Shown: one piece after another, positions 1 through 64,000 of the stretch | Layout of the letters: each line of letters begins with the position of its first letter | Numbering within the stretch: position 1 is the stretch's first letter | Translations under genes and position numbers: made by a program | The notes under the pieces: generated by a model | Databases searched by the model: none | Told to the model about the DNA's origin: nothing | The model's input: the letters and a program-made list of their open reading frames with translations, nothing else | Origin: Flavobacterium hibernum | GTDB taxonomy: Bacteria; Bacteroidota; Bacteroidia; Flavobacteriales; Flavobacteriaceae | Direction: 5' to 3' | Assembly: GCF_000832125.1 (NCBI RefSeq) | Contig: NZ_JPRK01000008.1 | Span: 62,001 to 126,000, forward strand | Length of the DNA stretch: 64,000 bases

Positions 1-1132
1 AGATAATTTCTTTACCTGTTGTGCTCAGAAAGGACATCCCGAAGATCTTAGTCAGGAAATTTATCGCCAGATTGAATCTTTTGCCGGATTTTCATTTTGT
101 AAAGCGCACTCGGCTTCTTATGCTGTCGAGAGTTACCAAAGTTTATATCTTAAGATTAATTATCCTGTAGAATTTATGACAGCGGTAATTAATAATCAGG
201 GCGGATTTTACAGAACCGAAGTCTATGTGCACGAAGCGCGTATGTCTGGAGGAACGATCATGAATCCGTGCGTGAATAAAAGTGAATATCAGACTACGGT
301 TTACGGAACTGATGTTTATCTTGGTTTTATGCATTTGCAAAGTCTTGAATCTAAAACGGCACATTTAATAGAATCTGATCGGGAGAAAAATGGTGATTTT
401 CTTTCTTTGGAGGATTTTATTAATCGCATACCTATTGGAATTGAAAGCATGAAAATCCTGATTTTTATAGATGCTTTTCGCTTTACAGGAAAAACCAAAA
501 ATCAGCTTTTAGTAGTTGCCAGTTTGCTTTTAAATAATTTCAAACCCGAAAACAGAAGTTTAATGCTGATGCAGGAACCTGTAAAAGAATACAAACTTCC
601 AACTTTAGAACGCTCTTTATACGAAGATGCTTTTGATGAGATCGAACTTTTAAGTTTTCCTGTATCATGCACCGTTTTTGATTTATTACAAACCAAATAT
701 CGAGGAAATATTATGGCGAAAGATCTTGTCTTATATCATAAAAAACAGGTACGCATGTTGGCTTATTTAATTGCCAGAAAACAAGTTCCTACCAAAAAAG
801 GGAATATGTATTTTGGAACCTGGATTGATCATGAAGGTTCTTATTTTGATACGGCTCATTTTCCGGATAGTTTGGCACAATATCCTTTTCAGGGCGGAGG
901 TTGTTATTTGCTTTTAGGAAATGTCGAAGTCGATTATCATTTTCCAACAATCACGATTATTAAAATGGCTAAGATGCCTTTTATTCCGGATCCTCGTTAT
1001 ATGGATGCTAAAGATCAGTTTAAAACACAAAGATTAATAAAAGAAGATGTGAGTCCTACGCATCGCGAGCCTTATCCGCAAGGACATGAAATTAATTTGC
1101 CCAGACATCGAATGAAATTTCAAAACACATAA
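1..1132 (+). CDS. DNA polymerase III alpha-family (DnaE) C-terminal part, probably the error-prone DnaE2 type; 5' truncated by window edge
   Basis: The reading frame is open from base 2, so the gene begins upstream and only about 376 C-terminal residues are visible. The first part holds the DnaE signature FAGFSFCKAHSASYA followed by YLKINYPVEFMTA, which belongs to the end of the polymerase fingers region. A helix-hairpin-helix-like stretch follows (LSLEDFINRIPIG), then an OB-like tail ending soon after. The protein catalyses template-directed DNA synthesis. The gene is followed after 48 bases by a DnaQ/UvrC-like fusion gene and then alkB, which fits a damage-tolerance polymerase better than the main replicase. 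That subtype is inferred from context; the N-terminal PHP domain and total length cannot be seen. Confidence 0.85.
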   Translation, partial: DNFFTCCAQKGHPEDLSQEIYRQIESFAGFSFCKAHSASYAVESYQSLYLKINYPVEFMTAVINNQGGFYRTEVYVHEARMSGGTIMNPCVNKSEYQTTVYGTDVYLGFMHLQSLESKTAHLIESDREKNGDFLSLEDFINRIPIGIESMKILIFIDAFRFTGKTKNQLLVVASLLLNNFKPENRSLMLMQEPVKEYKLPTLERSLYEDAFDEIELLSFPVSCTVFDLLQTKYRGNIMAKDLVLYHKKQVRMLAYLIARKQVPTKKGNMYFGTWIDHEGSYFDTAHFPDSLAQYPFQGGGCYLLLGNVEVDYHFPTITIIKMAKMPFIPDPRYMDAKDQFKTQRLIKEDVSPTHREPYPQGHEINLPRHRMKFQNT

Positions 1133-1180
1133 CTCGAAATTTGACACGAATAAAAATAGTTTTCACGTTATATAAATAAG

Positions 1181-2569
1181 ATGAAAAAGCAAGAATACGC
1201 CATAGTAGATATCGAAACCACTGGAGGTAATGCCAGTGACAGCCGCATTACCGAAATTGCGATTATCATTCATGACGGAGAAAACGTGATTGAACGATAT
1301 GAAACGCTTGTTAATCCCGAAAAAGAAATACCTATTCCAATTTTTGCCTTAACAGGAATTAATAATGAAATGGTAGCTAATGCGCCAATCTTCGATGATA
1401 TTTCAGAGAAAGTATTAGAGATGCTCACAGATCGTGTTTTCGTGGCGCATAATGTTAATTTTGATTATTCGTTTGTTCGTCATCAACTTGAACAAGCAGG
1501 CTTTAAATGGACAGCAAGAAAGCTATGTACTGTTCGTGCAGCTAGAAAAATCAGACCTGGTTTTCCCTCTTATAGTTTAGGAAAACTGTGCAATTCGCTC
1601 GACATAACTTTAGAAAATCAGCACCGTGCTGGTGGAGATGCAGCGGCTACGGCTATATTGTTTTCACGATTACTCGTATGGGACGATGAAGGTCATATCG
1701 AACAAATGATCAAAAATACGGCACAAGATCAGCGTTTACCTCCTAACCTTCCTCCTGAAGATTTTAATAATTTACCCGAAAAACCAGGTGTATATTATTT
1801 TTATAATGAGGTAAAAAAAGTAATCTATGTGGGAAAAGCGGTTAATATAAAAAAGCGTGTTGCTTCTCATTTTAGCGGACATAAAATTAATCCGCAAAGG
1901 CAACATTTCTTACGTGATATTTATTCGATTTCTTTTGAAGTTTGTGGCAACGAGTTAATGGCTCTCTTGTTAGAATGCACCGAAATTAAACACCTTTGGC
2001 CAACTTACAATAGAGCTTTAAAACGATTTGAGCCAAAATTTGGACTGTACCAATACGAAGCCCGCAACGGATACAAATATCTCGCTATTGGAAAACTCAA
2101 CAAATTTCAATCGTGTATTGAGCAGTTCAGTAGTTTACATGAAGCAACAAATATAATGCGAGGTCTGGCAGAACAATTTGAAATTGATTATAGATTTTGC
2201 AAATATTCAAAACCTCAAGAAGGAGAAATATTTCAAAATAATGATATAAAAGATTTGCCGAATGTTTTGCATCATAATGAGCAAGTCGACAATGCTATTG
2301 ATTTTTTATTAAACAACAGACCTACTTTTGCCATTATAGAAAAAGGAAGAACAGCCCACGAACGCAGTTGTATCTGGATAGAAAATGGTCATTTTTATGG
2401 TATGGGATATATTCCTTTAGATGTCGCGATTACTGATCCTTTAGAAGTAAAAAATTATGCTACGCCGTATAAAAGCAATCAATACATTGAGCAGTTAATT
2501 TTTGCTTATGCAGAGAAAAATCCCCGAAAAGTTTTTTTCAATAAGAACTTGCTAAAATCAAGGATATGA
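1181..2569 (+). CDS. DnaQ-like 3'-5' exonuclease fused to a UvrC/Cho-type GIY-YIG nuclease
   Basis: 462 residues with two nuclease parts. Residues 5-165 are a DEDDh exonuclease: motif I D10 and E12 (DIETTGG), motif II around D95 (HNVNFD), motif III H148 and D153 (HRAGGDAAAT). Residues 198-280 are a GIY-YIG domain (PGVYYFY, then VIYVGKAVNIKKRV with R226, and a conserved Glu-containing helix) like the N-terminal incision domain of UvrC and of Cho. The C-terminal 180 residues are unassigned. Such fusions are known in several bacterial groups and are annotated as exonuclease or excinuclease-like proteins. The likely role is incision and processing of damaged DNA. It lies between a DnaE-family polymerase and alkB, 48 bases from each, probably in one operon. 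Confidence 0.88.
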   Translation: MKKQEYAIVDIETTGGNASDSRITEIAIIIHDGENVIERYETLVNPEKEIPIPIFALTGINNEMVANAPIFDDISEKVLEMLTDRVFVAHNVNFDYSFVRHQLEQAGFKWTARKLCTVRAARKIRPGFPSYSLGKLCNSLDITLENQHRAGGDAAATAILFSRLLVWDDEGHIEQMIKNTAQDQRLPPNLPPEDFNNLPEKPGVYYFYNEVKKVIYVGKAVNIKKRVASHFSGHKINPQRQHFLRDIYSISFEVCGNELMALLLECTEIKHLWPTYNRALKRFEPKFGLYQYEARNGYKYLAIGKLNKFQSCIEQFSSLHEATNIMRGLAEQFEIDYRFCKYSKPQEGEIFQNNDIKDLPNVLHHNEQVDNAIDFLLNNRPTFAIIEKGRTAHERSCIWIENGHFYGMGYIPLDVAITDPLEVKNYATPYKSNQYIEQLIFAYAEKNPRKVFFNKNLLKSRI

Positions 2570-2617
2570 AATTAATCTAATTTTAAAAATAGAGCTATAA
2601 ACTTAAAGTATTGACTT

Positions 2618-3244
2618 ATGACACTATTTAGCGATACCGAATTATTTGCTACAGGTTTAAAAGGAAAAAAAATATTTGACCTCCCTGATGCAGAACTTAT
2701 TTTGATTGATAACTTTTTTACCAAAGAAGAATCTGATCGATTTTATGAAAGATTACTTCATCAAACTAAATGGAGAGAATATGAAATGGAAATGTATGAT
2801 AAAGTTGTTACCGCTCCTAGAATGATTTCCTGGTATGAAGATAAAGATAATGTTGGTGCAGATCAAAATGGTCCTGACTGGACTTATGAATTATTAACTA
2901 TTAGAGGCCGAGTTGAAAGAGAAACTCAGCTTGATTTTAATAGTTTATTGCTTAATTTATATCGAAACGGAAATGATGGCGTTGCCTGGCATAGCGATAA
3001 AGAACATAATTCAGGCCCAAACCCAATTATTGCTTCGGTAACTTTTGGAGAAACCAGAATGTTCAGACTTCGTCATAAATTTAGAAAAGAGATTCCGCAG
3101 GTCGAAATTCCGCTTCATCACGGGTCTTTTTTATTAATGGCGGGAACAACTAATAGTTTCTGGCAGCATCAGGTTCCTAAAACAGCTAAAAACGTTTTAC
3201 CCAGAATCAATTTAACCTTTAGACGAACTAACCGAAGCGAATGA
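2618..3244 (+). CDS. alkB: AlkB-type alpha-ketoglutarate-dependent DNA dioxygenase
   Basis: 208 residues, the usual length for AlkB. The Fe(II) ligands are visible as H125 and D127 (AWHSDKEHN) and H184 (WQHQVPK). The 2-oxoglutarate-binding arginines are R196 and R202 in PRINLTFRR. NLYRNGNDGVAWH and GETRMFRLRHK are also typical of the family. The enzyme removes alkyl groups from damaged bases (1-methyladenine and 3-methylcytosine type) by oxidative demethylation. It is the third gene of the repair cluster on this strand, 48 bases after the DnaQ/GIY-YIG gene. No clear terminator separates it from the genes before it. Confidence 0.93.
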   Translation: MTLFSDTELFATGLKGKKIFDLPDAELILIDNFFTKEESDRFYERLLHQTKWREYEMEMYDKVVTAPRMISWYEDKDNVGADQNGPDWTYELLTIRGRVERETQLDFNSLLLNLYRNGNDGVAWHSDKEHNSGPNPIIASVTFGETRMFRLRHKFRKEIPQVEIPLHHGSFLLMAGTTNSFWQHQVPKTAKNVLPRINLTFRRTNRSE

Positions 3245-3363
3245 TTTGTAAATCACTCTAAATGAGTTTTTTTTGACTTTGAAACGAAGAGGAAAATTCC
3301 TCCTCTAAAAGTTAAAATACTCAGTGTATGAACCTTTTATTAGGCAGAACCTATCTTTTTTAC

Positions 3364-3371
3364 TACTTTTG
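3364..3371 (+). promoter_or_regulatory. -7 promoter element for the DUF1810 gene
   Basis: TACTTTTG matches the Bacteroidota -7 consensus TAnnTTTG, 29 bases before the start codon. A good TTG at -33 is not evident; TTA lies at 3340-3342, 21 bases upstream. It suggests that the DUF1810 gene has its own promoter rather than only reading through from alkB. Confidence 0.4.
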
Positions 3372-3400
3372 CAACCTTTTTTTACATATACATTACCACA

Positions 3401-3862
3401 ATGGCTCACTCAAACAATGATTTATTGCGTTTTTTAGATGCGCAAAACAAACTTTATCTTACTGCTCTTTCTGAAATCAAAAAAGGAAAAAAAGAAACAC
3501 ACTGGATGTGGTTCATTTTCCCACAGATTAAAGGATTAGGCAAGAGCGATACTGCAAATTATTATGCCATTAATGATCTAAAAGAAGCTACTGAATTCTT
3601 GGAACATCCTATTTTAGGAAAACATCTTATTGAAATTTCTGAGTTATTTTTAACTTTTAAAAGAAAATCAGCAGATGGAATTCTAGGAGATTTAGACGCA
3701 CGAAAATTGCGTTCTTCAATGACTCTTTTCTCTTTGGTAGAAAACACAAATCCTGTATTTCAAGAAATATTAGATGCTTTTTTCTCTGGAGAAACAGATT
3801 CTCTTACATTATCTATTATTAATTCAACTATAAAATCTCCTGTAGAAACTGAAATGGCATAA
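3401..3862 (+). CDS. DUF1810 family protein
   Basis: 153 residues. The N-terminal half has the hallmarks of DUF1810: LLRFLDAQN, then THWMWFIFPQIKGLGKSDTA, with the Trp-Met-Trp-Phe-Ile-Phe-Pro-Gln core at about residues 32-41. It is soluble, with no signal peptide. No biochemical function is established that I can name with confidence. It follows alkB by 156 bases and is preceded by its own -7 element, so membership of the repair operon is uncertain. A probable terminator follows. Confidence 0.85.
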   Translation: MAHSNNDLLRFLDAQNKLYLTALSEIKKGKKETHWMWFIFPQIKGLGKSDTANYYAINDLKEATEFLEHPILGKHLIEISELFLTFKRKSADGILGDLDARKLRSSMTLFSLVENTNPVFQEILDAFFSGETDSLTLSIINSTIKSPVETEMA

Positions 3863-3900
3863 TTCCCATTCTCAATTTATTAGATTTTTTTCAATTAAAA

Positions 3901-3943
3901 AACACTACTTTTTTTTGCTTTTGCAATGGGTAGTGTTTTTTTT
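3901..3943 (+). terminator. Probable terminator after the DUF1810 gene
   Basis: The inverted repeat AACACTAC (3901-3908) and GTAGTGTT (3930-3937) encloses a 21-base loop, followed by a T run. The large loop makes it moderate rather than strong. Confidence 0.6.
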
Positions 3944-4024
3944 ATGTTCAAACTTTAACGCTAAGGTTCTATAAAAATAATATCATTCGTTTTAGCCCAA
4001 AAAAATGCACGGCCTTTAAGGTGG

Positions 4025-4054
4025 TTGTTTTTATATAATTAAATTCTATATTCG
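4025..4054 (+). promoter_or_regulatory. Candidate promoter of the small membrane protein gene
   Basis: TTG at 4025-4027, a 19-base spacer, then TATATTCG at 4047-4054, one mismatch from TAnnTTTG. It lies about 40 bases upstream of the start codon at 4096. Confidence 0.4.
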
Positions 4055-4095
4055 TAATTCTAAAAATTAAACGCCTAACCTAAACCAAAGAAATA

Positions 4096-4497
4096 ATGAA
4101 CGAAAAAATTAGAATCCTTAAAGTTATCCATCTTGCTATTTGCGCGGGAACAATCATTGTCTATTTTATATTAGGACAAAACTCAATTACGAATTTAAAA
4201 ATTCCTACTATTGACTCTACCTCGATTGTATATTTGGCTATTCCTATTTTAGCATTTGGTTTAAGCAACTTTTTATTCAAATTACGACTAAAGCAAATTG
4301 ACCCAAAATTAAAACCAGAAGAAAAATTACCTCTTTACCAAGCTGCATCAATTACACGATGGGCAATTCTTGAAGGAAGTGCTTTTGTTATACTATTCCT
4401 AAAACCAGATTTTATAGCCTTTGGAATACTTATCATATTGTATCTTATCTTTTTAAGACCAACAGAAGAAAAAATAAATAATGATTTAAGCAATTAA
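4096..4497 (+). CDS. Small integral membrane protein, unknown function
   Basis: 133 residues with about four hydrophobic segments (about 9-27, 44-61, 88-105 and 107-123) and a charged cytoplasmic-looking loop KLRLKQIDPKLKPEEKLP between the second and third. No motif that I recognise. It has its own candidate promoter and ends before a bidirectional terminator shared with the convergent permease gene, so it appears to be a single-gene unit. Flavobacterial genomes often hold such small membrane proteins of undefined role. Confidence 0.75.
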   Translation: MNEKIRILKVIHLAICAGTIIVYFILGQNSITNLKIPTIDSTSIVYLAIPILAFGLSNFLFKLRLKQIDPKLKPEEKLPLYQAASITRWAILEGSAFVILFLKPDFIAFGILIILYLIFLRPTEEKINNDLSN

Positions 4498-4568
4498 ACT
4501 TATTATCGTTTCTAAGAACTATAATGATTCAAACAGTTTAAGTTGACTTTTTTATTACTCAAAATAAA

Positions 4569-4612
4569 ACACAAAAAAATGCCTTGCTAAAAACAAGGCA
4601 TTTTTTGTGTTT
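4569..4612. terminator. Bidirectional terminator between convergent genes
   Basis: A near-perfect inverted repeat of about 17 bases (ACACAAAAAA-ATGCCTTG and CAAGGCA-TTTTTTGTGT) with a short AT loop. It has an A run on one side and a T run on the other, so it can serve both the gene ending at 4497 and the permease ending at 4641. Confidence 0.88.
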
Positions 4613-4640
4613 AAAAAAACTTAGAAGCTTAGTACATCTT

Positions 4641-6053
4641 TTAAGATTCATTCGGTTTCGTTAAGTAATATATAGGAATCCCGCTTAACATAATTAATAC
4701 TCCCCAACCACAAGTTGAGAATTTTGTCCATAATAATGAAATACAAATTGCTGTTGCAATAACAATGTACAGCATTGGTAAAAACGGATAACCAAAGGCT
4801 TTGTACGGTCTTTCTGCATCAGGCATTTTTTTACGTAAAATGAAGATTCCATAAATCGTCAAGATGTAAAAAATCAAAACAATGATAATTACAAAATCTA
4901 ATAAATCGCCATATTTTCCAGTCAAACACAAAGCCGAAGCCCAAATACATTGCGCCCACAGCGCCCAAGCAGGAACACTTGATTGGTTTAAAACAGCGGC
5001 TTTTTTAAAGAATAAGCCATCTTTTGCCATCGTATAATATACTCTTGCACCTGCCATAATTAATCCGTTGTTACAGGCAAAAGTCGAAATCATAATCATA
5101 ATCGCAATAATTAAGGTTCCAATATTTCCAAAAATATATTGTGAAGCCACCACTGCCACTCTATCAGATTTTGCGGTTGCAATTTCATCAAACGGAATAA
5201 CAGCCAAATACATCAGATTGGTTAAAATATAAATAATCGTTACAATAAAAGTCCCTAGAAATAAACTGAAACCAACATTACGTTTTGGATTTTTAATCTC
5301 ACCTGCTATAAACGTTACACCGTTCCAGGCATCACTTGAGAATAACGACCCAACCATTGCTGCCGAAATCCCACTAATTAAATCTGTTCCGCTAATTGGT
5401 AACCATGAACCGCTCTCTTTATTAAAAGAACGTGTTGTCCAGGCATCAGCCCAGTTCGCATCCCAAATCGAAGCTTTTGCTGCAAGCGTTAATCCAAAAA
5501 CGATTAAACCCAACAAAGACAAGATTTTGATAATGGTTAAAATAGTTTGCAAAATTTTACCATCTTTTACACCACGGCTATTAATATAAGTAAGTAAAAT
5601 AATGGTGAAAATTGATACAATCTGCGCTGCATTGAGTTTAAAAGAGCCTAGTTCCCAAAGTATATTTTCGTCACTTAATGGTTCATATAAATAAGCGGCA
5701 AACTTTGAGAAAGCAACACCAACGGCAGCAATAGTTCCGGTTTGAATTACAGCAAAAAAACTCCAGCCGTACAAAAAGGCAATTAATTTATTGTAAGCTT
5801 CTTTTAGATAAACGTACTGCCCGCCAGCTTTGGGAAACATCGCGCTTAACTCTCCATAACTCACTGCGGCTATAATAGTAATTAATCCTGAAATAAGCCA
5901 GATTAGTGTTAGCCAACCCGCAGAACCTACTTGTCTGGCTATATCGGCACTCACGATAAAGATTCCGGAGCCAATCATAGAACCTACAACAAGCATGGTT
6001 CCATCTAATAATCCGAGTTCTCTTTTAAAATTTTCTTGGTCGTTTTCTTGCAT
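4641..6053 (-). CDS. APC-superfamily amino acid permease
   Basis: 470 residues with about twelve transmembrane segments. The N-terminal signature DGTMLVVGSMIGSGIFIVSADIAR is the APC substrate-binding helix 1, with its GSGIF unwound region. Helix 2 follows with AVSYGELSAMFPKAGGQYVYLKEAY, typical of amino acid/polyamine/organocation transporters. It sits in the inner membrane and probably takes up or exchanges an amino acid. The substrate cannot be read from sequence. It stands alone, divergent from the gene at 6204. Confidence 0.92.
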   Translation of the reverse strand: MQENDQENFKRELGLLDGTMLVVGSMIGSGIFIVSADIARQVGSAGWLTLIWLISGLITIIAAVSYGELSAMFPKAGGQYVYLKEAYNKLIAFLYGWSFFAVIQTGTIAAVGVAFSKFAAYLYEPLSDENILWELGSFKLNAAQIVSIFTIILLTYINSRGVKDGKILQTILTIIKILSLLGLIVFGLTLAAKASIWDANWADAWTTRSFNKESGSWLPISGTDLISGISAAMVGSLFSSDAWNGVTFIAGEIKNPKRNVGFSLFLGTFIVTIIYILTNLMYLAVIPFDEIATAKSDRVAVVASQYIFGNIGTLIIAIMIMISTFACNNGLIMAGARVYYTMAKDGLFFKKAAVLNQSSVPAWALWAQCIWASALCLTGKYGDLLDFVIIIVLIFYILTIYGIFILRKKMPDAERPYKAFGYPFLPMLYIVIATAICISLLWTKFSTCGWGVLIMLSGIPIYYLTKPNES

Positions 6054-6148
6054 GTTTTTGGTTTTTGGTTGGTTAAAGATATACTTTTTTCTTAAACTCT
6101 AATTCTTGAAATTCTAAATTATAAAAGAGTAAATTCTGAGAACAGAAA

Positions 6149-6181
6149 TTGAAATTCCAAAACAATAATTCTATATCTTCG
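6149..6181 (+). promoter_or_regulatory. Candidate promoter of the gene at 6204
   Basis: TTG at 6149-6151 and TATCTTCG at 6174-6181 with a 22-base spacer. The -7 box has one mismatch. It ends 22 bases before the start codon. Confidence 0.35.
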
Positions 6182-6203
6182 AATCCTATTTTAAAAAACG
6201 ATA

Positions 6204-6692
6204 ATGAGCCTAAATCTTTTCCCAAACGAAACTTCAATCTTTGAATCAGAATATACATCTTTGGAAACAATACAGCTTTTAAAAGAGAATACTCTCGAAG
6301 GAACTATTAGTAGTACAGCACATAAAACAAATAAATTTTTTATTGGAGAAGTTGAAAAATATAGATTTAAAATTATCTCTTCTTACCCCAAAACTTCGAT
6401 GTTTTGCGTTTTTGAAGGCAAAATTGACGAATCAATACCAACTCGAATTACGTTAACCAAAAAATTCCATTCTGCCTTTAAATGGCTTTTTATAATGTGG
6501 TTTTTGGGATTAACTGCCGTTATTTTTATAACTCCTAATAAAACAATGGAACAAAAAATTACAGAGGCTATTGTGTTTGCCGTTGTCGCATTTTTTGTTC
6601 GTTATTTCATCGTAAAATTATTTTTTAGAAAATCTGAAGAAATCGGTACAGAAGCTTTAGAAAACCTTTTAAAACTAAAAGAAATTCTATAA
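6204..6692 (+). CDS. Hypothetical membrane protein with two C-terminal helices
   Basis: 162 residues. The first 90 or so are soluble-looking and mixed alpha/beta. Two hydrophobic helices follow at about residues 92-108 (FIMWFLGLTAVIFIT) and 120-137 (AIVFAVVAFFVRYFIVKLFF), then a charged tail. No signal peptide and no family recognised. It is divergent from the permease, with about 150 bases between them that hold its candidate promoter. Confidence 0.65.
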   Translation: MSLNLFPNETSIFESEYTSLETIQLLKENTLEGTISSTAHKTNKFFIGEVEKYRFKIISSYPKTSMFCVFEGKIDESIPTRITLTKKFHSAFKWLFIMWFLGLTAVIFITPNKTMEQKITEAIVFAVVAFFVRYFIVKLFFRKSEEIGTEALENLLKLKEIL

Positions 6693-6838
6693 TTTTTTTA
6701 GACTTTTACGTCATCCCGTATTAGAATAATACTTCAACTATTTATATTTGAAACATTAAAAATTTGTTCTTCTTAGCTATAAAATAAAGTTTTAACTTAA
6801 ACCTTAATCCAACTAATAATCCTTTAATCTGTTTAAAT

Positions 6839-7648
6839 ATGAAAAAAGCATTACTTTTTATTTTGTTGTTCAGTATAAACTCTTATTCTCAAAAAGATTT
6901 AACCAAAAAAATTGCAGCTGTAGTTGTTGAAGGCAAAAACTTGTACAAATCAGAAATGGCTTCGTGGTACGGAACTGATTTATTTATTGAGCAATATAAA
7001 AATCAAGAAAATATTTGCGGTTACTTTTCTTATTCAGAAGGCGAAAATGCAAAATGTATATTCTTCTCAAAAGGTGATAATCCAAAAGTTATTGGTACAA
7101 TAATCTTTGACAACACCTATAATATTAAGACTGCAAAATCAGAATTAGAAGAAAGAAGCTTTTCGAAAAATGAAAATGATTTATATTTAATACGTTCAAA
7201 GGCAATGAACGCTATAAAATCTGACACTATTTTTAAGCATTACAATAACTCAAATCTTAATTTGATTCCGTTAATCTCAAATAACGAAAAAAAAGTTTAC
7301 GTTTTAACAGGACCAACTAAAAGCGGGGTCGTAATTTATGGAAATGACTATTTGCTAACTTTTAATAATGAAAACGAATTAAAAAGTACTAAACGTTTAC
7401 ATGCTAATATTATTCCTGTAAATTATGGTGACGACAAAAACATATCGGTAGCCGCAATGCACAGTCATTTACCGGAAACTGGTGAGTTAATTACCGCTAC
7501 AGATATCTGCACTACAATGTTGTACGAAAAATTTACGGGCTGGGAAAACGTTTATGTAATGTCTAAGGAATACGTCTCGATATGGAATTGCAAAACTGAC
7601 GAACTTAACGTTATGAAAAAAGAGGCTTTCGAAAAAATCAACAAATAA
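6839..7648 (+). CDS. Secreted protein with a JAMM/JAB-like metal-binding motif, function unknown
   Basis: 269 residues starting with a signal peptide (ATG at 6839, about residues 1-17, cleavage near NSYSQ). The C-terminal part holds H208-x-H210 and D222 in AAMHSHLPETGELITATDI. This is close to the JAMM metalloprotease pattern H-x-H then S/T-x-x-D (T219, D222), followed by a short strand VYVMSKEYVSIWN as in that fold. JAMM domains hydrolyse isopeptide or peptide bonds, or act in toxin and peptidoglycan contexts. Assignment here rests on the motif alone. The N-terminal 150 residues are unassigned. There is no obvious partner gene. Confidence 0.6.
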   Translation: MKKALLFILLFSINSYSQKDLTKKIAAVVVEGKNLYKSEMASWYGTDLFIEQYKNQENICGYFSYSEGENAKCIFFSKGDNPKVIGTIIFDNTYNIKTAKSELEERSFSKNENDLYLIRSKAMNAIKSDTIFKHYNNSNLNLIPLISNNEKKVYVLTGPTKSGVVIYGNDYLLTFNNENELKSTKRLHANIIPVNYGDDKNISVAAMHSHLPETGELITATDICTTMLYEKFTGWENVYVMSKEYVSIWNCKTDELNVMKKEAFEKINK

Positions 7649-8016
7649 AACTATGTTTGAGTATGTTGGCTTAAACGAAAAACAATATTTTTTTAGAACC
7701 TTCTTATTACTCCTTTGCTACAACCAAAATCATGCATCACAAACTCAAATCAATTGATAAAACAGTACTAATTAACTGATTTTTAATTGATCTTACTTTT
7801 ACATTGTTTAACAACAAATAATGCATTATTTTTATAAAATTTCAAATAATAGCTAATACGTGATATAAACCTGAAATAACTCATTAACAAATGTTTATCT
7901 TTTTTCACTAATACGCATCGCAATTGCCCCAAACGATTGTTACTGCAAAGTGATTCCGAAAGAAGTAATCTTTATAAGGCATCGCATCAAATTATTAACC
8001 TACAAATCCGAAAATT
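7649..8016. other. 368-base gap upstream of the histidine kinase gene
   Basis: No gene is supported here. The only structure noted is a perfect 16-base palindrome, AAATAATGCATTATTT, at 7816-7831. It is possibly an operator, but it could be chance in such AT-rich DNA. No promoter matching the flavobacterial pattern was convincing. Confidence 0.5.
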
Positions 8017-9441
8017 ATGCCTCGAAGATTATTTTTTAAAAATTTTCGTCTTCCTAATGTTTTTGTTCTATTACTAATTGTATTATTTTCCTGTGCATTA
8101 CTAATTTGCATTAATTTTTTTACGATAAAAATACTTTCAGCCAGTAGAGCTTATGTCAATGGAGAATCACATTACTCTAAAGGACAAAAAGATGCTTCAA
8201 GACATCTTATTACATATCTCTACACCAAAGAACTCAATCATTGGAAACTGTATATCGAAAATCTAAAAATCCCACAAGGCGACGGAATTGCACGTAAAAC
8301 GCTTTTAAAAGTTGGCGATAATGAAGTAGCCCGAATTGGTTTTACTGCGGGCCGCAATCATGAAGACGATCTGGATGATCTTGTTTGGTTGTTTGTGAAT
8401 TTTAAAGAGGTTTCGTTCTTCGCAAAAGCAATTCGAGAATGGGAACAGGGCGACAATTTAATTAATGAACTTTTTATTATTGGAACACAGATAAACGCAA
8501 AAATTCAGCGTAATACATTAACACCTGCAAATCAACAAAAGTTTATAGCCAGAATTAGTAACATCAGCGATAAACTAACTATTAATGAGCGTAACTTCTC
8601 CAATACTTTGGGCGAAGGAACACGAAAAATTAAAAACTTATTAATTATAACTAATATCATTTTTGTTTTAATTATCATTCTAAGTGTCTGTACCTATTAT
8701 TTTATAATGGTAAAACGTTTACTTGTTTCAAAAAAAGAAATTGAGGTTAAAAACGAAGATTTAGTATTAGTGAATCGAGAATTAGATCGCTTTGTTTATA
8801 GTGCTTCACATGATTTAAGATCGCCCATAACTTCGTTAAAAGGCTTAATTGAAATTACGCAACTAGAAGATGATGTAAACCAAATTAAAGATTATTTGGA
8901 CTTAATGCAGCAAAGTCTCACAAAGCAAGATCAATTTATAAATGATATTATTGATTATTCTAAAAACAAGCGTAAACAAATCATCATACAACCTGTTAGC
9001 CTACGCAAATTATTTGACGAAGCGATCTCTCAATTAACACATATAGAAAACGCCAGCAGAATCATTATTAAACAAGAAATATTAACTGACGAAATTTATA
9101 GCGACGGATTACGCTTAAAAATAATTATTGGTAATCTAATCTCTAATGCTATAAAATATGCCGATACTAATAAGCAGGAAATGTTTATCAATATTAAAAC
9201 ATATACTACCGAGGGTGCCCACAAAATTGAAGTTGCCGATAATGGAATTGGAATTAAGGAGGAATATAAGGAATCTATTTTCGAAATGTATTTTGGAACA
9301 AACAAAAATAAGGGCTCAGGATTGGGCTTATACATTGTAAAAGAAGCCGTTGAAAATATTAAAGGAAATATAACTGTAGTTTCTGAAAAAACTATTGGCA
9401 GCAAATTCATCGTAACAATCCCTAAAACACATGGAGTTTAA
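8017..9441 (+). CDS. Membrane sensor histidine kinase
   Basis: 474 residues. A transmembrane segment at about 14-38 and another at about 207-231 enclose an extracytoplasmic sensor region of about 165 residues. HisKA follows with the phospho-acceptor H265 in SASHDLRSPITSLKG. The HATPase domain has the N box at N373/N377, the G1 box DNGIGI at 408-413 and the G2 box GSGLGL at 433-438. It autophosphorylates in response to an unknown signal. Its last codons overlap the start codon of a response regulator by 11 bases, the usual sign of translational coupling, but that regulator is interrupted by a stop codon. Confidence 0.95.
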   Translation: MPRRLFFKNFRLPNVFVLLLIVLFSCALLICINFFTIKILSASRAYVNGESHYSKGQKDASRHLITYLYTKELNHWKLYIENLKIPQGDGIARKTLLKVGDNEVARIGFTAGRNHEDDLDDLVWLFVNFKEVSFFAKAIREWEQGDNLINELFIIGTQINAKIQRNTLTPANQQKFIARISNISDKLTINERNFSNTLGEGTRKIKNLLIITNIIFVLIIILSVCTYYFIMVKRLLVSKKEIEVKNEDLVLVNRELDRFVYSASHDLRSPITSLKGLIEITQLEDDVNQIKDYLDLMQQSLTKQDQFINDIIDYSKNKRKQIIIQPVSLRKLFDEAISQLTHIENASRIIIKQEILTDEIYSDGLRLKIIIGNLISNAIKYADTNKQEMFINIKTYTTEGAHKIEVADNGIGIKEEYKESIFEMYFGTNKNKGSGLGLYIVKEAVENIKGNITVVSEKTIGSKFIVTIPKTHGV

Positions 9442-9865
9442 GGAAACTTTTTTGTTGATTGAAGATAATTTTATCGACTAACTTATTGTAAAACAATTAT
9501 TTAAAAATGTACTAAAGATTGATCAGATTGCAATTGCAAATAATGGAAAAGAAGGGATTCAATGGATCATCGAAAATAAAAACAAAAAATCCTTAATTAT
9601 TCTATTGGATATTCAAATGCCAATAATAGACGGATTTGATTTTTTGGAGTTGTATGCGAAATTGAAGAATGAATTAAAAAAAGATACTCAAATTTATGTT
9701 CTTTCGTCAACTTTGGATCCTGATGAAATCGACAGAATTAATGGAAATAATTATATTACTGGTTTTTTAAGTAAACCTTTCCCTACTGAAGAGTTTAAAA
9801 TAATACTAATGCAAAAGTTAACAGATTATTCTAAAACACGATTTACTTGTGTAAAAGCTCTTTGA
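9431..9865 (+). pseudogene. Response regulator receiver, interrupted by an in-frame TAA at codon 17
   Basis: From the ATG at 9431 the frame reads the start of a CheY-like receiver, MEFKETFLLIEDNFID, and then TAA at 9479-9481. Beyond it the same frame continues uninterrupted through the rest of the domain: LIVKQLF, the phospho-acceptor D60 in LLDIQMPIIDG, the Ser/Thr site VLSST, and the conserved Lys in SKPF. It ends at 9865, about 145 codons in all. The acidic pair E11/D12 lies before the stop, so no downstream start would rebuild an active site. It is a single-domain regulator, cognate to the preceding kinase by overlap. It may be a true nonsense mutation or a sequencing error. Confidence 0.8.
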
Positions 9866-11268
9866 TAATATGGCTCTTTGGTTGAAGAAATCATTACTCC
9901 ACCGTGTGTAGAAGAATGAACAAATTTAATTTCGCCATCAACAACTTCTACCACCATTCCTACATGATTGATTTGACGTCTTCCGTTTGTTTTAAAAAAG
10001 ATTAAATCTCCTTTTTTGGCTTCATCTGTTCCTACTTTTGTACCTACTCGAGATTGCTCTATTGAGCTTCTTGGCAATCTTATATCAAAGTTGCTAAAAG
10101 TACAAATCATTAATCCTGAACAATCAAAACCAGCTTTTGAAGTTCCGCCAGACCGATAACGAGTTCCAATATTTTCAGTCGCATTTACAATTAATTGATT
10201 TACTAAATCAGAATGATTGCTAACTCTAAATACTGTAGTTGTATCTTTTTTTACTTCAGAATTATCAGCAAGTTGTGTTGATTCTGATAAACCTTCATTA
10301 ATTTGAGGATTTATTATCGAAGCCGAAGCTGCATCTGCCTTTTCTTTTGTAGTATTAATTTTTAGAAGATAACCAACTGGCAATTTTCCTTTTATAAATG
10401 GATTTTGTCGTTCCAGTTCTGCAACCGTTAATCCATATCTTTTTGCAATTGCGTATTTTGTTTCTTTTGGCTGCACCTCAACAACTACATCAACCTTATT
10501 TGAAGATTCATTTCCGCTTTTTACATCATCTGTTTTGGTAATGATTTCTGGAACTACATCTGTTTTCTCATTAATTTGAAATTGAGATGCAATAGCGGTA
10601 TCATTTAGTTCCTGATTTGCTTTTTCTTTAGACGTTCTAATTTTTAAAACATAACCAACTGGCAACTTTTTCTTAATAAGTGGATTTTGTCGTTCCAGTT
10701 CTGCAACTGTTATTCCGTATTTTTTGGCAATAAGATATTTTGTCTCTTTTGGTTTTACCTTAACTTCTACTTCAACATCTTTTGAAGCGATTATTTCCGG
10801 TTTTTCTATTTTTTGATTTTTAGTTGTTTTTTCAGTCGACGCAATAGCATTGGAAGGAATATTAAGTTTCTGTCCTATTTTTAAATCTTCATTTTCAAGC
10901 GACAGATTTGCTTTTTTTAAATTTTCAACAGATACATTATACTTTTTTGAAATAACCCAAAGATTTTCTTTTTCAACAACTTCATGCTGACTTGAACTTA
11001 CAGCTGCAACTTTGGTTGAATGTGCAGTCGTTTCATTTTTCTTTTCAGTATTTTTGATATTGTTATTCGGAATTAACAAAACCGAATTTAGTTTTAAAAC
11101 TTTAGGAGCATTAGGATTTGCTTCTGTAATATCTTTTATTTTAACTCCATATTTTTTTGCAATAATAGAAAGATTCTCTCCATTTGAGATTTTATGCTTT
11201 GTGAACTTTTCTTGAGAAAAGACACCTACACTAAAAAAAAACAAAACTATTATTAGCCTAAAAACCAT
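9826..11268 (-). CDS. Secreted peptidoglycan hydrolase: four LysM domains plus NlpC/P60 endopeptidase
   Basis: 480 residues with a signal peptide (about 1-18). Four LysM domains bind peptidoglycan, at about 24-68, 95-138, 170-212 and 264-306. The third and fourth are nearly identical over 40 residues, including VAELERQNP and KLPVGY. The C-terminal NlpC/P60 domain (about 352-480) has the catalytic C383 (DCSGL), H435 (NHVGM) and H451 (HSST). The enzyme cuts gamma-D-Glu-diaminopimelate stem-peptide bonds and probably acts in wall turnover or cell separation. Its 3' end overlaps the convergent response-regulator remnant by 40 bases. Confidence 0.93.
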   Translation of the reverse strand: MVFRLIIVLFFFSVGVFSQEKFTKHKISNGENLSIIAKKYGVKIKDITEANPNAPKVLKLNSVLLIPNNNIKNTEKKNETTAHSTKVAAVSSSQHEVVEKENLWVISKKYNVSVENLKKANLSLENEDLKIGQKLNIPSNAIASTEKTTKNQKIEKPEIIASKDVEVEVKVKPKETKYLIAKKYGITVAELERQNPLIKKKLPVGYVLKIRTSKEKANQELNDTAIASQFQINEKTDVVPEIITKTDDVKSGNESSNKVDVVVEVQPKETKYAIAKRYGLTVAELERQNPFIKGKLPVGYLLKINTTKEKADAASASIINPQINEGLSESTQLADNSEVKKDTTTVFRVSNHSDLVNQLIVNATENIGTRYRSGGTSKAGFDCSGLMICTFSNFDIRLPRSSIEQSRVGTKVGTDEAKKGDLIFFKTNGRRQINHVGMVVEVVDGEIKFVHSSTHGGVMISSTKEPYYQRAFTQVNRVLE

Positions 11269-11519
11269 TATCTATTACATTTTAATACTTTATTATTCTT
11301 TTTTGAATTTATTCTCTAATTTTAAACTCAAAAAAACCAACTTTATTACTGAATAAGCGAATTTAACTTTTTAAAGTAAAAAAACCATGCTTTTTAACAA
11401 CTAATTTGGTTCAAATTAACAAATTCGGCATAAAAATTGAGTCAATTGGCTGAAATAATGCTTCTTATAATATCAAGCATTTTTTTCTAGCCAAAAACCA
11501 ACTTTAAACCTAAAATAGT

Positions 11520-12896
11520 GTGAAAAAATTACTTTTATTTTTCGTCCTGTGCCCTTTATTATCAATCGCTCAGAACATAAATGGCTCTGTAGTTTCGCAG
11601 AGAAACAACCTTCCCGTTGAGAACACTAATATATATGCACTATCAAGCAAAGTAGGAACTATAACAAATCAAGATGGTCAATTCTCTTTAAAACTCCTTA
11701 CAAAATTTAAGGACGACGAAATATTAGAATTTTCGCATATTGGCTATATTACTGCACGATTTACTTTAAACTATTTAACAAAACACAACTATAAAATTTT
11801 CCTCGAAGAGGAAGTTCAAAATTTATCAGGTGTCACTATTACCGCCACTAAAAAGTTGAAGCTAAAACTTGGATTCAAACAATTAAATTCTATGAAAAGT
11901 CCCATTTCTGCATTTGGGTCTTTTTTGAAAGATGATAAAATGTATCTTGTTGGTGGTGATGCTTCTTATGAAACTGATTTATTTGAAAAATACAGAGCTG
12001 AAAGAGCCGATGCTGATTTATTCAATTTTCTTAAAGTTGGAAATGATGCTTATGTTCAATTTTACAAACGAGATTTATGTATTTATGATTTTAAAACAGA
12101 TACTTGGGAATTACAGAAATTAGATTTAGAAAAAAGAGCATATCATAATATTCATTTTTACGATAATGCTATTTATATTTTAGGTGGAAAAAAAATTCTC
12201 ATAAATAAAAGTACTACTTGGGAATACATCCAAGATAAAATTGAAGTTTTAAACCTTACCAATCAATCCATTCAAATAGACAAAACAAATCCGCATCAAG
12301 CTGCTAATTTTGCTTCGTTTTCATATAAAGACAACATTATTGTTATGGGAGGTTATCTGAGAACGGCAGAAAATGGCGTAAAAGATTTTACGAGTAAAAT
12401 TCACCTTTATAATATTACTTCTGGCTACTGGTACGAATTTGGTAATCTGCCAACCCCTCGCGAGACTACAGGTGTTATGATTGGAGATCAAATATATCTG
12501 ATAGGTGGAAATGACGGAAAACCTATTACCAAAATTCAAAGTTTTGATATTAATACACAAATATGGCAAACAGAAGCCGAATTATTTTCTGATTTTGAGA
12601 GACCTGCTATAACGCATCATGATGATATTATTTACTTTTTTGAAAATCAGAAAATGTGTACTTATAATCTCAAAACAAAACAACTTAAGGAATATGAAAT
12701 TGAGCTAGGATATAAATATTCTACTATGTATTTCTACAATCATAAATTGTACATTTTTGGAGGTCGTACGGAAAATGAATATTCTAAAATTTCTTCTTCA
12801 AAAGTATTTAGCGTTGACATAGGTGAATTTAAAAATACGATACCAACTAGAACCAAAACTTTCTTTCAAGAAATAAATTTAGCAAAGGCTGATTAA
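11520..12896 (+). CDS. Secreted Kelch-repeat protein with N-terminal carboxypeptidase-like regulatory domain (paralogue 1)
   Basis: 458 residues starting at GTG, which puts a clean signal peptide (MKKLLLFFVLCPLLSIAQ) at the N-terminus. Residues 19-105 are a carboxypeptidase D regulatory-like beta-sandwich (GSVVSQRNNLPVENTNI, then FSHIGYI), common at the start of exported Bacteroidota proteins. Residues 125-450 carry Kelch-type blades, for example YILGGKK, NIIVMGGY, IYLIGGNDGKPI and LYIFGGR. These should fold as a beta-propeller for protein or glycan binding. It is followed 57 bases later by a close paralogue. No catalytic residues seen. Confidence 0.85.
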   Translation: MKKLLLFFVLCPLLSIAQNINGSVVSQRNNLPVENTNIYALSSKVGTITNQDGQFSLKLLTKFKDDEILEFSHIGYITARFTLNYLTKHNYKIFLEEEVQNLSGVTITATKKLKLKLGFKQLNSMKSPISAFGSFLKDDKMYLVGGDASYETDLFEKYRAERADADLFNFLKVGNDAYVQFYKRDLCIYDFKTDTWELQKLDLEKRAYHNIHFYDNAIYILGGKKILINKSTTWEYIQDKIEVLNLTNQSIQIDKTNPHQAANFASFSYKDNIIVMGGYLRTAENGVKDFTSKIHLYNITSGYWYEFGNLPTPRETTGVMIGDQIYLIGGNDGKPITKIQSFDINTQIWQTEAELFSDFERPAITHHDDIIYFFENQKMCTYNLKTKQLKEYEIELGYKYSTMYFYNHKLYIFGGRTENEYSKISSSKVFSVDIGEFKNTIPTRTKTFFQEINLAKAD

Positions 12897-12953
12897 CACC
12901 TTTTAAATAATCCAAACTAGAAAACAAGCCACCCAATTATACCTTTAAATATT

Positions 12954-14312
12954 GTGAAAAAACTACTCTTTATTTTTCTTCTCTCTCCTTTATTATTAAC
13001 CGCGCAAGATATAAAAGGAACTATCGTTTCTCAATTGAGCAATTTACCAATTGATAATACAAATGTTTCTGCATTATCTAGTAAAAGTGGAACGGTTAGT
13101 AACGACAAAGGAGTGTTTTCGATCTATATTCTTCCAAAATTTAAGGATGATGAAATACTAGAATTTTCTCATTTGGGTTACATTACTCAAAAACTATCTA
13201 TAAGCTCTTTAAAAAAGAATGCTTATAAGGTTGTGCTTGAAGAAGAAATCCAAAATTTATCTGATGTTACCATTGCACCTAATCAAAAATTGAAGACCAA
13301 ACTTGCGTTCAGTGAAATAAGTACTCTAAAAAATCCTATCTATTCATTTGGCTCTTTTTTTAACGAAGGAAAAATTTATGTTAGTGGTGGCGATGGTTAT
13401 GAGGATATAGACAAAATGGCAAAAGTTCGAGCAGAAAAAGCCGTCCCTACTATGGGTGACTTTTTGGATGCCAATCAAACCAGTGTAAAACGTCATTATA
13501 AAAAATATCTTTCTATCTATGATATTAAAACAAATTCTTGGGAATTTCCAGAACTAAAATTACAAGGGAGAGCTTACCATAATATTCATTTTTGCAATAA
13601 TTTGATTTATGTTTTGGGCGGAAAAAAAGTGTTCGTAAACAAAATTAGCAGTTGGGAATATTTGCAAGATCAAATTGAAGTTTTAGATCTTGATAAATTG
13701 TCTGTCAAAATCGACAAAACCAATCCGCATCAGGCCGCTGATTTTGCTTCGTTTACTTATAATGATAATATTATTGTAATGGGCGGTTCTGTAAAAATGA
13801 CCGAAAGTGGCAAAAAAGATTTTACCAACAAGGTACATCTATACAATACTACTTCTGGTTACTGGTATGAACTTAACAATATGCCAACTGCAAAGGAAAC
13901 TACCGGGATCTTGATTGACAATAAAATTTATTTGATTGGGGGAAACAATGGAAAAGCGATTTCGCAAATCGAATCGTATGATTTATTAACTGAAAAATGG
14001 AAAACGGAAGGTGAATTATTTTCGCCATTTGAACGTCCGGCTATCACTTTTCATGAAAATATGATTTATTTTTTTGAAGATAGAAAAATGTGCACTTATG
14101 ATTTGAAAACAAAACTTTTGAAAGAATATGAAATTGATTTGGATTTAAAATATGCTGCTATTTACTATGACAATGATAAGTTATACATTTTGGGCGGACG
14201 TATTGATAATAGTTACTCTAAAATACCTTCTGCAAAAGTTTTAAGTATTGACATTAATGAGTTTGAAAATACAAAACCTACGAGAATTAAGACGCTGAAT
14301 AACGAAATATAG
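12954..14312 (+). CDS. Secreted Kelch-repeat protein with N-terminal carboxypeptidase-like regulatory domain (paralogue 2)
   Basis: 452 residues, also starting at GTG with a near-identical signal peptide (MKKLLFIFLLSPLLLTAQ). It aligns along its whole length with the preceding protein: the same regulatory-like domain, the same Kelch blades (YVLGGKK, NIIVMGGS, IYLIGGNNGKAI, LYILGGR) and shared strings such as KIDKTNPHQAA. The two therefore arose by tandem duplication. The most divergent stretch is around residues 140-170. A binding role at the cell surface or in the periplasm is likely, with the partner unknown. Confidence 0.85.
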   Translation: MKKLLFIFLLSPLLLTAQDIKGTIVSQLSNLPIDNTNVSALSSKSGTVSNDKGVFSIYILPKFKDDEILEFSHLGYITQKLSISSLKKNAYKVVLEEEIQNLSDVTIAPNQKLKTKLAFSEISTLKNPIYSFGSFFNEGKIYVSGGDGYEDIDKMAKVRAEKAVPTMGDFLDANQTSVKRHYKKYLSIYDIKTNSWEFPELKLQGRAYHNIHFCNNLIYVLGGKKVFVNKISSWEYLQDQIEVLDLDKLSVKIDKTNPHQAADFASFTYNDNIIVMGGSVKMTESGKKDFTNKVHLYNTTSGYWYELNNMPTAKETTGILIDNKIYLIGGNNGKAISQIESYDLLTEKWKTEGELFSPFERPAITFHENMIYFFEDRKMCTYDLKTKLLKEYEIDLDLKYAAIYYDNDKLYILGGRIDNSYSKIPSAKVLSIDINEFENTKPTRIKTLNNEI

Positions 14313-14471
14313 CTAAAGCAAATTAAAAAGCTTTTCCTTATTCGAAACTAACTTACTTTTTACAAATCCAAAACATAAGAAGTTTACAGATTTTTCAAAA
14401 AAGATAATCTTCAACTAAACATATTTTTTAAGTTTATTATTCCAAAAATCTCAAACAAAATTAATCAATTT

Positions 14472-14501
14472 AAAAAACAGGCTCTATAAAAATAGCGCCT
14501 G
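14472..14501 (-). terminator. Terminator of the nitroreductase gene
   Basis: A hairpin at 14478-14501 (CAGGC-TCTAT, loop AAAA, ATAGC-GCCTG, one mismatch) is followed on the minus strand by a run of six T (14472-14477), directly after the gene's stop codon. Confidence 0.75.
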
Positions 14502-14509
14502 CTTTACTA

Positions 14510-15112
14510 TTAAATAGATTGTACAACTTCCTCTAATTCAAAACGAGATTTTGGCAAAACAGATGGATGTGCCCAATCACTTAAATCCGCATATCCAACT
14601 GAAACAGAAAACAAAGGTGTATAACCATCTTGAGACAATATTTGCTTGTATGCTTCAATATTAATTCCCTCCATTGGCGTAGCATCAAGTCCCATGCTTA
14701 TACAGGCACTCAAAAAATAACCTAAAGAAAGATAAACCTGATGTTCCATCCAAGATTTTGTTGCCACATCTCCGTTCGACTTTATCATTGGTTCGTAAAA
14801 AAGCTTCCTCCACGCTTCTGGCAAAATGGAGATATTACGTTTCTCAAAATACTCAATATCTTCCATTACACTAAACACAACTAAAAGATTAACATCATTA
14901 ATCGATTGTTCATTCATATAGGATTGAGCTGCTAATTCTTTTTTCACAGCCTCGTTGGTAACAAAAGTAAATTTCCATGGCTGGCTGTTTATAGAAGAAG
15001 GACTTAATCTTATTATTTCTTTCAACTCTTCAATTTTTTCTTCGCCTATCTTTCTAGTAGCATCGTACTTTTTTGTTGCATATCTACTTTTTGCAAGATC
15101 TAAAAAACTCAT
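14510..15112 (-). CDS. Nitroreductase-family NAD(P)H:FMN oxidoreductase
   Basis: 200 residues, the family's usual size. The N-terminal motif AKSRYATKKYDATRKI and the downstream SPSSINSQPWKF are the FMN-binding signatures of NfsB/YdgI-like nitroreductases. The C-terminal half has the GMDATPMEG and SVGYAD regions. It is a soluble flavoenzyme reducing nitro compounds or quinones. It is divergent from an HxlR regulator across 96 bases, a common arrangement in which the regulator controls the oxidoreductase in response to electrophiles or oxidants. Confidence 0.93.
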   Translation of the reverse strand: MSFLDLAKSRYATKKYDATRKIGEEKIEELKEIIRLSPSSINSQPWKFTFVTNEAVKKELAAQSYMNEQSINDVNLLVVFSVMEDIEYFEKRNISILPEAWRKLFYEPMIKSNGDVATKSWMEHQVYLSLGYFLSACISMGLDATPMEGINIEAYKQILSQDGYTPLFSVSVGYADLSDWAHPSVLPKSRFELEEVVQSI

Positions 15113-15130
15113 ATTTCTATTTTTATGTTA

Positions 15131-15220
15131 TATACTATACTTTTTACTGTTGCAAAACTAAGTATAGTAATCTATCTTTGCAATAACGGTTAAAGTTGAT
15201 AGTAACAGATGTATAGTATA
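15131..15220. promoter_or_regulatory. Divergent face-to-face promoters with repeated GTATAGT operator-like sites
   Basis: The + promoter has TTG 15150-15152 and TATCTTTG 15173-15180. The minus promoter has CAA 15181-15183 (a -33 TTG on that strand) and CAAAACTA 15153-15160 (a -7 TAGTTTTG). Both have 20-base spacers, so the two promoters overlap almost completely. The site ACTATACTT (15134-15142) is repeated inverted as AAGTATAGT (15160-15168), and TATACTATAC (15131-15140) is repeated inverted as GTATAGTATA (15211-15220). These are likely HxlR-type operator half-sites controlling both genes. Established: HxlR proteins bind such repeats upstream of themselves. The sites here are inferred. Confidence 0.6.
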
Positions 15221-15541
15221 GACAATAAGCAATATCCTTGTAGCACTAGCCTAACAATGAAGTATATAGGCGGTAAATGGAAGGCAGTAATTCTAATTCA
15301 TTTAATCGAAAAAAAGCGATATAGTGAATTACGAAGAGAATGTAAAGTTATTACAGAGCGAACATTAAGCCTTCAATTAAAAGAACTTGAAGAAGATGGT
15401 CTTATTATACGAACCGTACATACAAATAAACCTCCACTAAAGGTTGATTACGAATTAACCGCATTTGGCAGAACATTAATTCCATTACTTCAAGCCATTG
15501 CTCAATGGGGCATTGAAACAGCTGAAGTTTTAAAACTCTAA
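15209..15541 (+). CDS. HxlR-family winged-helix transcriptional regulator
   Basis: 110 residues, typical HxlR length. It has the family cysteine near the N-terminus (PCSTSLTMKYIGGKWKAVIL), then RYSELRRECKVITERTLSLQLKELEEDGLI, which is the recognition helix and wing, and YELTAFGRTL. The N-terminal Cys11 is the position used by redox- or electrophile-sensing relatives. It probably represses the divergent nitroreductase gene and itself through the repeats in the shared 96-base promoter region. A copy of the repeat overlaps its own start codon. Confidence 0.93.
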   Translation: MYSIDNKQYPCSTSLTMKYIGGKWKAVILIHLIEKKRYSELRRECKVITERTLSLQLKELEEDGLIIRTVHTNKPPLKVDYELTAFGRTLIPLLQAIAQWGIETAEVLKL

Positions 15542-15563
15542 AAAAAATTTGATTAGTCTGTAT

Positions 15564-15598
15564 AAAAAAACGCCCTGTTTTCACAGCGCGTTTTTTTT
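15564..15598. terminator. Terminator between the HxlR and aconitase genes
   Basis: An A run, an imperfect GC-rich hairpin (CGCCCTG, loop TTTTCA, CAGCGCG) and a T run lie between two convergent genes, so it can work in both directions. Confidence 0.65.
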
Positions 15599-15616
15599 AT
15601 AATTAGTTTTAAAGAA

Positions 15617-17881
15617 TTAAGCTTTTCCAGCAGCAATTAAGTTTAATGCTGAACCTGCAACGAACCAGCCAATTTGACCTGCGTTGTAAGTATGGTTTGC
15701 CAAGATAATATCTTTTGTACCATTTGCATGAACAAACTCTAATGTTAATGGTTTTCCTGGAGCAAAATCTACTAAATCAAGGAAATTGATTGTATCATCC
15801 TCTTGGATTTTATCATAATCGGCTTCGTTAGCAAATGTTAATCCTAAAAGACCTTGTTTTTTAAGGTTTGTTTCGTGAATACGAGCAAAAGATTTCACCA
15901 ATACTGCTTTAACTCCTAAGAAACGAGGTTCCATTGCAGCATGTTCACGAGAAGAACCTTCGCCATAGTTATGATCTCCCACAACAATAGACGGCACTCC
16001 AGCCGCTTTGTAAGCACGTGCAACCGCAGGAACAGCGTCGTAAGTTCCTGTTAATTGATTTTTAACTGAATTTGTTTTTTGATTGAATGCATTTACTGCT
16101 CCAATCAGCATATTATTAGAAATATTATCTAAGTGTCCGCGGAAACGTAACCATGGTCCAGCCATAGAAATATGATCTGTCGTACATTTTCCGAATGCTT
16201 TGATTAATAATTTTACACCTGTAATGTTTTTACCATCCCAAGCATCAAACGGAGCTAATAATTGCAAACGCTCTGATGTTGGACTAACTACTACCTGAAC
16301 TCCTGAACCGTCTTCAGCCGGAACTTGAAATCCTGGATCTTTAACATCAAATCCTTTTGGAGGCAATTCGTCTCCTGTAGGCTCATCTAACATTACTTCT
16401 TCTCCATCTTCGTTGATCAAAGTGTCTGTTAACGGATTAAATCCTAAATCTCCTGCAATAGCCATTGCGGTTACCAATTCTGGAGAACCAACAAATGCAA
16501 GTGTATTTGGGTTACCATCGGCACGTTTTGAGAAGTTACGATTGAATGAGTGCACGATTGTATTTCTTTCTTCTTTCTCTGCACCATCTCTATCCCACAT
16601 ACCAATACATGGTCCGCAAGCGTTAGCAAAAACGGTTGCTCCAATTTTATGGAATGTATCGATAAATCCATCGCGCTCGATAGTATAACGAACAACCTCT
16701 GAACCCGGAGTAATTGTAAACTGTGATTTTGTTTTTAAATTCTTAGCACTTACTTGTCTGGCTAAAGACGCTGCGCGAGAAATATCTTCGTAAGAAGAGT
16801 TTGTACAAGAGCCTATTAAACCAACCTGAATTTGTAGTGGCCAGTTATTTTTGATCGCCGCTTCTTTCATTTTAGAAATTGGAGTAGCTAGATCAGGAGT
16901 AAAAGGTCCGTTTAAATGTGGTTCCAATTCAGATAAATTGATTTCGATAACCTGATCAAAGTATTGCTCTGGATTAGCATAAACTTCTGGATCTCCTGTT
17001 AGGTAAGAAGCTACTTTATCTGCAGCATCTGCAACATCTGCTCTATTAGTAGAACGCAGGTAACGCCCCATAGAAGCATCGTAACCAAAAGTTGAAGTTG
17101 TAGCTCCAATCTCGGCACCCATGTTACAAATCGTTCCTTTTCCTGTACAAGACATAGAAGTTGCTCCTTCTCCAAAATATTCAACGATTGCTCCTGTTCC
17201 TCCTTTTACGGTAAGAATACCGGCAACTTTAAGGATAACATCTTTAGGAGCTGTCCATCCTGATAATTTACCAGTTAGTTTTACTCCAATTAATTTAGGA
17301 AATTTAAGCTCCCAAGCCATACCAGACATAACGTCTACAGCATCTGCTCCACCAACACCAATGGCCACCATTCCTAAACCACCTGCATTTACAGTGTGAG
17401 AATCAGTACCAATCATCATTCCACCAGGGAAAGCATAATTTTCAAGTACTACTTGGTGAATAATTCCTGCTCCTGGTTTCCAGAAACCTATTCCGTATTT
17501 ATTAGAAACTGACGACAAGAAGTCGAAAACTTCATTACTTTGTGTCTTTGCCCTAGCCAAATCTGTTTCAGCATCTACTTTTGCCTGAATCAAGTGATCA
17601 CAGTGAACCGTTGTAGGAACTGCTACTTTTGGTTTTCCAGCATGCATAAATTGCAACAATGCCATTTGAGCAGTTGCATCTTGACAAGCTACACGATCGG
17701 GCGCAAAATCAACATAATCAACTCCTCTTCCAAACGCCTTTGTTGGATTTCCATCCCACAAGTGATTGTATAAAATTTTCTCTGTTAATGTAAGTGGACG
17801 ACCAACAATCTCGCGTGCTTTATCAACACGACCTGGCATGTTCTCATACACTTTTTTAATCATTTCAATATCAAAAGCCAT
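15617..17881 (-). CDS. Aconitate hydratase, mitochondrial-type
   Basis: 754 residues from the ATG at 17881 ([17 protein letters not shown]). An upstream in-frame ATG at 17917 would add 12 residues that look non-coding. The [4Fe-4S] cysteines appear in [12 protein letters not shown] and [18 protein letters not shown] and [14 protein letters not shown] are further family landmarks, and the swivelling C-terminal domain has [10 protein letters not shown]. The enzyme converts citrate to isocitrate in the TCA cycle. The length matches the mitochondrial-like aconitase rather than E. coli AcnA (about 890 residues). An AcnB-type aconitase gene lies directly upstream on the same strand, separated by a terminator. 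Confidence 0.95.
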
Positions 17882-17950
17882 AAGTATAATTGTTTTTGTT
17901 TTTTTTATTTTGAACATACCAAGTTACAAAAAATAGAACAGCTAGAAAAG

Positions 17951-17982
17951 AAAAAGCCTGAGTTTATAAACTCAGGCTTTTT
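17951..17982. terminator. Terminator between the two aconitase genes
   Basis: A perfect palindrome (AAAAGCCTGAGTTTAT and its complement ATAAACTCAGGCTTTT) ends in T on both strands. It lies just downstream of acnB, so each aconitase gene is probably transcribed separately. Confidence 0.9.
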
Positions 17983-18011
17983 ATATATAATGATTATAAC
18001 TAATCGTATGA

Positions 18012-20783
18012 TTACATTACTAACAGTTTGTGAGAAGGTGCAAACCTAGTTAGGCTAATACCATCCACTGCAGCTGTATATTCAGCAAGTGTAGGAGTTC
18101 TACCCAAAATTGTAGATAAAACAACAACTGGTGTAGAAGAAAGCAATGACTCTCCTTTTTTACCTTCTGTATCTTCTACAACTCTTCCTTGGAAAAGACG
18201 TGTAGATGTTGCCATCACAGTATCTCCTTTTGCTGCTTTTTCCTGATTACCCATACAAAGGTTACATCCTGGACGCTCTAAGTACAACATGTTCTCATAT
18301 TCAGTACGTGCAGCTCCTTTTGGTGCAGCATCGTTGAATTCGAAACCTGAGTATTTTTGTAAAACTTCCCAGTCACCTTCAGCTTTAAGCTCATCTACAA
18401 TATTATATGTAGGTGGCGCTACTACTAACGGCGCTTTGAACTCGACTTTACCGTGTTGCTCTTCGATATTTTTTAGCATTTGAGCTAAAATTTTCATATC
18501 CCCTTTGTGAACCATACAAGAACCAATAAATCCAAGATCTACTTTTTTATCTCCTCCGTAGAAAGATAAAGGTCTGATAGTATCATGAGTATATCTTTTA
18601 GAAACATCAGCATTATTTACGTCTGGATCTGCAATCATAGGCTCGATAATTTGATCAAGATCAACCACAACTTCAGCATAATATTTCGCATTTGCATCAG
18701 GAGTTAAAGCTGGTTTTTCAGCCGATTTAATCTCTGCAATTCTCTTATCTGCTTTGTTGATCAATCCTTGAAGAACTTGTTTTTCATTGTCCATTCCTTT
18801 GTCGATCATGATCTGGATTCTACCTTTTGCAATCTCTAGAGATTCAATTAAAGTATCATCTTCAGAAATACAGATAGAAGCTTTTGCTTTCATCTCTGCA
18901 GTCCAGTCTGTAAATGTAAATGCCTGATCAGCAGTAAGAGTTCCTAGATGAACCTCAATAATTCTACCTTGGAATACATTTTCTCCACCAAACTTTTTAA
19001 GCATTTGAGCTTGTGTTGAGTGAACTACATCACGGAAGTCCATGTAGTCTTTCATCTCTCCTTTGAATGTAACTTTCACGGATTCAGGAATTGGCATTGA
19101 AGCCTCTCCTGTAGCAAGTGCAAGCGCAACTGTTCCTGAGTCAGCACCAAAAGCAACACCTTTTGACATTCTTGTATGAGAGTCACCACCAATAATGATC
19201 GCCCACTCATCAATTGTAATATCGTTAAGTACTTTATGAATTACATCTGTCATTGCGTGGTAAACTCCTTTAGGGTCACGTGCAGTGATTAAACCGAATT
19301 CGTTCATGAATTTCATCAATTTTGGAATATTTGCCTGAGCTTTTTTATCCCATACTGAAGCAGTGTGACATCCAGATTGGTATGCACCATCAACGATTGG
19401 CGAAATTACTGTAGCCGCCATAGACTCTAATTCCTGAGCAGTCATAAGACCAGTCGTATCCTGAGAACCTACAATGTTTACTTCTACACGAACGTCTGAA
19501 CCTGCATGTAAAACTTTACCCGGAGCAATTCCAACAGCATTTTTGTTGAAGATTTTTTCTACTGCCGTAAGCCCTTGTCCTTCAATAGAAATCTCTTTTG
19601 ATGGAGCAAATACAAGCGGAGCTTCGACATCTAAAATTTTTGCTGCTAATGTTTGAAGCTTTTTACCAAATACAATTGCATATGATCCTCCAGCTTTTAT
19701 AAATTCCATTTTCTGAGGCGTAAATGCCTTAGAAATATCTATTAATTCTTTGTCACCATTATAAAGTTTCTTAGTCTTTGTATTGATCGTCAATACAGTA
19801 CCTGTAGCAACAGAATATGTTTCTTCAAGAACAGGGTCACCGCTTTCGTTACGAACTACGTTACCCTCTGCATCTAATTTTTTAACCCAGTTTTTAAGGT
19901 CTAAACCAATACCACCAGTAACATCAACAGTTGTTAGGAAAATTGGAGAAATACCATTTGTACCTCCTACAATTGGAGCAATGTTTACGAATGGAATGTA
20001 TGGACTTGCTTGTTTACCACTCCAAAGTGCCACGTTGTTTACACCTGACATTCTTGAAGATCCAACACCCATTGTACCTTTTTCTGCAATTAACATTACG
20101 CTTTTATCTGGATGTAATACTTGTAATGCCTTAATTTCTTGTTGTGCCTGAGGCGTAATCATACATTGCCCGTGAAGTTCACGGTCTGAACGTGAGTGAG
20201 CTTGATTACCCGGAGAAAGTAAATCTGTAGAAATATCTCCCTCTCCAGCAATAAAAGTAACTACTTTAATTTCTTCAACTACTTCTGGCAGTTTTGTAAA
20301 AAATTCTGCTTGTGCATAGCTTTCAAGAATTTCTCTAGCTATTGCGTTATCATTTTTAAATGCTTCTTTTAAACGATCTGTATCTGCCTCATAAAGATAA
20401 ACTTGTGTTTTAAGTACATCTGCTGCTTGTTGTGCAATAGCAGCATCATCACCTAAAGCTAAATCTAACAATACTTCGATAGACGGCCCACCTTTCATGT
20501 GTGATAATAACTCAAACGCAAAAGCAGGGGTAATTTCTTTTACTACAGATTCTCCAAGAATAATTTCCTTTAGAAACTTAGCTTTTTCACCAGCAGCACT
20601 TGTAGTTCCTGGTATAGTATTATAAATAAAGTACTTAATCGAATCTTCTCTATATTCGTTATCTAAATCTTTAATCTGTGCAATGATTTCACTTAATAAT
20701 TCAGCTCCATCAATTGGCTTCGGGTGAAGTCCCTGATTTTTTCTTTCTTCAATTTCTTGGATATAATCCTGATAAATATTCAT
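18012..20783 (-). CDS. acnB: Bifunctional aconitate hydratase 2 / 2-methylisocitrate dehydratase
   Basis: 923 residues, slightly longer than E. coli AcnB. The N-terminal HEAT-like domain, characteristic of AcnB, occupies about the first 160 residues. Cluster-binding cysteines are in GSCMVHKGD and RPGCNLCMGNQ. GGDSHTRMSKGVAFGADSG is the typical substrate-binding region. It interconverts citrate and isocitrate and can act on methylisocitrate. The neighbouring mitochondrial-type aconitase gives the cell two unrelated-subfamily enzymes at one locus. It is preceded by a -7 box at 20810-20817. Confidence 0.96.
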   Translation of the reverse strand: MNIYQDYIQEIEERKNQGLHPKPIDGAELLSEIIAQIKDLDNEYREDSIKYFIYNTIPGTTSAAGEKAKFLKEIILGESVVKEITPAFAFELLSHMKGGPSIEVLLDLALGDDAAIAQQAADVLKTQVYLYEADTDRLKEAFKNDNAIAREILESYAQAEFFTKLPEVVEEIKVVTFIAGEGDISTDLLSPGNQAHSRSDRELHGQCMITPQAQQEIKALQVLHPDKSVMLIAEKGTMGVGSSRMSGVNNVALWSGKQASPYIPFVNIAPIVGGTNGISPIFLTTVDVTGGIGLDLKNWVKKLDAEGNVVRNESGDPVLEETYSVATGTVLTINTKTKKLYNGDKELIDISKAFTPQKMEFIKAGGSYAIVFGKKLQTLAAKILDVEAPLVFAPSKEISIEGQGLTAVEKIFNKNAVGIAPGKVLHAGSDVRVEVNIVGSQDTTGLMTAQELESMAATVISPIVDGAYQSGCHTASVWDKKAQANIPKLMKFMNEFGLITARDPKGVYHAMTDVIHKVLNDITIDEWAIIIGGDSHTRMSKGVAFGADSGTVALALATGEASMPIPESVKVTFKGEMKDYMDFRDVVHSTQAQMLKKFGGENVFQGRIIEVHLGTLTADQAFTFTDWTAEMKAKASICISEDDTLIESLEIAKGRIQIMIDKGMDNEKQVLQGLINKADKRIAEIKSAEKPALTPDANAKYYAEVVVDLDQIIEPMIADPDVNNADVSKRYTHDTIRPLSFYGGDKKVDLGFIGSCMVHKGDMKILAQMLKNIEEQHGKVEFKAPLVVAPPTYNIVDELKAEGDWEVLQKYSGFEFNDAAPKGAARTEYENMLYLERPGCNLCMGNQEKAAKGDTVMATSTRLFQGRVVEDTEGKKGESLLSSTPVVVLSTILGRTPTLAEYTAAVDGISLTRFAPSHKLLVM

Positions 20784-20809
20784 AATAAAGGCAGATTTAT
20801 TTTTTTACG

Positions 20810-20817
20810 CAAATTTA
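20810..20817 (-). promoter_or_regulatory. -7 promoter element of acnB
   Basis: CAAATTTA on the + strand reads TAAATTTG on the minus strand, matching TAnnTTTG, 27 bases before the acnB start. The -33 element is weak (TTA at about 18 bases). Confidence 0.45.
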
Positions 20818-21132
20818 AGCATTAATGACGATAATTAAAAATTATATAACAGAACTCACCTTTTCAAAAATTATTATTGCTAAAAAACGATTTTGACTGC
20901 TTGTTTTTGTCAAAATATCAATTTTGTATTAAAAAAATGAATTATTGATATTTAAAAATCTTTTCTTTAACAAAGTCGAAATTTAATGTTATATCAGAAG
21001 TGAGATTTTACCTCTATTTTACCTAAGAACCTTTCTAAATTAGCAATTATAACGTTATAGTTAGCTTTTAATCTTCTCATTTTACTTCCACTCAACCAAG
21101 TTCATCGCATTAAAAAATATGTCTAAAAAAAC

Positions 21133-21160
21133 TTGTAATTCAAATTTTCTTATAACTTTG
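21133..21160 (+). promoter_or_regulatory. Promoter of the XrtN operon
   Basis: TTG at 21133-21135, a 17-base spacer and TAACTTTG at 21153-21160: an exact match to the Flavobacterium consensus TTG-N17+-TAnnTTTG. It ends 31 bases before the VIT-protein start codon. The rest of the 408-base gap from acnB holds nothing else that I could identify. Confidence 0.7.
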
Positions 21161-21191
21161 TAATTCAAAGTACTTTTAAATAAATACAACT

Positions 21192-23687
21192 ATGAAAAAC
21201 AAATTAGATCTTTTTAAAAATTACACTCAAAAAACCGGAGTCACAATTAGTTTAGCAGTAGCCACCTTTAGTACTATCTTACTAATAAGCTCCCTTTCTT
21301 GCAAAAAAATGTTTTTTTACAATTTCGACTCCATTGTAATCATAAGCTTGGTGATTGAATTTATTTATGGAGCCAGCCTTTCCTTTATGATTCTAAGGGA
21401 TAAAGAACGATACATTCATTTAACTCCATTTTTGATTTTGAACTGGTTTATTGGATGTTTTTGCTTAAATATTTTCATTCCTGTTTTCAATGATTTACCA
21501 ATATGGGTTTATTTCGCAACGTTGGCCTTTTGCTTATCTAATTTCTTCATTTATAGAAATTCAGAAGACGAATACAACATTTCGATTCCGCTTTTCATAA
21601 ACGGTTTGTCCTTCACAATCATTTTATATTTTGCAATTTTTTTAATTCCAATAATACCCGTTTCCTTTGCTGCTATACTAGCTTTAGGAATGGGCTTTTA
21701 TGGATTAGTTCCGGCGATAGTACTTATTATTCATTCACTAACAATTATTAGGCATTTATCTCACAACAGAAATTATTCCCTTTCATTTGGCGCAGGATTC
21801 TTAATTGTATTAGTCGGATTGACAATATTCACCATTGGCTTAAGTCTCGAAAGCAATAAAATTGCCAAAGTCAATGCCTTAAACTCTTTCAGCAGCGATA
21901 GTGATTTACCTAACCATATAGCAATTTCGCAAAACTTAAAACCTAACTTTTTTAATGAAATTCTCTTAAAAAAAGGTATTATCTATGTTCCGCTACACGA
22001 TATATTCAGACTTGGAGGATTTGATTCTTTCGGAACGAAACAATTCAATGAAAGAAAAACGCACAACCCTTTTATAGCTATTGCTTATTTATTCTGTCAT
22101 GATCTCGATTTAAGCAGTGATGAACGTATAAATATTTTGAAGTCAAATTTTGATAAAAGATTAGAAACTGAAGAGCAACTTTGGAGCGGTGAGGATTTAG
22201 TAACAAAAAGTATTAAAGAAGATGTGAAAATTTATGCAGATGCTCGTTTAGCTTATACCGAAATCACGATGCAAATTGCCAGTACTAAAGATTCGTCGCT
22301 CGACAAAGAAGCAATTTACTCTTTTCAGCTACCCGAAGGCTCAGTTGCAACTTCTCTATCGTTATGGGTTAATGGAATCGAACGAAAAGGAGTATTAACA
22401 ACTAAGGAAAAGGCTCAAGCCGCTTACAAGCAAATTGTTGGAGTCGAAAGTCGTGATCCTTCTTTAATGCAATGGAAAGAAGGAAACAAAGTCGTAGTAC
22501 GCGTTTTTCCCATCAATTTTAAAACTCCAAGAACTTTTAAATGCGGTTTTACAACTCCTTTACAAGTCGAAGATAATGAAATGAAGTACAAAAGTCTTTC
22601 TATAAAAGGACCAAACATTTCAAATGCCGAAACTATTTCGAGAATTGAAACTGTGGGGAATGCAAAAATAAAAACCACTAAAGATTTCGAACTTACCAAA
22701 CACTATTACATTAACCAATCTGAAGGATTAGACGACTGGGAAGCTTTTGTACCACTAACAAAAAATACAAAATCAAATTCGTTTGCCTGGAAAGACAAAA
22801 TTTATGAAATAAGAGACATCAGTAAATCAGTGGTTCCCTTTAAGCCTTCAGAAATCATTTTAGATTTAAATAGCAGTTGGACAATCAAACAAATTGAATC
22901 TTTTGTCAACCTGAACAAAAAGAATGTGTTTGTTTTTTTAAACGGCAAAAAAACTGCTATTAATAAAGAAAACCTGAGAGCTATTGAATTGGATTTTGAG
23001 GATTTACAATATTCATTGTTGCCTCTTTATAAAATTACACCAAATAGTTTAATTGTTACAAAATGCGGTTCATTTTCGGCCAATTTTGAAGAGCTTGAGG
23101 ATTCTGATTATCTAAAAAAAATAAAAACAGAAACAAAACAGCGAAATCTAAAAGTAATTAACATCTCGTCAGATATTAATCCGTTTTGGCAAACGGCGAA
23201 AGAACAGAAATATGTAGATTACTTTCAGACCAGTATTACAGATTGCTTGAAATTAATCAACCAAAATCAATTTATACTGTACAAAACCGAAAAAAACACA
23301 GTTAATATTGAGCCTGCTCATATCTCGATTACTGAAAATCTAAAAACGGACTCTCTTAAAAGCAAAGGGCCAGATCACATTTATAGAATGTATGCTTTTG
23401 GAAAAGTTCTGGAGGAACAAATTAAAATACAAAATGAAACTTTAGCAAATAATCAATATGTTGATTTAGCCAAAGATGCCAACATTGTTACGCCTATTTC
23501 ATCACTAATTGTTCTAGAAACCGATGAAGATTACAAAAACAACGGAATTGAGAAAAACGTCAATACTTTAGGAAATGCATCAATCAACAATGACGGAGCG
23601 GTGCCGGAACCACACGAATGGTTATTAATTATTATTGGCTCTACAATTCTGTTTTTCTATTATCGAAAATCAAAACAAACGATTTAA
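21192..23687 (+). CDS. XrtN-system VIT-domain membrane protein with PEP-CTERM-like sorting tail
   Basis: 831 residues. The first 220 hold about six or seven transmembrane helices. A VIT (inter-alpha-trypsin-like) domain lies at about 325-450, with YADARLAYTEITMQI, FQLPEGSVATSLSLWVNG and ERKGVLTTKEKAQAAYKQIV. The C-terminus has the tripartite sorting form: PEP at about residue 805 (VPEPHEW), a hydrophobic helix LLIIIGSTILFFYY and a basic end RKSKQTI. The downstream gene, overlapping by one base, encodes the exosortase that should recognise this tail. This matches the two-gene XrtN system known in Bacteroidota. What the processed protein does is unknown. Confidence 0.88.
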   Translation: MKNKLDLFKNYTQKTGVTISLAVATFSTILLISSLSCKKMFFYNFDSIVIISLVIEFIYGASLSFMILRDKERYIHLTPFLILNWFIGCFCLNIFIPVFNDLPIWVYFATLAFCLSNFFIYRNSEDEYNISIPLFINGLSFTIILYFAIFLIPIIPVSFAAILALGMGFYGLVPAIVLIIHSLTIIRHLSHNRNYSLSFGAGFLIVLVGLTIFTIGLSLESNKIAKVNALNSFSSDSDLPNHIAISQNLKPNFFNEILLKKGIIYVPLHDIFRLGGFDSFGTKQFNERKTHNPFIAIAYLFCHDLDLSSDERINILKSNFDKRLETEEQLWSGEDLVTKSIKEDVKIYADARLAYTEITMQIASTKDSSLDKEAIYSFQLPEGSVATSLSLWVNGIERKGVLTTKEKAQAAYKQIVGVESRDPSLMQWKEGNKVVVRVFPINFKTPRTFKCGFTTPLQVEDNEMKYKSLSIKGPNISNAETISRIETVGNAKIKTTKDFELTKHYYINQSEGLDDWEAFVPLTKNTKSNSFAWKDKIYEIRDISKSVVPFKPSEIILDLNSSWTIKQIESFVNLNKKNVFVFLNGKKTAINKENLRAIELDFEDLQYSLLPLYKITPNSLIVTKCGSFSANFEELEDSDYLKKIKTETKQRNLKVINISSDINPFWQTAKEQKYVDYFQTSITDCLKLINQNQFILYKTEKNTVNIEPAHISITENLKTDSLKSKGPDHIYRMYAFGKVLEEQIKIQNETLANNQYVDLAKDANIVTPISSLIVLETDEDYKNNGIEKNVNTLGNASINNDGAVPEPHEWLLIIIGSTILFFYYRKSKQTI

Positions 23688-24925
23688 TGCATAACTTCAT
23701 TATTCAACATTCTAAAAAGATTGCTCTAATTATTTTAGGTTGCCTTCTGGCAATCAACTATATTATTATAGTAAACGGAATTAACAGTAATCTTTTTGGA
23801 ATTTTATTTTCGATACTATTATTTCTAATTGGAGGTAGAAAAACTTCCTTTAATATGAATTACCCCCTTTTGGGATTAATTTTTCTATTAGAATTTATCA
23901 GTTTTCGTTTGCACACCAAATCCATACATTTTTTAGCTTTATCTCTATTTGTCTGTTTTGTATATTATAGTTTTACGCAACGATTTTCGTTTATTTCTTT
24001 TATCTGTATTCTGTTATTTTCCTCGCTCTTTAATACGTTTTTTGATTATCTAACTGTAGAAATTAAGCAAACACTTTGTTATAGTGTTTATTTAACTTTG
24101 AAAAACTTTATTCATTTTGATAAAATTGAAGGTGTAAATTTTTACATCAATAACGCAAAAATCACAATAGATACTGCCTGTATGGGATTGTCTATGTTTA
24201 AAACCGGTTTACTTGCCGGTGCTTTTTTACTAACTCTAGAAGAGCGAAAACAACAAAAATACTTCAACCTTAAACAAATTTTATTGTTTTGCTTTTTCGT
24301 CATTCTATTAAATATTATTTCGAATTATTTCAGAATTATAACTTTGATTTTATTTAATTGCACCGAAGAGAATACTTTTCACCATACTATTGGTTTGCTT
24401 TGTTTTGTATTTTATCAAATGGCACCAATGTTATTTTTAATTCGTTTTTTTAAACCTTCAAAAGAAACCATTACAGATTCTAAACCTGAATATTTAAAAT
24501 TGTTACCGTTTATTACAGCAATAATAACTCTTATTGCAACAAGTCTGGAAATCCAAAAAGATCAAGATCATAAATTGCTTGATAATATAAACCCTACTTA
24601 TAATACGAGTAAAGGAATTTGGGTTAACAAAGAGGTTTTTAAAATCGTAACTCCAAAAAAACTTATTTATATAAAAACTCCATCGCACAACCCCTTAGTT
24701 TGCTGGACTGGAAACGGATATAAAGTGATCGAATCAAAAATTATTGAAAAGAACAATGAAGAAATCTGTTTTGTGAGAATGGAGAAAAACGGCGTGCAAT
24801 ATTTTTCGTATTGGTGGTATGAATGCAATAATAAAAAGTACACTTCTCTTATTGAAGTTTCACTAATAAAACTCTTTTACAATAAACCCATTCGGCTTAT
24901 AAATGAAACGAATAAAGCACAATAA
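23687..24925 (+). CDS. xrtN: Exosortase N (XrtN) with C-terminal EpsI-like domain
   Basis: 412 residues. The start ATG at 23687 overlaps the previous stop (TAATG), giving MHNFIIQHSK. An upstream alternative at 23618 lies inside the preceding gene. About eight hydrophobic helices form the membrane protease core. The conserved catalytic triad of exosortases is visible: C165 (DTACMG), R216 (NYFRI) and H232/H233 (FHHTIG). Residues 295-405 lie outside the membrane core and resemble the EpsI domain found fused to some exosortases (HNPLVCWTGNGYKV, then FSYWWYECNN). It cleaves PEP-CTERM-like tails, presumably that of the VIT protein encoded just upstream. Confidence 0.9.
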   Translation: MHNFIIQHSKKIALIILGCLLAINYIIIVNGINSNLFGILFSILLFLIGGRKTSFNMNYPLLGLIFLLEFISFRLHTKSIHFLALSLFVCFVYYSFTQRFSFISFICILLFSSLFNTFFDYLTVEIKQTLCYSVYLTLKNFIHFDKIEGVNFYINNAKITIDTACMGLSMFKTGLLAGAFLLTLEERKQQKYFNLKQILLFCFFVILLNIISNYFRIITLILFNCTEENTFHHTIGLLCFVFYQMAPMLFLIRFFKPSKETITDSKPEYLKLLPFITAIITLIATSLEIQKDQDHKLLDNINPTYNTSKGIWVNKEVFKIVTPKKLIYIKTPSHNPLVCWTGNGYKVIESKIIEKNNEEICFVRMEKNGVQYFSYWWYECNNKKYTSLIEVSLIKLFYNKPIRLINETNKAQ

Positions 24926-24967
24926 AAAAAGCCTAACAGATCTTAAAATCTATTAGGCTCTTTTTTC
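24922..24967. terminator. Bidirectional terminator between xrtN and moxR genes
   Basis: An A run, an inverted repeat GCCTAACAGA/TCTATTAGGC with a short loop, and a T run lie between two convergent genes. Confidence 0.85.
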
Positions 24968-24981
24968 TATTTGCATAAAAC

Positions 24982-25935
24982 TTACATTAGTTTCTGAATA
25001 ATAATTTCTTCTGTTATTCCTTCAGCATCTGCTTTGTAATTTTTAATAATTCTGTGTCTCAAAATTCCGGTTGCAACTGCTTTTACATCTTCGATATCCG
25101 GAGAAAATTTGCCATTAAATGCAGCGTGTGCTTTTGCGGCCAAGATTAGATTTTGAGAGGCTCTTGGTCCAGCTCCCCAATCTAAATAATTCTTTACAAA
25201 ATCATTAGACAAAGCATTATCAGGACGTGTTTTACTTACTAAAGTTACTGCGTATTCAATTACATTATCTGCAACAGGAATTCTACGAATTAAATGCTGA
25301 AAATCGATAATTTCCTGAGCTGTAAACAATGGATTTATAGTTGTTTTTGCATCAGAAGTTGTACGCTTTACAACTTGTACTTCTTCTTCGAAAGTTGGAT
25401 ATTCTAGTTTAATTGCAAACATAAAACGATCTAATTGTGCTTCGGGCAAAGGATAAGTTCCTTCTTGCTCAATTGGATTTTGTGTTGCTAAAACAAAGTA
25501 TGGTAAATCTAATTTATAGTTTTGTCCTGCAATTGTTACTGAACGTTCCTGCATGGCTTCAAGCAAAGCTGCTTGCGTTTTGGGCGGAGTTCTATTAATC
25601 TCATCTGCCAAAATTATATTAGAGAAAATTGGTCCTTTAATAAATTTAAATTGTCTGTTTTCATCTAAAATTTCACTTCCTAAAATATCAGAAGGCATTA
25701 AATCCGGCGTAAACTGAATTCTTTTAAAATCTAAACCTAAAGCCTGAGACAAAGTGTTTATCATTAACGTTTTTGCCAAACCCGGAACACCTATCAAAAG
25801 GGCATGTCCTCCAGAAAATATACAAAGTAAAATTTGATCTACAACTGCATCTTGGCCTACTATAATTTTTGCTATTTCGTTTTTTAATTCATTTCGTTTT
25901 TGAACTAAATTATGAATTGCTGTTACGTCAGACAT
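24982..25935 (-). CDS. MoxR-family AAA+ ATPase
   Basis: 317 residues. Walker A is GVPGLAKTL, Walker B is NIILADEINRTPPK, sensor 1 is VLATQNPIEQEGTYPLPEAQLDRF, and there is a MoxR-type lid in the C-terminal third. Family members act as chaperones for assembly or metal loading of partners, usually with a DUF58/VWA protein encoded next door. No such partner lies in the window. It follows the SurA-like isomerase gene on the same strand, with a terminator between them. Confidence 0.93.
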   Translation of the reverse strand: MSDVTAIHNLVQKRNELKNEIAKIIVGQDAVVDQILLCIFSGGHALLIGVPGLAKTLMINTLSQALGLDFKRIQFTPDLMPSDILGSEILDENRQFKFIKGPIFSNIILADEINRTPPKTQAALLEAMQERSVTIAGQNYKLDLPYFVLATQNPIEQEGTYPLPEAQLDRFMFAIKLEYPTFEEEVQVVKRTTSDAKTTINPLFTAQEIIDFQHLIRRIPVADNVIEYAVTLVSKTRPDNALSNDFVKNYLDWGAGPRASQNLILAAKAHAAFNGKFSPDIEDVKAVATGILRHRIIKNYKADAEGITEEIIIQKLM

Positions 25936-25954
25936 TTAAGTATGTTTTAAAATT

Positions 25955-25998
25955 AAAAAAGAGTTAGCTCTACTAATTCATAAAACTAACTCTTTTTA
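25955..25998 (-). terminator. Terminator of the peptidyl-prolyl isomerase gene
   Basis: GAGTTAG (25961-25967) pairs with CTAACTC (25986-25992), flanked by A and T runs. It lies between two genes on the minus strand. Confidence 0.75.
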
Positions 25999-26013
25999 TT
26001 TATTTAATAAAAA

Positions 26014-27447
26014 TTATTTTTTCAACCAATTGTATACAAAATTACAATCTCTGTACTCTCCAACAATTTTAATGTAAGTATCTTTTATTTTAGTATCAAA
26101 CCACTTTGAAATTGTTGTGATTTGTTTTTCTTTCAATGCTAATTCTTTAATTTTAGTATAATCTTTAGCATAATCTGCCACGTGCTGATCAATTCTATTG
26201 GTAACCGTTATTAGCTTGTAAGTCTTTTTACCTTTATCATCTGTGTTTAAAATAGGCTGCGAAACCTCGTCATCTTTTAGATTAGAAACCTGGCTATACA
26301 AAGTAGGATCCATTTTTGTCAATTCAAAACGTGTGTCTTGAGTATTTGGGTTTACTAATGTTCCTCCGTTTGCTCTTGTTTCTTTTTCATCAGACTCAGT
26401 TCTTGCTGCATCTGCAAAAGAAATTTCCTTGTTTACAATCTTATTTCTAATATTTGTAATTCTTTCTTTAGCATCTTTTAGTGCATTTTCAGAAACTGTT
26501 GGTGCAATCAAAATATGACGCAATTCAACTTCTTGTCCTTTTATTTTGTCTACCATAATAATATGGTATCCAAAATTAGTTTTAAAAGGTTCTGAAATTT
26601 CTCCTTCACCTAAACTAAAAGCAACATCTTTAAACTCTTTTACGAAAGGAGTTTTTCTCGTCATTTTATAAAAACCTCCGTTTGGTGAAGATCCTGGATC
26701 TTGTGAATATAAAACTGCTTTTGTTGCAAAACTAGATCCTTCTAAAACATCTTTTCTAATCGCATTTAATCTGTCAATTACCTTTTGTTCGTCTTCTTTA
26801 GAAACTTTAGGTTCTACCACAATTTGTGCAACTTCCATTTCTGCTCCAAAAGTTGGCAATTCATCTTTTGGTATCTTTTTAAAGAAATTACGAACTTCTT
26901 CTGGTGTTATCTCTACAGCATCAACGATTTTCTTGGTCATTTCCTGAGCTAATTTTTGCTCTTTTAAGATATCAGCAAAATAAGTTTTAAACTCTTCTAC
27001 TGAATTCTTTTTGTAATAAGCCACAACTTTATTAATATCTCCTACTTGTTGAAGCATATAATTCAATCGTTCATCCATCATACCTTTAACTTCGGCATCA
27101 CTAACTACAATACTATCTTGAATTGCCTGATGCGCATAAAGTTTATCTTCTAAAAGTTTTCCAAGCATTTGGCATCTTGTAATATCTTTAATAGAACCAC
27201 CTTGACTAGAAATCTCTAAATATCCTTTGTCAATATCAGAATCTAAAACAATATAATCTCCAACATTTGCAATAATACCGTCAATTTTTAATTTCTGCCC
27301 TGATGGCGCAGCTACAACCGGTTTCTTAGCTACTGAATCTTTAATGACTTCCTGAGCCGTAATAATTGAGCTGAAAAAAAATAAAAAACACATCGTCAAC
27401 ACTAACTTGAAATCAATTGTTTTTAGCGGTAATTTTTTTAATAACAT
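26014..27447 (-). CDS. Periplasmic SurA-like peptidyl-prolyl cis-trans isomerase
   Basis: 477 residues with an N-terminal hydrophobic export signal (about 13-31, ending SSIITAQ). A SurA-N chaperone region lies at about 50-170. Two parvulin (PpiC) domains follow at about 175-280 and 285-385, seen in EMEVAQIVVEPKVSKEDEQK / DPGSSPNGGFYKMTRKTPFVKEF and VELRHILIAP / KEISFADAARTESDEKET. It assists folding of outer-membrane proteins in the periplasm. A strong candidate promoter lies 139 bases upstream. Confidence 0.92.
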   Translation of the reverse strand: MLLKKLPLKTIDFKLVLTMCFLFFFSSIITAQEVIKDSVAKKPVVAAPSGQKLKIDGIIANVGDYIVLDSDIDKGYLEISSQGGSIKDITRCQMLGKLLEDKLYAHQAIQDSIVVSDAEVKGMMDERLNYMLQQVGDINKVVAYYKKNSVEEFKTYFADILKEQKLAQEMTKKIVDAVEITPEEVRNFFKKIPKDELPTFGAEMEVAQIVVEPKVSKEDEQKVIDRLNAIRKDVLEGSSFATKAVLYSQDPGSSPNGGFYKMTRKTPFVKEFKDVAFSLGEGEISEPFKTNFGYHIIMVDKIKGQEVELRHILIAPTVSENALKDAKERITNIRNKIVNKEISFADAARTESDEKETRANGGTLVNPNTQDTRFELTKMDPTLYSQVSNLKDDEVSQPILNTDDKGKKTYKLITVTNRIDQHVADYAKDYTKIKELALKEKQITTISKWFDTKIKDTYIKIVGEYRDCNFVYNWLKK

Positions 27448-27979
27448 TATTTTAAATTTAATTTGAATGTAAGGATCTTGCTTTAGAATTTCGTTTTAAA
27501 CCAAAACCCTTTTAAATGCATTTTCAATCAACAATACTGAAAACACTAAATAATTAAGATCTAGTTCTTTTTAACTTATAACGAACAAAAATAACAATTC
27601 AATTACATAATACAACTATCGACTATACTATTAACAAAAAATTATATGGATAGCTCTTTAATCTTATAAAAGGAATCTTGATTTGAGGAACTAAATACTT
27701 CCAAACAATGAAAATCTACCTCTTTTAAAAACTTAAAAACAGCTCTTTAGAAACTCTCACAAAAAAATCTAAGTCCCTAGTTTACTTTATAATAAAAAAA
27801 AGTTCTCAACACTACAACGTTTTCGTAATATAAATATTTTCTGATAATTTTAATCAAATCAAAAAATACATACTTTAGATGCATAATTAATAATTTACAG
27901 AGCTAAAATTGAGAATTTCACTTTTTAACCGACCCGTAAATATGTAATTATAAATTTATTAACCTTAACCCAATCTATT
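27448..27979. other. 532-base gap between divergent isomerase and amylase genes
   Basis: AT-rich and without a supportable gene. It holds the isomerase promoter described separately. For the amylase gene only a weak -7-like TACTTTAG near 27870 was seen. No repeat or RNA structure recognised. Confidence 0.5.
27586..27615 (-). promoter_or_regulatory. Promoter of the SurA-like isomerase gene
   Basis: On the minus strand: TTG (27615-27613), 19 bases, TATTTTTG (27593-27586), matching the flavobacterial consensus fully. It implies a leader of about 130 bases. Confidence 0.55.
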
Positions 27980-29419
27980 ATGAAAAAACCTAATGCAAAG
28001 ATTTACTTTTTTGCAGCAATTACGGCAATCTTTGCTGCTTGCTCGCAAAACGAACCAAATGAGGTAGATGCAAAAGCTGAAAGTCACCAGTTTCAAATTA
28101 TTAACGTTACACACGACGGAAAACCTTTTAGTACCGGACTTTCTAAATCGTCATCAACAGGAAAATATGTAGATAATCCAGGCGGTGGCGTTATGATGCA
28201 GGCTTTTTATTGGGATGTTCCTGCCGGTGGAAATTGGTGGAATACGGTGAGTACAAAAGTAACGGACTGGTCAAATGCCGGAATTGGCTCTATTTGGTTA
28301 CCACCAGCTTCGAAAGCCCAAAATGGTGCTTTCTCTATGGGATATGATCCAACCGATTATTTTGATTTTGGAGATTACAATCAGAATGGATCTATAGAGA
28401 CCCGTTTTGGATCTAAAACCGAATTGGTAAACCTAATCACAAAAGCACATACTGAGAATATGAAGGTTTATGCTGATATTGTTATCAATCACAATAGCGG
28501 CGGACAATCTGAAGCGAATCCATTTACTGGCACTAATACTTGGACTAATTTTACAGGAGTTGCTTCGGGTAAATTTCCTCGTAACTATAATGATTTTTAC
28601 AAAAACAGTTACGGAAACAATGACGAAGGATCTTTTGGAGGGTTTCCGGATTTATGTCATGCTGCGCCAAATGTGCAAAACTGGTTATGGTTGAGGGCAG
28701 ATGGTGTGGGTAAATATTATAAAAACACGATGAAATTCGATGGTTGGAGGTTTGACTATGTTAAAGGTTTTGGTGCTTGGGTTGTAAACTCTTGGAACGC
28801 AAATGTTGGTGGTTTTTCTGTGGGAGAACTATGGGATTCGAATGTAAATGTATTAAATGATTGGGCAAACAATGCCAATAGTTCTGTATTTGATTTTGCA
28901 TGTTATTATAAAATGAATGATGCTTTTGACGGAAATAATCTTGCTCTTTTAAATGATGATATGATGTGGAAAAGAAATCCGTATAAAGCGGTAACTTTTG
29001 TGACCAATCATGATACTGACGAAATCTACAGTAAACTATTAGCCTATTCTTATATTTTAACGCATGAAGGATATCCAACAATTTTCTATAGAGATTATGA
29101 AGAATGGTTGGATAAAAGCAAATTGAATAATCTAATCTGGATTCATAATAACAAAGCGACAGGTACTACGTCAATTTTATATTCAGATAATGACGAATAC
29201 TTGGCAAGAAGAAATGGATACAACGGAAATCCAGGATTAGTAGTTTACATTAACAACTCTGATACTTGGCAAGAAAGATGGATTCAGACGAATTGGGCAA
29301 ATACCCAGATTAAAGATTTTACAGGAAACTCCACTTGGTATCCAACAACTCAGGCGGATAAATGGGTAAAAATACAATGTCCTCCAAAAGGATATTCAGT
29401 TTGGTCAATTAATCAATAA
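27980..29419 (+). CDS. GH13 alpha-amylase, probable lipoprotein
   Basis: 479 residues. The lipoprotein signal ends at C21 (TAIFAAC), so it is probably lipid-anchored. The GH13 barrel motifs are in order: region I DIVINHN, region II GWRFDYVKG with the catalytic Asp nucleophile, region III GELWD with the catalytic Glu, and region IV FVTNHDT with the transition-state Asp. A C-terminal beta domain is short. It hydrolyses alpha-1,4 glucans such as starch. It stands alone, without SusCD or regulator genes beside it, followed by release factor 3 in the same direction after an apparent terminator. Confidence 0.93.
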   Translation: MKKPNAKIYFFAAITAIFAACSQNEPNEVDAKAESHQFQIINVTHDGKPFSTGLSKSSSTGKYVDNPGGGVMMQAFYWDVPAGGNWWNTVSTKVTDWSNAGIGSIWLPPASKAQNGAFSMGYDPTDYFDFGDYNQNGSIETRFGSKTELVNLITKAHTENMKVYADIVINHNSGGQSEANPFTGTNTWTNFTGVASGKFPRNYNDFYKNSYGNNDEGSFGGFPDLCHAAPNVQNWLWLRADGVGKYYKNTMKFDGWRFDYVKGFGAWVVNSWNANVGGFSVGELWDSNVNVLNDWANNANSSVFDFACYYKMNDAFDGNNLALLNDDMMWKRNPYKAVTFVTNHDTDEIYSKLLAYSYILTHEGYPTIFYRDYEEWLDKSKLNNLIWIHNNKATGTTSILYSDNDEYLARRNGYNGNPGLVVYINNSDTWQERWIQTNWANTQIKDFTGNSTWYPTTQADKWVKIQCPPKGYSVWSINQ

Positions 29420-29438
29420 TTCTCTTTTTGAATATCAA

Positions 29439-29480
29439 TTTAAGGCTGTTTTAAAAAACAGCCTTATTTTTTTATAAAAA
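29439..29480 (+). terminator. Probable terminator after the amylase gene
   Basis: AAGGCTGTTTT and AAAACAGCCTT form a tight hairpin just after the stop codon, followed by a T-rich stretch. Confidence 0.75.
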
Positions 29481-29551
29481 ACTGAGGTTTTTAAAAAAGG
29501 CTCAGCACTTAATTTAAGAAGTGAATATTTTTATTAAGCCGTAATTAATAG

Positions 29552-29559
29552 TACTTTTG
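29552..29559 (+). promoter_or_regulatory. -7 promoter element of prfC
   Basis: TACTTTTG matches TAnnTTTG, 20 bases before the prfC start. The surrounding TACTTTTGCAACCT is the same string found before the DUF1810 gene at 3364. The -33 element is weak (TTA at 29531-29536). Confidence 0.45.
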
Positions 29560-29578
29560 CAACCTATTTATACGAAAT

Positions 29579-31171
29579 ATGAGCTTTTTAAAAGAAATAC
29601 AACGCAGAAGAACATTTGGAATTATATCGCATCCTGATGCCGGTAAAACAACTTTAACTGAGAAGTTATTGTTATTTGGAGGTGCAATTCAGGAAGCTGG
29701 AGCTGTAAAAAACAATAAAATAAAAAAAGGAGCAACGAGTGACTTTATGGAAATCGAACGCCAAAGAGGTATTTCGGTTTCGACATCTGTACTTGCTTTT
29801 AATTATCAAGATAAAAAAATCAACATCCTTGATACTCCCGGACACAAGGATTTTGCCGAAGATACCTTTAGAACTTTAACTGCTGTTGATAGCGTTATTG
29901 TTGTAATTGACGTTGCAAAAGGGGTTGAGGAACAAACTGAAAAATTGGTTGCAGTTTGTAGAATGAGAAATATCCCGATGATTGTTTTCATCAATAAGTT
30001 AGACCGTGAAGGAAAAGATGCTTTTGACTTAATGGATGAAGTGGAACAAAAACTAGGTTTAACCGTTACTCCTTTGAGTTTCCCGATTGGAATGGGTTAC
30101 GATTTTCAGGGAATTTATAATCTATGGGAACAAAACATCAATCTTTTTAGTGGAGACAGCAGAAAAAATATCGAAGAAACAATTGCTTTCTCTGATGTTC
30201 AGAACAATCCGGAACTAGATAAAATTGTAGGTGAAAAAGCAGCTGAAAAACTTCGTGAGGAATTAGAACTAATTGATGAAGTTTATCCAAAATTTGACCG
30301 TCAGGATTATTTAGATGGAAAGCTTCAACCTGTATTTTTTGGTTCGGCTTTGAACAATTTTGGGGTTCGCGAATTGCTAGATTGCTTCGTTCAAATCGCT
30401 CCGTCTCCAAGACCAAAAGATTCTGAAACTCGTTTGGTTGATCCGGCAGAGGAAAAAATGACTGGTTTTGTATTTAAAATCCATGCTAATATGGATCCAA
30501 AACACAGAGACCGTTTAGCCTTTATAAAAATCGTTTCGGGAACTTTTGAAAGAAACAAACCTTACTACCACGTTCGTCAGAAGAAAAATTTAAAATTCTC
30601 GAGTCCAAATGCTTTTTTCGCAGAGAAAAAAGAAATCGTAGATATTTCGTACCCTGGTGATATTGTAGGTTTACACGATACCGGAAACTTTAAAATTGGT
30701 GATACTTTGACTGAAGGAGAAATCATGAGCTTTAAAGGAATCCCAAGTTTCTCTCCAGAACACTTTAGATACATTAACAATGCTGATCCTATGAAAGCTA
30801 AACAGCTTGATAAAGGTATTGATCAGCTAATGGACGAAGGTGTTGCACAGTTATTTACTCTTGAAATGAATAACCGTAAAGTTATTGGAACTGTTGGAGC
30901 ACTTCAATATGAGGTAATTCAATATCGTTTGGAACATGAATATGGTGCAAAATGTACTTACGAAAACTTCCCTGTACATAAGGCATGTTGGGTAAAACCT
31001 GATGATGCTAAAAATAATGAGTTTAAAGAATTTAAACGTATTAAGCAGAAATTCTTAGCACACGATAAGTATGGTCAATTGGTATTTTTAGCCGATTCTG
31101 ATTTTACAATTCAAATGACACAAAGTAAATATCCAAGTGTGAAGTTATTCTTTACTTCAGAGTTTGATTAA
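29579..31171 (+). CDS. prfC: Peptide chain release factor 3
   Basis: 530 residues, full length. The GTPase domain has G1 SHPDAGKTTL, the switch region RQRGISVSTS, G3 DTPGHKDF and G4 FINKLDRE. The RF3-specific C-terminal domains follow, with KAKQLDKGIDQLMDEGVAQ and GTVGALQYEVIQYRLEHEY. RF3 is a ribosomal GTPase that recycles RF1/RF2 after peptide release. It has its own -7 box and terminator, so it is probably a single-gene unit. Confidence 0.97.
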   Translation: MSFLKEIQRRRTFGIISHPDAGKTTLTEKLLLFGGAIQEAGAVKNNKIKKGATSDFMEIERQRGISVSTSVLAFNYQDKKINILDTPGHKDFAEDTFRTLTAVDSVIVVIDVAKGVEEQTEKLVAVCRMRNIPMIVFINKLDREGKDAFDLMDEVEQKLGLTVTPLSFPIGMGYDFQGIYNLWEQNINLFSGDSRKNIEETIAFSDVQNNPELDKIVGEKAAEKLREELELIDEVYPKFDRQDYLDGKLQPVFFGSALNNFGVRELLDCFVQIAPSPRPKDSETRLVDPAEEKMTGFVFKIHANMDPKHRDRLAFIKIVSGTFERNKPYYHVRQKKNLKFSSPNAFFAEKKEIVDISYPGDIVGLHDTGNFKIGDTLTEGEIMSFKGIPSFSPEHFRYINNADPMKAKQLDKGIDQLMDEGVAQLFTLEMNNRKVIGTVGALQYEVIQYRLEHEYGAKCTYENFPVHKACWVKPDDAKNNEFKEFKRIKQKFLAHDKYGQLVFLADSDFTIQMTQSKYPSVKLFFTSEFD

Positions 31172-31196
31172 ATCTACTTGAAAAAGACAAAAGCAT

Positions 31197-31231
31197 AAAA
31201 AAGACTTTCTAAATTTTAGAAAGTCTTTTTT
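31197..31231. terminator. Bidirectional terminator after prfC
   Basis: A perfect palindrome (AAAAAAGACTTTCTAAA with its complement) lies between two convergent genes. Confidence 0.9.
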
Positions 31232-31245
31232 ATCTCTACAAAAAT

Positions 31246-32019
31246 CTAAATGTTTCTTTTTGTCTTTTTTAATTCCTTTTCATGCGAATAATTAACTCCT
31301 AATCCACCTAAAATCATAGTGCTCAATTTCGAAAGCTCATCTTCGTCAATAATTATGTTTTGTTCTAATGTATTATTCTTAACAGAGTTTATAGAAAAAG
31401 GTATCTCTTTTGAAAAATAATAATCATCACTCGTGATTGTAATCACAAGAGTTTTACTACTCTTCAAAACTTGCACAGGAATAGAAAACTTACCCGTTTT
31501 TGAATCTATTTTTAATGGACTTTGTGAACCATTAATCATAAGTACTAAATTTGAGTATTTCTTATCTGTAAATGGTTTATTTGTTTTAGTCTCCAATAAT
31601 TTTCCTTTTACAACAACAAGTATTTCCGCAGAATCAGTCCCATTATAAGCCACTTTACCCATAATCAGCATATTTGGATCTGCACTATTAATCTCAGTTT
31701 GAACCGGTGTTTTTTCTTGCCCAATAGCATTTGATGCTAATAAAATTGATGCTGCTACGGCTGCGTATTTAAAATTATTAAGTTTAGAAGTTTCTCTGCA
31801 CTCAAACTCTTCTTCTAATTGTGTCACTTTTAATCGCGCACAAATATTTTGATCTTTATTTTCTGAAATGAATTTAGCTACTTCAGAATTTGTTTTTCTA
31901 CTCAAATCTATTACATTCTTTGCACAAGAATTACAAAATGAACCATTAGTACTAGGAATCATTTTATCAAAATTTTCAGAGCAAGGATTTATTATTTCTA
32001 AAGTGAATTTCTTTTTCAT
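31246..32019 (-). CDS. Membrane-anchored protein with N-terminal Cys motif and C-terminal beta-sandwich, unknown function
   Basis: 257 residues. The N-terminal cytoplasmic part has Cys13, Cys29 and Cys32 (NPCSENF, then FCNSCAKNVIDLS) plus further Cys near 61 and 73, which suggests a small metal-binding or redox module. A hydrophobic helix at about 83-99 (YAAVAASILLASNAIG) spans the membrane. The rest looks like a carboxypeptidase regulatory-like beta-sandwich (ILVVVKGKLLETKTNKPFTDKKY). I recognise the architecture from flavobacterial hypotheticals but know no function. There is no gene partner nearby. Confidence 0.65.
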   Translation of the reverse strand: MKKKFTLEIINPCSENFDKMIPSTNGSFCNSCAKNVIDLSRKTNSEVAKFISENKDQNICARLKVTQLEEEFECRETSKLNNFKYAAVAASILLASNAIGQEKTPVQTEINSADPNMLIMGKVAYNGTDSAEILVVVKGKLLETKTNKPFTDKKYSNLVLMINGSQSPLKIDSKTGKFSIPVQVLKSSKTLVITITSDDYYFSKEIPFSINSVKNNTLEQNIIIDEDELSKLSTMILGGLGVNYSHEKELKKTKRNI

Positions 32020-32157
32020 ACTGTATTTTTTAAATTACATTTTATCAAAAATGACTGTTAAATATATAGAGTACGTTTATTAGGAAAAGGTTGGAAAGAG
32101 AATAAAAATATTTTTTTTTCGAAATTTAACTTCTTCTGGAAAAGGTTTAGAAATCAA

Positions 32158-32196
32158 TAAAAAAAGCGCCAATTTTACAATTAGCGCTTTTTTTTA
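32158..32196. terminator. Orphan terminator-like hairpin
   Basis: AAAAAGCGC-CAATT, loop, AATT-AGCGCTTTTTTT, with T runs on both strands. It lies between the start of the gene at 32019 and the separate terminator after the DUF3467 gene, so no annotated gene ends here. Within the surrounding 370 bases I see no supportable gene. Confidence 0.5.
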
Positions 32197-32354
32197 ATTT
32201 GAATTAATCCAACCTTAATGAGTTATTATATTCCAAAAAAATGATCCTTTTTTATAGGGAAACCGAATTTAAAAAAATAATACTAAAACAAAAAAAATAG
32301 CCGATGAAAACTACATTAAATCAGTTGAAATACATTTTTCAATTTCTTTGAAAT

Positions 32355-32385
32355 AAAAAGCCCCATTTAAAAAATGGGGCTTTAA
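32355..32385 (-). terminator. Terminator of the rpoBC-DUF3467 transcript
   Basis: AAAGCCCCATTT pairs with AAATGGGGCTTT across a short loop, with a T run on the minus strand, directly after the DUF3467 stop codon. Confidence 0.88.
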
Positions 32386-32389
32386 AAAT

Positions 32390-32701
32390 TTATGCTTGTC
32401 CTGCCGGACCAAAATTAAGCGGTATTGGTGCTTGTTCAGTTTCTTTGATTTCGCCATGAGCGCTTTCAAATCGATGAATATTTTCTCCAATTGCTTTTAA
32501 TAATCTTTTAGCATGTTGTGGTGTCAAGACAATTCTTGACTTTACTTTGGCTTTAGGAATACCAGGCATAATACTCACAAAATCTAAAACAAATTCTGAT
32601 GATGAGTGATTGATAATCGCAAGATTAGAATAAATTCCCTCTGCGACAGTTTCGTCTAACTCAATATTAATCTGTTCTTGTTGTTGGTTCGGATTACTCA
32701 T
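32390..32701 (-). CDS. DUF3467 domain protein
   Basis: 103 residues. The core EGIYSNLAIINHSSSEFVLDFVSIMPGIPKAKVKSRIVLTP, split by residues typical of the family, followed by HAKRLLKAIGENI, identifies DUF3467. It starts 10 bases after the rpoC stop and ends just before the operon terminator, so it is co-transcribed with RNA polymerase subunits. Its function is not established to my knowledge. The position suggests a link to transcription or translation. Confidence 0.88.
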   Translation of the reverse strand: MSNPNQQQEQINIELDETVAEGIYSNLAIINHSSSEFVLDFVSIMPGIPKAKVKSRIVLTPQHAKRLLKAIGENIHRFESAHGEIKETEQAPIPLNFGPAGQA

Positions 32702-32711
32702 AGTTTCCTAA

Positions 32712-35700
32712 TTAATAAATATATTCTTCTTTATTAGCCATCATTTCATTGTAATCGTCTTTAGATCCTACGATAGTATTATCATATTCTCTCATACCAG
32801 TTCCCGCAGGAATTCTGTGTCCAACAATTACATTTTCTTTCAATCCTTCTAAATCATCTACTTTACCAGCTACAGCAGCTTCGTTAAGTACTTTTGTTGT
32901 TTCTTGGAAAGAAGCAGCAGAGATGAATGATTTAGTTTGTAGCGAAGCTCTTGTAATACCTTGTAAAACTGGCGTTGCAGTTGCAGTAATTACATCTCTA
33001 GCTACAACTAGATTTTTATCATTTCGTTTCAACAATGAGTTTTCATCACGCAATTCACGAGGCGAAATAATCTGACCTGGTTTCAATACAGCAGAATCCC
33101 CAGCGTCTTCAACTACTTTCATACCATATAATTTATCATTTTGAACGATAAAATCTTTAGTATGAATTAATTGATCTTCTAGGAATAATGTATCACCTGG
33201 ATCTTGAACTCTTACTTTACGCATCATTTGACGAATAACTACCTCAAAGTGCTTGTCATTAATTTTTACCCCTTGTAAACGGTATACCTCTTGAATTTCA
33301 TTTACCAAGTACTGTTGAACAGCAGCTGGACCTTGAATTCTTAAGATGTCGTCTGGTGTAATTGCACCATCAGACAATGGTACTCCTGCTCTTACGAAGT
33401 CATTTTCTTGTACTAAGATTTGGCTTGAAAGTTTAACTAAATACTTTTTAATCTCACCAAATTTAGATTCGATAACGATCTCACGGTTACCTCTTTTGAT
33501 TTTTCCAAAAGAAACAACACCGTCAATTTCAGAAACAACCGCTGGGTTTGAAGGGTTACGAGCTTCAAGCAACTCAGTAATTCTTGGTAAACCTCCCGTG
33601 ATATCGCCTGCTTTAGAAGAACGACGTGGAATTTTCACTAATACTTTACCTGCTTTAATTTTCTCACCGTTCTCAACCATAAGGTGGGCTCCTACTGGTA
33701 AGTTATACGAACGAATCAATTCACCTTCTTTACCGTAAACCAATAAAGTTGGAATTAATTTTTTATTTCTAGCTTCAGAAATTACTTTTTCCTGGAATCC
33801 TGTTTGCTCATCGATTTCAACCATGAACGATTGTCCTTGCTCTAAATCCTCGTAAGCAATCTTACCAGTAAATTCAGAAACAATTACACCATTATATGGA
33901 TCCCACTTACAGATCACAGATCCTTTAGTAACTACTTCACCATCCTTAACGAAAATACTAGATCCGTAAGGAATATTGTGTGTATTTAAAACGATTCCAG
34001 TTTTCTCATCAACTAATTTTAATTCAGTTGAACGTGATACTACGATATCAACCGCATTACCTTCACTGTCTTCACCTTTTACAGTTTTTAAATCTTCAAT
34101 CTCAAGTCTACCGTTGAATCTTGTAACAATACTAGACTCTTCAGAGATACCTCCAGCAACCCCTCCAACGTGGAACGTACGAAGTGTTAACTGTGTACCT
34201 GGCTCTCCAATAGACTGAGCTGCAATAACTCCTACTGCTTCACCTCTTTGTGTCATTTTACCAGTAGCTAAGTTTCTACCGTAACATTTAGCACAAATAC
34301 CTTTTAAAGCCTCACAAGTTAATGGAGATCTAACCTCTACTTTTTCAATCGGAGAAGCTTCGATAACTCTCATGATTGCTTCAGTAATTTGTTGTCCAGA
34401 TTGAACCAGAACTTCATTAGTAAGAGGATTAATAACATCTTGCAAAGCAACACGTCCTAAAATTCTTTCTCCTAAAGATTCAACAATTTCCTCATTTTTC
34501 TTCAAAGCAGAAACTTCAACACCTCTTAAAGTACCACAATCTTCGATGTTTACAATAACATCTTGTGATACGTCATGAAGCCTTCTTGTCAAGTATCCAG
34601 CATCGGCAGTTTTAAGAGCCGTATCCGCAAGTCCTTTACGAGCACCGTGAGTAGAAATGAAGTACTCAAGGATCGAAAGACCTTCCTTAAAGTTAGAAAG
34701 AATCGGGTTTTCAATAATCTCACCACCACCAGCAGTAGATTTTTTAGGCTTAGCCATCAAACCACGCATACCAGTTAACTGACGAATTTGTTCCTTAGAA
34801 CCCCTCGCTCCAGAGTCAAGCATCATATATACAGAGTTGAAACCTTGTTGGTCTTCTCTAATATTTTTCATTGCTAATTCTGTTAACTGTGCATTTGCTG
34901 AAGTCCATACGTCAATAACTTGGTTGTAACGTTCGTTATTGGTAATAAGACCCATGTTATAATTCACAGAAATACCTTCAACTTGCTCTCTGGCGTCTGC
35001 AATTAATTTTGTTTTTTGTTCTGGAATTCTAATATCACCTAAAGAGAATGATAAACCTCCTCTAAATGCAAATTTATACCCCATATCTTTCATATTGTCC
35101 AAGAAAGCAGCAGTAGTAGGTACATCAGTCACACTTAAAATGTGTCCGATAATATCTCTAAGGTTTTTCTTAGTCAATACATCATTGATATATCCAGCTG
35201 CTTCAGGTACTACTTCATTAAATAATACACGTCCTGCAGTTGTTTGAATAATTTTGAACACTAATTCTCCAGCTTCATTAAAATCTTTTGCTCTGATTCT
35301 TACACGAGCATTCAATTCTAATCTTCCTTCGTTTAATGCAATATTTACCTCTTCAGCAGAATAGAAAGTTAAGTCTTGACCTAAAATTATGTGTTCTGGT
35401 GTCGAGATACGTTCTTTGGTCATATAATATAGACCCAAGACCATATCCTGAGAAGGTACAGTAATTGGAGCACCATTTGCAGGATTCAGGATATTATGAG
35501 AAGCCAACATTAATAATTGTGCCTCTAAAATAGCCTCTGGTCCTAATGGCAAGTGAACTGCCATCTGATCCCCATCAAAATCGGCGTTGAAAGCCGTACA
35601 TACTAATGGGTGCAATTGGATCGCTTTTCCTTCAATTAATTTTGGTTGGAAAGCTTGAATACCAAGTCTGTGTAACGTAGGAGCACGGTTAAGTAATACA

Positions 35701-37022
35701 GGGTGTCCTTTAATTACATTTTCAAGGATATCCCAAACTACAGGCTCTTTTTTGTCTATGATTTTCTTAGCAGATTTTACTGTTTTAACAATACCTCTTT
35801 CAATCAATTTACGGATAACGAAAGGTTTGTATAATTCAGATGCCATATCTTTTGGCAATCCACATTCGAATAATTTTAATTCAGGACCAACAACAATTAC
35901 CGAACGAGCAGAATAATCCACACGTTTTCCAAGTAAGTTTTGACGGAAACGTCCTTGCTTACCTTTTAAGGAATCAGATAATGATTTTAATGGTCTGTTT
36001 GATTCTGTTTTAACAGCAGAAGCTTTACGAGTGTTATCAAATAATGAATCTACCGATTCTTGTAACATACGTTTTTCATTTCTTAAGATAACTTCTGGAG
36101 CTTTAATCTCCATTAATCTTTTCAAACGATTATTACGGATGATTACACGACGGTATAAGTCATTTAAATCTGAAGTTGCAAAACGACCTCCATCAAGTGG
36201 CACAAGCGGACGTAATTCTGGTGGAATAACAGGAACCACTTTCATAATCATCCACTCAGGACGGTTTTCACGGTTTAAGTTAGACTCACGGAAAGACTCA
36301 ACAACTTGTAATCTTTTTAAAGCTTCAGTTTTACGTTGTTTAGATGTTTCGTTATTAGCACTGTGTCTCAATTGGTAAGACAACTCATCTAAGTCGATAC
36401 GTGCTAATAAATCCATAATACATTCTGCTCCCATTTTGGCAACAAATTTATTAGGATCCATATCATCTAAATATTGATTTTCTTGCGGAAGAGTATCTAA
36501 AATATTCAAATATTCCTCTTCAGTTAAGAAATCTAATCTTTGTAATGATTCTCCATCTGCATTCTTAGCAATACCTGCTTGAATTACTACGTATCTTTCG
36601 TAGTAAATGATCATATCTAATTTCTTAGATGGAAGACCAAGGATATAACCAATTTTGTTTGGAAGAGAACGGAAATACCAAATGTGAGCAATTGGCACAA
36701 CAAGGTTGATGTGTCCTACTCTATCACGACGTACTTTTTTCTCAGTAACTTCAACACCACAACGGTCACAGATAATACCTTTGTAACGAATTCTTTTATA
36801 TTTACCACAAGCACACTCAAAATCCTTAACAGGTCCGAAGATTCTTTCACAGAAAAGTCCGTCACGCTCAGGTTTGTGAGTTCTGTAGTTAATAGTTTCA
36901 GGTTTCAGAACCTCTCCTCTTGATTCTTTCAAGATAGATTCTGGTGAAGCCAATCCAATAGAGATTTTATTAAATCTTTTTACAGGATTTTTATCTTTAT
37001 TATTATTTCTATTATTCATCAT
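32712..37022 (-). CDS. rpoC: DNA-directed RNA polymerase subunit beta-prime
   Basis: 1436 residues. The N-terminal zinc ribbon has [13 protein letters not shown] then CDRCGV. The catalytic Mg loop [15 protein letters not shown], the bridge-helix/trigger-loop region [16 protein letters not shown] and a second zinc site with [14 protein letters not shown] are all present. It forms the active site cleft with the beta subunit. The start is an ATGATG doublet. It follows rpoB after an unusually long 293-base spacer with a strong hairpin. Confidence 0.98.
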
Positions 37023-37069
37023 AGTTTTTACTATTGATTTATCTGCAATTAAAAATTGATTTTATTTGA

Positions 37070-37141
37070 GTCTAAAGTCAAATGTCATAAAGTTTTTAAA
37101 GTCACGAATGACTTTAGACTTTGGACTTTCAAACTTTCGAC
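37070..37141. repeat. Inverted repeat and degenerate 7-base repeats in the rpoB-rpoC spacer
   Basis: GTCTAAAGTCA at 37070-37080 is repeated inverted as TGACTTTAGAC at 37109-37119. Overlapping its right arm are three tandem heptads, GACTTTA, GACTTTG and GACTTTC (37110-37130), then a diverged AAACTTTC. Confidence 0.8.
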
Positions 37142-37269
37142 TAAACACTACCTCGGATTACTTCTCTAAACTTCAAACTAAATTGAAGTGCTAATTATAA
37201 AACTTTTCAGGTTTAAATAAAAAATCGGAACGGGTTACGGGTATAAATCCTAAAAACTTTTATAAATGA

Positions 37270-37303
37270 GTAATCAGCCCCGATAAAAATCGGGACTGAT
37301 TAC
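37270..37303 (-). promoter_or_regulatory. Strong hairpin just after rpoB
   Basis: GTAATCAG-C-CCCGAT, loop AAAA, ATCGGG-A-CTGATTAC: 14 pairs with one mismatch, 13 bases beyond the rpoB stop. No T run follows on the minus strand, so it may be an RNA-processing or stability element rather than a terminator. Confidence 0.7.
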
Positions 37304-37315
37304 TTCTAATACTTA

Positions 37316-40300
37316 TTATTCTTCTAAACGAATGTCAAGTCCAAGACCTTTCAATTCATGCATTAATACATTGAATGATTCTGGTAATCCTGGTTCTGGC
37401 ATAGACTCTCCCTTAACGATAGCCTCGTAAGTTTTAGCTCTACCAATAACGTCATCCGATTTAACTGTTAAGATCTCACGAAGAGTACTTGATGCTCCAT
37501 AAGCCTCAAGTGCCCAAACCTCCATCTCTCCAAAACGCTGACCTCCAAATTGAGCTTTACCTCCAAGTGGTTGTTGAGTAATCAACGAGTATGGACCGAT
37601 AGAACGTGCGTGCATCTTATCATCAACCATGTGTCCTAATTTAAGCATGTAAATTACACCCACAGTTGCAGCTTGATGGAAACGCTCTCCAGTACCACCA
37701 TCATAAAGGTGTGTATGTCCGAAACGTGGCACTCCAGCTTCATCAGTCAAAGCATTGATTTGATCTAAAGAAGCACCATCAAAAATTGGAGTAGCAAATT
37801 TTCTACCTAAATTTTGTCCAGCCCATCCAAGAACAGTTTCATAAATCTGACCAATGTTCATACGTGAAGGTACCCCAAGTGGATTCAATACGATATCTAC
37901 TGGTGTTCCGTCTTCAAGGAAAGGCATATCTTCATGACGAACGATTCTTGCAACAATACCTTTGTTACCGTGACGTCCTGCCATTTTATCCCCTACTTTC
38001 AACTTACGTTTTTTAGCGATATAAATTTTCGCTAATTTCAAGATTCCAGATGGTAATTCATCTCCAACTGTAATAGTGAATTTTTCTCTTCTTAAAGATC
38101 CTTGTAAGTCGTTCAGCTTAATTTTATAGTTATGAATCAAATCATTAACCATTTTATTAGTAGCATCATCAGCAACCCATTGACCTTTGCTTAAGTGAGC
38201 AAAATCTTCTACTGCATAAAGCATTTTTTGAGTATATTTTTTACCTTTTGGTAAAACTTCTTCACCCAAATCATTCATTACACCTTGAGATGTTTTTCCG
38301 TTAACGATCAAGAATAATTTTTCAACCAATCTGTCTTTTAATTCAACAAATTTAGTTTCGAATTCCATTTCTAAAGCGCCTAAAGCATCTTTATCCTGAG
38401 TACGTTTACGTTTATCTTTTACGGCTCTTGCAAATAATTTTTTATCAAGAACTACACCGTGTAAAGATGGAGAAGCTTTTAATGAAGCATCTTTTACATC
38501 ACCTGCTTTATCCCCGAAGATTGCACGAAGCAATTTCTCCTCTGGAGTAGGATCTGATTCTCCTTTTGGTGTAATTTTTCCGATCAAAATGTCACCAGGT
38601 TTAACCTCTGCTCCAATTCTGATCATACCGTTTTCATCTAAATCTTTAGTAGCTTCTTCAGAAACGTTAGGAATATCGTTTGTTAACTCTTCATTTCCTA
38701 ACTTAGTATCTCTAACCTCTAATGAATAATCATCAACGTGGATAGAAGTAAAAATATCATCACGAACTACTTTTTCAGAAATTACAATCGCATCCTCAAA
38801 GTTATACCCTTTCCATGGCATGAACGCAACTTTTAAGTTTCTACCTAAAGCTAATTCTCCATTTTGAGTAGCATATCCTTCAGACAATACTTGTCCAGGA
38901 ATAACTCTATCACCTTTTCTCACGATTGGCTTCAAGTTAATACTTGTACCTTGATTGGTTTTTCTAAATTTAATAAGGTTGTATGTTTTCTCATCAGCAT
39001 CAAAACTAACCATTCTCTCGTCTTCTGTACGATCGTATTTAATAGTAATGATATTAGCATCAACATATTCAACAGTTCCATGCCCTTCAGCATTGATTAA
39101 CACTCTTGAATCTGAAGCTACCTGACGTTCTAAACCTGTACCAACAATAGGTGCTTCCGGACGGATCAAAGGAACCGCCTGACGCATCATGTTTGATCCC
39201 ATCAACGCACGGTTCGCATCATCATGCTCCAAGAAAGGAATCAATGACGCAGAAATCGAAGCAATCTGGTTAGGCGCAACGTCTGTATAATGAACTACAG
39301 ATGGCTCAACAACCGGGAAGTCACCTTCCTCACGAGCAATAACATTACTAGCTGTAATTTTACCAGTTTCATCCATTTCAATGTTTGCCTGAGCAATCAT
39401 TTTACCTTCTTCTTCTTCAGCACTTAAGTAAATTGGAGTGCTTTCTAAATCAACTACACCATTAGTTACTTTACGGTATGGAGTTTCGATGAAACCCATT
39501 CCGTTAACTTTTGCATAAACACCAAGAGATGAAATCAAACCAATGTTTGGTCCCTCTGGAGTTTCAATCGGACATAAACGACCATAGTGCGTATAGTGAA
39601 CGTCACGAACCTCAAAACCAGCTCTCTCTCTCGAAAGTCCACCAGGTCCAAGTGCAGAAAGTCTTCTTTTGTGCGTAATCTCAGCTAATGGATTCGTTTG
39701 ATCCATAAATTGAGATAACTGGTTAGTACCAAAGAAAGAGTTGATAACCGATGATAATGTTTTAGCATTAATCAAATCGATTGGTGTAAACACCTCGTTA
39801 TCTCTAACGTTCATTCTCTCACGGATAGTTCTAGCCATACGAGCTAAACCAACACCGAATTGTTGAGACAATTGTTCTCCAACTGTTCTAACACGACGGT
39901 TTGACAAGTGATCAATATCATCAATCTCTGCTTTAGAGTTGATCAATTCGATCAAATATTTTACAATGGTAATGATATCTTCTTTGGTAAGCACTTGCTT
40001 TTCCATAGGGATATCTAAACCAAGTTTTTTGTTCATTCTATAACGACCAACTTCACCTAAGTTATAACGTTGATCAGAGAAGAACAATTTATCTATAATA
40101 CCACGAGCAGTTTCTTCATCAGGCGGTTCTGCATTACGCAATTGTCTGTAGATATGCTCAACGGCTTCTTTTTCAGAGTTTGTTGGATCTTTTTGTAATG
40201 TATTGTGGATAATAGCATAATCTGCTTGGTTATTATCCTCTTTATGTAACAAAATAGATTTAACGTTAGAATCGATGATTTCTTCAACATTATCTTTGTC

Positions 40301-41131
40301 GATAATTGTATCACGATCAAGGATGATTTCGTTACGCTCGATAGAAACTACTTCACCAGTATCTTCATCAACGAAATCCTCGTGCCATGTGTTCAATACA
40401 CGCGCAGCAAGTCTTCTTCCAATATATTTCTTGATACCAGTTTTAGAAACTTTAATTTCCTCTGCTAAGTCGAAAATTTCAAGGATATCCTTATCTCTTT
40501 CGAATCCAATTGCACGGAATAAAGTTGTTACAGGTAATTTTTTCTTTCTATCGATATAAGCGTACATTACACTGTTGATATCTGTAGAAAATTCTATCCA
40601 AGAACCTTTAAAAGGAATTACTCTGGCAGAATAAAGTTTTGTTCCATTTGCGTGGAATGATTGTCCAAAGAAAACCCCAGGAGAACGGTGTAGTTGAGAT
40701 ACTACTACACGCTCAGCACCATTGATAACAAAAGTACCGCTTGGAGTCATGTAAGGTATTGTTCCAAGATAAACGTCTTGTACAATAGTTTCAAAATCTT
40801 CGTGTTCTGGATCTGTACAGTATAGTTTTAACCTTGCTTTTAAGGGCACACTATAAGTAAGACCTCTCTCTATACATTCTTGAATTGTATAACGTGGTGG
40901 ATCAACAAAATAATCTAGGAATTCCAATACAAAGTTATTTCTTGTATCTGTAATTGGGAAGTTTTCCATGAAGGTGTTGTATAACCCTTCGTTGCCTCTT
41001 TCGTCAGATTTCGTTTCTAATTGAAAGAAATCTTTAAAAGATTTAACCTGAACATCTAGAAAATCTGGATAGTCAGGGATATTTTTTGTAGAGGCAAAAT
41101 TCAATCTTTCAGTCTGATTTGTTATCATCAA
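37316..41131 (-). CDS. rpoB: DNA-directed RNA polymerase subunit beta
   Basis: 1271 residues. The rifampicin-region string [34 protein letters not shown], seen in pieces, is typical. [12 protein letters not shown] and [40 protein letters not shown], also in pieces, mark the C-terminal part contacting beta-prime. It is a subunit of the core enzyme. It is preceded by rplL, with a terminator-like hairpin in the spacer. Confidence 0.98.
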
Positions 41132-41327
41132 TGGACAAAATTTTGATTAAAAAAAAGTAATTTTTTTGTGTAAAACACACTGTTTAATCTATACTTTCTT
41201 ATTATAATCAATACATCTTTAAAATAAACCAGTATAAGACAGTTTAATTTTTTTCTTCGTATTGATCAAAAACTTTTTCGTATTTTAAACTATTTGATAA
41301 TAAAACTTGATCTATTTTATTATACGA

Positions 41328-41367
41328 AAAATGGTTTAGGTCATTGAGTTAACTCAAGACCTAAACC
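41328..41367 (-). promoter_or_regulatory. Attenuator-like hairpin between rplL and rpoB
   Basis: The inverted repeat GGTTTAGGTC-a-TTGAGTT / AACTCAA-GACCTAAACC (41333-41367) has 17 pairs with one bulged base. It is followed on the minus strand by ATTTTTC. It lies 22 bases after the rplL stop. A partial terminator in this spacer is established in E. coli; that this one attenuates is inferred. Confidence 0.65.
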
Positions 41368-41389
41368 TAGTTCTTAAAACTGAGTTGAA

Positions 41390-41761
41390 TTATTTAAGCT
41401 CAACTACAGCTCCAGCTTCTTCTAATGATTTTTTAAGACCTTCAGCCTCTTCTTTAGAAACACCTTCTTTAACGTTACTTGGAGCACCGTCAACTACATC
41501 TTTAGCTTCTTTCAAACCTAAACCTGTAAGTTCTTTTACTAATTTCACAACTGCTAATTTAGAAGCACCAGCTTCTTTTAATACAACTGTAAATTCAGTT
41601 TGCGCTTCTTCAGCAGCACCTTCTCCACCACCAGCAGCAACTACTACAGCTGCAGCAGCAGGCTCGATACCATACTCGTCTTTTAATATTGTTGCTAATT
41701 CGTTAACTTCTTTAACTGTTAAGTTAACTAATTGTTCTGCGAATTGTTTCAAATCTGCCAT
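41390..41761 (-). CDS. rplL: 50S ribosomal protein L7/L12
   Basis: 123 residues, usual size. The N-terminal dimerisation helix [20 protein letters not shown] is followed by the Ala/Gly-rich hinge [20 protein letters not shown]. The C-terminal factor-binding domain has [27 protein letters not shown]. It forms the ribosomal stalk recruiting translational GTPases. It lies 91 bases after rplJ. Confidence 0.97.
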
Positions 41762-41852
41762 TTTTTCTATCGTTTAAAATGATTTGTAAAATATAATTTA
41801 TTTATTGTGCGCTAATTAAGCTACAAGGAAATAAAATCCCTCGTACGAATTA

Positions 41853-42356
41853 TTATGCCTCAGCTTCTTCTTCGCTACCAGCGAATTTGTTTTGTAAAGC
41901 TGAAATAATTCTTTGTGCTGGTGATTGCAATAATCCAATAAGTTCTCCAAGAAGTTCTTCTTTAGATTTAATAGTTGCTAATGCATCTAATTGATCATCT
42001 CCAATGTAAACCTCAGAATTAATATAAGCTCCTTTTAATACAGGTTTAGCTGATTTTTTTCTGAAATCTTTAATAATTTTTCCAGGTGCATTTGCAACAT
42101 CTGAAATAAATATAGCACTGTTACCTGTCAATACTGAAGGTAAATCTCCATAGTCATTAGCAGAAGCTTCCATTGCTTTTGCAAGCAAAGTGTTTTTTAC
42201 AACCTCTAATTTAATACCTGCTTTAAAACAAGCTCTTCTCAAGTTTGAAGTTGTTTCTGCATTTAATCCAGAAATATCAGATACATAAATAATATTTGTA
42301 CCAGCTAACTGTGCAGTTAAATCTTCAATCGCGATTGATTTTTCTTCTCTAGTCAT
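41853..42356 (-). CDS. rplJ: 50S ribosomal protein L10
   Basis: 167 residues. It has the typical N-terminal RNA-binding domain (LTAQLAGTNIIYVSDISGLNAE, RRACFKAGIKLEVVKNTLLAKAM) and the C-terminal helix that binds L12 dimers. It anchors the stalk on 23S rRNA. It begins 22 bases after rplA. Confidence 0.96.
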   Translation of the reverse strand: MTREEKSIAIEDLTAQLAGTNIIYVSDISGLNAETTSNLRRACFKAGIKLEVVKNTLLAKAMEASANDYGDLPSVLTGNSAIFISDVANAPGKIIKDFRKKSAKPVLKGAYINSEVYIGDDQLDALATIKSKEELLGELIGLLQSPAQRIISALQNKFAGSEEEAEA

Positions 42357-42378
42357 ACTAAAAATTATTAACTACCAA

Positions 42379-43068
42379 TTATACTGCTTTAGGGTCCAAT
42401 GCAATTGCAGGACTCATAGTGCTTGTAAGGTGAATACCTTTAATATAGGTACCTTTAGCAGCAGTTGGTTTAAGTTTGATTAATGTTTGAATAATTTCGT
42501 GTGCATTGTCATAAATTTGCTCAGCTCCAAAAGAAACTTTACCAATTCCTGCATGTACGATACCAGTTTTATCAACTTTAAAGTCGATTTTACCAGCTTT
42601 AACCTCTGCAACAGCTTTTGCAACATCCATAGTTACAGTACCTGTTTTAGGGTTCGGCATTAAACCTCTAGGTCCTAAAATACGACCTAATGGACCTAAT
42701 TTACCCATAACAGCTGGCATAGTGATGATTACATCAACATCTGTCCAACCATCTTTAATTTTTTGTAAATAATCGTCAAGACCTACATAATCAGCTCCAG
42801 CTTCTTTAGCTTCCGCTTCTTTATCTGGAGTAACTAATGCTAATACTTTAACGTCTTTACCAGTTCCGTGAGGTAATGTAACTACACCTCTAACCATTTG
42901 ATTCGCTTTTCTTGGATCTACACCCAAACGAACTGCGATATCAACAGACTCATCAAATTTTGCAGAAGCTATAACTTTAATTAATGCAGCAGCATCTTTT
43001 AAAGAGTATAGTTTGTTCTTTTCAATTTTTGAAGCAGCCTCTTTTTGCTTTTTTGTTAATTTTGCCAT
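42379..43068 (-). CDS. rplA: 50S ribosomal protein L1
   Basis: 229 residues, full length. The signature [26 protein letters not shown] is split across the two domains, with [25 protein letters not shown] near the N-terminus. It binds the L1 stalk of 23S rRNA and, in many bacteria, represses its own operon. It starts 13 bases after rplK. Confidence 0.97.
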
Positions 43069-43081
43069 TTCTTTCTCTTAA

Positions 43082-43519
43082 TTAAAAAGGAGCATCTCCT
43101 GATACAGTTATACCCATAGATCTAGCAGTTCCAGCGATCATGCTCATTGCAGATTCGATTGTGAATGCATTTAAATCTACCATTTTATCTTCAGCAATTG
43201 CTTTGATAACGTCCCAAGTAACACTAGCTACTTTTTTACGATTTGGTTCACCTGATCCAGACTTTAGCTTTGCAGCTTCCAATAATTGGACAGCAGCTGG
43301 AGGAGTTTTTACAACAAAATCAAATGATTTGTCTTTATACACAGTAATTTGTACTGGGCATATTTTGCCAGGTTTATCTTGTGTTCTAGCATTGAACTGC
43401 TTACAGAACTCCATGATATTAACCCCAGCAGCTCCTAAAGCAGGTCCAACCGGTGGCGACGGATTCGCAGCACCTCCCTTAACTTGTAGTTTAACTACCT
43501 TACTAATTTCTTTAGCCAT
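43082..43519 (-). CDS. rplK: 50S ribosomal protein L11
   Basis: 145 residues. The N-terminal proline-rich linker [33 protein letters not shown] and the C-terminal rRNA-binding [14 protein letters not shown], both seen in pieces, are typical. It forms part of the GTPase-associated centre. First ribosomal gene after nusG. Confidence 0.97.
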
Positions 43520-43586
43520 TTTTTAAAAAATTTAACACTATAATCATTGGAAGCGATTACAGTGGTTATTATAGATGTAACAAAAA

Positions 43587-44141
43587 TTATACTTTTTCAA
43601 CTTGCATAAAACTTAATTCTAATGGAGTTTTTCTTCCGAAAATTTTCACCATTACTTCAAGTTTACGCTTTTCTTCATTAATTTTCTCAACTGTTCCGTT
43701 GAAGCCGTTAAATGGACCATCGATCACTTTAACAGTTTCTCCTAAGTTGAAAGGAATAGCACGAGTATCTGTATTTACAGCTAATTCATCTACCTTACCC
43801 AACATTCTATTTACTTCAGAAAGTCTCAAAGGAACAGGTTCTCCGCCTTTGATCTCACCTAAAAATCCAATTACACTAGTAATAGATTTAATAATATGAG
43901 GTATCTCACCAACTAAATTGGCTTCGATCATAACATATCCAGGGAAATAAACTTTATCCTTAGACATTTTCTTTCCTTCTTTTACAGTAACTACTTTTTC
44001 CGTAGGTACTAAAACTTGGGAAACATAATCACCCATACCTAATCTGGCAATCTCAGTTTCGATATAAGCTTTGACTTTATTCTCTTGTCCGCTTACAGCT
44101 CTAACTACGTACCATTTTTTCACATTATTATCTGCCATCAC
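43587..44141 (-). CDS. nusG: Transcription termination/antitermination protein NusG
   Basis: 184 residues. The NGN domain starts KKWYVVRAVSGQENKVKAYIE and the KOW domain is GETVKVIDGPFNGFNGTVEKI. It couples RNA polymerase to Rho or to the ribosome. The start is an ATGATG doublet and the gene begins 7 bases after secE. Confidence 0.97.
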   Translation of the reverse strand: MMADNNVKKWYVVRAVSGQENKVKAYIETEIARLGMGDYVSQVLVPTEKVVTVKEGKKMSKDKVYFPGYVMIEANLVGEIPHIIKSITSVIGFLGEIKGGEPVPLRLSEVNRMLGKVDELAVNTDTRAIPFNLGETVKVIDGPFNGFNGTVEKINEEKRKLEVMVKIFGRKTPLELSFMQVEKV

Positions 44142-44148
44142 AAAAAAA

Positions 44149-44346
44149 TTATCCTTTTAACCAGTTAAAAAATCCGGCCAAAGCTTTTGCAAAAAATTCG
44201 TCTACTCCCCATGTTGCCAAAGCGAATAAAACCGAAAATACAGCCACAACAATTGTCAATTTTTGAACCTCAGCCCAAGCAGGCCAAGTAACATTTGACT
44301 TTAACTCTTCGAAAGCCTCTGATAAATAATTAGTAACTTTTGTCAT
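44149..44346 (-). CDS. secE: Preprotein translocase subunit SecE
   Basis: 65 residues with a single transmembrane helix (about 29-46), preceded by the conserved amphipathic segment EAFEELKSNVTWPAWAEVQK. It stabilises SecY in the translocon. The gene is directly downstream of tRNA-Trp and upstream of nusG, the classical order. Confidence 0.95.
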   Translation of the reverse strand: MTKVTNYLSEAFEELKSNVTWPAWAEVQKLTIVVAVFSVLFALATWGVDEFFAKALAGFFNWLKG

Positions 44347-44364
44347 TTGATATATTTTTTATTG

Positions 44365-44435
44365 CACGGGCGGAGGGATTCGAACCCCCATCAACGGTTT
44401 TGGAGACCGCTATTCTACCCTTGAACTACGCCCGT
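44365..44435 (-). tRNA. tRNA-Trp (CCA anticodon)
   Basis: 71 bases. Acceptor stem ACGGGCG / CGCCCGT, D arm from GTTCAAGGGTAGAAT, anticodon loop CTCCAAAA with CCA, and T arm GGTTCGAATCC. CCA is not encoded. It lies between tuf and secE. Confidence 0.96.
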
Positions 44436-44440
44436 AATTA

Positions 44441-44480
44441 AAGCCAGTGATCTCAATTAAGAAAATCAACTGGCTTTTAT
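44441..44480 (-). terminator. Hairpin after tuf
   Basis: AAGCCAGT pairs with ACTGGCTT around a 22-base loop. The following T stretch on the minus strand is short (TTTAATT), so it may be partial or mark processing between tuf and tRNA-Trp. Confidence 0.45.
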
Positions 44481-44494
44481 AATTATTTATAGGA

Positions 44495-45682
44495 TTATCC
44501 TACAATTTCAGTTACCTGTCCAGCACCTACAGTTCTACCACCTTCACGGATAGCGAAACGTAAACCAACACTCATTGCGATTGGGCTTAATAAAGCAACA
44601 TTAATTGTTAAGTTATCTCCTGGCATTACCATCTCTACTCCTTCTGGTAAAGTAATAACTCCTGTTACGTCAGTTGTACGTACGTAGAACTGTGGACGGT
44701 AGTTATTATGGAATGGAGTATGACGTCCACCTTCTTCTTTTTTCAAGATATAAACCTCAGCTTTGAAAGTAGCGTGTGGTTTTACTGATCCTGGCTTAAT
44801 GATAACCATTCCTCTTTTGATAGATTCTTTATCAATACCTCTTAACAATAAACCAACGTTATCTCCAGCTTCACCTCTATCAAGGATTTTACGGAACATC
44901 TCAACTCCTGTAATAGTAGAAGTTAATTTATCAGCTCCCATACCAATGATTTCAACTGGATCTCCTGTATTAGCAATACCTGTTTCGATACGACCTGTAG
45001 CAACAGTTCCACGACCAGTAATTGTAAACACATCTTCAACCGGCATCAAGAATGGCTTAGCTACGTCACGCACTGGCTCTTCGATCCAAGCATCAACAGC
45101 TTCCATTAATTCAATGATTTTTGGTACCCAAGCAGGATCATTATTCAATCCTCCTAAAGCAGAACCTTGAACTACAGGACCATTATCTCCATCATATTCG
45201 TAGAAAGATAATAAATCTCTAATTTCCATTTCAACAAGCTCTAACAACTCAGCATCATCAACCATATCCACTTTGTTCATGAAAACAACGATTCTTGGAA
45301 TACCAACTTGACGACCTAAAAGGATATGCTCACGAGTTTGTGGCATTGGACCATCTGTTGCAGCAACTACTAAGATAGCTCCATCCATTTGAGCCGCTCC
45401 AGTAACCATGTTCTTTACGTAATCCGCGTGACCTGGACAGTCAACGTGAGCGTAGTGACGGTTAGCTGTTTCATACTCTACGTGAGATGTATTAATAGTA
45501 ATACCTCTTTCTTTCTCCTCTGGAGCGTTATCGATTTGATCAAACGATTTTGCTTGACAGTAACCAGCATCAGACAATACTTTTGTAATTGCTGCAGTTA
45601 ATGTAGTTTTTCCGTGATCCACGTGTCCAATTGTACCTATGTTTAAGTGCGGTTTGGAACGATTAAAATTCTCCTTTGCCAT
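44495..45682 (-). CDS. tuf: Elongation factor Tu
   Basis: 395 residues. G1 [10 protein letters not shown], switch I region [19 protein letters not shown]3 [13 protein letters not shown]4 NKVDMVDD and G5 GSALGG are intact, followed by the beta-barrel domains 2 and 3. It delivers aminoacyl-tRNA to the ribosome. It is embedded in a tRNA operon, with Thr-Tyr-Thr before it and Trp after, as in the E. coli tufB arrangement. Confidence 0.98.
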
Positions 45683-45736
45683 TTTACTTAATTTTTAATC
45701 TTAGTTATATATTAATTTCAATTTCCTACTTACTTG

Positions 45737-45808
45737 AGCCAATGTCGGGAATTGAACCCGAGACCTCTTCCTTACCAAGGAAGCACTCTACCCCTGAGCT
45801 ACACCGGC
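45737..45808 (-). tRNA. tRNA-Thr (GGT anticodon)
   Basis: 72 bases. Acceptor GCCGGTG / CATTGGC (with G-T pairs), D arm AGCTCAGGGGTAGAG, anticodon stem CTTCCTTGGTAAGGAAG with GGT, and T arm GGGTTCAATTCCC. It lies 54 bases upstream of tuf. Confidence 0.96.
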
Positions 45809-45825
45809 AGAGTTCTAATTTTAGG

Positions 45826-45853
45826 TTTTTGATTTTAGATTTCGGATTTTTAA
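45826..45853. repeat. Four degenerate 7-base repeats between tRNA-Thr(GGT) and tRNA-Tyr
   Basis: TTTTTGA, TTTTAGA, TTTCGGA and TTTTTAA run in tandem inside the 80-base spacer between the two tRNA genes. No tRNA is hidden in this gap. Confidence 0.7.
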
Positions 45854-45888
45854 AAATCTAAAAACTAAAAACTTACCTTCTTATTTTG

Positions 45889-45969
45889 TGGGGAGAGCAG
45901 GATTCGAACCTGCGAAGTTCACACAGCAGATTTACAGTCTGCCCTCGTTGGCCGCTTGAGTATCTCCCC
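45889..45969 (-). tRNA. tRNA-Tyr (GTA anticodon)
   Basis: 81 bases with a long variable arm, as for bacterial tRNA-Tyr. Acceptor GGGGAGA / TCTCCCC, anticodon region GCAGACTGTAAATCTGC with GTA, and T arm CAGGTTCGAATCCTG. Confidence 0.96.
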
Positions 45970-46024
45970 GTTTTTTTATCAATAATTACATGAACGAATT
46001 TCAAATCGCATTTGAAACATTTTG

Positions 46025-46098
46025 AGCCGGCGGAGGGACTCGAACCCACGACCTGCTGATTACAAATCAGCTGCTCTAGCCAACTGAGCTACGCTGGC
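46025..46098 (-). tRNA. tRNA-Thr (TGT anticodon)
   Basis: 74 bases. Acceptor GCCAGCG / CGCCGGC, D arm AGCTCAGTTGGCTAGAGC, anticodon stem CTGATTTGTAATCAG with TGT, and T arm GGGTTCGAGTCCC. First gene of the tRNA-tuf operon. Confidence 0.96.
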
Positions 46099-46107
46099 AA
46101 TATCAAT

Positions 46108-46134
46108 AAAAAAGTCCGCTATTTCTAACGGACT
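46108..46134 (-). terminator. Terminator of the xerC-hpf transcript
   Basis: On the minus strand AGTCCG pairs with CGGACT around a ten-base loop, followed by TTTTTT. It sits between hpf and the tRNA-tuf operon and overlaps the likely start point of the latter. Confidence 0.8.
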
Positions 46135-46135
46135 G

Positions 46136-46164
46136 CAAATGTAGGTATTTTATCTTTTAATCAA
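46136..46164 (-). promoter_or_regulatory. Promoter of the tRNA-tuf operon
   Basis: On the minus strand: TTG (46164-46162), 18 bases, TACATTTG (46143-46136), an exact consensus match. The predicted start point is near 46129, about 30 bases before tRNA-Thr(TGT) and inside the hpf terminator hairpin. Confidence 0.7.
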
Positions 46165-46189
46165 AACATTTTTTTAAAAAAATTTTCAA

Positions 46190-46492
46190 TTATATGTGTG
46201 TTCTTATTTTTTCTTTCCTTTTTACCAATAAACGTTCTAAAGATTCTGCAGAAAGCTCTATTGCCTCCTCAAAAGTCTTACATTGCTTTTTAACCAAAAA
46301 ATCATCTCCAGGAACATTAATCTTTATCTCTACTGCCTTATTCTCTTTATCACTTGTTCTTTCAACTTTTAAAAAAACATCGGCCGAAACAACTCGATCA
46401 TAATATTTTTCTAGCTTATCCATTCTTTCCTGAATAAAATCTACCAATTTTCTGTCAACAGTGAAGTTAACTGCATGAACATCTACCTTCAT
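46190..46492 (-). CDS. hpf: Ribosome hibernation promoting factor (HPF/RaiA family, short form)
   Basis: 100 residues from the ATG at 46492 (MKVDVHAVNFTVDRKL). A longer frame from 46555 adds 21 residues that overlap the xerC end and look spurious. The beta-alpha-beta-beta-beta-alpha fold of the family is evident (LVDFIQERMDKLEKYYDRV, VKKQCKTFEEAIELSAESLERLL), ending in a basic tail KRKEKIR. It binds the 30S subunit in stationary phase to block translation and form inactive ribosomes. It begins 34 bases after xerC. Confidence 0.92.
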   Translation of the reverse strand: MKVDVHAVNFTVDRKLVDFIQERMDKLEKYYDRVVSADVFLKVERTSDKENKAVEIKINVPGDDFLVKKQCKTFEEAIELSAESLERLLVKRKEKIRTHI

Positions 46493-46526
46493 AATACTAA
46501 TTTTAGGGTTAAACATTTCAGAACCG

Positions 46527-47423
46527 TTATTTGTTCCGAGGATGCGCATCTGCATATACTTTTTTAAGCTCTGCTAAGCTATTATGAGTATAAACCTGCG
46601 TAGACACTAAACTCGAATGCCCTAACAACTCTTTAACTGAATTTAAATCCGCTCCGTTATTTAGCAAGTGAGTCGCAAAAGTATGCCGAAGCACATGCGG
46701 ACTTTTTTTTACCTTTTCAGAGACTTTACTAAAGTAAGAATTTATTAATCGATACACAAAAGATTCACTCAATTTTAACCCTTTTCTGGAAATAAAAAAA
46801 TATTCCTCATCAACAATAACATCAACAGAAGCACGCTCCTTTAAATACACATTAAACTGCTCAACAATTATTGGCAAAACAGGAATAATACGCTCTTTAT
46901 TTCGCTTCCCTAAAACCTTAACTGCATTTGAAGACAAATCAACATTACTCTTCATTAAATTTATCAATTCCGCCCGACGCATTCCCGTAGTATAAAACAA
47001 ATCTATAATCAATTTGTCACGAACTCCTTCAAACCCATCCAGGTCACCAAACTGCCCCATCAAATCCACCAACTCTTTTTCAGAAAAAGGAACCTGAACA
47101 ATTTTAGGCGTTTTTAACGCCTTATGTTTCAGCATCGGACTCACCTGTATTTGTTTTGTTTTTAAAAGAAATCTATAAAAAGCTTTCAAAGAAGACATTT
47201 TTCGATTTATGGATACATTAGAAATACCATCATCAACAAGCGAAACAATCCAACTCCTGATTTGACTATAATTCACCTGCTCAATACTACCCTGCTCAAA
47301 ACAAACCTTGTTAAACATTTCAAAAAACAAGATATCATTCAAATAAGCATTGACCGTATGTGAGGAATATTTTTTCTCCAACTGAAGATAATCACGAAAT
47401 GCATCTTTATTATTTAATTTCAT
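46527..47423 (-). CDS. xerC: Tyrosine recombinase XerC/XerD type
   Basis: 298 residues from the ATG at 47423 (MKLNNKDAFRDYLQLEKKYSSHTVNAYL). A frame start at 47435 would add four residues. The N-terminal SAM-like core-binding domain covers about 1-85. The catalytic domain has the first Arg in TTGMRRAELINL, then HVLRHTFATHLLNNGADLNS (His-x-x-Arg), the second His in LLGHSSL and the nucleophile Tyr in STQVYTH. It resolves chromosome dimers at dif. It is grouped with rpsU and hpf, a common order in Bacteroidota. Confidence 0.93.
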   Translation of the reverse strand: MKLNNKDAFRDYLQLEKKYSSHTVNAYLNDILFFEMFNKVCFEQGSIEQVNYSQIRSWIVSLVDDGISNVSINRKMSSLKAFYRFLLKTKQIQVSPMLKHKALKTPKIVQVPFSEKELVDLMGQFGDLDGFEGVRDKLIIDLFYTTGMRRAELINLMKSNVDLSSNAVKVLGKRNKERIIPVLPIIVEQFNVYLKERASVDVIVDEEYFFISRKGLKLSESFVYRLINSYFSKVSEKVKKSPHVLRHTFATHLLNNGADLNSVKELLGHSSLVSTQVYTHNSLAELKKVYADAHPRNK

Positions 47424-47501
47424 AAGAATATACACTTTATCATTTCACACAAATCCACATTCCATCACTAAACAAATATTAGTTATCTCAAAATTAAACA
47501 T

Positions 47502-47540
47502 AAAAAAACCGTTAGCATCAAAATTTTGACAACTAACGGT
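47502..47540 (-). terminator. Terminator of rpsU
   Basis: ACCGTTAG pairs with CTAACGGT around an AT-rich loop, followed by a T run on the minus strand, between rpsU and xerC. Confidence 0.8.
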
Positions 47541-47562
47541 AATTATTTCTGAAAAGCTAATA

Positions 47563-47757
47563 CTAACTCTCTAAACCATCTCTCATGTTTTGGATGTAAG
47601 CAGCTTTTTGAATTTGTGCTCTTTTGATAACAGAAGGCTTAATAAAAGCAGTACGTGCTCTTAATTGACGAACAGTTCCTGTTTTATCAAATTTTCTTTT
47701 GTAGCGCTTTAATGCTCTATCTATATTTTCTCCGTCTTTAATTGGTATAATTAACAT
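47563..47757 (-). CDS. rpsU: 30S ribosomal protein bS21
   Basis: 64 residues, basic. IIPIKDGENIDRALKRYKRKFDKTG and RARTAFIKPSVIKR, seen in pieces, mark bS21. In Bacteroidota this protein helps sequester the 16S anti-Shine-Dalgarno sequence. The gene has a strong Shine-Dalgarno sequence of its own, so a feedback link is likely. It has its own terminator and a candidate promoter. Confidence 0.96.
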   Translation of the reverse strand: MLIIPIKDGENIDRALKRYKRKFDKTGTVRQLRARTAFIKPSVIKRAQIQKAAYIQNMRDGLES

Positions 47758-47765
47758 AATATTGA

Positions 47766-47776
47766 CACCTCCTCTC
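47766..47776 (-). promoter_or_regulatory. Strong Shine-Dalgarno sequence of rpsU
   Basis: The minus strand reads GAGAGGAGGTG, 8 bases before the rpsU ATG, covering AGGAGG fully. Such a long match is unusual in this phylum, where most genes lack one. In F. johnsoniae bS21-poor ribosomes are reported to favour such messages; the regulatory role here is inferred from that. Confidence 0.8.
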
Positions 47777-47786
47777 GTTAAGGCTG

Positions 47787-47794
47787 CAAAAGTA
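47787..47794 (-). promoter_or_regulatory. Candidate -7 promoter element of rpsU
   Basis: CAAAAGTA on the + strand reads TACTTTTG on the minus strand, 30 bases before the start codon. No good -33 element was seen. Confidence 0.4.
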
Positions 47795-47879
47795 TATATT
47801 AATTATTAATTATGAGTTATGAATTCTTGTTTTTTTTTAGAAAAAAAGAAAAAAGAGAAAAGATTTCAACTAAATCATT

Positions 47880-47910
47880 ACCCTTTACTCTTTATTACTC
47901 TTTACTCTTT
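47880..47910. repeat. Degenerate 7-base repeats at the acyl-CoA dehydrogenase 3' end
   Basis: ACCCTTT, ACTCTTT, a three-base break, then ACTCTTT and ACTCTTT. The last copies form the final codons and stop of the gene. Confidence 0.75.
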
Positions 47911-49044
47911 CAACAAATTCCTTGAGATAACTAATTTTTGAATTTCAGTTGTTCCCTCTCCTATTGTACATAATTTAGAATCACGATAGAATTTCTCTAC
48001 GGGATAATCTTTCGTGTAACCATAACCACCATGAATTTGAACAGCTTCGTTGGCTATTTTGACACAGGCTTCTGAAGCATACATTTTTGCCATTGCACCA
48101 AGTGTTGTAACTGGCTTGTGCTGTTGTTTTAAAAATGCAGCCTTATGCAACAATAACTCTGAAGCTTCAATTTCTGTAGCCATATCAGCCAATTTAAATG
48201 AAATACCTTGAAAACTACTAATAGGTTGTCCAAATTGATGTCTTTCTTTCGAATATTTTAAAGCAGCCTCGTAAGCACCCTTTGCAATACCTAATGACAG
48301 TGCACCAATTGAAATTCGTCCTCCGTCTAATACTTTCATTGCCTGAATAAATCCCTGCCCCACTTCACCTAATCTATTTGCATCTGGCACTCGACAATTA
48401 TCAAAAACAAGCTCTGCTGTTTCGCTGGCACGCATTCCTAATTTATTTTCTTTTTTACCCGAAGTAAATCCAGGCATTCCTTTTTCAAAAACAAAAGAAG
48501 TCATTCCTTTCGAATCACCTTTTTCTCCAGTTCGCACAATAACAACTGCAACGTCTCCAGAGATCGCATGTGTAATAAAGTTTTTCGCTCCATTTACAAT
48601 CCAATGATCTCCATCTTTTACTGCTGTAGTATTCATACCTCCCGCATCTGAACCAGTATTATGTTCCGTTAATCCCCATGCACCAATATACTCTGCAGTT
48701 GCTAATTTTGGCAACCACTTTTTCTTTTGCTCCTCGTTCCCAAAAGTCAAAATATGATTTGTACATAATGAGTTATGTGCGGCTACCGACAAACCGATTG
48801 AAGGATCAACTTTTGAAATTTCCTCTACCACGGTAATATATTCATGATATCCTAATCCTGATCCTCCATATTCTTCAGGAACCAGAACCCCCATAAATCC
48901 CATTTCACCTAATTTTTTAAATAAGGGAATTGGAAAAATTTGAGCTTCATCCCAATCCATTATATAGGGCTTAATATTTTTCTCGGCAAAATCTTTTATA
49001 GATTGAGCAATCATAGACTGCGTTTCGTTATAATCAAAATTCAT
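47902..49044 (-). CDS. Acyl-CoA dehydrogenase
   Basis: 380 residues, the usual length. FAD and substrate motifs are AWGLTEHNTGSDAGGM and FITHA. The catalytic base lies in the family's IGEGTTEIQKLVISR region near the C-terminus (Glu of the short/branched-chain group). GGYGYTKDYPVEKFYRD is also typical. It catalyses alpha,beta-dehydrogenation of acyl-CoA in fatty or branched-chain acid breakdown. It ends in a short repeat array and follows the HhH gene by 14 bases, possibly co-transcribed. Confidence 0.95.
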   Translation of the reverse strand: MNFDYNETQSMIAQSIKDFAEKNIKPYIMDWDEAQIFPIPLFKKLGEMGFMGVLVPEEYGGSGLGYHEYITVVEEISKVDPSIGLSVAAHNSLCTNHILTFGNEEQKKKWLPKLATAEYIGAWGLTEHNTGSDAGGMNTTAVKDGDHWIVNGAKNFITHAISGDVAVVIVRTGEKGDSKGMTSFVFEKGMPGFTSGKKENKLGMRASETAELVFDNCRVPDANRLGEVGQGFIQAMKVLDGGRISIGALSLGIAKGAYEAALKYSKERHQFGQPISSFQGISFKLADMATEIEASELLLHKAAFLKQQHKPVTTLGAMAKMYASEACVKIANEAVQIHGGYGYTKDYPVEKFYRDSKLCTIGEGTTEIQKLVISRNLLKE

Positions 49045-49058
49045 TGTGTGATGCTTTT

Positions 49059-49946
49059 TTAGAACTCCAAATATAAACTAATTATTTTTGCTTTATCAAC
49101 AGGAAAATCTTTAATTTTTGCTAAATCCTCAATATTATCAAAATTTCCATTCATACTTCGAGCAGTTACAATTTGTTTCGCCAATGCATATTTGAAATAA
49201 GGAAACTGAGATAATTCTTTTAAAGAAGCATCATTTATTTTAATTCTTTTAAAGTTTGGAGGTAGCAAAACTTTAAAATGCTTATTTAATTGTAACAAAA
49301 CTTCTGGAGAAAGCCCCCAAATATCGTTCATTTGTTCCATCGAAACAAAACAACCAAAGATTTCTTTTTGTTTTAAAATTCGCGAAGACAATGCTTCTCC
49401 TATGCCATATAATTTAATCAAATCTTCTTGATTAGCTTGATTTATATCTGAGAGTATTATTTTTTCCTTCTTCTCGTAATCTTTCTTAGTATATTCTTTT
49501 TTCTCTCTATTATATACACTTTTATTCTGAATCCAATCGGGAAACTTGAACAAAGGTGATATCGCTGATAATAATGAATCTGATATTTTGGTCACTCCCT
49601 GAAATTCTTCCGCAGAACTAACATACTTATTCTCTTTTCGAAAAGATAATAAACGATCTATTTCTTGAGTAGACATTCCTAATTTATACCCTTTATAATC
49701 TGAAATAAAATTAGGATTAAAAGTATAGACTTTTGGTTTTTCATTAAATCTAGATGATTTCATAGAATCTATCTCTGATTGCAAAGCCATCCATTGTTGT
49801 TTTTCAGGATACTCTTTTTCAGCAAAACTAAAATCAGCAAAAAAATAAACTCCTTGTAAAATAATGATAATTACAAACAATAGAAAAACCCCTGTACGTT
49901 GTTGATTGGTAAATTTAAAATAAGCCGATACTACTTTAAGATTCAT
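49059..49946 (-). CDS. Membrane-anchored helix-hairpin-helix (ComEA-like) protein
   Basis: 295 residues. One transmembrane helix at about 17-35 (GVFLLFVIIIILQGVYFF) is followed by repeated helix-hairpin-helix units. The clearest are DINQANQEDLIKLYGIGEALSSRI at about 170-195, INDASLKELSQFPYFKYALAKQIV at about 235-260, and the terminal NFDNIEDLAKIKDFP. ComEA-type HhH proteins bind DNA at the cell envelope during uptake. A role in DNA binding is likely, in uptake uncertain. Confidence 0.82.
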   Translation of the reverse strand: MNLKVVSAYFKFTNQQRTGVFLLFVIIIILQGVYFFADFSFAEKEYPEKQQWMALQSEIDSMKSSRFNEKPKVYTFNPNFISDYKGYKLGMSTQEIDRLLSFRKENKYVSSAEEFQGVTKISDSLLSAISPLFKFPDWIQNKSVYNREKKEYTKKDYEKKEKIILSDINQANQEDLIKLYGIGEALSSRILKQKEIFGCFVSMEQMNDIWGLSPEVLLQLNKHFKVLLPPNFKRIKINDASLKELSQFPYFKYALAKQIVTARSMNGNFDNIEDLAKIKDFPVDKAKIISLYLEF

Positions 49947-50156
49947 TGATAAATATTTTTTTGCATCTATTACATTAAAACAAAAGTAGCTGAAAAAACA
50001 AATAAATTATTAAGAAAATTACTAAAAATTATTACATTTACAAAATTATCATTCTGACATTAAATAAGAAATAATTTAATAAATAAATGATGCTTGACTA
50101 GGTTTATCGGCAGTTTTATTAGAATTTTAAATATTTTATAACTTAAAAGAAGATAA

Positions 50157-50190
50157 TTGTTTTTATTTTTTACAAAAAACGATACATTTG
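50157..50190 (+). promoter_or_regulatory. Promoter of the permease gene
   Basis: TTG at 50157-50159 and TACATTTG at 50183-50190 with a 23-base spacer. The -7 box matches the consensus exactly and lies 31 bases before the start codon. Confidence 0.5.
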
Positions 50191-50221
50191 GAGCTTAATA
50201 ACAATAAACCAATAAAATTAT

Positions 50222-51673
50222 ATGTCAATTTGGAAAACTAAACCACTTTCGGTATTGCTTGACGAAGCATCCGAATCTGAAAAAGGCTTAAAAAGAACAT
50301 TATCTTCACGGTCGCTTGTTGCGCTTGGAGTTGGTGCCATTATTGGAGCCGGATTATTCTCGCTAACAGGAATTGCAGCAGCAGAACATGCTGGACCAGC
50401 AGTAACTCTTTCTTTTATTTTAGCAGCTGTTGGATGTGCTTTTGCAGGACTTTGTTATGCAGAATTTGCCTCTATGATTCCAGTTGCAGGTAGTGCTTAT
50501 ACCTATTCGTATGCTACTATGGGAGAATTCATGGCTTGGATTATCGGTTGGGATTTAGTTCTAGAATATGCTTTGGGTGCAGCCACAGTTGGCGTGAGTT
50601 GGTCCCGTTATTTACTTGAATTATTAAATAAATACGGAATACATCTCCCGCACGAGTTTATATGCTCTCCTTGGGAAACTTTAAAATTAAGTGATGGTAC
50701 CGTAATTGAAGGCGGAATAGTAAATCTACCTGCAATCTTTATTGTTTCGATGTTATCTCTATTATTAATTAGAGGAACAAAAGAATCTGCGTCATTAAAT
50801 AACTTTTTAGTAGTTGTAAAAGTTGCTGTTGTAATTGTTTTCATTGTTTTAGGATGGAAATTTATCGACACATCAAACTACACTCCATACATTCCAGCAA
50901 ACACAGGTGTTTTTGGTGAATTTGGATGGTCAGGAATCGCTGCTGGAGCTGGAACTGTGTTTTTTGCTTTTATTGGTTTTGACGCTGTATCGACAGCTGC
51001 TCAAGAAGCTAAAAATCCACAAAAAGGAATGCCGATTGGTATCTTAGGATCATTAATAATTTGTACTTTATTATATGTGTTTTTTGCTCACGTTATGACT
51101 GGTCTTGTTAATTATAAAGAGTTTGCAGGAGATGCAAAACCAGCTGCAACTGCATTTGCAAAAACGGGTTACGATTTTCTACAAACAGGTTTAATCGTTG
51201 CTATATTAGCTGGTTATACTTCTGTAATGTTAGTAATGCTTATGGGACAAAGTCGTGTATTTTACACTATGAGTAAAGATGGTTTATTACCTCCATTCTT
51301 CAGTTCAATACACTCTAAATTCCGTACTCCTTGGAAAACAAACCTTTTCTTCTTAGTATTTGTAAGTTTATTTGCTGGTCTTGTTCCAGTAAGTGATCTA
51401 GGTCATATGGTAAGTATTGGAACTTTATTAGCGTTTGTACTGGTATGTATTGGCGTAATGGTAATGCGTAAAAAAATGCCGAACGCTCCAAGATCATTTA
51501 GAACTCCTTTGGTTCCTTTTGTACCAATTGCAGGTATCATAATCTGTCTAGCTTTAATGTATTCATTACCTAACGAAAGCTGGTTAAGACTTGTTGTTTG
51601 GATGGCACTAGGAGTTGTAATTTACTTTGTATATGGTAAGAAAAACAGCAAACTAAACAATCCACAAGAATAG
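50222..51673 (+). CDS. APC-superfamily amino acid permease (cationic amino acid transporter-like)
   Basis: 483 residues with about twelve transmembrane helices. Helix 1 has ALGVGAIIGAGLFSLTGIAA and helix 6 GAGTVFFAFIGFDAVSTAAQEAKNPQKGMP, both seen in pieces, which is typical of the CAT/YfnA group. It is an inner-membrane transporter for an amino acid, substrate unknown. It is a separate unit with its own promoter and a strong terminator. It is only distantly similar to the permease at 4641. Confidence 0.93.
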   Translation: MSIWKTKPLSVLLDEASESEKGLKRTLSSRSLVALGVGAIIGAGLFSLTGIAAAEHAGPAVTLSFILAAVGCAFAGLCYAEFASMIPVAGSAYTYSYATMGEFMAWIIGWDLVLEYALGAATVGVSWSRYLLELLNKYGIHLPHEFICSPWETLKLSDGTVIEGGIVNLPAIFIVSMLSLLLIRGTKESASLNNFLVVVKVAVVIVFIVLGWKFIDTSNYTPYIPANTGVFGEFGWSGIAAGAGTVFFAFIGFDAVSTAAQEAKNPQKGMPIGILGSLIICTLLYVFFAHVMTGLVNYKEFAGDAKPAATAFAKTGYDFLQTGLIVAILAGYTSVMLVMLMGQSRVFYTMSKDGLLPPFFSSIHSKFRTPWKTNLFFLVFVSLFAGLVPVSDLGHMVSIGTLLAFVLVCIGVMVMRKKMPNAPRSFRTPLVPFVPIAGIIICLALMYSLPNESWLRLVVWMALGVVIYFVYGKKNSKLNNPQE

Positions 51674-51691
51674 ATAGTTTCAACATAAAAT

Positions 51692-51739
51692 AAAAAAAGG
51701 GCTTTAAAAGTAATTATTTACTTTAAAGCCCTTTTTTTA
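51692..51739. terminator. Bidirectional terminator after the permease gene
   Basis: AAAAAAAGGGCTTTAAA and TTTAAAGCCCTTTTTTT form a long stem between convergent genes. Confidence 0.9.
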
Positions 51740-51755
51740 TGCTTAAAACTTTCTT

Positions 51756-51983
51756 TTATAAATCAAAAACCGAAGTTCGTTTCGCACGAATTAAATCCTT
51801 TAATCGAATCCAGAAAGCTAACGTAAGATAAACACCAAAACCTAAGCCGGCTGTTACGAATGAAATATAAATAAAAAACAGCCTAACACTTGTTACACGC
51901 ATACCCAATTTGTCTGCTAATCTTGAAGAAACATGAAATCCGTATTTCTCGAAAAAGAACTTTAGTTTTAAAATAGCTGACAT
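51756..51983 (-). CDS. PspC-domain small membrane protein
   Basis: 75 residues. The PspC pattern is visible: a helix with KYGFHVSSRLADKLGMRVTSVRLFFIY followed by a hydrophobic segment FVTAGLGFGVYLTLAFW. Family members are stress-response membrane proteins. No other psp gene is nearby. Confidence 0.85.
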   Translation of the reverse strand: MSAILKLKFFFEKYGFHVSSRLADKLGMRVTSVRLFFIYISFVTAGLGFGVYLTLAFWIRLKDLIRAKRTSVFDL

Positions 51984-52068
51984 GTTTTTTATTTTTAAGT
52001 TTTATCCTTCGGCTAAGCTCGGGACTGCAAAAGTACAAAATTATCTCATCGACACATTTTCTAATTAT

Positions 52069-53340
52069 CTAATTATTCTTCAATAGCTCCATTCCTATTG
52101 CACATTTAAGACATGCTTTTTGATTGCAATATTCATTTTTTAATTCTAGCAATGTTTGAGTTTCAAATGCACTATTTGAAGCTATTCCAAACGATTCAAA
52201 TTTACTTATGATGGCATTTTTCTCTGGAGCCACTTCATTCAGAAAAGCAATTAGCTCTTCAGAAATCGATTCTCCCATTACACTCGAATAAGCAAACTGA
52301 AGTGGAATTATCGTATTTATAATTAATAAATCTATGAATGATTTAGATAATAACTTTACTTTTTTCGGGCTTTCTTTATCAAACTGATAATGATTTTGCC
52401 AATACAAACCTGTACAAATATTTAACAACTGATAAACTTCTTTAACTGATTTTAAAGTGATTATTTTTGAAAAAAGATTCTGATGTTTGTGATATAAATT
52501 AGCCAATTGAGAAAGACGAATTGTTGGAAAATTATCCGGACGATGTTTAAAAAACTGGACTGGATCTGCATAACTTCTATTCAATTGATATTTATTCAAA
52601 AGATAATAACATCTGATTTTAAGGTCAGTAAAATAAACATCTTCTTTCTCAGAATCCAGCAAACCTGAAAAACCAAAAAGCAATGCCTCAAGATTTTCAA
52701 CTTCAAAACTTTCTTTTCTAACAATTGAAAACGGAATAGATTTCGCAATCTGAAAAAAGATATTTCCGTTTGTATTCAAACCAAAATTCTTTGATAATAA
52801 ACAAAATAAAACGGCTTCCCAATCTTGATTTGTCTCTTCGAGCAGATCGTATATAATTTTTGATTTTCGCTCTAAACGATCGAAAAACAATCGTTCTTGC
52901 CAATTTTTAAATGTAAACTCATCTATTTCGCTTATATTTTTCTCACAAAATATCCAGGATTTTGGAGTAATTAAGGAATTATAACTAGAGATTATGTCTT
53001 TGGAAACATAGTCTTTTAAAACTAGAACAGGAATTTCTGAATTATTCTTGCCAAATATTTCGGTATCATGCTCCCAGACTACATGCAAAATGACATTATC
53101 ATAAGCCGGGTCTTTCTCATGCCCATGAACATACCAATCTGAAGATTTTATGTGAATTTCGATATTTCCTGCCCATTTCTGATTTCCAATCTTAATTTGA
53201 GCATTAAAAAAATCAGGGCCAGAGAGTTCTAAATAATCACCTGTTTTCACAATTGTAATTATTTCATTTTGAGTAGTTCTTAAATTTAGAGCATCAAATT
53301 TTTTGAATCTCCAGAGATAATGAAGAAAGTCTTCTTTCAT
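52069..53340 (-). CDS. DUF2851 family protein
   Basis: 423 residues. The N-terminal MKEDFLHYLWRFKKFDALNL and GPDFFNAQIKIGNQKWAGNIEIHIKSSDWYVHGHEKDPAYDNVILHVVWEHD (seen in pieces) are the recognised DUF2851 core. The C-terminus holds a CxxC-like pair (CNQKACLKCAIGMEL). It is soluble, with no signal peptide. The function is unknown to me. It is followed on the same strand by pspC. Confidence 0.88.
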   Translation of the reverse strand: MKEDFLHYLWRFKKFDALNLRTTQNEIITIVKTGDYLELSGPDFFNAQIKIGNQKWAGNIEIHIKSSDWYVHGHEKDPAYDNVILHVVWEHDTEIFGKNNSEIPVLVLKDYVSKDIISSYNSLITPKSWIFCEKNISEIDEFTFKNWQERLFFDRLERKSKIIYDLLEETNQDWEAVLFCLLSKNFGLNTNGNIFFQIAKSIPFSIVRKESFEVENLEALLFGFSGLLDSEKEDVYFTDLKIRCYYLLNKYQLNRSYADPVQFFKHRPDNFPTIRLSQLANLYHKHQNLFSKIITLKSVKEVYQLLNICTGLYWQNHYQFDKESPKKVKLLSKSFIDLLIINTIIPLQFAYSSVMGESISEELIAFLNEVAPEKNAIISKFESFGIASNSAFETQTLLELKNEYCNQKACLKCAIGMELLKNN

Positions 53341-53417
53341 ATTTAGGCTTATACAAGGATTTATAAAAGTCTAAATTAATTAAAATAATATTAATCTTAC
53401 AAATAACTAAATGTTTT

Positions 53418-53900
53418 TTACTTTAGTAAATACAATTTCGCGCACGCTCGAGCATCAGATAATGCCTCGTGATGATTTAATTGGATTTTCATTTCACGAC
53501 AACAATCACTTAGTTTGGTAGGTTTTAAACCTTTTGCTTTATAAATTTTAACGGTACACTCCCAACGTTCAGCAATATTTAAATCTTCGTACTGTAGGCC
53601 ATAAAGTGCCATTGATTTAGCTAGAACATTACGATCAAAGCTTTCATTATGCGCAACCACAACTCTATTTTTTATTCTTTTTTCAATTTCGGGATACACT
53701 TGCAAAAATGATTTTGCGTTAACCGTATCTCGTGGATAAATTCCGTGAACCTGGATCGTAAACGGATTATACACGTTATTTGGCGGTTTAATCAATGTAA
53801 CAAACTCATCTACAATTATTCCGTTTTCAACAGTAACAATCCCAACAGAGCACGGATGATATCCTGTTGCAGTTTCAAAATCTATAGCCGTAAAGTTCAT
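53418..53900 (-). CDS. DnaQ-like 3'-5' exonuclease, single domain
   Basis: 160 residues. DEDDh motifs are D7/E9 (AIDFETATG), motif II HNESFDRNVL and motif III HHEALSDARACAKLY. It resembles small stand-alone exonucleases of the DNA polymerase III epsilon family. The role could be proofreading, repair or nucleic-acid turnover. Confidence 0.92.
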   Translation of the reverse strand: MNFTAIDFETATGYHPCSVGIVTVENGIIVDEFVTLIKPPNNVYNPFTIQVHGIYPRDTVNAKSFLQVYPEIEKRIKNRVVVAHNESFDRNVLAKSMALYGLQYEDLNIAERWECTVKIYKAKGLKPTKLSDCCREMKIQLNHHEALSDARACAKLYLLK

Positions 53901-53920
53901 TTTTAAAATTTAGTTAAGCG

Positions 53921-53963
53921 AAAAATCCATAAATCTAATCTTGCAAACTAGATTTATGGATTT
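53921..53963 (-). terminator. Terminator of the cystathionine beta-synthase-like gene
   Basis: AAATCCATAAATCTA and TAGATTTATGGATTT form a 15-pair stem, followed on the minus strand by TTTTT. Confidence 0.85.
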
Positions 53964-53984
53964 ATAATATTACAAAAAACTGTC

Positions 53985-55346
53985 TTATTTTATTGATCCA
54001 ATAATATCATATTTTGTAATAATATGATGATTTCCATTTTCTAAATCAACCAAAACAGCGTCATTTTCTTTCGTAAATAGTTTAGAAACTTCTTCAATAG
54101 GCGTTCCTAGTTTCACTATAGGAAAAGGTTTCCCCATTACTTCTTTAATTGGTTTTTCGGCTACGTTTTTATCAGCAACATAACTTCTAAACAAATCTGT
54201 TTCATCAACAGAACCAACAAATCCGTTAATATCTACTACCGGAATTTGCGATATTTTATATTTACGCATACGCTCGATTGCGTGCGAAACTAGCTCTTCG
54301 GTACGAACTACGATCAATTGTTTGTCGAGATGGTCTTTAATAACGTCTTCTGCTTTTGTAACGTTTTCTTCTAAGAATCCGCGTTCACGCATCCAATCGT
54401 CGTTAAACATTTTACCAACATAACGGCTTCCTGAATCGTGAAAAAGAACTACAACTACATCTTCTGGTTTAAAATGTTCTTTTAACTGCAACAATCCTTT
54501 TATACAAGCTCCTGCTGAATTTCCAACAAAAATAGCTTCTTCAAGTGCAATTTTTCTGGTATAAACTGCTGCATCTTTATCGGTTACTTTTGTAAATCCG
54601 TCTATTAAAGAAAAGTCAACATTTTTAGGCAAAATATCTTCTCCAATTCCTTCTGTAATGTAAGAGTAAATTTCGTTCTCATCAAAAATTCCAGTTTCAT
54701 GATATTTTTTAAAAACGGAACCATACGTATCAATTCCCCAAATTTTAATATTTGGATTTTTCTCTTTTAAATATTTTCCAACTCCGGAGATTGTTCCACC
54801 TGTTCCTACTCCTACAACAAAGTGAGTGATTTTTCCGTCAGTTTGTTTCCAAATTTCTGGTCCTGTTTGCTCATAATGTGCCAAAGAGTTTGACATGTTA
54901 TCATATTGATTTACATACCAAGAATTTGGTGTTTCACTCGCCAAACGTTTTGAAACTGAATAATAAGAACGTGGATCTGTAGGTTCTACATCTGTAGGAC
55001 AAACTACTACTTTGGCTCCAACGGCACGCAAAATATCCATTTTTTCTTTAGATTGTTTATCTGATATTACACAAATTAACTTATATCCTTTAATGATTGC
55101 AACAAGTGCTAATCCCATTCCGGTATTTCCAGATGTTCCTTCAATGATTGTTCCTCCTGGTTTTAATCGACCATCGGCCTCTGCATCTTCAATCATTTTT
55201 ACGGCCATTCTGTCTTTTACTGAATTTCCAGGATTAAAAGTTTCGACTTTTGCCAATACTAGCGCATCAATTTCAGCAACAATTTTGTTGAGTTTTACCA
55301 ATGGTGTATTACCAATTGTTTCTAAAATGTTATTTGAAAAGTCCAT
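53985..55346 (-). CDS. Pyridoxal-phosphate cystathionine beta-synthase / cysteine synthase with CBS domains
   Basis: 453 residues. PLP-dependent fold type II core at about 1-325: Lys44 in NPGNSVKDRM is the cofactor lysine, and EGTSGNTGMGLA the phosphate/substrate loop. A glycine-rich VGVGTGGTISGVG follows. Two CBS regulatory motifs lie at about 340-453 (EELVSHAIERMRKYKISQIPVV, then KLGTPIEEVSKLFTKENDAVLV). It joins serine or acetylserine with a thiol to form cystathionine or cysteine. The CBS pair suggests adenosyl-ligand control. Which reaction dominates cannot be told. Confidence 0.93.
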   Translation of the reverse strand: MDFSNNILETIGNTPLVKLNKIVAEIDALVLAKVETFNPGNSVKDRMAVKMIEDAEADGRLKPGGTIIEGTSGNTGMGLALVAIIKGYKLICVISDKQSKEKMDILRAVGAKVVVCPTDVEPTDPRSYYSVSKRLASETPNSWYVNQYDNMSNSLAHYEQTGPEIWKQTDGKITHFVVGVGTGGTISGVGKYLKEKNPNIKIWGIDTYGSVFKKYHETGIFDENEIYSYITEGIGEDILPKNVDFSLIDGFTKVTDKDAAVYTRKIALEEAIFVGNSAGACIKGLLQLKEHFKPEDVVVVLFHDSGSRYVGKMFNDDWMRERGFLEENVTKAEDVIKDHLDKQLIVVRTEELVSHAIERMRKYKISQIPVVDINGFVGSVDETDLFRSYVADKNVAEKPIKEVMGKPFPIVKLGTPIEEVSKLFTKENDAVLVDLENGNHHIITKYDIIGSIK

Positions 55347-55395
55347 TTTTATTTTAATTTAAATATTTGGTTTTTAATATAAAGAGAGTCCTAAT

Positions 55396-57363
55396 TTATT
55401 GGAAGAAATTCCAAACTAAACCAAATCGGATAACAAAATCACGATATGGATTATTAGGCGCTGAGTAATAATCGCTTTTTGAAAAAAGTGCGTTTATATG
55501 TTCTGCTTTTAGATAAAATCTTGTCTGTCTAATTCTGGCATTAAGGAAAAGATCGAATAATGGATAACCTCCAATTTCTTTTTTGTTTTGCACAAAGAAT
55601 TCTCCAATAACCGGGTTATAATCGTTTGCGTAATACTTTGTAAAATAGTTAAAAACTACACCGGTTTGCAAATACAATGCTTTATCAAAAAATTGACTTG
55701 AATAATAAAATGTATTTCTGGTAACAAAATGAGGCACATTTAAAATTTGATCTGATTGACCTACTTTTTGATACAATAAAGTATTATCTAATGCAAAATG
55801 ACCAAACTTAAATTCGCGACTTGCTTTTATTTCTAAATAGTTGATTGCATTTCCATATTGTGCAGGATTAACAATTTGTGTATTTACCGCTGCTTGTGCC
55901 GGTTTAGAAACATCTTCAAAATACAAATGATCTTTTAAAACTGTGTATTGAACCTCAGCATTTAACCACGGAGTTAAAACACTAGCGCTTAGAGAATTAA
56001 TTTTCTCGTTTTTGAAATTTTTCGACCAATTATATTCTACATAACTACTTTGATATAAGTTGTAATTATTGTTTGGCAATTTATTTATGTTACGATATCT
56101 AAAATCAAACTGAATTTTATCATTATAATCATATCGCAGTTTTGCATCTAAATTAGAAAGCGACTGATTTGTAATTGATCTTGAATATAAAAATCGACCA
56201 TTCCATTTATTTTTTTGATATTCGTATTGACCTCCAAAATTATTAATTTGAAGGAATAGATTATTTGGAACTACATCACCAGAAGGATAAACAATAACTC
56301 TTCCGTATTCATAATTTGATCTAAAATCGTCTACAAAAAAATTAAATTTTCCTAAAAGAGTGTTTTCATACGCTACTCCTACCTTATTATAAAGTCTTTC
56401 GTATTTTGTTTGATCATTTATACCACTTGTTAGATATGACTCTCCAAATCGCATTACAGGTGATGTACCCACGGTTGATAACACTGTAGCTTGATTGTAT
56501 TCGAAAAACTTATTCTCGTAATTAAATTGATGTGTTACATACAAATTATTATTTCCTTCTTTAGAATTGATTCTGAAAGCGTGATCAAAAAATAAACGTC
56601 TTCCTTTTAAAAATGATTTTGCATCCGTAAGATATACTTGCAATCGCTGACGATTTTTAAAATCCTTGTTGTCACTCTCAAAATCTGCGGGTGTTGTAAT
56701 TCCGCCATTCTCTTCATTCGAGATATCCTGAAAAGCATAATGAGCATTTATCGAATATCTTCTATCTGTTGTAAAATAACTGGTCGTAAATCTAAAGTTT
56801 CCTGCACTAACCAATTGATTTATATAGTCTCCCTCTGAACGCAAACCTTTATATGCAATAGAAAAGTTAAGGTTCTTTGAGGTATTTAAGGTTATAAAAG
56901 AATCTACGTTTTGTCCTTTATTTATTGTTGTATTAAAGAATAATTCTGTTAACGGTGTTGGTACTGAATAGTATCTGATTTGATCAGCTTCCATGTAATT
57001 AAAATGCTTACCACTAAAACCAATTTCAGGATAAGGAGAAAAATTAGTTAAACTATATTGTAAGGTATTATAGGTTTGTCCAATATTTGAAAAAGGCAGA
57101 AGTCCAAACTCATCCTTTCTAAGATGGTTTTGTTTGTAGGCACTTTTTATGGTTAATGAAGTATCAACATGTATACTATCATGCTCTAATGTAATAATTT
57201 GATATTGCTCTATTTTTGCGACTAATGATTTTTTCTTTTTTACGGTATCAGTTATGCTAGAATATTTTGTATTCATATCTAAACTATTCTTAGGAGCTTT
57301 TTTTTCTTGAGAAAACAATAAAGTTGGTACAACTAATAGATATAGAAAAACGAATATTCTCAT
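55396..57363 (-). CDS. Outer-membrane beta-barrel protein, putative porin family (Porin_10)
   Basis: 655 residues with a signal peptide (about 1-18, ending LLFSQ). Alternating hydrophobic strands and many aromatic residues run throughout, ending in a terminal Phe-rich strand (FVIRFGLVWNFFQ), the usual signature of outer-membrane barrels. The N-terminal YSSITDTVKKKKSLVAKIEQYQIITLEHD and the length match the putative porin family of Flavobacteriia. The permeant substrate is unknown. Confidence 0.85.
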   Translation of the reverse strand: MRIFVFLYLLVVPTLLFSQEKKAPKNSLDMNTKYSSITDTVKKKKSLVAKIEQYQIITLEHDSIHVDTSLTIKSAYKQNHLRKDEFGLLPFSNIGQTYNTLQYSLTNFSPYPEIGFSGKHFNYMEADQIRYYSVPTPLTELFFNTTINKGQNVDSFITLNTSKNLNFSIAYKGLRSEGDYINQLVSAGNFRFTTSYFTTDRRYSINAHYAFQDISNEENGGITTPADFESDNKDFKNRQRLQVYLTDAKSFLKGRRLFFDHAFRINSKEGNNNLYVTHQFNYENKFFEYNQATVLSTVGTSPVMRFGESYLTSGINDQTKYERLYNKVGVAYENTLLGKFNFFVDDFRSNYEYGRVIVYPSGDVVPNNLFLQINNFGGQYEYQKNKWNGRFLYSRSITNQSLSNLDAKLRYDYNDKIQFDFRYRNINKLPNNNYNLYQSSYVEYNWSKNFKNEKINSLSASVLTPWLNAEVQYTVLKDHLYFEDVSKPAQAAVNTQIVNPAQYGNAINYLEIKASREFKFGHFALDNTLLYQKVGQSDQILNVPHFVTRNTFYYSSQFFDKALYLQTGVVFNYFTKYYANDYNPVIGEFFVQNKKEIGGYPLFDLFLNARIRQTRFYLKAEHINALFSKSDYYSAPNNPYRDFVIRFGLVWNFFQ

Positions 57364-57483
57364 TTGATGGCTTTATATGTAATTATTTTGACAAAATTTA
57401 TCAGGCAAAGGTAAAAGATAAAAACGTATAAAAAAACAAATCATTGTTATTGAAGTCTTTTTCAAATCATAATATTTTAAGGA

Positions 57484-57519
57484 AAAAACCCCCAATCAAA
57501 AAAGTGATTGAGGGTTTTA
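57484..57519. terminator. Terminator between SusD and the porin gene
   Basis: AAACCCTCAATCA pairs with TGATTGGGGGTTT around a short loop, flanked by A and T runs, just downstream of susD. Confidence 0.8.
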
Positions 57520-57652
57520 AAAAAAATGAAACTTCTTTTCTAATACTTCCAGAAATATTTTATCAAAATCTCCGGTTAGTATTTAATCCAAGCTAAAATA
57601 TTGTCTATAAAAATGAGCCAATACTTTAAGTGTTCTTACTGTTTTTTAAAAA

Positions 57653-59128
57653 CTATAGTTCGTTTTGAACAATTAATGGATTAGCATTAATCTCTGCTCT
57701 AGGAATTAACCATTGCCATCTTTTATCTGTAGCCGGAACATTTATAACTCCGTTTGTAATTGCAGAATCATGATTAGCGCCTGATCTGTCTAAAGCAGAA
57801 TTTGTTCTCTTTAAATCGTAAAATCTAAATCCTTCACCCCATAATTCAATTCTTCTTTGAAACCAGATTTCATCAACTAAGGCCTGACCTGTTTTTGTAG
57901 ATAAAACATAAGACGGATTTCTAGTTTTTACCAAATTAAACAATACTGTGCTTGCATCGGCTAATCCTAATTTTGCTTTTGCTTCTGCTTCTATAAGATA
58001 CATCTCTGCAACGCGCATGTAAGGAATATCACACCTACTGTCACCAGTACTAATTGCTAAATATTTTTGACTTGTATAAGGAAACTTAGCAAAAGTTGAA
58101 GGTAAATTCAATGCTGTATGTTTTCCTGTTTTGTCAAACAAAGCTGCACGAATATCAGTTGCAGGGATTAAATTATAAAGTTTACTATTGATTGCTTTTG
58201 GACAAGAACGAATAACTGTTGAATTATAGTTTCTTGACATGTAAGCTCCAAAATTACCAAAATAATCAGTTTGAACTTCGTTGATATGGCTACCCCACAT
58301 CCACTCTACATTATTATAATCATTAAATCCTTTTACATATTCAGTTGTAGCCATCAAACTAATGCCTGTTTTAGCTTTGGCAGCATAATCTGCAGCTATT
58401 GCCCAATTTCCTTGAGTTAGTGCTACTCTTGCTTTTAAACCTTGCGCGACTTTTAAACCTAAATGAGAATTGTTTGGTTTTACGTAATCAACTAATAAAA
58501 CATTTGCCTCATCTAAATCTTTATTAACCTGAGTATACACTTCTTCAACTGTAGAGCGAGGAAAATTATCATTACCTACTGTTAAGATAACTGGCACTCC
58601 AAGTTGAGAGTTAACTGTTCCGTTTATATATCTTTTTCCAAACAACTGAACTAATTGATAATGACAGAAAGCTCTATAAAGTAAAGCTTGACCTTTTACT
58701 ATTTTTTTATCAGCATCAGAACCAATTGCTGCATCTGTAGCATTAATAATAGTATTTGCATTTCTGATGATTCTGTAGTAAGTTCTGTAAGGGAATCTAA
58801 TATCCTGAGAATTCTCATTTGCTACACCATTCCAGTTATACACTTGTAAAAACCATGAATTAGTAACTGGATAAACGATGTCATCTCCAGCAATGTCAAC
58901 TTGTTCCATCAAACTTCCTAATCCATTTTCATTTTGATTTGATTCATATCTCACATAAAGTGATCTGTGAATACCATTTAAAAGAGTCATTAAATTTGCG
59001 GTCGTTTTTGTCGAAGCCTCATAATCTATAAATTCTGTAGGTTTTTTTTCTAAAAAATCATCCGAACAAGAAGTAAGTATCAACAAGGATATTGCAAAAA
59101 ATATCTGTTTTATATAATTTGATTTCAT
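57653..59128 (-). CDS. RagB/SusD-family surface glycan/nutrient-binding lipoprotein
   Basis: 491 residues. The lipoprotein signal has Cys21 (LLILTSCSDDFLEKKPTEF, the classical SusD start). The body shows the SusD TPR-like region (AFCHYQLVQLFGKRYI, GLKARVALTQGNWA) and ends RWQWLIPRAEINANPLIVQN. It captures a substrate on the cell surface for the adjacent SusC. It starts 11 bases after the SusC gene, so they are one operon. There is no sign of the substrate. Confidence 0.95.
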   Translation of the reverse strand: MKSNYIKQIFFAISLLILTSCSDDFLEKKPTEFIDYEASTKTTANLMTLLNGIHRSLYVRYESNQNENGLGSLMEQVDIAGDDIVYPVTNSWFLQVYNWNGVANENSQDIRFPYRTYYRIIRNANTIINATDAAIGSDADKKIVKGQALLYRAFCHYQLVQLFGKRYINGTVNSQLGVPVILTVGNDNFPRSTVEEVYTQVNKDLDEANVLLVDYVKPNNSHLGLKVAQGLKARVALTQGNWAIAADYAAKAKTGISLMATTEYVKGFNDYNNVEWMWGSHINEVQTDYFGNFGAYMSRNYNSTVIRSCPKAINSKLYNLIPATDIRAALFDKTGKHTALNLPSTFAKFPYTSQKYLAISTGDSRCDIPYMRVAEMYLIEAEAKAKLGLADASTVLFNLVKTRNPSYVLSTKTGQALVDEIWFQRRIELWGEGFRFYDLKRTNSALDRSGANHDSAITNGVINVPATDKRWQWLIPRAEINANPLIVQNEL

Positions 59129-59139
59129 AATATTAAATT

Positions 59140-62100
59140 TTAAAAGTTTAAGTTTAAACCTAACGAGATAATTCTAGAAGGAGTAAATCTATTTTGAGTA
59201 GTTCCATTAAAAGTTTGACTTGGATCTAATCCTTGACGCTTAGTAAACAACATTAAGTTTTCACCATTTACATATAAAGTAGCATTATCTACACCTAATT
59301 TAGAAATTAAGTCTGATGGCATACTATAAGATAAATTAACTTGTCTTAATGATAAGTAGTCAGAACCAATTAACCATCTGTCAGAAGCTGCAGTAGACTG
59401 TGTATTTCTGTTAATATCCATTCTTGGAACATCTGTTATGTCACCAGGTTTTTGCCATCTTTTAAGTGCATCAACACTTAGAGCAGAACCGTAGTTATTA
59501 CCAGTATGCATAAGGGCAGAGTAGTTAGTATCATACATTTTTCCTCCTATTTGATAAGCAAATAAAACGTCTAATTTTAAACCTTTGTATTTTACATTAG
59601 TTCCAAAGCTTCCAAACAAATCAGGAATTGCAGACTCTGCATAATGATATAAAGCTTTGTTTTGATCTGTTGTTACATTAACACCATTCACAACTCTTTG
59701 AGTAGCATCACCCGCAACAATTAAAGTTGGATCTGAAACGTACAAAGCATATCCATCAGTAGCGTCTACACCATACCAATCTCTCAACCAATAATCGTAA
59801 ATAGAATGCCCTGCCATTAATTTTTTAGTTCCATTAATGATCTCTTTTTGAGGCAAACTTGTAATCTCATTTTGAATTGTAGAAGCATTGATACTCAATC
59901 CCCAAGAAAAATCATTAGTTCTAATAACTGTTCCATCCAATGAAACCTCAAAACCTTTATTAACCATAGATCCAATATTCTCAACTCTATTATCTAATCC
60001 TGAAGATAATGGATTTGGCACAGAGAATATTAAGCCATCTGTATTTCTATTATAATACTCAACACTTCCTCTAAGTCTATTTCTAAATAATCCGAATTCA
60101 ACAGCGATATCTTTTTGTGTATTTTTCTCCCACTGTAATTCTGAAGCACCAGCAGCATTTGTTACAACTCCACCTTCACTACCATTATCATATCCTAAAC
60201 TAAATGTTGGTTGACTAACGTAAAAACTTAAACCATCATTACTAGTATGAGAGTCATTACCCACCTCTCCCATCGAAGCTCTTAACTTCAAGTCATTGAT
60301 CCAAGAACTGTTCTCTAAGAAACTTTCTTTAGAAAGCACCCAAGCACCTCCAACTGACCAGAAATTTCCCCAACGATTATCTTTTGCAAATTTTGAAGAA
60401 CCATCTCTTCTTAAAGATGCTGAAACAATATACTTGTCTTTATAATCATACCCTACTCTTGAAAAATAAGATTCAGTACCATAATTTCTAGTATAAGAAG
60501 TTAAATCTGTAGTGGTTGCATAGTTAATAAACTCTGGATTATCAGGAGAAACTTGTCCAGTTTTTGTACCTGTAAGCCAATTTCTTTCGTAATCAAAACT
60601 CTCATGACCTGCTAAAAAAGAAATCGTATGGTTTCCGATTTTTTTATCATAATTCAACAATTGGTTATAAGTAACACCTGTTAAGATTCTATCTTCTTTT
60701 GATATTAATCCTGTAGGTGCTCCATCTCCAATTTGAGTATTATAAGTATACGTTCTGTTATAATATGATTTATCTAAAGACGCATTAAATGTAAATTTGA
60801 AATCTTTCAAAAATTTAATTTCGGCATACGTTCTTGCAGAAAGCGCCAAACCTTTTTGGTTATCTGTATTATTTAATGTTTCGTAAACAATATTCCTACC
60901 ATTCGAAGCTCCTGAACCTCTTACAGTTGAATATACTTTATTACCAGTAACATCGTATACATAATCTCCATTTGCAGTGTGATCAAAAACCGGGTAAATT
61001 GGTCCCATGTATCTGATAGATCTAAAAGGATTATTAAAAGAACTTGTATTATCAACACCATCAACAGCTAAATTTGAATCTGTAGTTGTTCCTGATAAGT
61101 TGATACCAGTTTTGAACCATTCTTTCAAAGAAGTATTAAGATTTAAACGAGCAGCAATTCTTTGATAATCAGATTTCTGAATATATCCATCTTCATTCAA
61201 ATAACCAATCGAAGCAAAATAATTAGATTTTTCAGATTTACCTTGATAAGAAAAATCAACATTCTGACGAACTCCAGCTCTCTCTAAGGGAGCAGCCCAA
61301 TCTAAATCTTGTGGATACAATAATTTAGCAGCTGGATTCATTTTACCATCTGTACCTACAATTTGAGCATTTGGTACATTAAACGGATTTGTTACCAAAA
61401 CAACCGGTACTCTTCCAGAAGCAAATAAATTTGCTGCATCAATTTGAGTCTGATTTGCCATTGGACGGCTATTTCTAATTGCTTCCCACTCTAAAGGATA
61501 ATAATCAAAAGCATCAACTCTTTCATATTCTTTAATCAATCTTGAAGTCATACCCTGACTAACATTCAAAGAAAATTTATCTTTTGACGATTTACCAGTT
61601 TTTGTGGTAATAATAACAACTCCATTTGCAGCTTTTGATCCATATAGAGAAGTTGAAGATGCATCTTTTAAAACTGACAAGCTTTCAATATCATTTGAAC
61701 TCAAGTTACTAATGTCTCCCGCAAAAGGAACTCCATCAACAACATACAAAGGAGTATTTGATCCGTTTACAGAACTAAATCCACGAATTCTAATAGCTGG
61801 AGCCGAACCTGGTTGTCCTGCAGCACTTTGTATTTGAACGCCTGATGTAGCACCCTCAATAGCAGACAGGACATTAGTCACCGCTCTGTTTTGAAAATCT
61901 TCGCCTTTAATCGAAACTGCCGAACCTGTGTAAGAACTTTTCTTAGCCTGACCGTAAGCAATAACAACTACCTCATCTAGAGATTTTCCAGAATCTTTCA
62001 TTTTAACACTCACTATAGAAGATGGACCTACAACAGCTGAAATATCTTCCATTCCAACGTAAGAAAAAAGCAGAACATCACCAGCCTTAGCTTTGATAGA

Positions 62101-62280
62101 ATAACTTCCGTCAAAATCTGTTTGGGCACTGACTTTTGTCCCTTTAACAATAACATTTACCCCTGGAATAACTCCCGTATCTCCAGAAACAGTTCCTGAG
62201 ACAGTTTTCTCTTGAGCATAAGAAAACTGAATGAACAACGCTACTAGTAGCGTAAAAATCCAATGTAATTTTAATTTCAT
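59140..62280 (-). CDS. SusC/RagA-family TonB-dependent outer-membrane transporter
   Basis: 1046 residues from the ATG at 62280 (signal peptide MKLKLHWIFTLLVALFIQFSYAQ in pieces). A frame start at 62310 would put ten polar residues before the signal. The order is: carboxypeptidase regulatory-like domain (VSGTVSGDTGVIPGVNVIVKG), TonB box and plug (SLDEVVVIAYGQAKKSSYTGS, then IRIRGFSSVNGSNTPLYVVDGVPF, in pieces), then a 22-strand barrel ending FTPSRIISLGLNLNF. It imports a nutrient captured by the downstream SusD. Confidence 0.96.
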   Translation of the reverse strand: MKLKLHWIFTLLVALFIQFSYAQEKTVSGTVSGDTGVIPGVNVIVKGTKVSAQTDFDGSYSIKAKAGDVLLFSYVGMEDISAVVGPSSIVSVKMKDSGKSLDEVVVIAYGQAKKSSYTGSAVSIKGEDFQNRAVTNVLSAIEGATSGVQIQSAAGQPGSAPAIRIRGFSSVNGSNTPLYVVDGVPFAGDISNLSSNDIESLSVLKDASSTSLYGSKAANGVVIITTKTGKSSKDKFSLNVSQGMTSRLIKEYERVDAFDYYPLEWEAIRNSRPMANQTQIDAANLFASGRVPVVLVTNPFNVPNAQIVGTDGKMNPAAKLLYPQDLDWAAPLERAGVRQNVDFSYQGKSEKSNYFASIGYLNEDGYIQKSDYQRIAARLNLNTSLKEWFKTGINLSGTTTDSNLAVDGVDNTSSFNNPFRSIRYMGPIYPVFDHTANGDYVYDVTGNKVYSTVRGSGASNGRNIVYETLNNTDNQKGLALSARTYAEIKFLKDFKFTFNASLDKSYYNRTYTYNTQIGDGAPTGLISKEDRILTGVTYNQLLNYDKKIGNHTISFLAGHESFDYERNWLTGTKTGQVSPDNPEFINYATTTDLTSYTRNYGTESYFSRVGYDYKDKYIVSASLRRDGSSKFAKDNRWGNFWSVGGAWVLSKESFLENSSWINDLKLRASMGEVGNDSHTSNDGLSFYVSQPTFSLGYDNGSEGGVVTNAAGASELQWEKNTQKDIAVEFGLFRNRLRGSVEYYNRNTDGLIFSVPNPLSSGLDNRVENIGSMVNKGFEVSLDGTVIRTNDFSWGLSINASTIQNEITSLPQKEIINGTKKLMAGHSIYDYWLRDWYGVDATDGYALYVSDPTLIVAGDATQRVVNGVNVTTDQNKALYHYAESAIPDLFGSFGTNVKYKGLKLDVLFAYQIGGKMYDTNYSALMHTGNNYGSALSVDALKRWQKPGDITDVPRMDINRNTQSTAASDRWLIGSDYLSLRQVNLSYSMPSDLISKLGVDNATLYVNGENLMLFTKRQGLDPSQTFNGTTQNRFTPSRIISLGLNLNF

Positions 62281-62310
62281 TTTAATTTGTTTTGAATTAG
62301 CATCCGACAA

Positions 62311-62852
62311 ACATCATAATAATTTCTTAAAATAACAAAGCGATTTTAACACAGAAGCAACTTTTCTTTAATGTAATTTTAACACAAAAGAATAATAAAT
62401 AAACATTTAGCTACAAAAAATCATTTTTCATAACAATTAACACAAAATATAGCGTTTTCGTCAAAAAAAATTTTAACAAATAATTAACATAAAGTACAGG
62501 ATGGATTTCTAATCTAGATCTAATTTTATTCAAAAAACAGATCGGTTTTCTTACTAAAATAAAATTCAAAAAACACCTTTTTAACACAAATCATCTTCCT
62601 CATTCTATTTTTAATTTTTTAAGCAAAATAAGATCGTTAGTTCTTGTAAAATTAATTGCACAAAAAACAAAGTTAAATAGATCAAAAATGCTCCCAATCA
62701 AACTTAATTCGCACATAAACACTATAATAAAGCAAAGTAAAAACGCATACAATACTTACAAATAGCACTTAAAGGGACTTGATGCAACGCTAAAAAACTA
62801 AAACATTTAAACCTATTAATGAGTTAGTAAAACATATTTTATTTTTGAATAA
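62311..62852. other. Long leader and intergenic region upstream of susC
   Basis: AT-rich, with no gene. It contains the susC promoter described separately and would form a leader of about 380 bases. No anti-sigma or regulator gene is present. Confidence 0.5.
62668..62697 (-). promoter_or_regulatory. Promoter of the susCD operon
   Basis: On the minus strand: TTG (62697-62695), 19 bases, TAACTTTG (62675-62668), an exact consensus match and the same -7 box as the XrtN promoter. It lies about 390 bases from the SusC start. Confidence 0.55.
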
Positions 62853-62881
62853 TTGTTTCTCAAAAAAATTCACAATATTTG
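62853..62881 (+). promoter_or_regulatory. Candidate promoter of rnhB
   Basis: TTG 62853-62855, 18 bases, AATATTTG 62874-62881 (one mismatch), 19 bases before the rnhB ATG. It supports 62901, not 62853, as the start. Confidence 0.45.
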
Positions 62882-62900
62882 CCCATTAAAATTCAAAAAG

Positions 62901-63560
62901 ATGCTTCAAAAAAATTATTCGGGCTTTATTCTTGAAACAGGAACCGACGAAGCTGGCCGTGGCTGCTTGGCTGGACCCGTAACGGCAGCTGCTGTAATTT
63001 TACCGGAAGATTTTGAAAATCAGATTTTAAATGACAGTAAGCAATTGTCTGAAAAAACAAGAGTTCATTTAAAACCAATTATTGAAGAACATGCCGTTTG
63101 TTTTGCAGTTACACATCTATTACCTGATGAAATTGACGAAATAAATATATTGAACGCATCAATGAAAGGAATGCAGGAATGTATCTTGAAACTAAAACAT
63201 GTTCCAGAATATATTATTGTAGACGGAAATCGATCTTTAAATGCTAAATTAGGTTTGAAGAATACTTTTGGCAAACAATTTTCGATGGAAGAAATCGAAC
63301 TCTTAAAATCAATTCCTAATCAAAGTATTATAAAAGGTGATGCTAAATTTTTAAGCATAGCCGCAGCTTCTGTTTTAGCAAAAACGTATCGCGACGAGTA
63401 TATGGATCAAATTCATGAAGAATTTCCAATGTACAATTGGAAAAAAAATAAAGGCTATCCAACCAAAGAACATCGTGAAGCTATAAAAAAACATGGCACA
63501 ACAAAATACCATAGAATGAGTTTTAGACTCTTACCGGAACAATTAAAATTAGAATTTTAA
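62901..63560 (+). CDS. rnhB: Ribonuclease HII
   Basis: 219 residues from the ATG at 62901 ([21 protein letters not shown]), which sits just after a promoter-like sequence. The active-site acidic residues are in [14 protein letters not shown] and YIIVDGN, with the later [21 protein letters not shown] and YPTKEHR. It cleaves RNA in RNA:DNA hybrids and excises misincorporated ribonucleotides. It ends in a perfect terminator shared with lipB. Confidence 0.96.
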
Positions 63561-63566
63561 ATAACG

Positions 63567-63600
63567 AAAAAAGCTTCTCAAAATTGAGAAGCTTTTTTTA
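63567..63600. terminator. Bidirectional terminator between rnhB and lipB
   Basis: AAAAAAGCTTCTCAA and TTGAGAAGCTTTTTT form a perfect stem between convergent genes. Confidence 0.9.
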
Positions 63601-63629
63601 TTATACACATGATTAATTATCAAAACTGA

Positions 63630-64000
63630 TTAAACAAATTCAGCTTCAAATAACTGAGTCAAATGTTTTACTATTTTAGCTTTTACTTCGGCTTCATCTA
63701 CTTTTTCTACACCAAGTTCAACGTTTAATGAAGTAACGCCTTTTCCGCGAATTCCACAAGCAATAATATTATCAAAATAACCCAAATCGACATTTACATT
63801 TAAGGCAAATCCATGCATGGTTACCCAGCGTGACGCACGTACACCAAGCGCACAAATTTTACGAGCAAACGGAGTTCCAACATCTAACCAAACTCCGGTT
63901 TCACCTTCACTCCTACCACATTTCAATCCATATTCTTCCAAAGTTAGAATAATAGATTCCTCTAGAAAACGTAAATATTTATGAATATCAGTAAAGAAAT
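63630..64000 (-). CDS. lipB: Octanoyltransferase, C-terminal part; 5' truncated by window edge
   Basis: The minus frame is open to the window edge, giving about 122 visible residues. The codon at 63941 is TTG inside the frame, not a true start. The frame continues upstream with YLRFLEESIILTLEEYGL. LipB landmarks are GETGVWL, KICALGVRASRWVTMHGFALNV (in pieces), and the active-site Cys in IACGIRGKGVTSL, close to the usual PCGI-VTSL. It transfers octanoyl from ACP to lipoyl-dependent enzymes. Confidence 0.93.
   Translation of the reverse strand, partial: FFTDIHKYLRFLEESIILTLEEYGLKCGRSEGETGVWLDVGTPFARKICALGVRASRWVTMHGFALNVNVDLGYFDNIIACGIRGKGVTSLNVELGVEKVDEAEVKAKIVKHLTQLFEAEFV

Follow-up and report, generated by a model that had tools for sequence, protein, structure and literature searches.

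PEP-CTERM proteins are defined by a C-terminal tail made up of a PEP motif, about 14 hydrophobic residues and a basic end, and the EpsH family of exosortases carries three motifs, C-x-G, N-x-x-R and H-x-x-x-G; EpsI-like regions on some EpsH proteins were described already in 2006 (PMC1569441). In the XrtK/MSEP-CTERM system (TIGR04287/TIGR04286) a dedicated exosortase adjoins a polytopic VIT protein that carries a sorting signal at its C terminus. The families of exosortase N (XrtN, TIGR04476) and of its VIT protein (TIGR04477) are likewise already catalogued, in NCBIfam. To our knowledge, the cut site and the acceptor are still open in PEP-CTERM systems, and open-licence PubMed Central yielded no relevant paper on XrtN, on MSEP-CTERM or on an exosortase with a VIT domain.

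The window analysed here, 64,000 nucleotides of the Flavobacterium hibernum genome, contains an XrtN/VIT pair that adds one more member to these families (Table 1), with the same gene order, adjacency and tail as the catalogued pairs and no difference in kind. An earlier note had read it from the sequence as a complete two-gene XrtN unit whose apparently only substrate is polytopic and whose exosortase ends in an EpsI-like tail, and this reading is supported. Both open reading frames lie where it placed them, and the HMM search that it proposed puts both proteins well above the curated cut-offs of their own families (827 bits against 250 for TIGR04477, 332 bits against 200 for TIGR04476). The one-base overlap is also confirmed, the TAA of the VIT gene (23685-23687) sharing a base with the ATG of xrtN. 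What the present analysis adds to the catalogued system is a probable link to a regulon, a modelled heavy-chain-like fold, and a correlation found in one genome (G358).

Table 1. Features of the XrtN unit of F. hibernum, in window coordinates
Feature	Position	Strand	Details
TTG (-33-like element)	21133-21135	+	inside TTGTAATTCAA (21133-21143), a degenerate repeat of the operator half-sites
-7-like element TAACTTTG	21153-21160	+	17 nt after TTG
Operator-like palindrome CTTTG-N5-CAAAG + TACTTT	21156-21176	+	overlaps -7 element
VIT gene	21192-23687	+	831 aa; TIGR04477 826.9 bits, model 3-821 of 822
Seven predicted membrane helices	21234-21842	+	residues 15-217; hydropathy and AF2 helices
VIT domain	22197-22607	+	about residues 336-472; PF08487 at 345-450; AF2 strands; fold match
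vWFA-like alpha/beta domain	22839-23351	+	about residues 550-720; AF2, fold match, conservation
Strongly conserved stretch before PEP motif	23481-23600	+	residues 764-803
VPEPHEW sorting motif	23601-23621	+	residues 804-810
C-terminal hydrophobic helix and basic tail	23622-23684	+	residues 811-831
xrtN gene (exosortase N)	23687-24925	+	412 aa; TIGR04476 332.2 bits, model 4-406 of 406
XrtN Cys165 codon	24179-24181	+	
XrtN Arg216 codon	24332-24334	+	
XrtN His232 codon	24380-24382	+	
EpsI-like C-terminal region	24614-24922	+	residues 310-412; H334-x4-C339-x4-G344-Y345; W376-W377-Y378
Terminator-like inverted repeat	24924-24965	.	19-pair stem; between convergent xrtN and next gene

The unit consists of two genes only, followed by a convergent gene, and no exopolysaccharide genes were recognised by eye among its immediate neighbours. 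Across 51 loci, with gene names assigned by eye and some loci cut by contig ends, an aconitase-like gene upstream and a MoxR-like gene downstream were both present in 38, one of the two in 5 and neither in 8; the shared flanks suggest that the genomic place is mostly inherited.

The VIT protein ends in the PEP-hydrophobic-basic layout by which PEP-CTERM tails are recognised. Its VPEP is invariant in all 52 VIT proteins aligned, as is E809, with W810 in 51 of the 52 and either His (48) or Tyr (4) at residue 808; residues 764-810 have the highest mean column conservation (0.935) of eight segments compared. A profile of the XrtN-type tail finds a single place in the F. hibernum genome (E 6.6e-32), the next match (E 0.87) covering post-motif positions only, which agrees with the proposal of an apparently sole substrate; PEP-CTERM/EpsH systems, in contrast, were described with a median of eight tails per genome (PMC1569441). 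At the other end of the protein, hydropathy and the AF2 model both indicate the many membrane helices that had been noticed earlier, seven of them, all N-terminal. The loops preceding TM2, TM4 and TM6 lack Lys and Arg, so that the N-terminus is predicted to be inside and the VIT part outside. PEP-CTERM cargo instead usually, if not absolutely, has an N-terminal signal peptide. The substrate is thus unlike ordinary cargo, as the earlier note held, but its design is not unique: the XrtN VIT protein and MSEP-CTERM are homologous over residues 95-453, a stretch that takes in some of the membrane region (hhalign E 7.7e-13), although at 85.5 bits, below the TIGR04286 cut-off of 150, the F. hibernum protein is a homologue of that family and not a member.

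Beyond the membrane, the VIT domain is recognised by PF08487 (48.9 bits against a cut-off of 26.5). The AF2 model of the VIT protein, which was the only query in our fold library search, has human inter-alpha-inhibitor heavy chain 1 (ITIH1; 6fpy/6fpz) as its top structural match in both programs, over residues 333-769 (Foldseek 1.6e-15; VIA Z 13.8; rmsd 7.6 over 405 residues; TM-score by query 0.30). Since the model is middling (pLDDT 56.8), the match rests on its better-modelled parts. As modelled, then, the extracytoplasmic part has a heavy-chain-like fold most like that of ITIH1. The VIA matches ranked below the two heavy-chain entries, Ost1 and M1 aminopeptidases among them (Z about 10-12), involve mostly one beta-sandwich domain, and we take them as a shared domain fold rather than a shared function. 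The XrtN model, built from 10 sequences of which nine were 67-79% identical to the first, reached a pLDDT of 51.1 and was left out of the fold search.

Human ITIH1 is synthesised with a pro-domain at its C terminus, and an ester bond joins the C-terminal end of the mature protein to chondroitin sulfate (PMC7170535); the bacterial VIT protein has a sorting signal at its C terminus. The bacterial protein differs in being membrane-anchored and exosortase-linked and in having a degenerate MIDAS, D558-x-N560-x-S/N562-W563. D558, which we equate with human Asp298 by motif rather than by structural alignment, is invariant (51/51), position 560 is Asn in 46 of 51, and position 562 is Asn in 24 and Ser in 23. 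The canonical D-x-S-x-S, sought in residues 473-763, occurs unconserved in only two of 52 rows, one being F. hibernum (D542-S546).

All 52 aligned XrtN proteins carry the three exosortase motifs, as C165/G167, N213/R216 and H232/G236. Of the residues named earlier, Cys165, Arg216 and His232 are invariant, and residue 233 is His in 42 sequences, Tyr in nine and Glu in one. (The XrtN and VIT alignments kept matches above 80 bits, leaving out a 16.7-bit XrtN of L093 and the MSEP-type VIT proteins of L125 and L127.) The motifs and VPEP are kept even in the distant locus L122, whose XrtN and VIT protein are 24.5% and 31% identical to those of F. hibernum. Searching PDB sequences with a profile of XrtN gave no match at E≤1.

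The C-terminal region of XrtN was compared with PF11984 (DUF3485), which we take to be EpsI. Here the earlier claim is supported. In its favour, hhalign with one PF11984 protein gave a probability of 92.4 (E 5e-7), and the motif H-x4-C-x4-G-aromatic is shared by 51 of the 52 XrtN tails and all four PF11984 proteins fetched; in our reading, judged from those four sequences, it may mark the PF11984 family. Pfam support is weak: the F. hibernum tail alone had no Pfam match at E≤5, and among 24 tails chosen from the 52, eight matched PF11984, with a best E of 0.008. Because the gathering score of PF11984 was not reached, we use only the label "EpsI-like". Single tails also match other Pfam families; one matched CdiI better (E 0.0013) than any matched PF11984, which we take as chance because no other tail matched CdiI. 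The one tail lacking the motif, that of L121 (among the 28 outside the Pfam comparison), shows an in-frame gap, some 44 residues long, that removes it, with PEP tail and operator intact. The motif may therefore be dispensable, or this copy of XrtN may be decaying.

XrtN was found in 49 of 398 genomes of the genus, all 49 of which also have the VIT gene, and the VIT gene lies directly upstream of xrtN at each of the 51 fetched loci as well as in F. hibernum. F. saccharophilum DSM 1811 is one of the strains with the unit. Only one of the 50 genomes with a VIT gene, G358, has no XrtN match; its VIT protein has lost the PEP from its tail, and HTH_34 and the exact operator (see below) are likewise unmatched in this single draft genome (90% complete, 320 contigs). 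Across the phylum, five of 395 genomes exceeded the cut-off and 71 more fell below it, mostly with the VIT domain alone.

The Flavobacterium promoter consensus comprises a TTG at -33 and a -7 element. The promoter proposed upstream of the unit, TTG-17 nt-TAACTTTG, fits this consensus and is seen again in almost every upstream region compared; a sigma-70 promoter scan did no better than chance (20 found, 21.6 expected). A strict form of the palindrome that overlaps this promoter was found, at 50 of 52 loci, in the 420 nt that precede codon 20 of the VIT gene, its pattern letters being fixed by construction; the exceptions are L079, where VIT is cut near the contig start, and L122. At these 50 loci TAATTCAA, which occupies operator-relative positions -20 to -13 and lies outside the search pattern, is also conserved, at 68-94% per base, and TA at -3/-2 is found in 50 of 50. 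The whole F. hibernum genome has four palindrome places with at most one mismatch, and only these were used, since at up to two mismatches the first operator pattern fell to background (19 matches, the reversed control giving 20). The palindrome flanks the gene of an HTH_34 protein, located at G000:C19:40411-40698 in an operon encoding a 204-aa membrane protein, HTH_34 and DUF4153, and precedes other apparently envelope-related genes; the shared operator gives DUF4153, Peptidase_C92, Coq4-like, CreD and DUF1361 as candidate partners.

We surveyed this element in 80 chosen genomes, with counts that ignore shared ancestry. All 49 XrtN genomes have the exact operator (166 sites), as do all 20 genomes that have HTH_34 but not XrtN (57 sites); of the 11 genomes without HTH_34, one has it, at 1 site; a reversed-pattern control gave six sites across all 80. 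The matches listed comprise 150 sites in 48 genomes: 83 are no more than 1500 nt from an HTH_34 gene, 30 stand upstream of VIT at a distance of up to 400 nt, 29 lie elsewhere, and eight are in genomes without a listed regulator position. For 32 genomes the VIT position is listed, and in 30 of them a VIT site is among these matches, the exceptions being G206, whose site may fall outside the matches listed, and G587, with a truncated VIT. HTH_34 proteins are also common without XrtN (230 of 349 genomes), and the matches form two groups, at about 73-100% and about 60% identity. Co-occurrence makes the HTH_34 protein the candidate binder of the palindrome.

Taken together, the strict pairing, single tail, ITIH1-like fold and shared palindrome suggest that the unit probably serves the HTH_34 regulon. 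We give roughly even odds to the fuller proposal of a two-gene exosortase unit in an HTH_34-controlled envelope regulon, in which XrtN trims an inner-membrane heavy-chain-like protein. By comparative genomics, the winged-helix HTH_34 protein, encoded elsewhere, would bind CTTTG-N5-CAAAG over the -7 element and probably repress VIT-xrtN, its own operon and other genes. Induction would yield XrtN together with a VIT protein of seven helices, N-terminus in, a periplasmic VIT and vWFA-like part and a PEP-helix-basic end. Going by the invariant motifs and by G358, Cys165, Arg216 and His232 would cut at or near VPEP, removing the C-terminal helix. The cut would not release the VIT protein, because its N-terminal bundle still anchors it in the inner membrane; it may free the C terminus or transfer it to a glycan or lipid acceptor. 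The outcome would be a membrane-held periplasmic domain, its C terminus processed or covalently linked, that aids envelope maintenance.

A possible objection is that XrtN only cleaves, acting as a protease-like switch with water as acceptor, so that the freed C terminus lets the domain move or signal with nothing attached. Seven helices already retain the substrate, leaving attachment unneeded for that purpose, and the unit has just two genes before the convergent one; yet the EpsH motifs have been judged compatible with a transpeptidase role (PMC1569441), and the archaeosortase ArtA acts in lipid-mediated anchoring (PMC7157517). We consider cleavage alone the less likely course, though one to be taken seriously. 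A second objection is that the DNA element is an elongated promoter or general stress element and not an HTH_34 operator, and the regulon no functional unit. The element does overlap TAACTTTG, its sites lie at varied genes, and binding by HTH_34 is deduced from co-occurrence. However, the palindrome extends well past the -7 box with its full pattern at nearly all loci, at least two sites lie at the HTH_34 gene in 40 of 43 genomes (one in the other three) among the matches listed, and 10 of the 11 genomes without HTH_34 have no site, making a promoter-only element unlikely. It is quite improbable that the heavy-chain-like part is also cut from the helix bundle to reach the cell surface or exopolysaccharide like ordinary PEP-CTERM cargo: such systems are tied to exopolysaccharide (PMC1569441) and the poorly modelled residues 216-333 could hold a cut site, but residues 218-335 are well conserved (mean 0.753), unlike a simple linker, and ordinary cargo carries a signal peptide where this protein has seven helices.

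The proposed trimming of a membrane-held VIT protein within an HTH_34 regulon can be set beside XrtK/MSEP-CTERM, whose XrtK exceeded its cut-off in one of the 80 chosen genomes (G511). In L125 the palindrome stands ahead of XrtK/MSEP-CTERM with one mismatch, and in L127 an exact copy precedes genes of that cluster, with HTH_34 relatives nearby (in L125 the regulator was identified by eye). That system differs in having MSEP instead of PEP, the exosortase gene first, and regulator and partner genes in cis; its short exosortase (166-173 aa) leaves XrtK without an EpsI-like tail. More speculatively, and with the balance against it, the VIT protein may be a bacterial heavy-chain counterpart whose exosortase-cut C terminus is joined to polysaccharide or lipid, tying the inner membrane to the envelope matrix; one HTH_34 regulon would then have two alternative modules, XrtN/VIT, whose operator lies in trans to the regulator, and XrtK/MSEP-CTERM, which has the regulator in cis. 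Should the acceptor be a glycan, bacteria would, like animals, attach VIT/vWFA-like proteins to polysaccharides. One enzyme with apparently one substrate makes a simple exosortase case for locating cut site and acceptor, and the shared operator points to a candidate regulator and to partner genes and offers a means of inducing the system.

Another exosortase is known within the genus: xrtF of Flavobacterium johnsoniae, of another family and with substrates expected to be dissimilar from PEP-CTERM proteins, is important for surface colonisation and biofilm (PMC10936215). The F. hibernum genome encodes a second exosortase-family protein (L154:4977-5513, minus strand).

The two-gene XrtN unit claimed by the earlier note is real, both by the positions of its reading frames and by scores well over the family cut-offs (see the table). 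The genes, both on the + strand of the window, overlap, and the xrtN product also passes the general exosortase/archaeosortase model TIGR04178 and the Exosortase_EpsH model. The unit, which lies in a genome of 5.28 Mb, is already known as a family; the points worth passing on are its regulon and the resemblance of its VIT protein to inter-alpha-inhibitor heavy chains.

Features located in the window, in other contigs (C) of F. hibernum and in compared genomes (G); L numbers denote fetched regions
Feature	Location	Strand	Description
VIT gene	window 21192-23687	+	TIGR04477 (sorted_by_XrtN) 826.9 bits, cut-off 250; Pfam VIT 48.9 bits
xrtN	window 23687-24925	+	TIGR04476 (exosortase N) 332.2 bits, cut-off 200
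VIT gene without XrtN, G358	L153:2971-5472	-	full length, 833 aa
xrtN, G299	L121:2974-4095	-	in-frame gap, about 44 residues
Second exosortase-family protein, C5	L154:4977-5513	-	TIGR04178 52.5 bits, 178 aa
Small membrane-like protein gene adjoining it, C5	L154:4541-4987	-	
Gene downstream of exact 21-bp operator copy, C15	L155:6738-7097	+	100-aa membrane-like protein
HTH_34 operon, C19	L156:5964-8322	-	204-aa membrane protein, HTH_34, DUF4153
Second VIT-type match, C11	L126:3487-6741	-	1084 aa, signal-like start, no PEP tail

The VIT-xrtN promoter contains TAACTTTGTAATTCAAAGTACTTT, an operator-like palindrome (CTTTG-N5-CAAAG, then TACTTT). The form CTTTG-N5-CAAAGTnCTTT stands upstream of VIT at 50 of 52 loci, its invariance inside the search pattern being by construction. 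With one mismatch or fewer, our first operator pattern found four places in the F. hibernum genome: the VIT-xrtN unit, the C15 gene, whose product shows roughly three hydrophobic segments and could not be assigned to a family with confidence, and two in the C19 operon, one before its first gene and one between HTH_34 and DUF4153. The C19 operon looks autoregulated. We counted exact matches to the general pattern in 80 chosen genomes, finding 166 in the 49 with XrtN, 57 in 20 that have HTH_34 without XrtN, and one in 11 without HTH_34; a reversed-pattern control gave six over all 80. Among 150 listed sites, 83 were at an HTH_34 gene and 30 at a VIT promoter. The element is conserved, and associated with HTH_34, in the genomes examined. 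Because the operator overlaps the −7 box, we infer that HTH_34 would repress the unit. The half-site pattern is repeated, partly conserved, one site upstream (TTGTAATTCAA, window 21133-21143), possibly as a second regulator site.

Other operator sites were viewed in 33 further picked regions and L155. There 12 precede Peptidase_C92-like genes (as in L157), four Coq4-like genes (as in L159) and four MPAB-like genes (as in L172), and others lie ahead of genes for CreD, for DUF1361 or for small membrane-like proteins; three of the fetched regions gave no ORF under our criterion. For each named kind, Pfam was run on a single representative and the rest were judged by eye. These are probably envelope genes.

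The operator also accompanies a second exosortase/VIT pair, XrtK/MSEP-CTERM, in genomes G511 (L125) and G175 (L127), where XrtK scores 119 bits each (cut-off 55) and MSEP-CTERM reaches 798 and 921 bits against a cut-off of 150. In both genomes the pair adjoins relatives of the operator-regulon genes described above. In L127 these are an HTH_34 protein (60% identity to that of F. hibernum), a 202-aa membrane protein (41% identity to the 204-aa counterpart) and DUF4153, with exact operators before the 202-aa and DUF4153 genes. The L125 cluster holds an HTH_34-like protein (by eye), a Coq4-like protein, a DUF218 protein and a Peptidase_C92-like protein (60% identity to that of L157); an operator precedes Coq4, and another, with one mismatch, lies directly before XrtK (8302-8322) and runs right up to the start codon. 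The MSEP-CTERM protein is homologous to the XrtN VIT protein, and the operator is thus a regulatory element that both exosortase/VIT pairs have in common, XrtK lying in cis to the regulator and XrtN in trans. F. hibernum has a further exosortase-family gene on C5 which, with its small neighbor, is perhaps an XrtF pair.

XrtN passed its cut-off in 49 of 398 genus genomes and in one of 199 drawn across the family, F. hibernum itself; VIT did so in 50 of the 398 and, among 395 genomes from the whole phylum, in five, of which G694 lies outside the family. The named relatives found were Flavobacterium and Flavobacteriaceae. All 49 XrtN genus genomes have VIT, and at each of the 51 XrtN loci fetched the two genes are adjacent. 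That leaves one VIT genome, G358, in which XrtN, HTH_34 and the exact operator all went unmatched; its VIT tail reads DDVPGSPLNYQW in place of VPEPHEW, with the hydrophobic and basic end kept. Such a pattern, seen here in one draft genome (completeness 90%, 320 contigs), is what one would predict were XrtN the sole reason for keeping PEP.

As the earlier note had it, the VIT protein combines many membrane helices with a PEP-hydrophobic-basic tail: seven hydrophobic helices (residues 15-217) are followed by a large domain, VPEPHEW, a helix and a basic end. The loops preceding helices 2, 4 and 6 lack Lys and Arg. Of eight segments compared, residues 764-810 are the most conserved (0.935, versus 0.859 for the VIT domain). 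A genome-wide search for tails of the XrtN kind returned a single one: a profile of 14 tails hit one place (E 6.6e-32), the next at 0.87 or above. The protein would be cut at VPEP, its N-terminal helix bundle retaining it and its C terminus being transferred. With its AF2 model (pLDDT 56.8; an alpha/beta domain at residues 531-720 has block means of 53-88), Foldseek gave human inter-alpha-inhibitor heavy chain 1 as its first three PDB matches, at E values between 1.6e-15 and 2.4e-15; VIA scored this likeness at Z 13.8 over 405 residues with rmsd 7.6 (model 333-769). The PDB sequence search at E ≤ 1 returned ITIH4 alone (E 0.0025, residues 350-417). The MIDAS is degenerate: D558 is invariant, but Asn and Ser/Asn stand at the positions of Ser300 and Ser302 in heavy chain 1 (PMC7170535). 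D-x-S-x-S within residues 473-763, which the window has at D542, occurs in two of 52 rows and is not conserved. The bacterial and human proteins would share a heavy-chain type of structure and C-terminal processing, a parallel that stands as an analogy rather than as demonstrated homology of mechanism. A TSLIVLE stretch in the C11 VIT-type protein resembles SSLIVLE of the XrtN VIT protein.

The exosortase residues claimed for XrtN (Cys165, Arg216 and His232) held up in all 52 proteins, within C165-x-G167, N213-x-x-R216 and H232-x-x-x-G236, the motif types given for the EpsH family (PMC1569441). As to the proposed EpsI-like tail, 51 of 52 XrtN tails carry the motif H-x4-C-x4-G-aromatic, as do all four PF11984 proteins fetched from other Bacteroidota, and hhalign of 24 chosen tails against one such protein (L193) gave probability 92.4 and E 5e-7. 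PF11984 itself matched eight of the 24 (best E 0.008) and was the only family matching more than one; CdiI matched one tail, not the window's (E 0.0013). The window's own tail, however, has no Pfam match, PF11984 included, and PF11984 hits nothing in the F. hibernum genome at E ≤ 0.01, a model that misses the XrtN tail too. By motif and profile the C-terminal region is EpsI-like. In G299, the gap in xrtN removes the EpsI-like His/Cys motif, with the PEP tail and operator still present.
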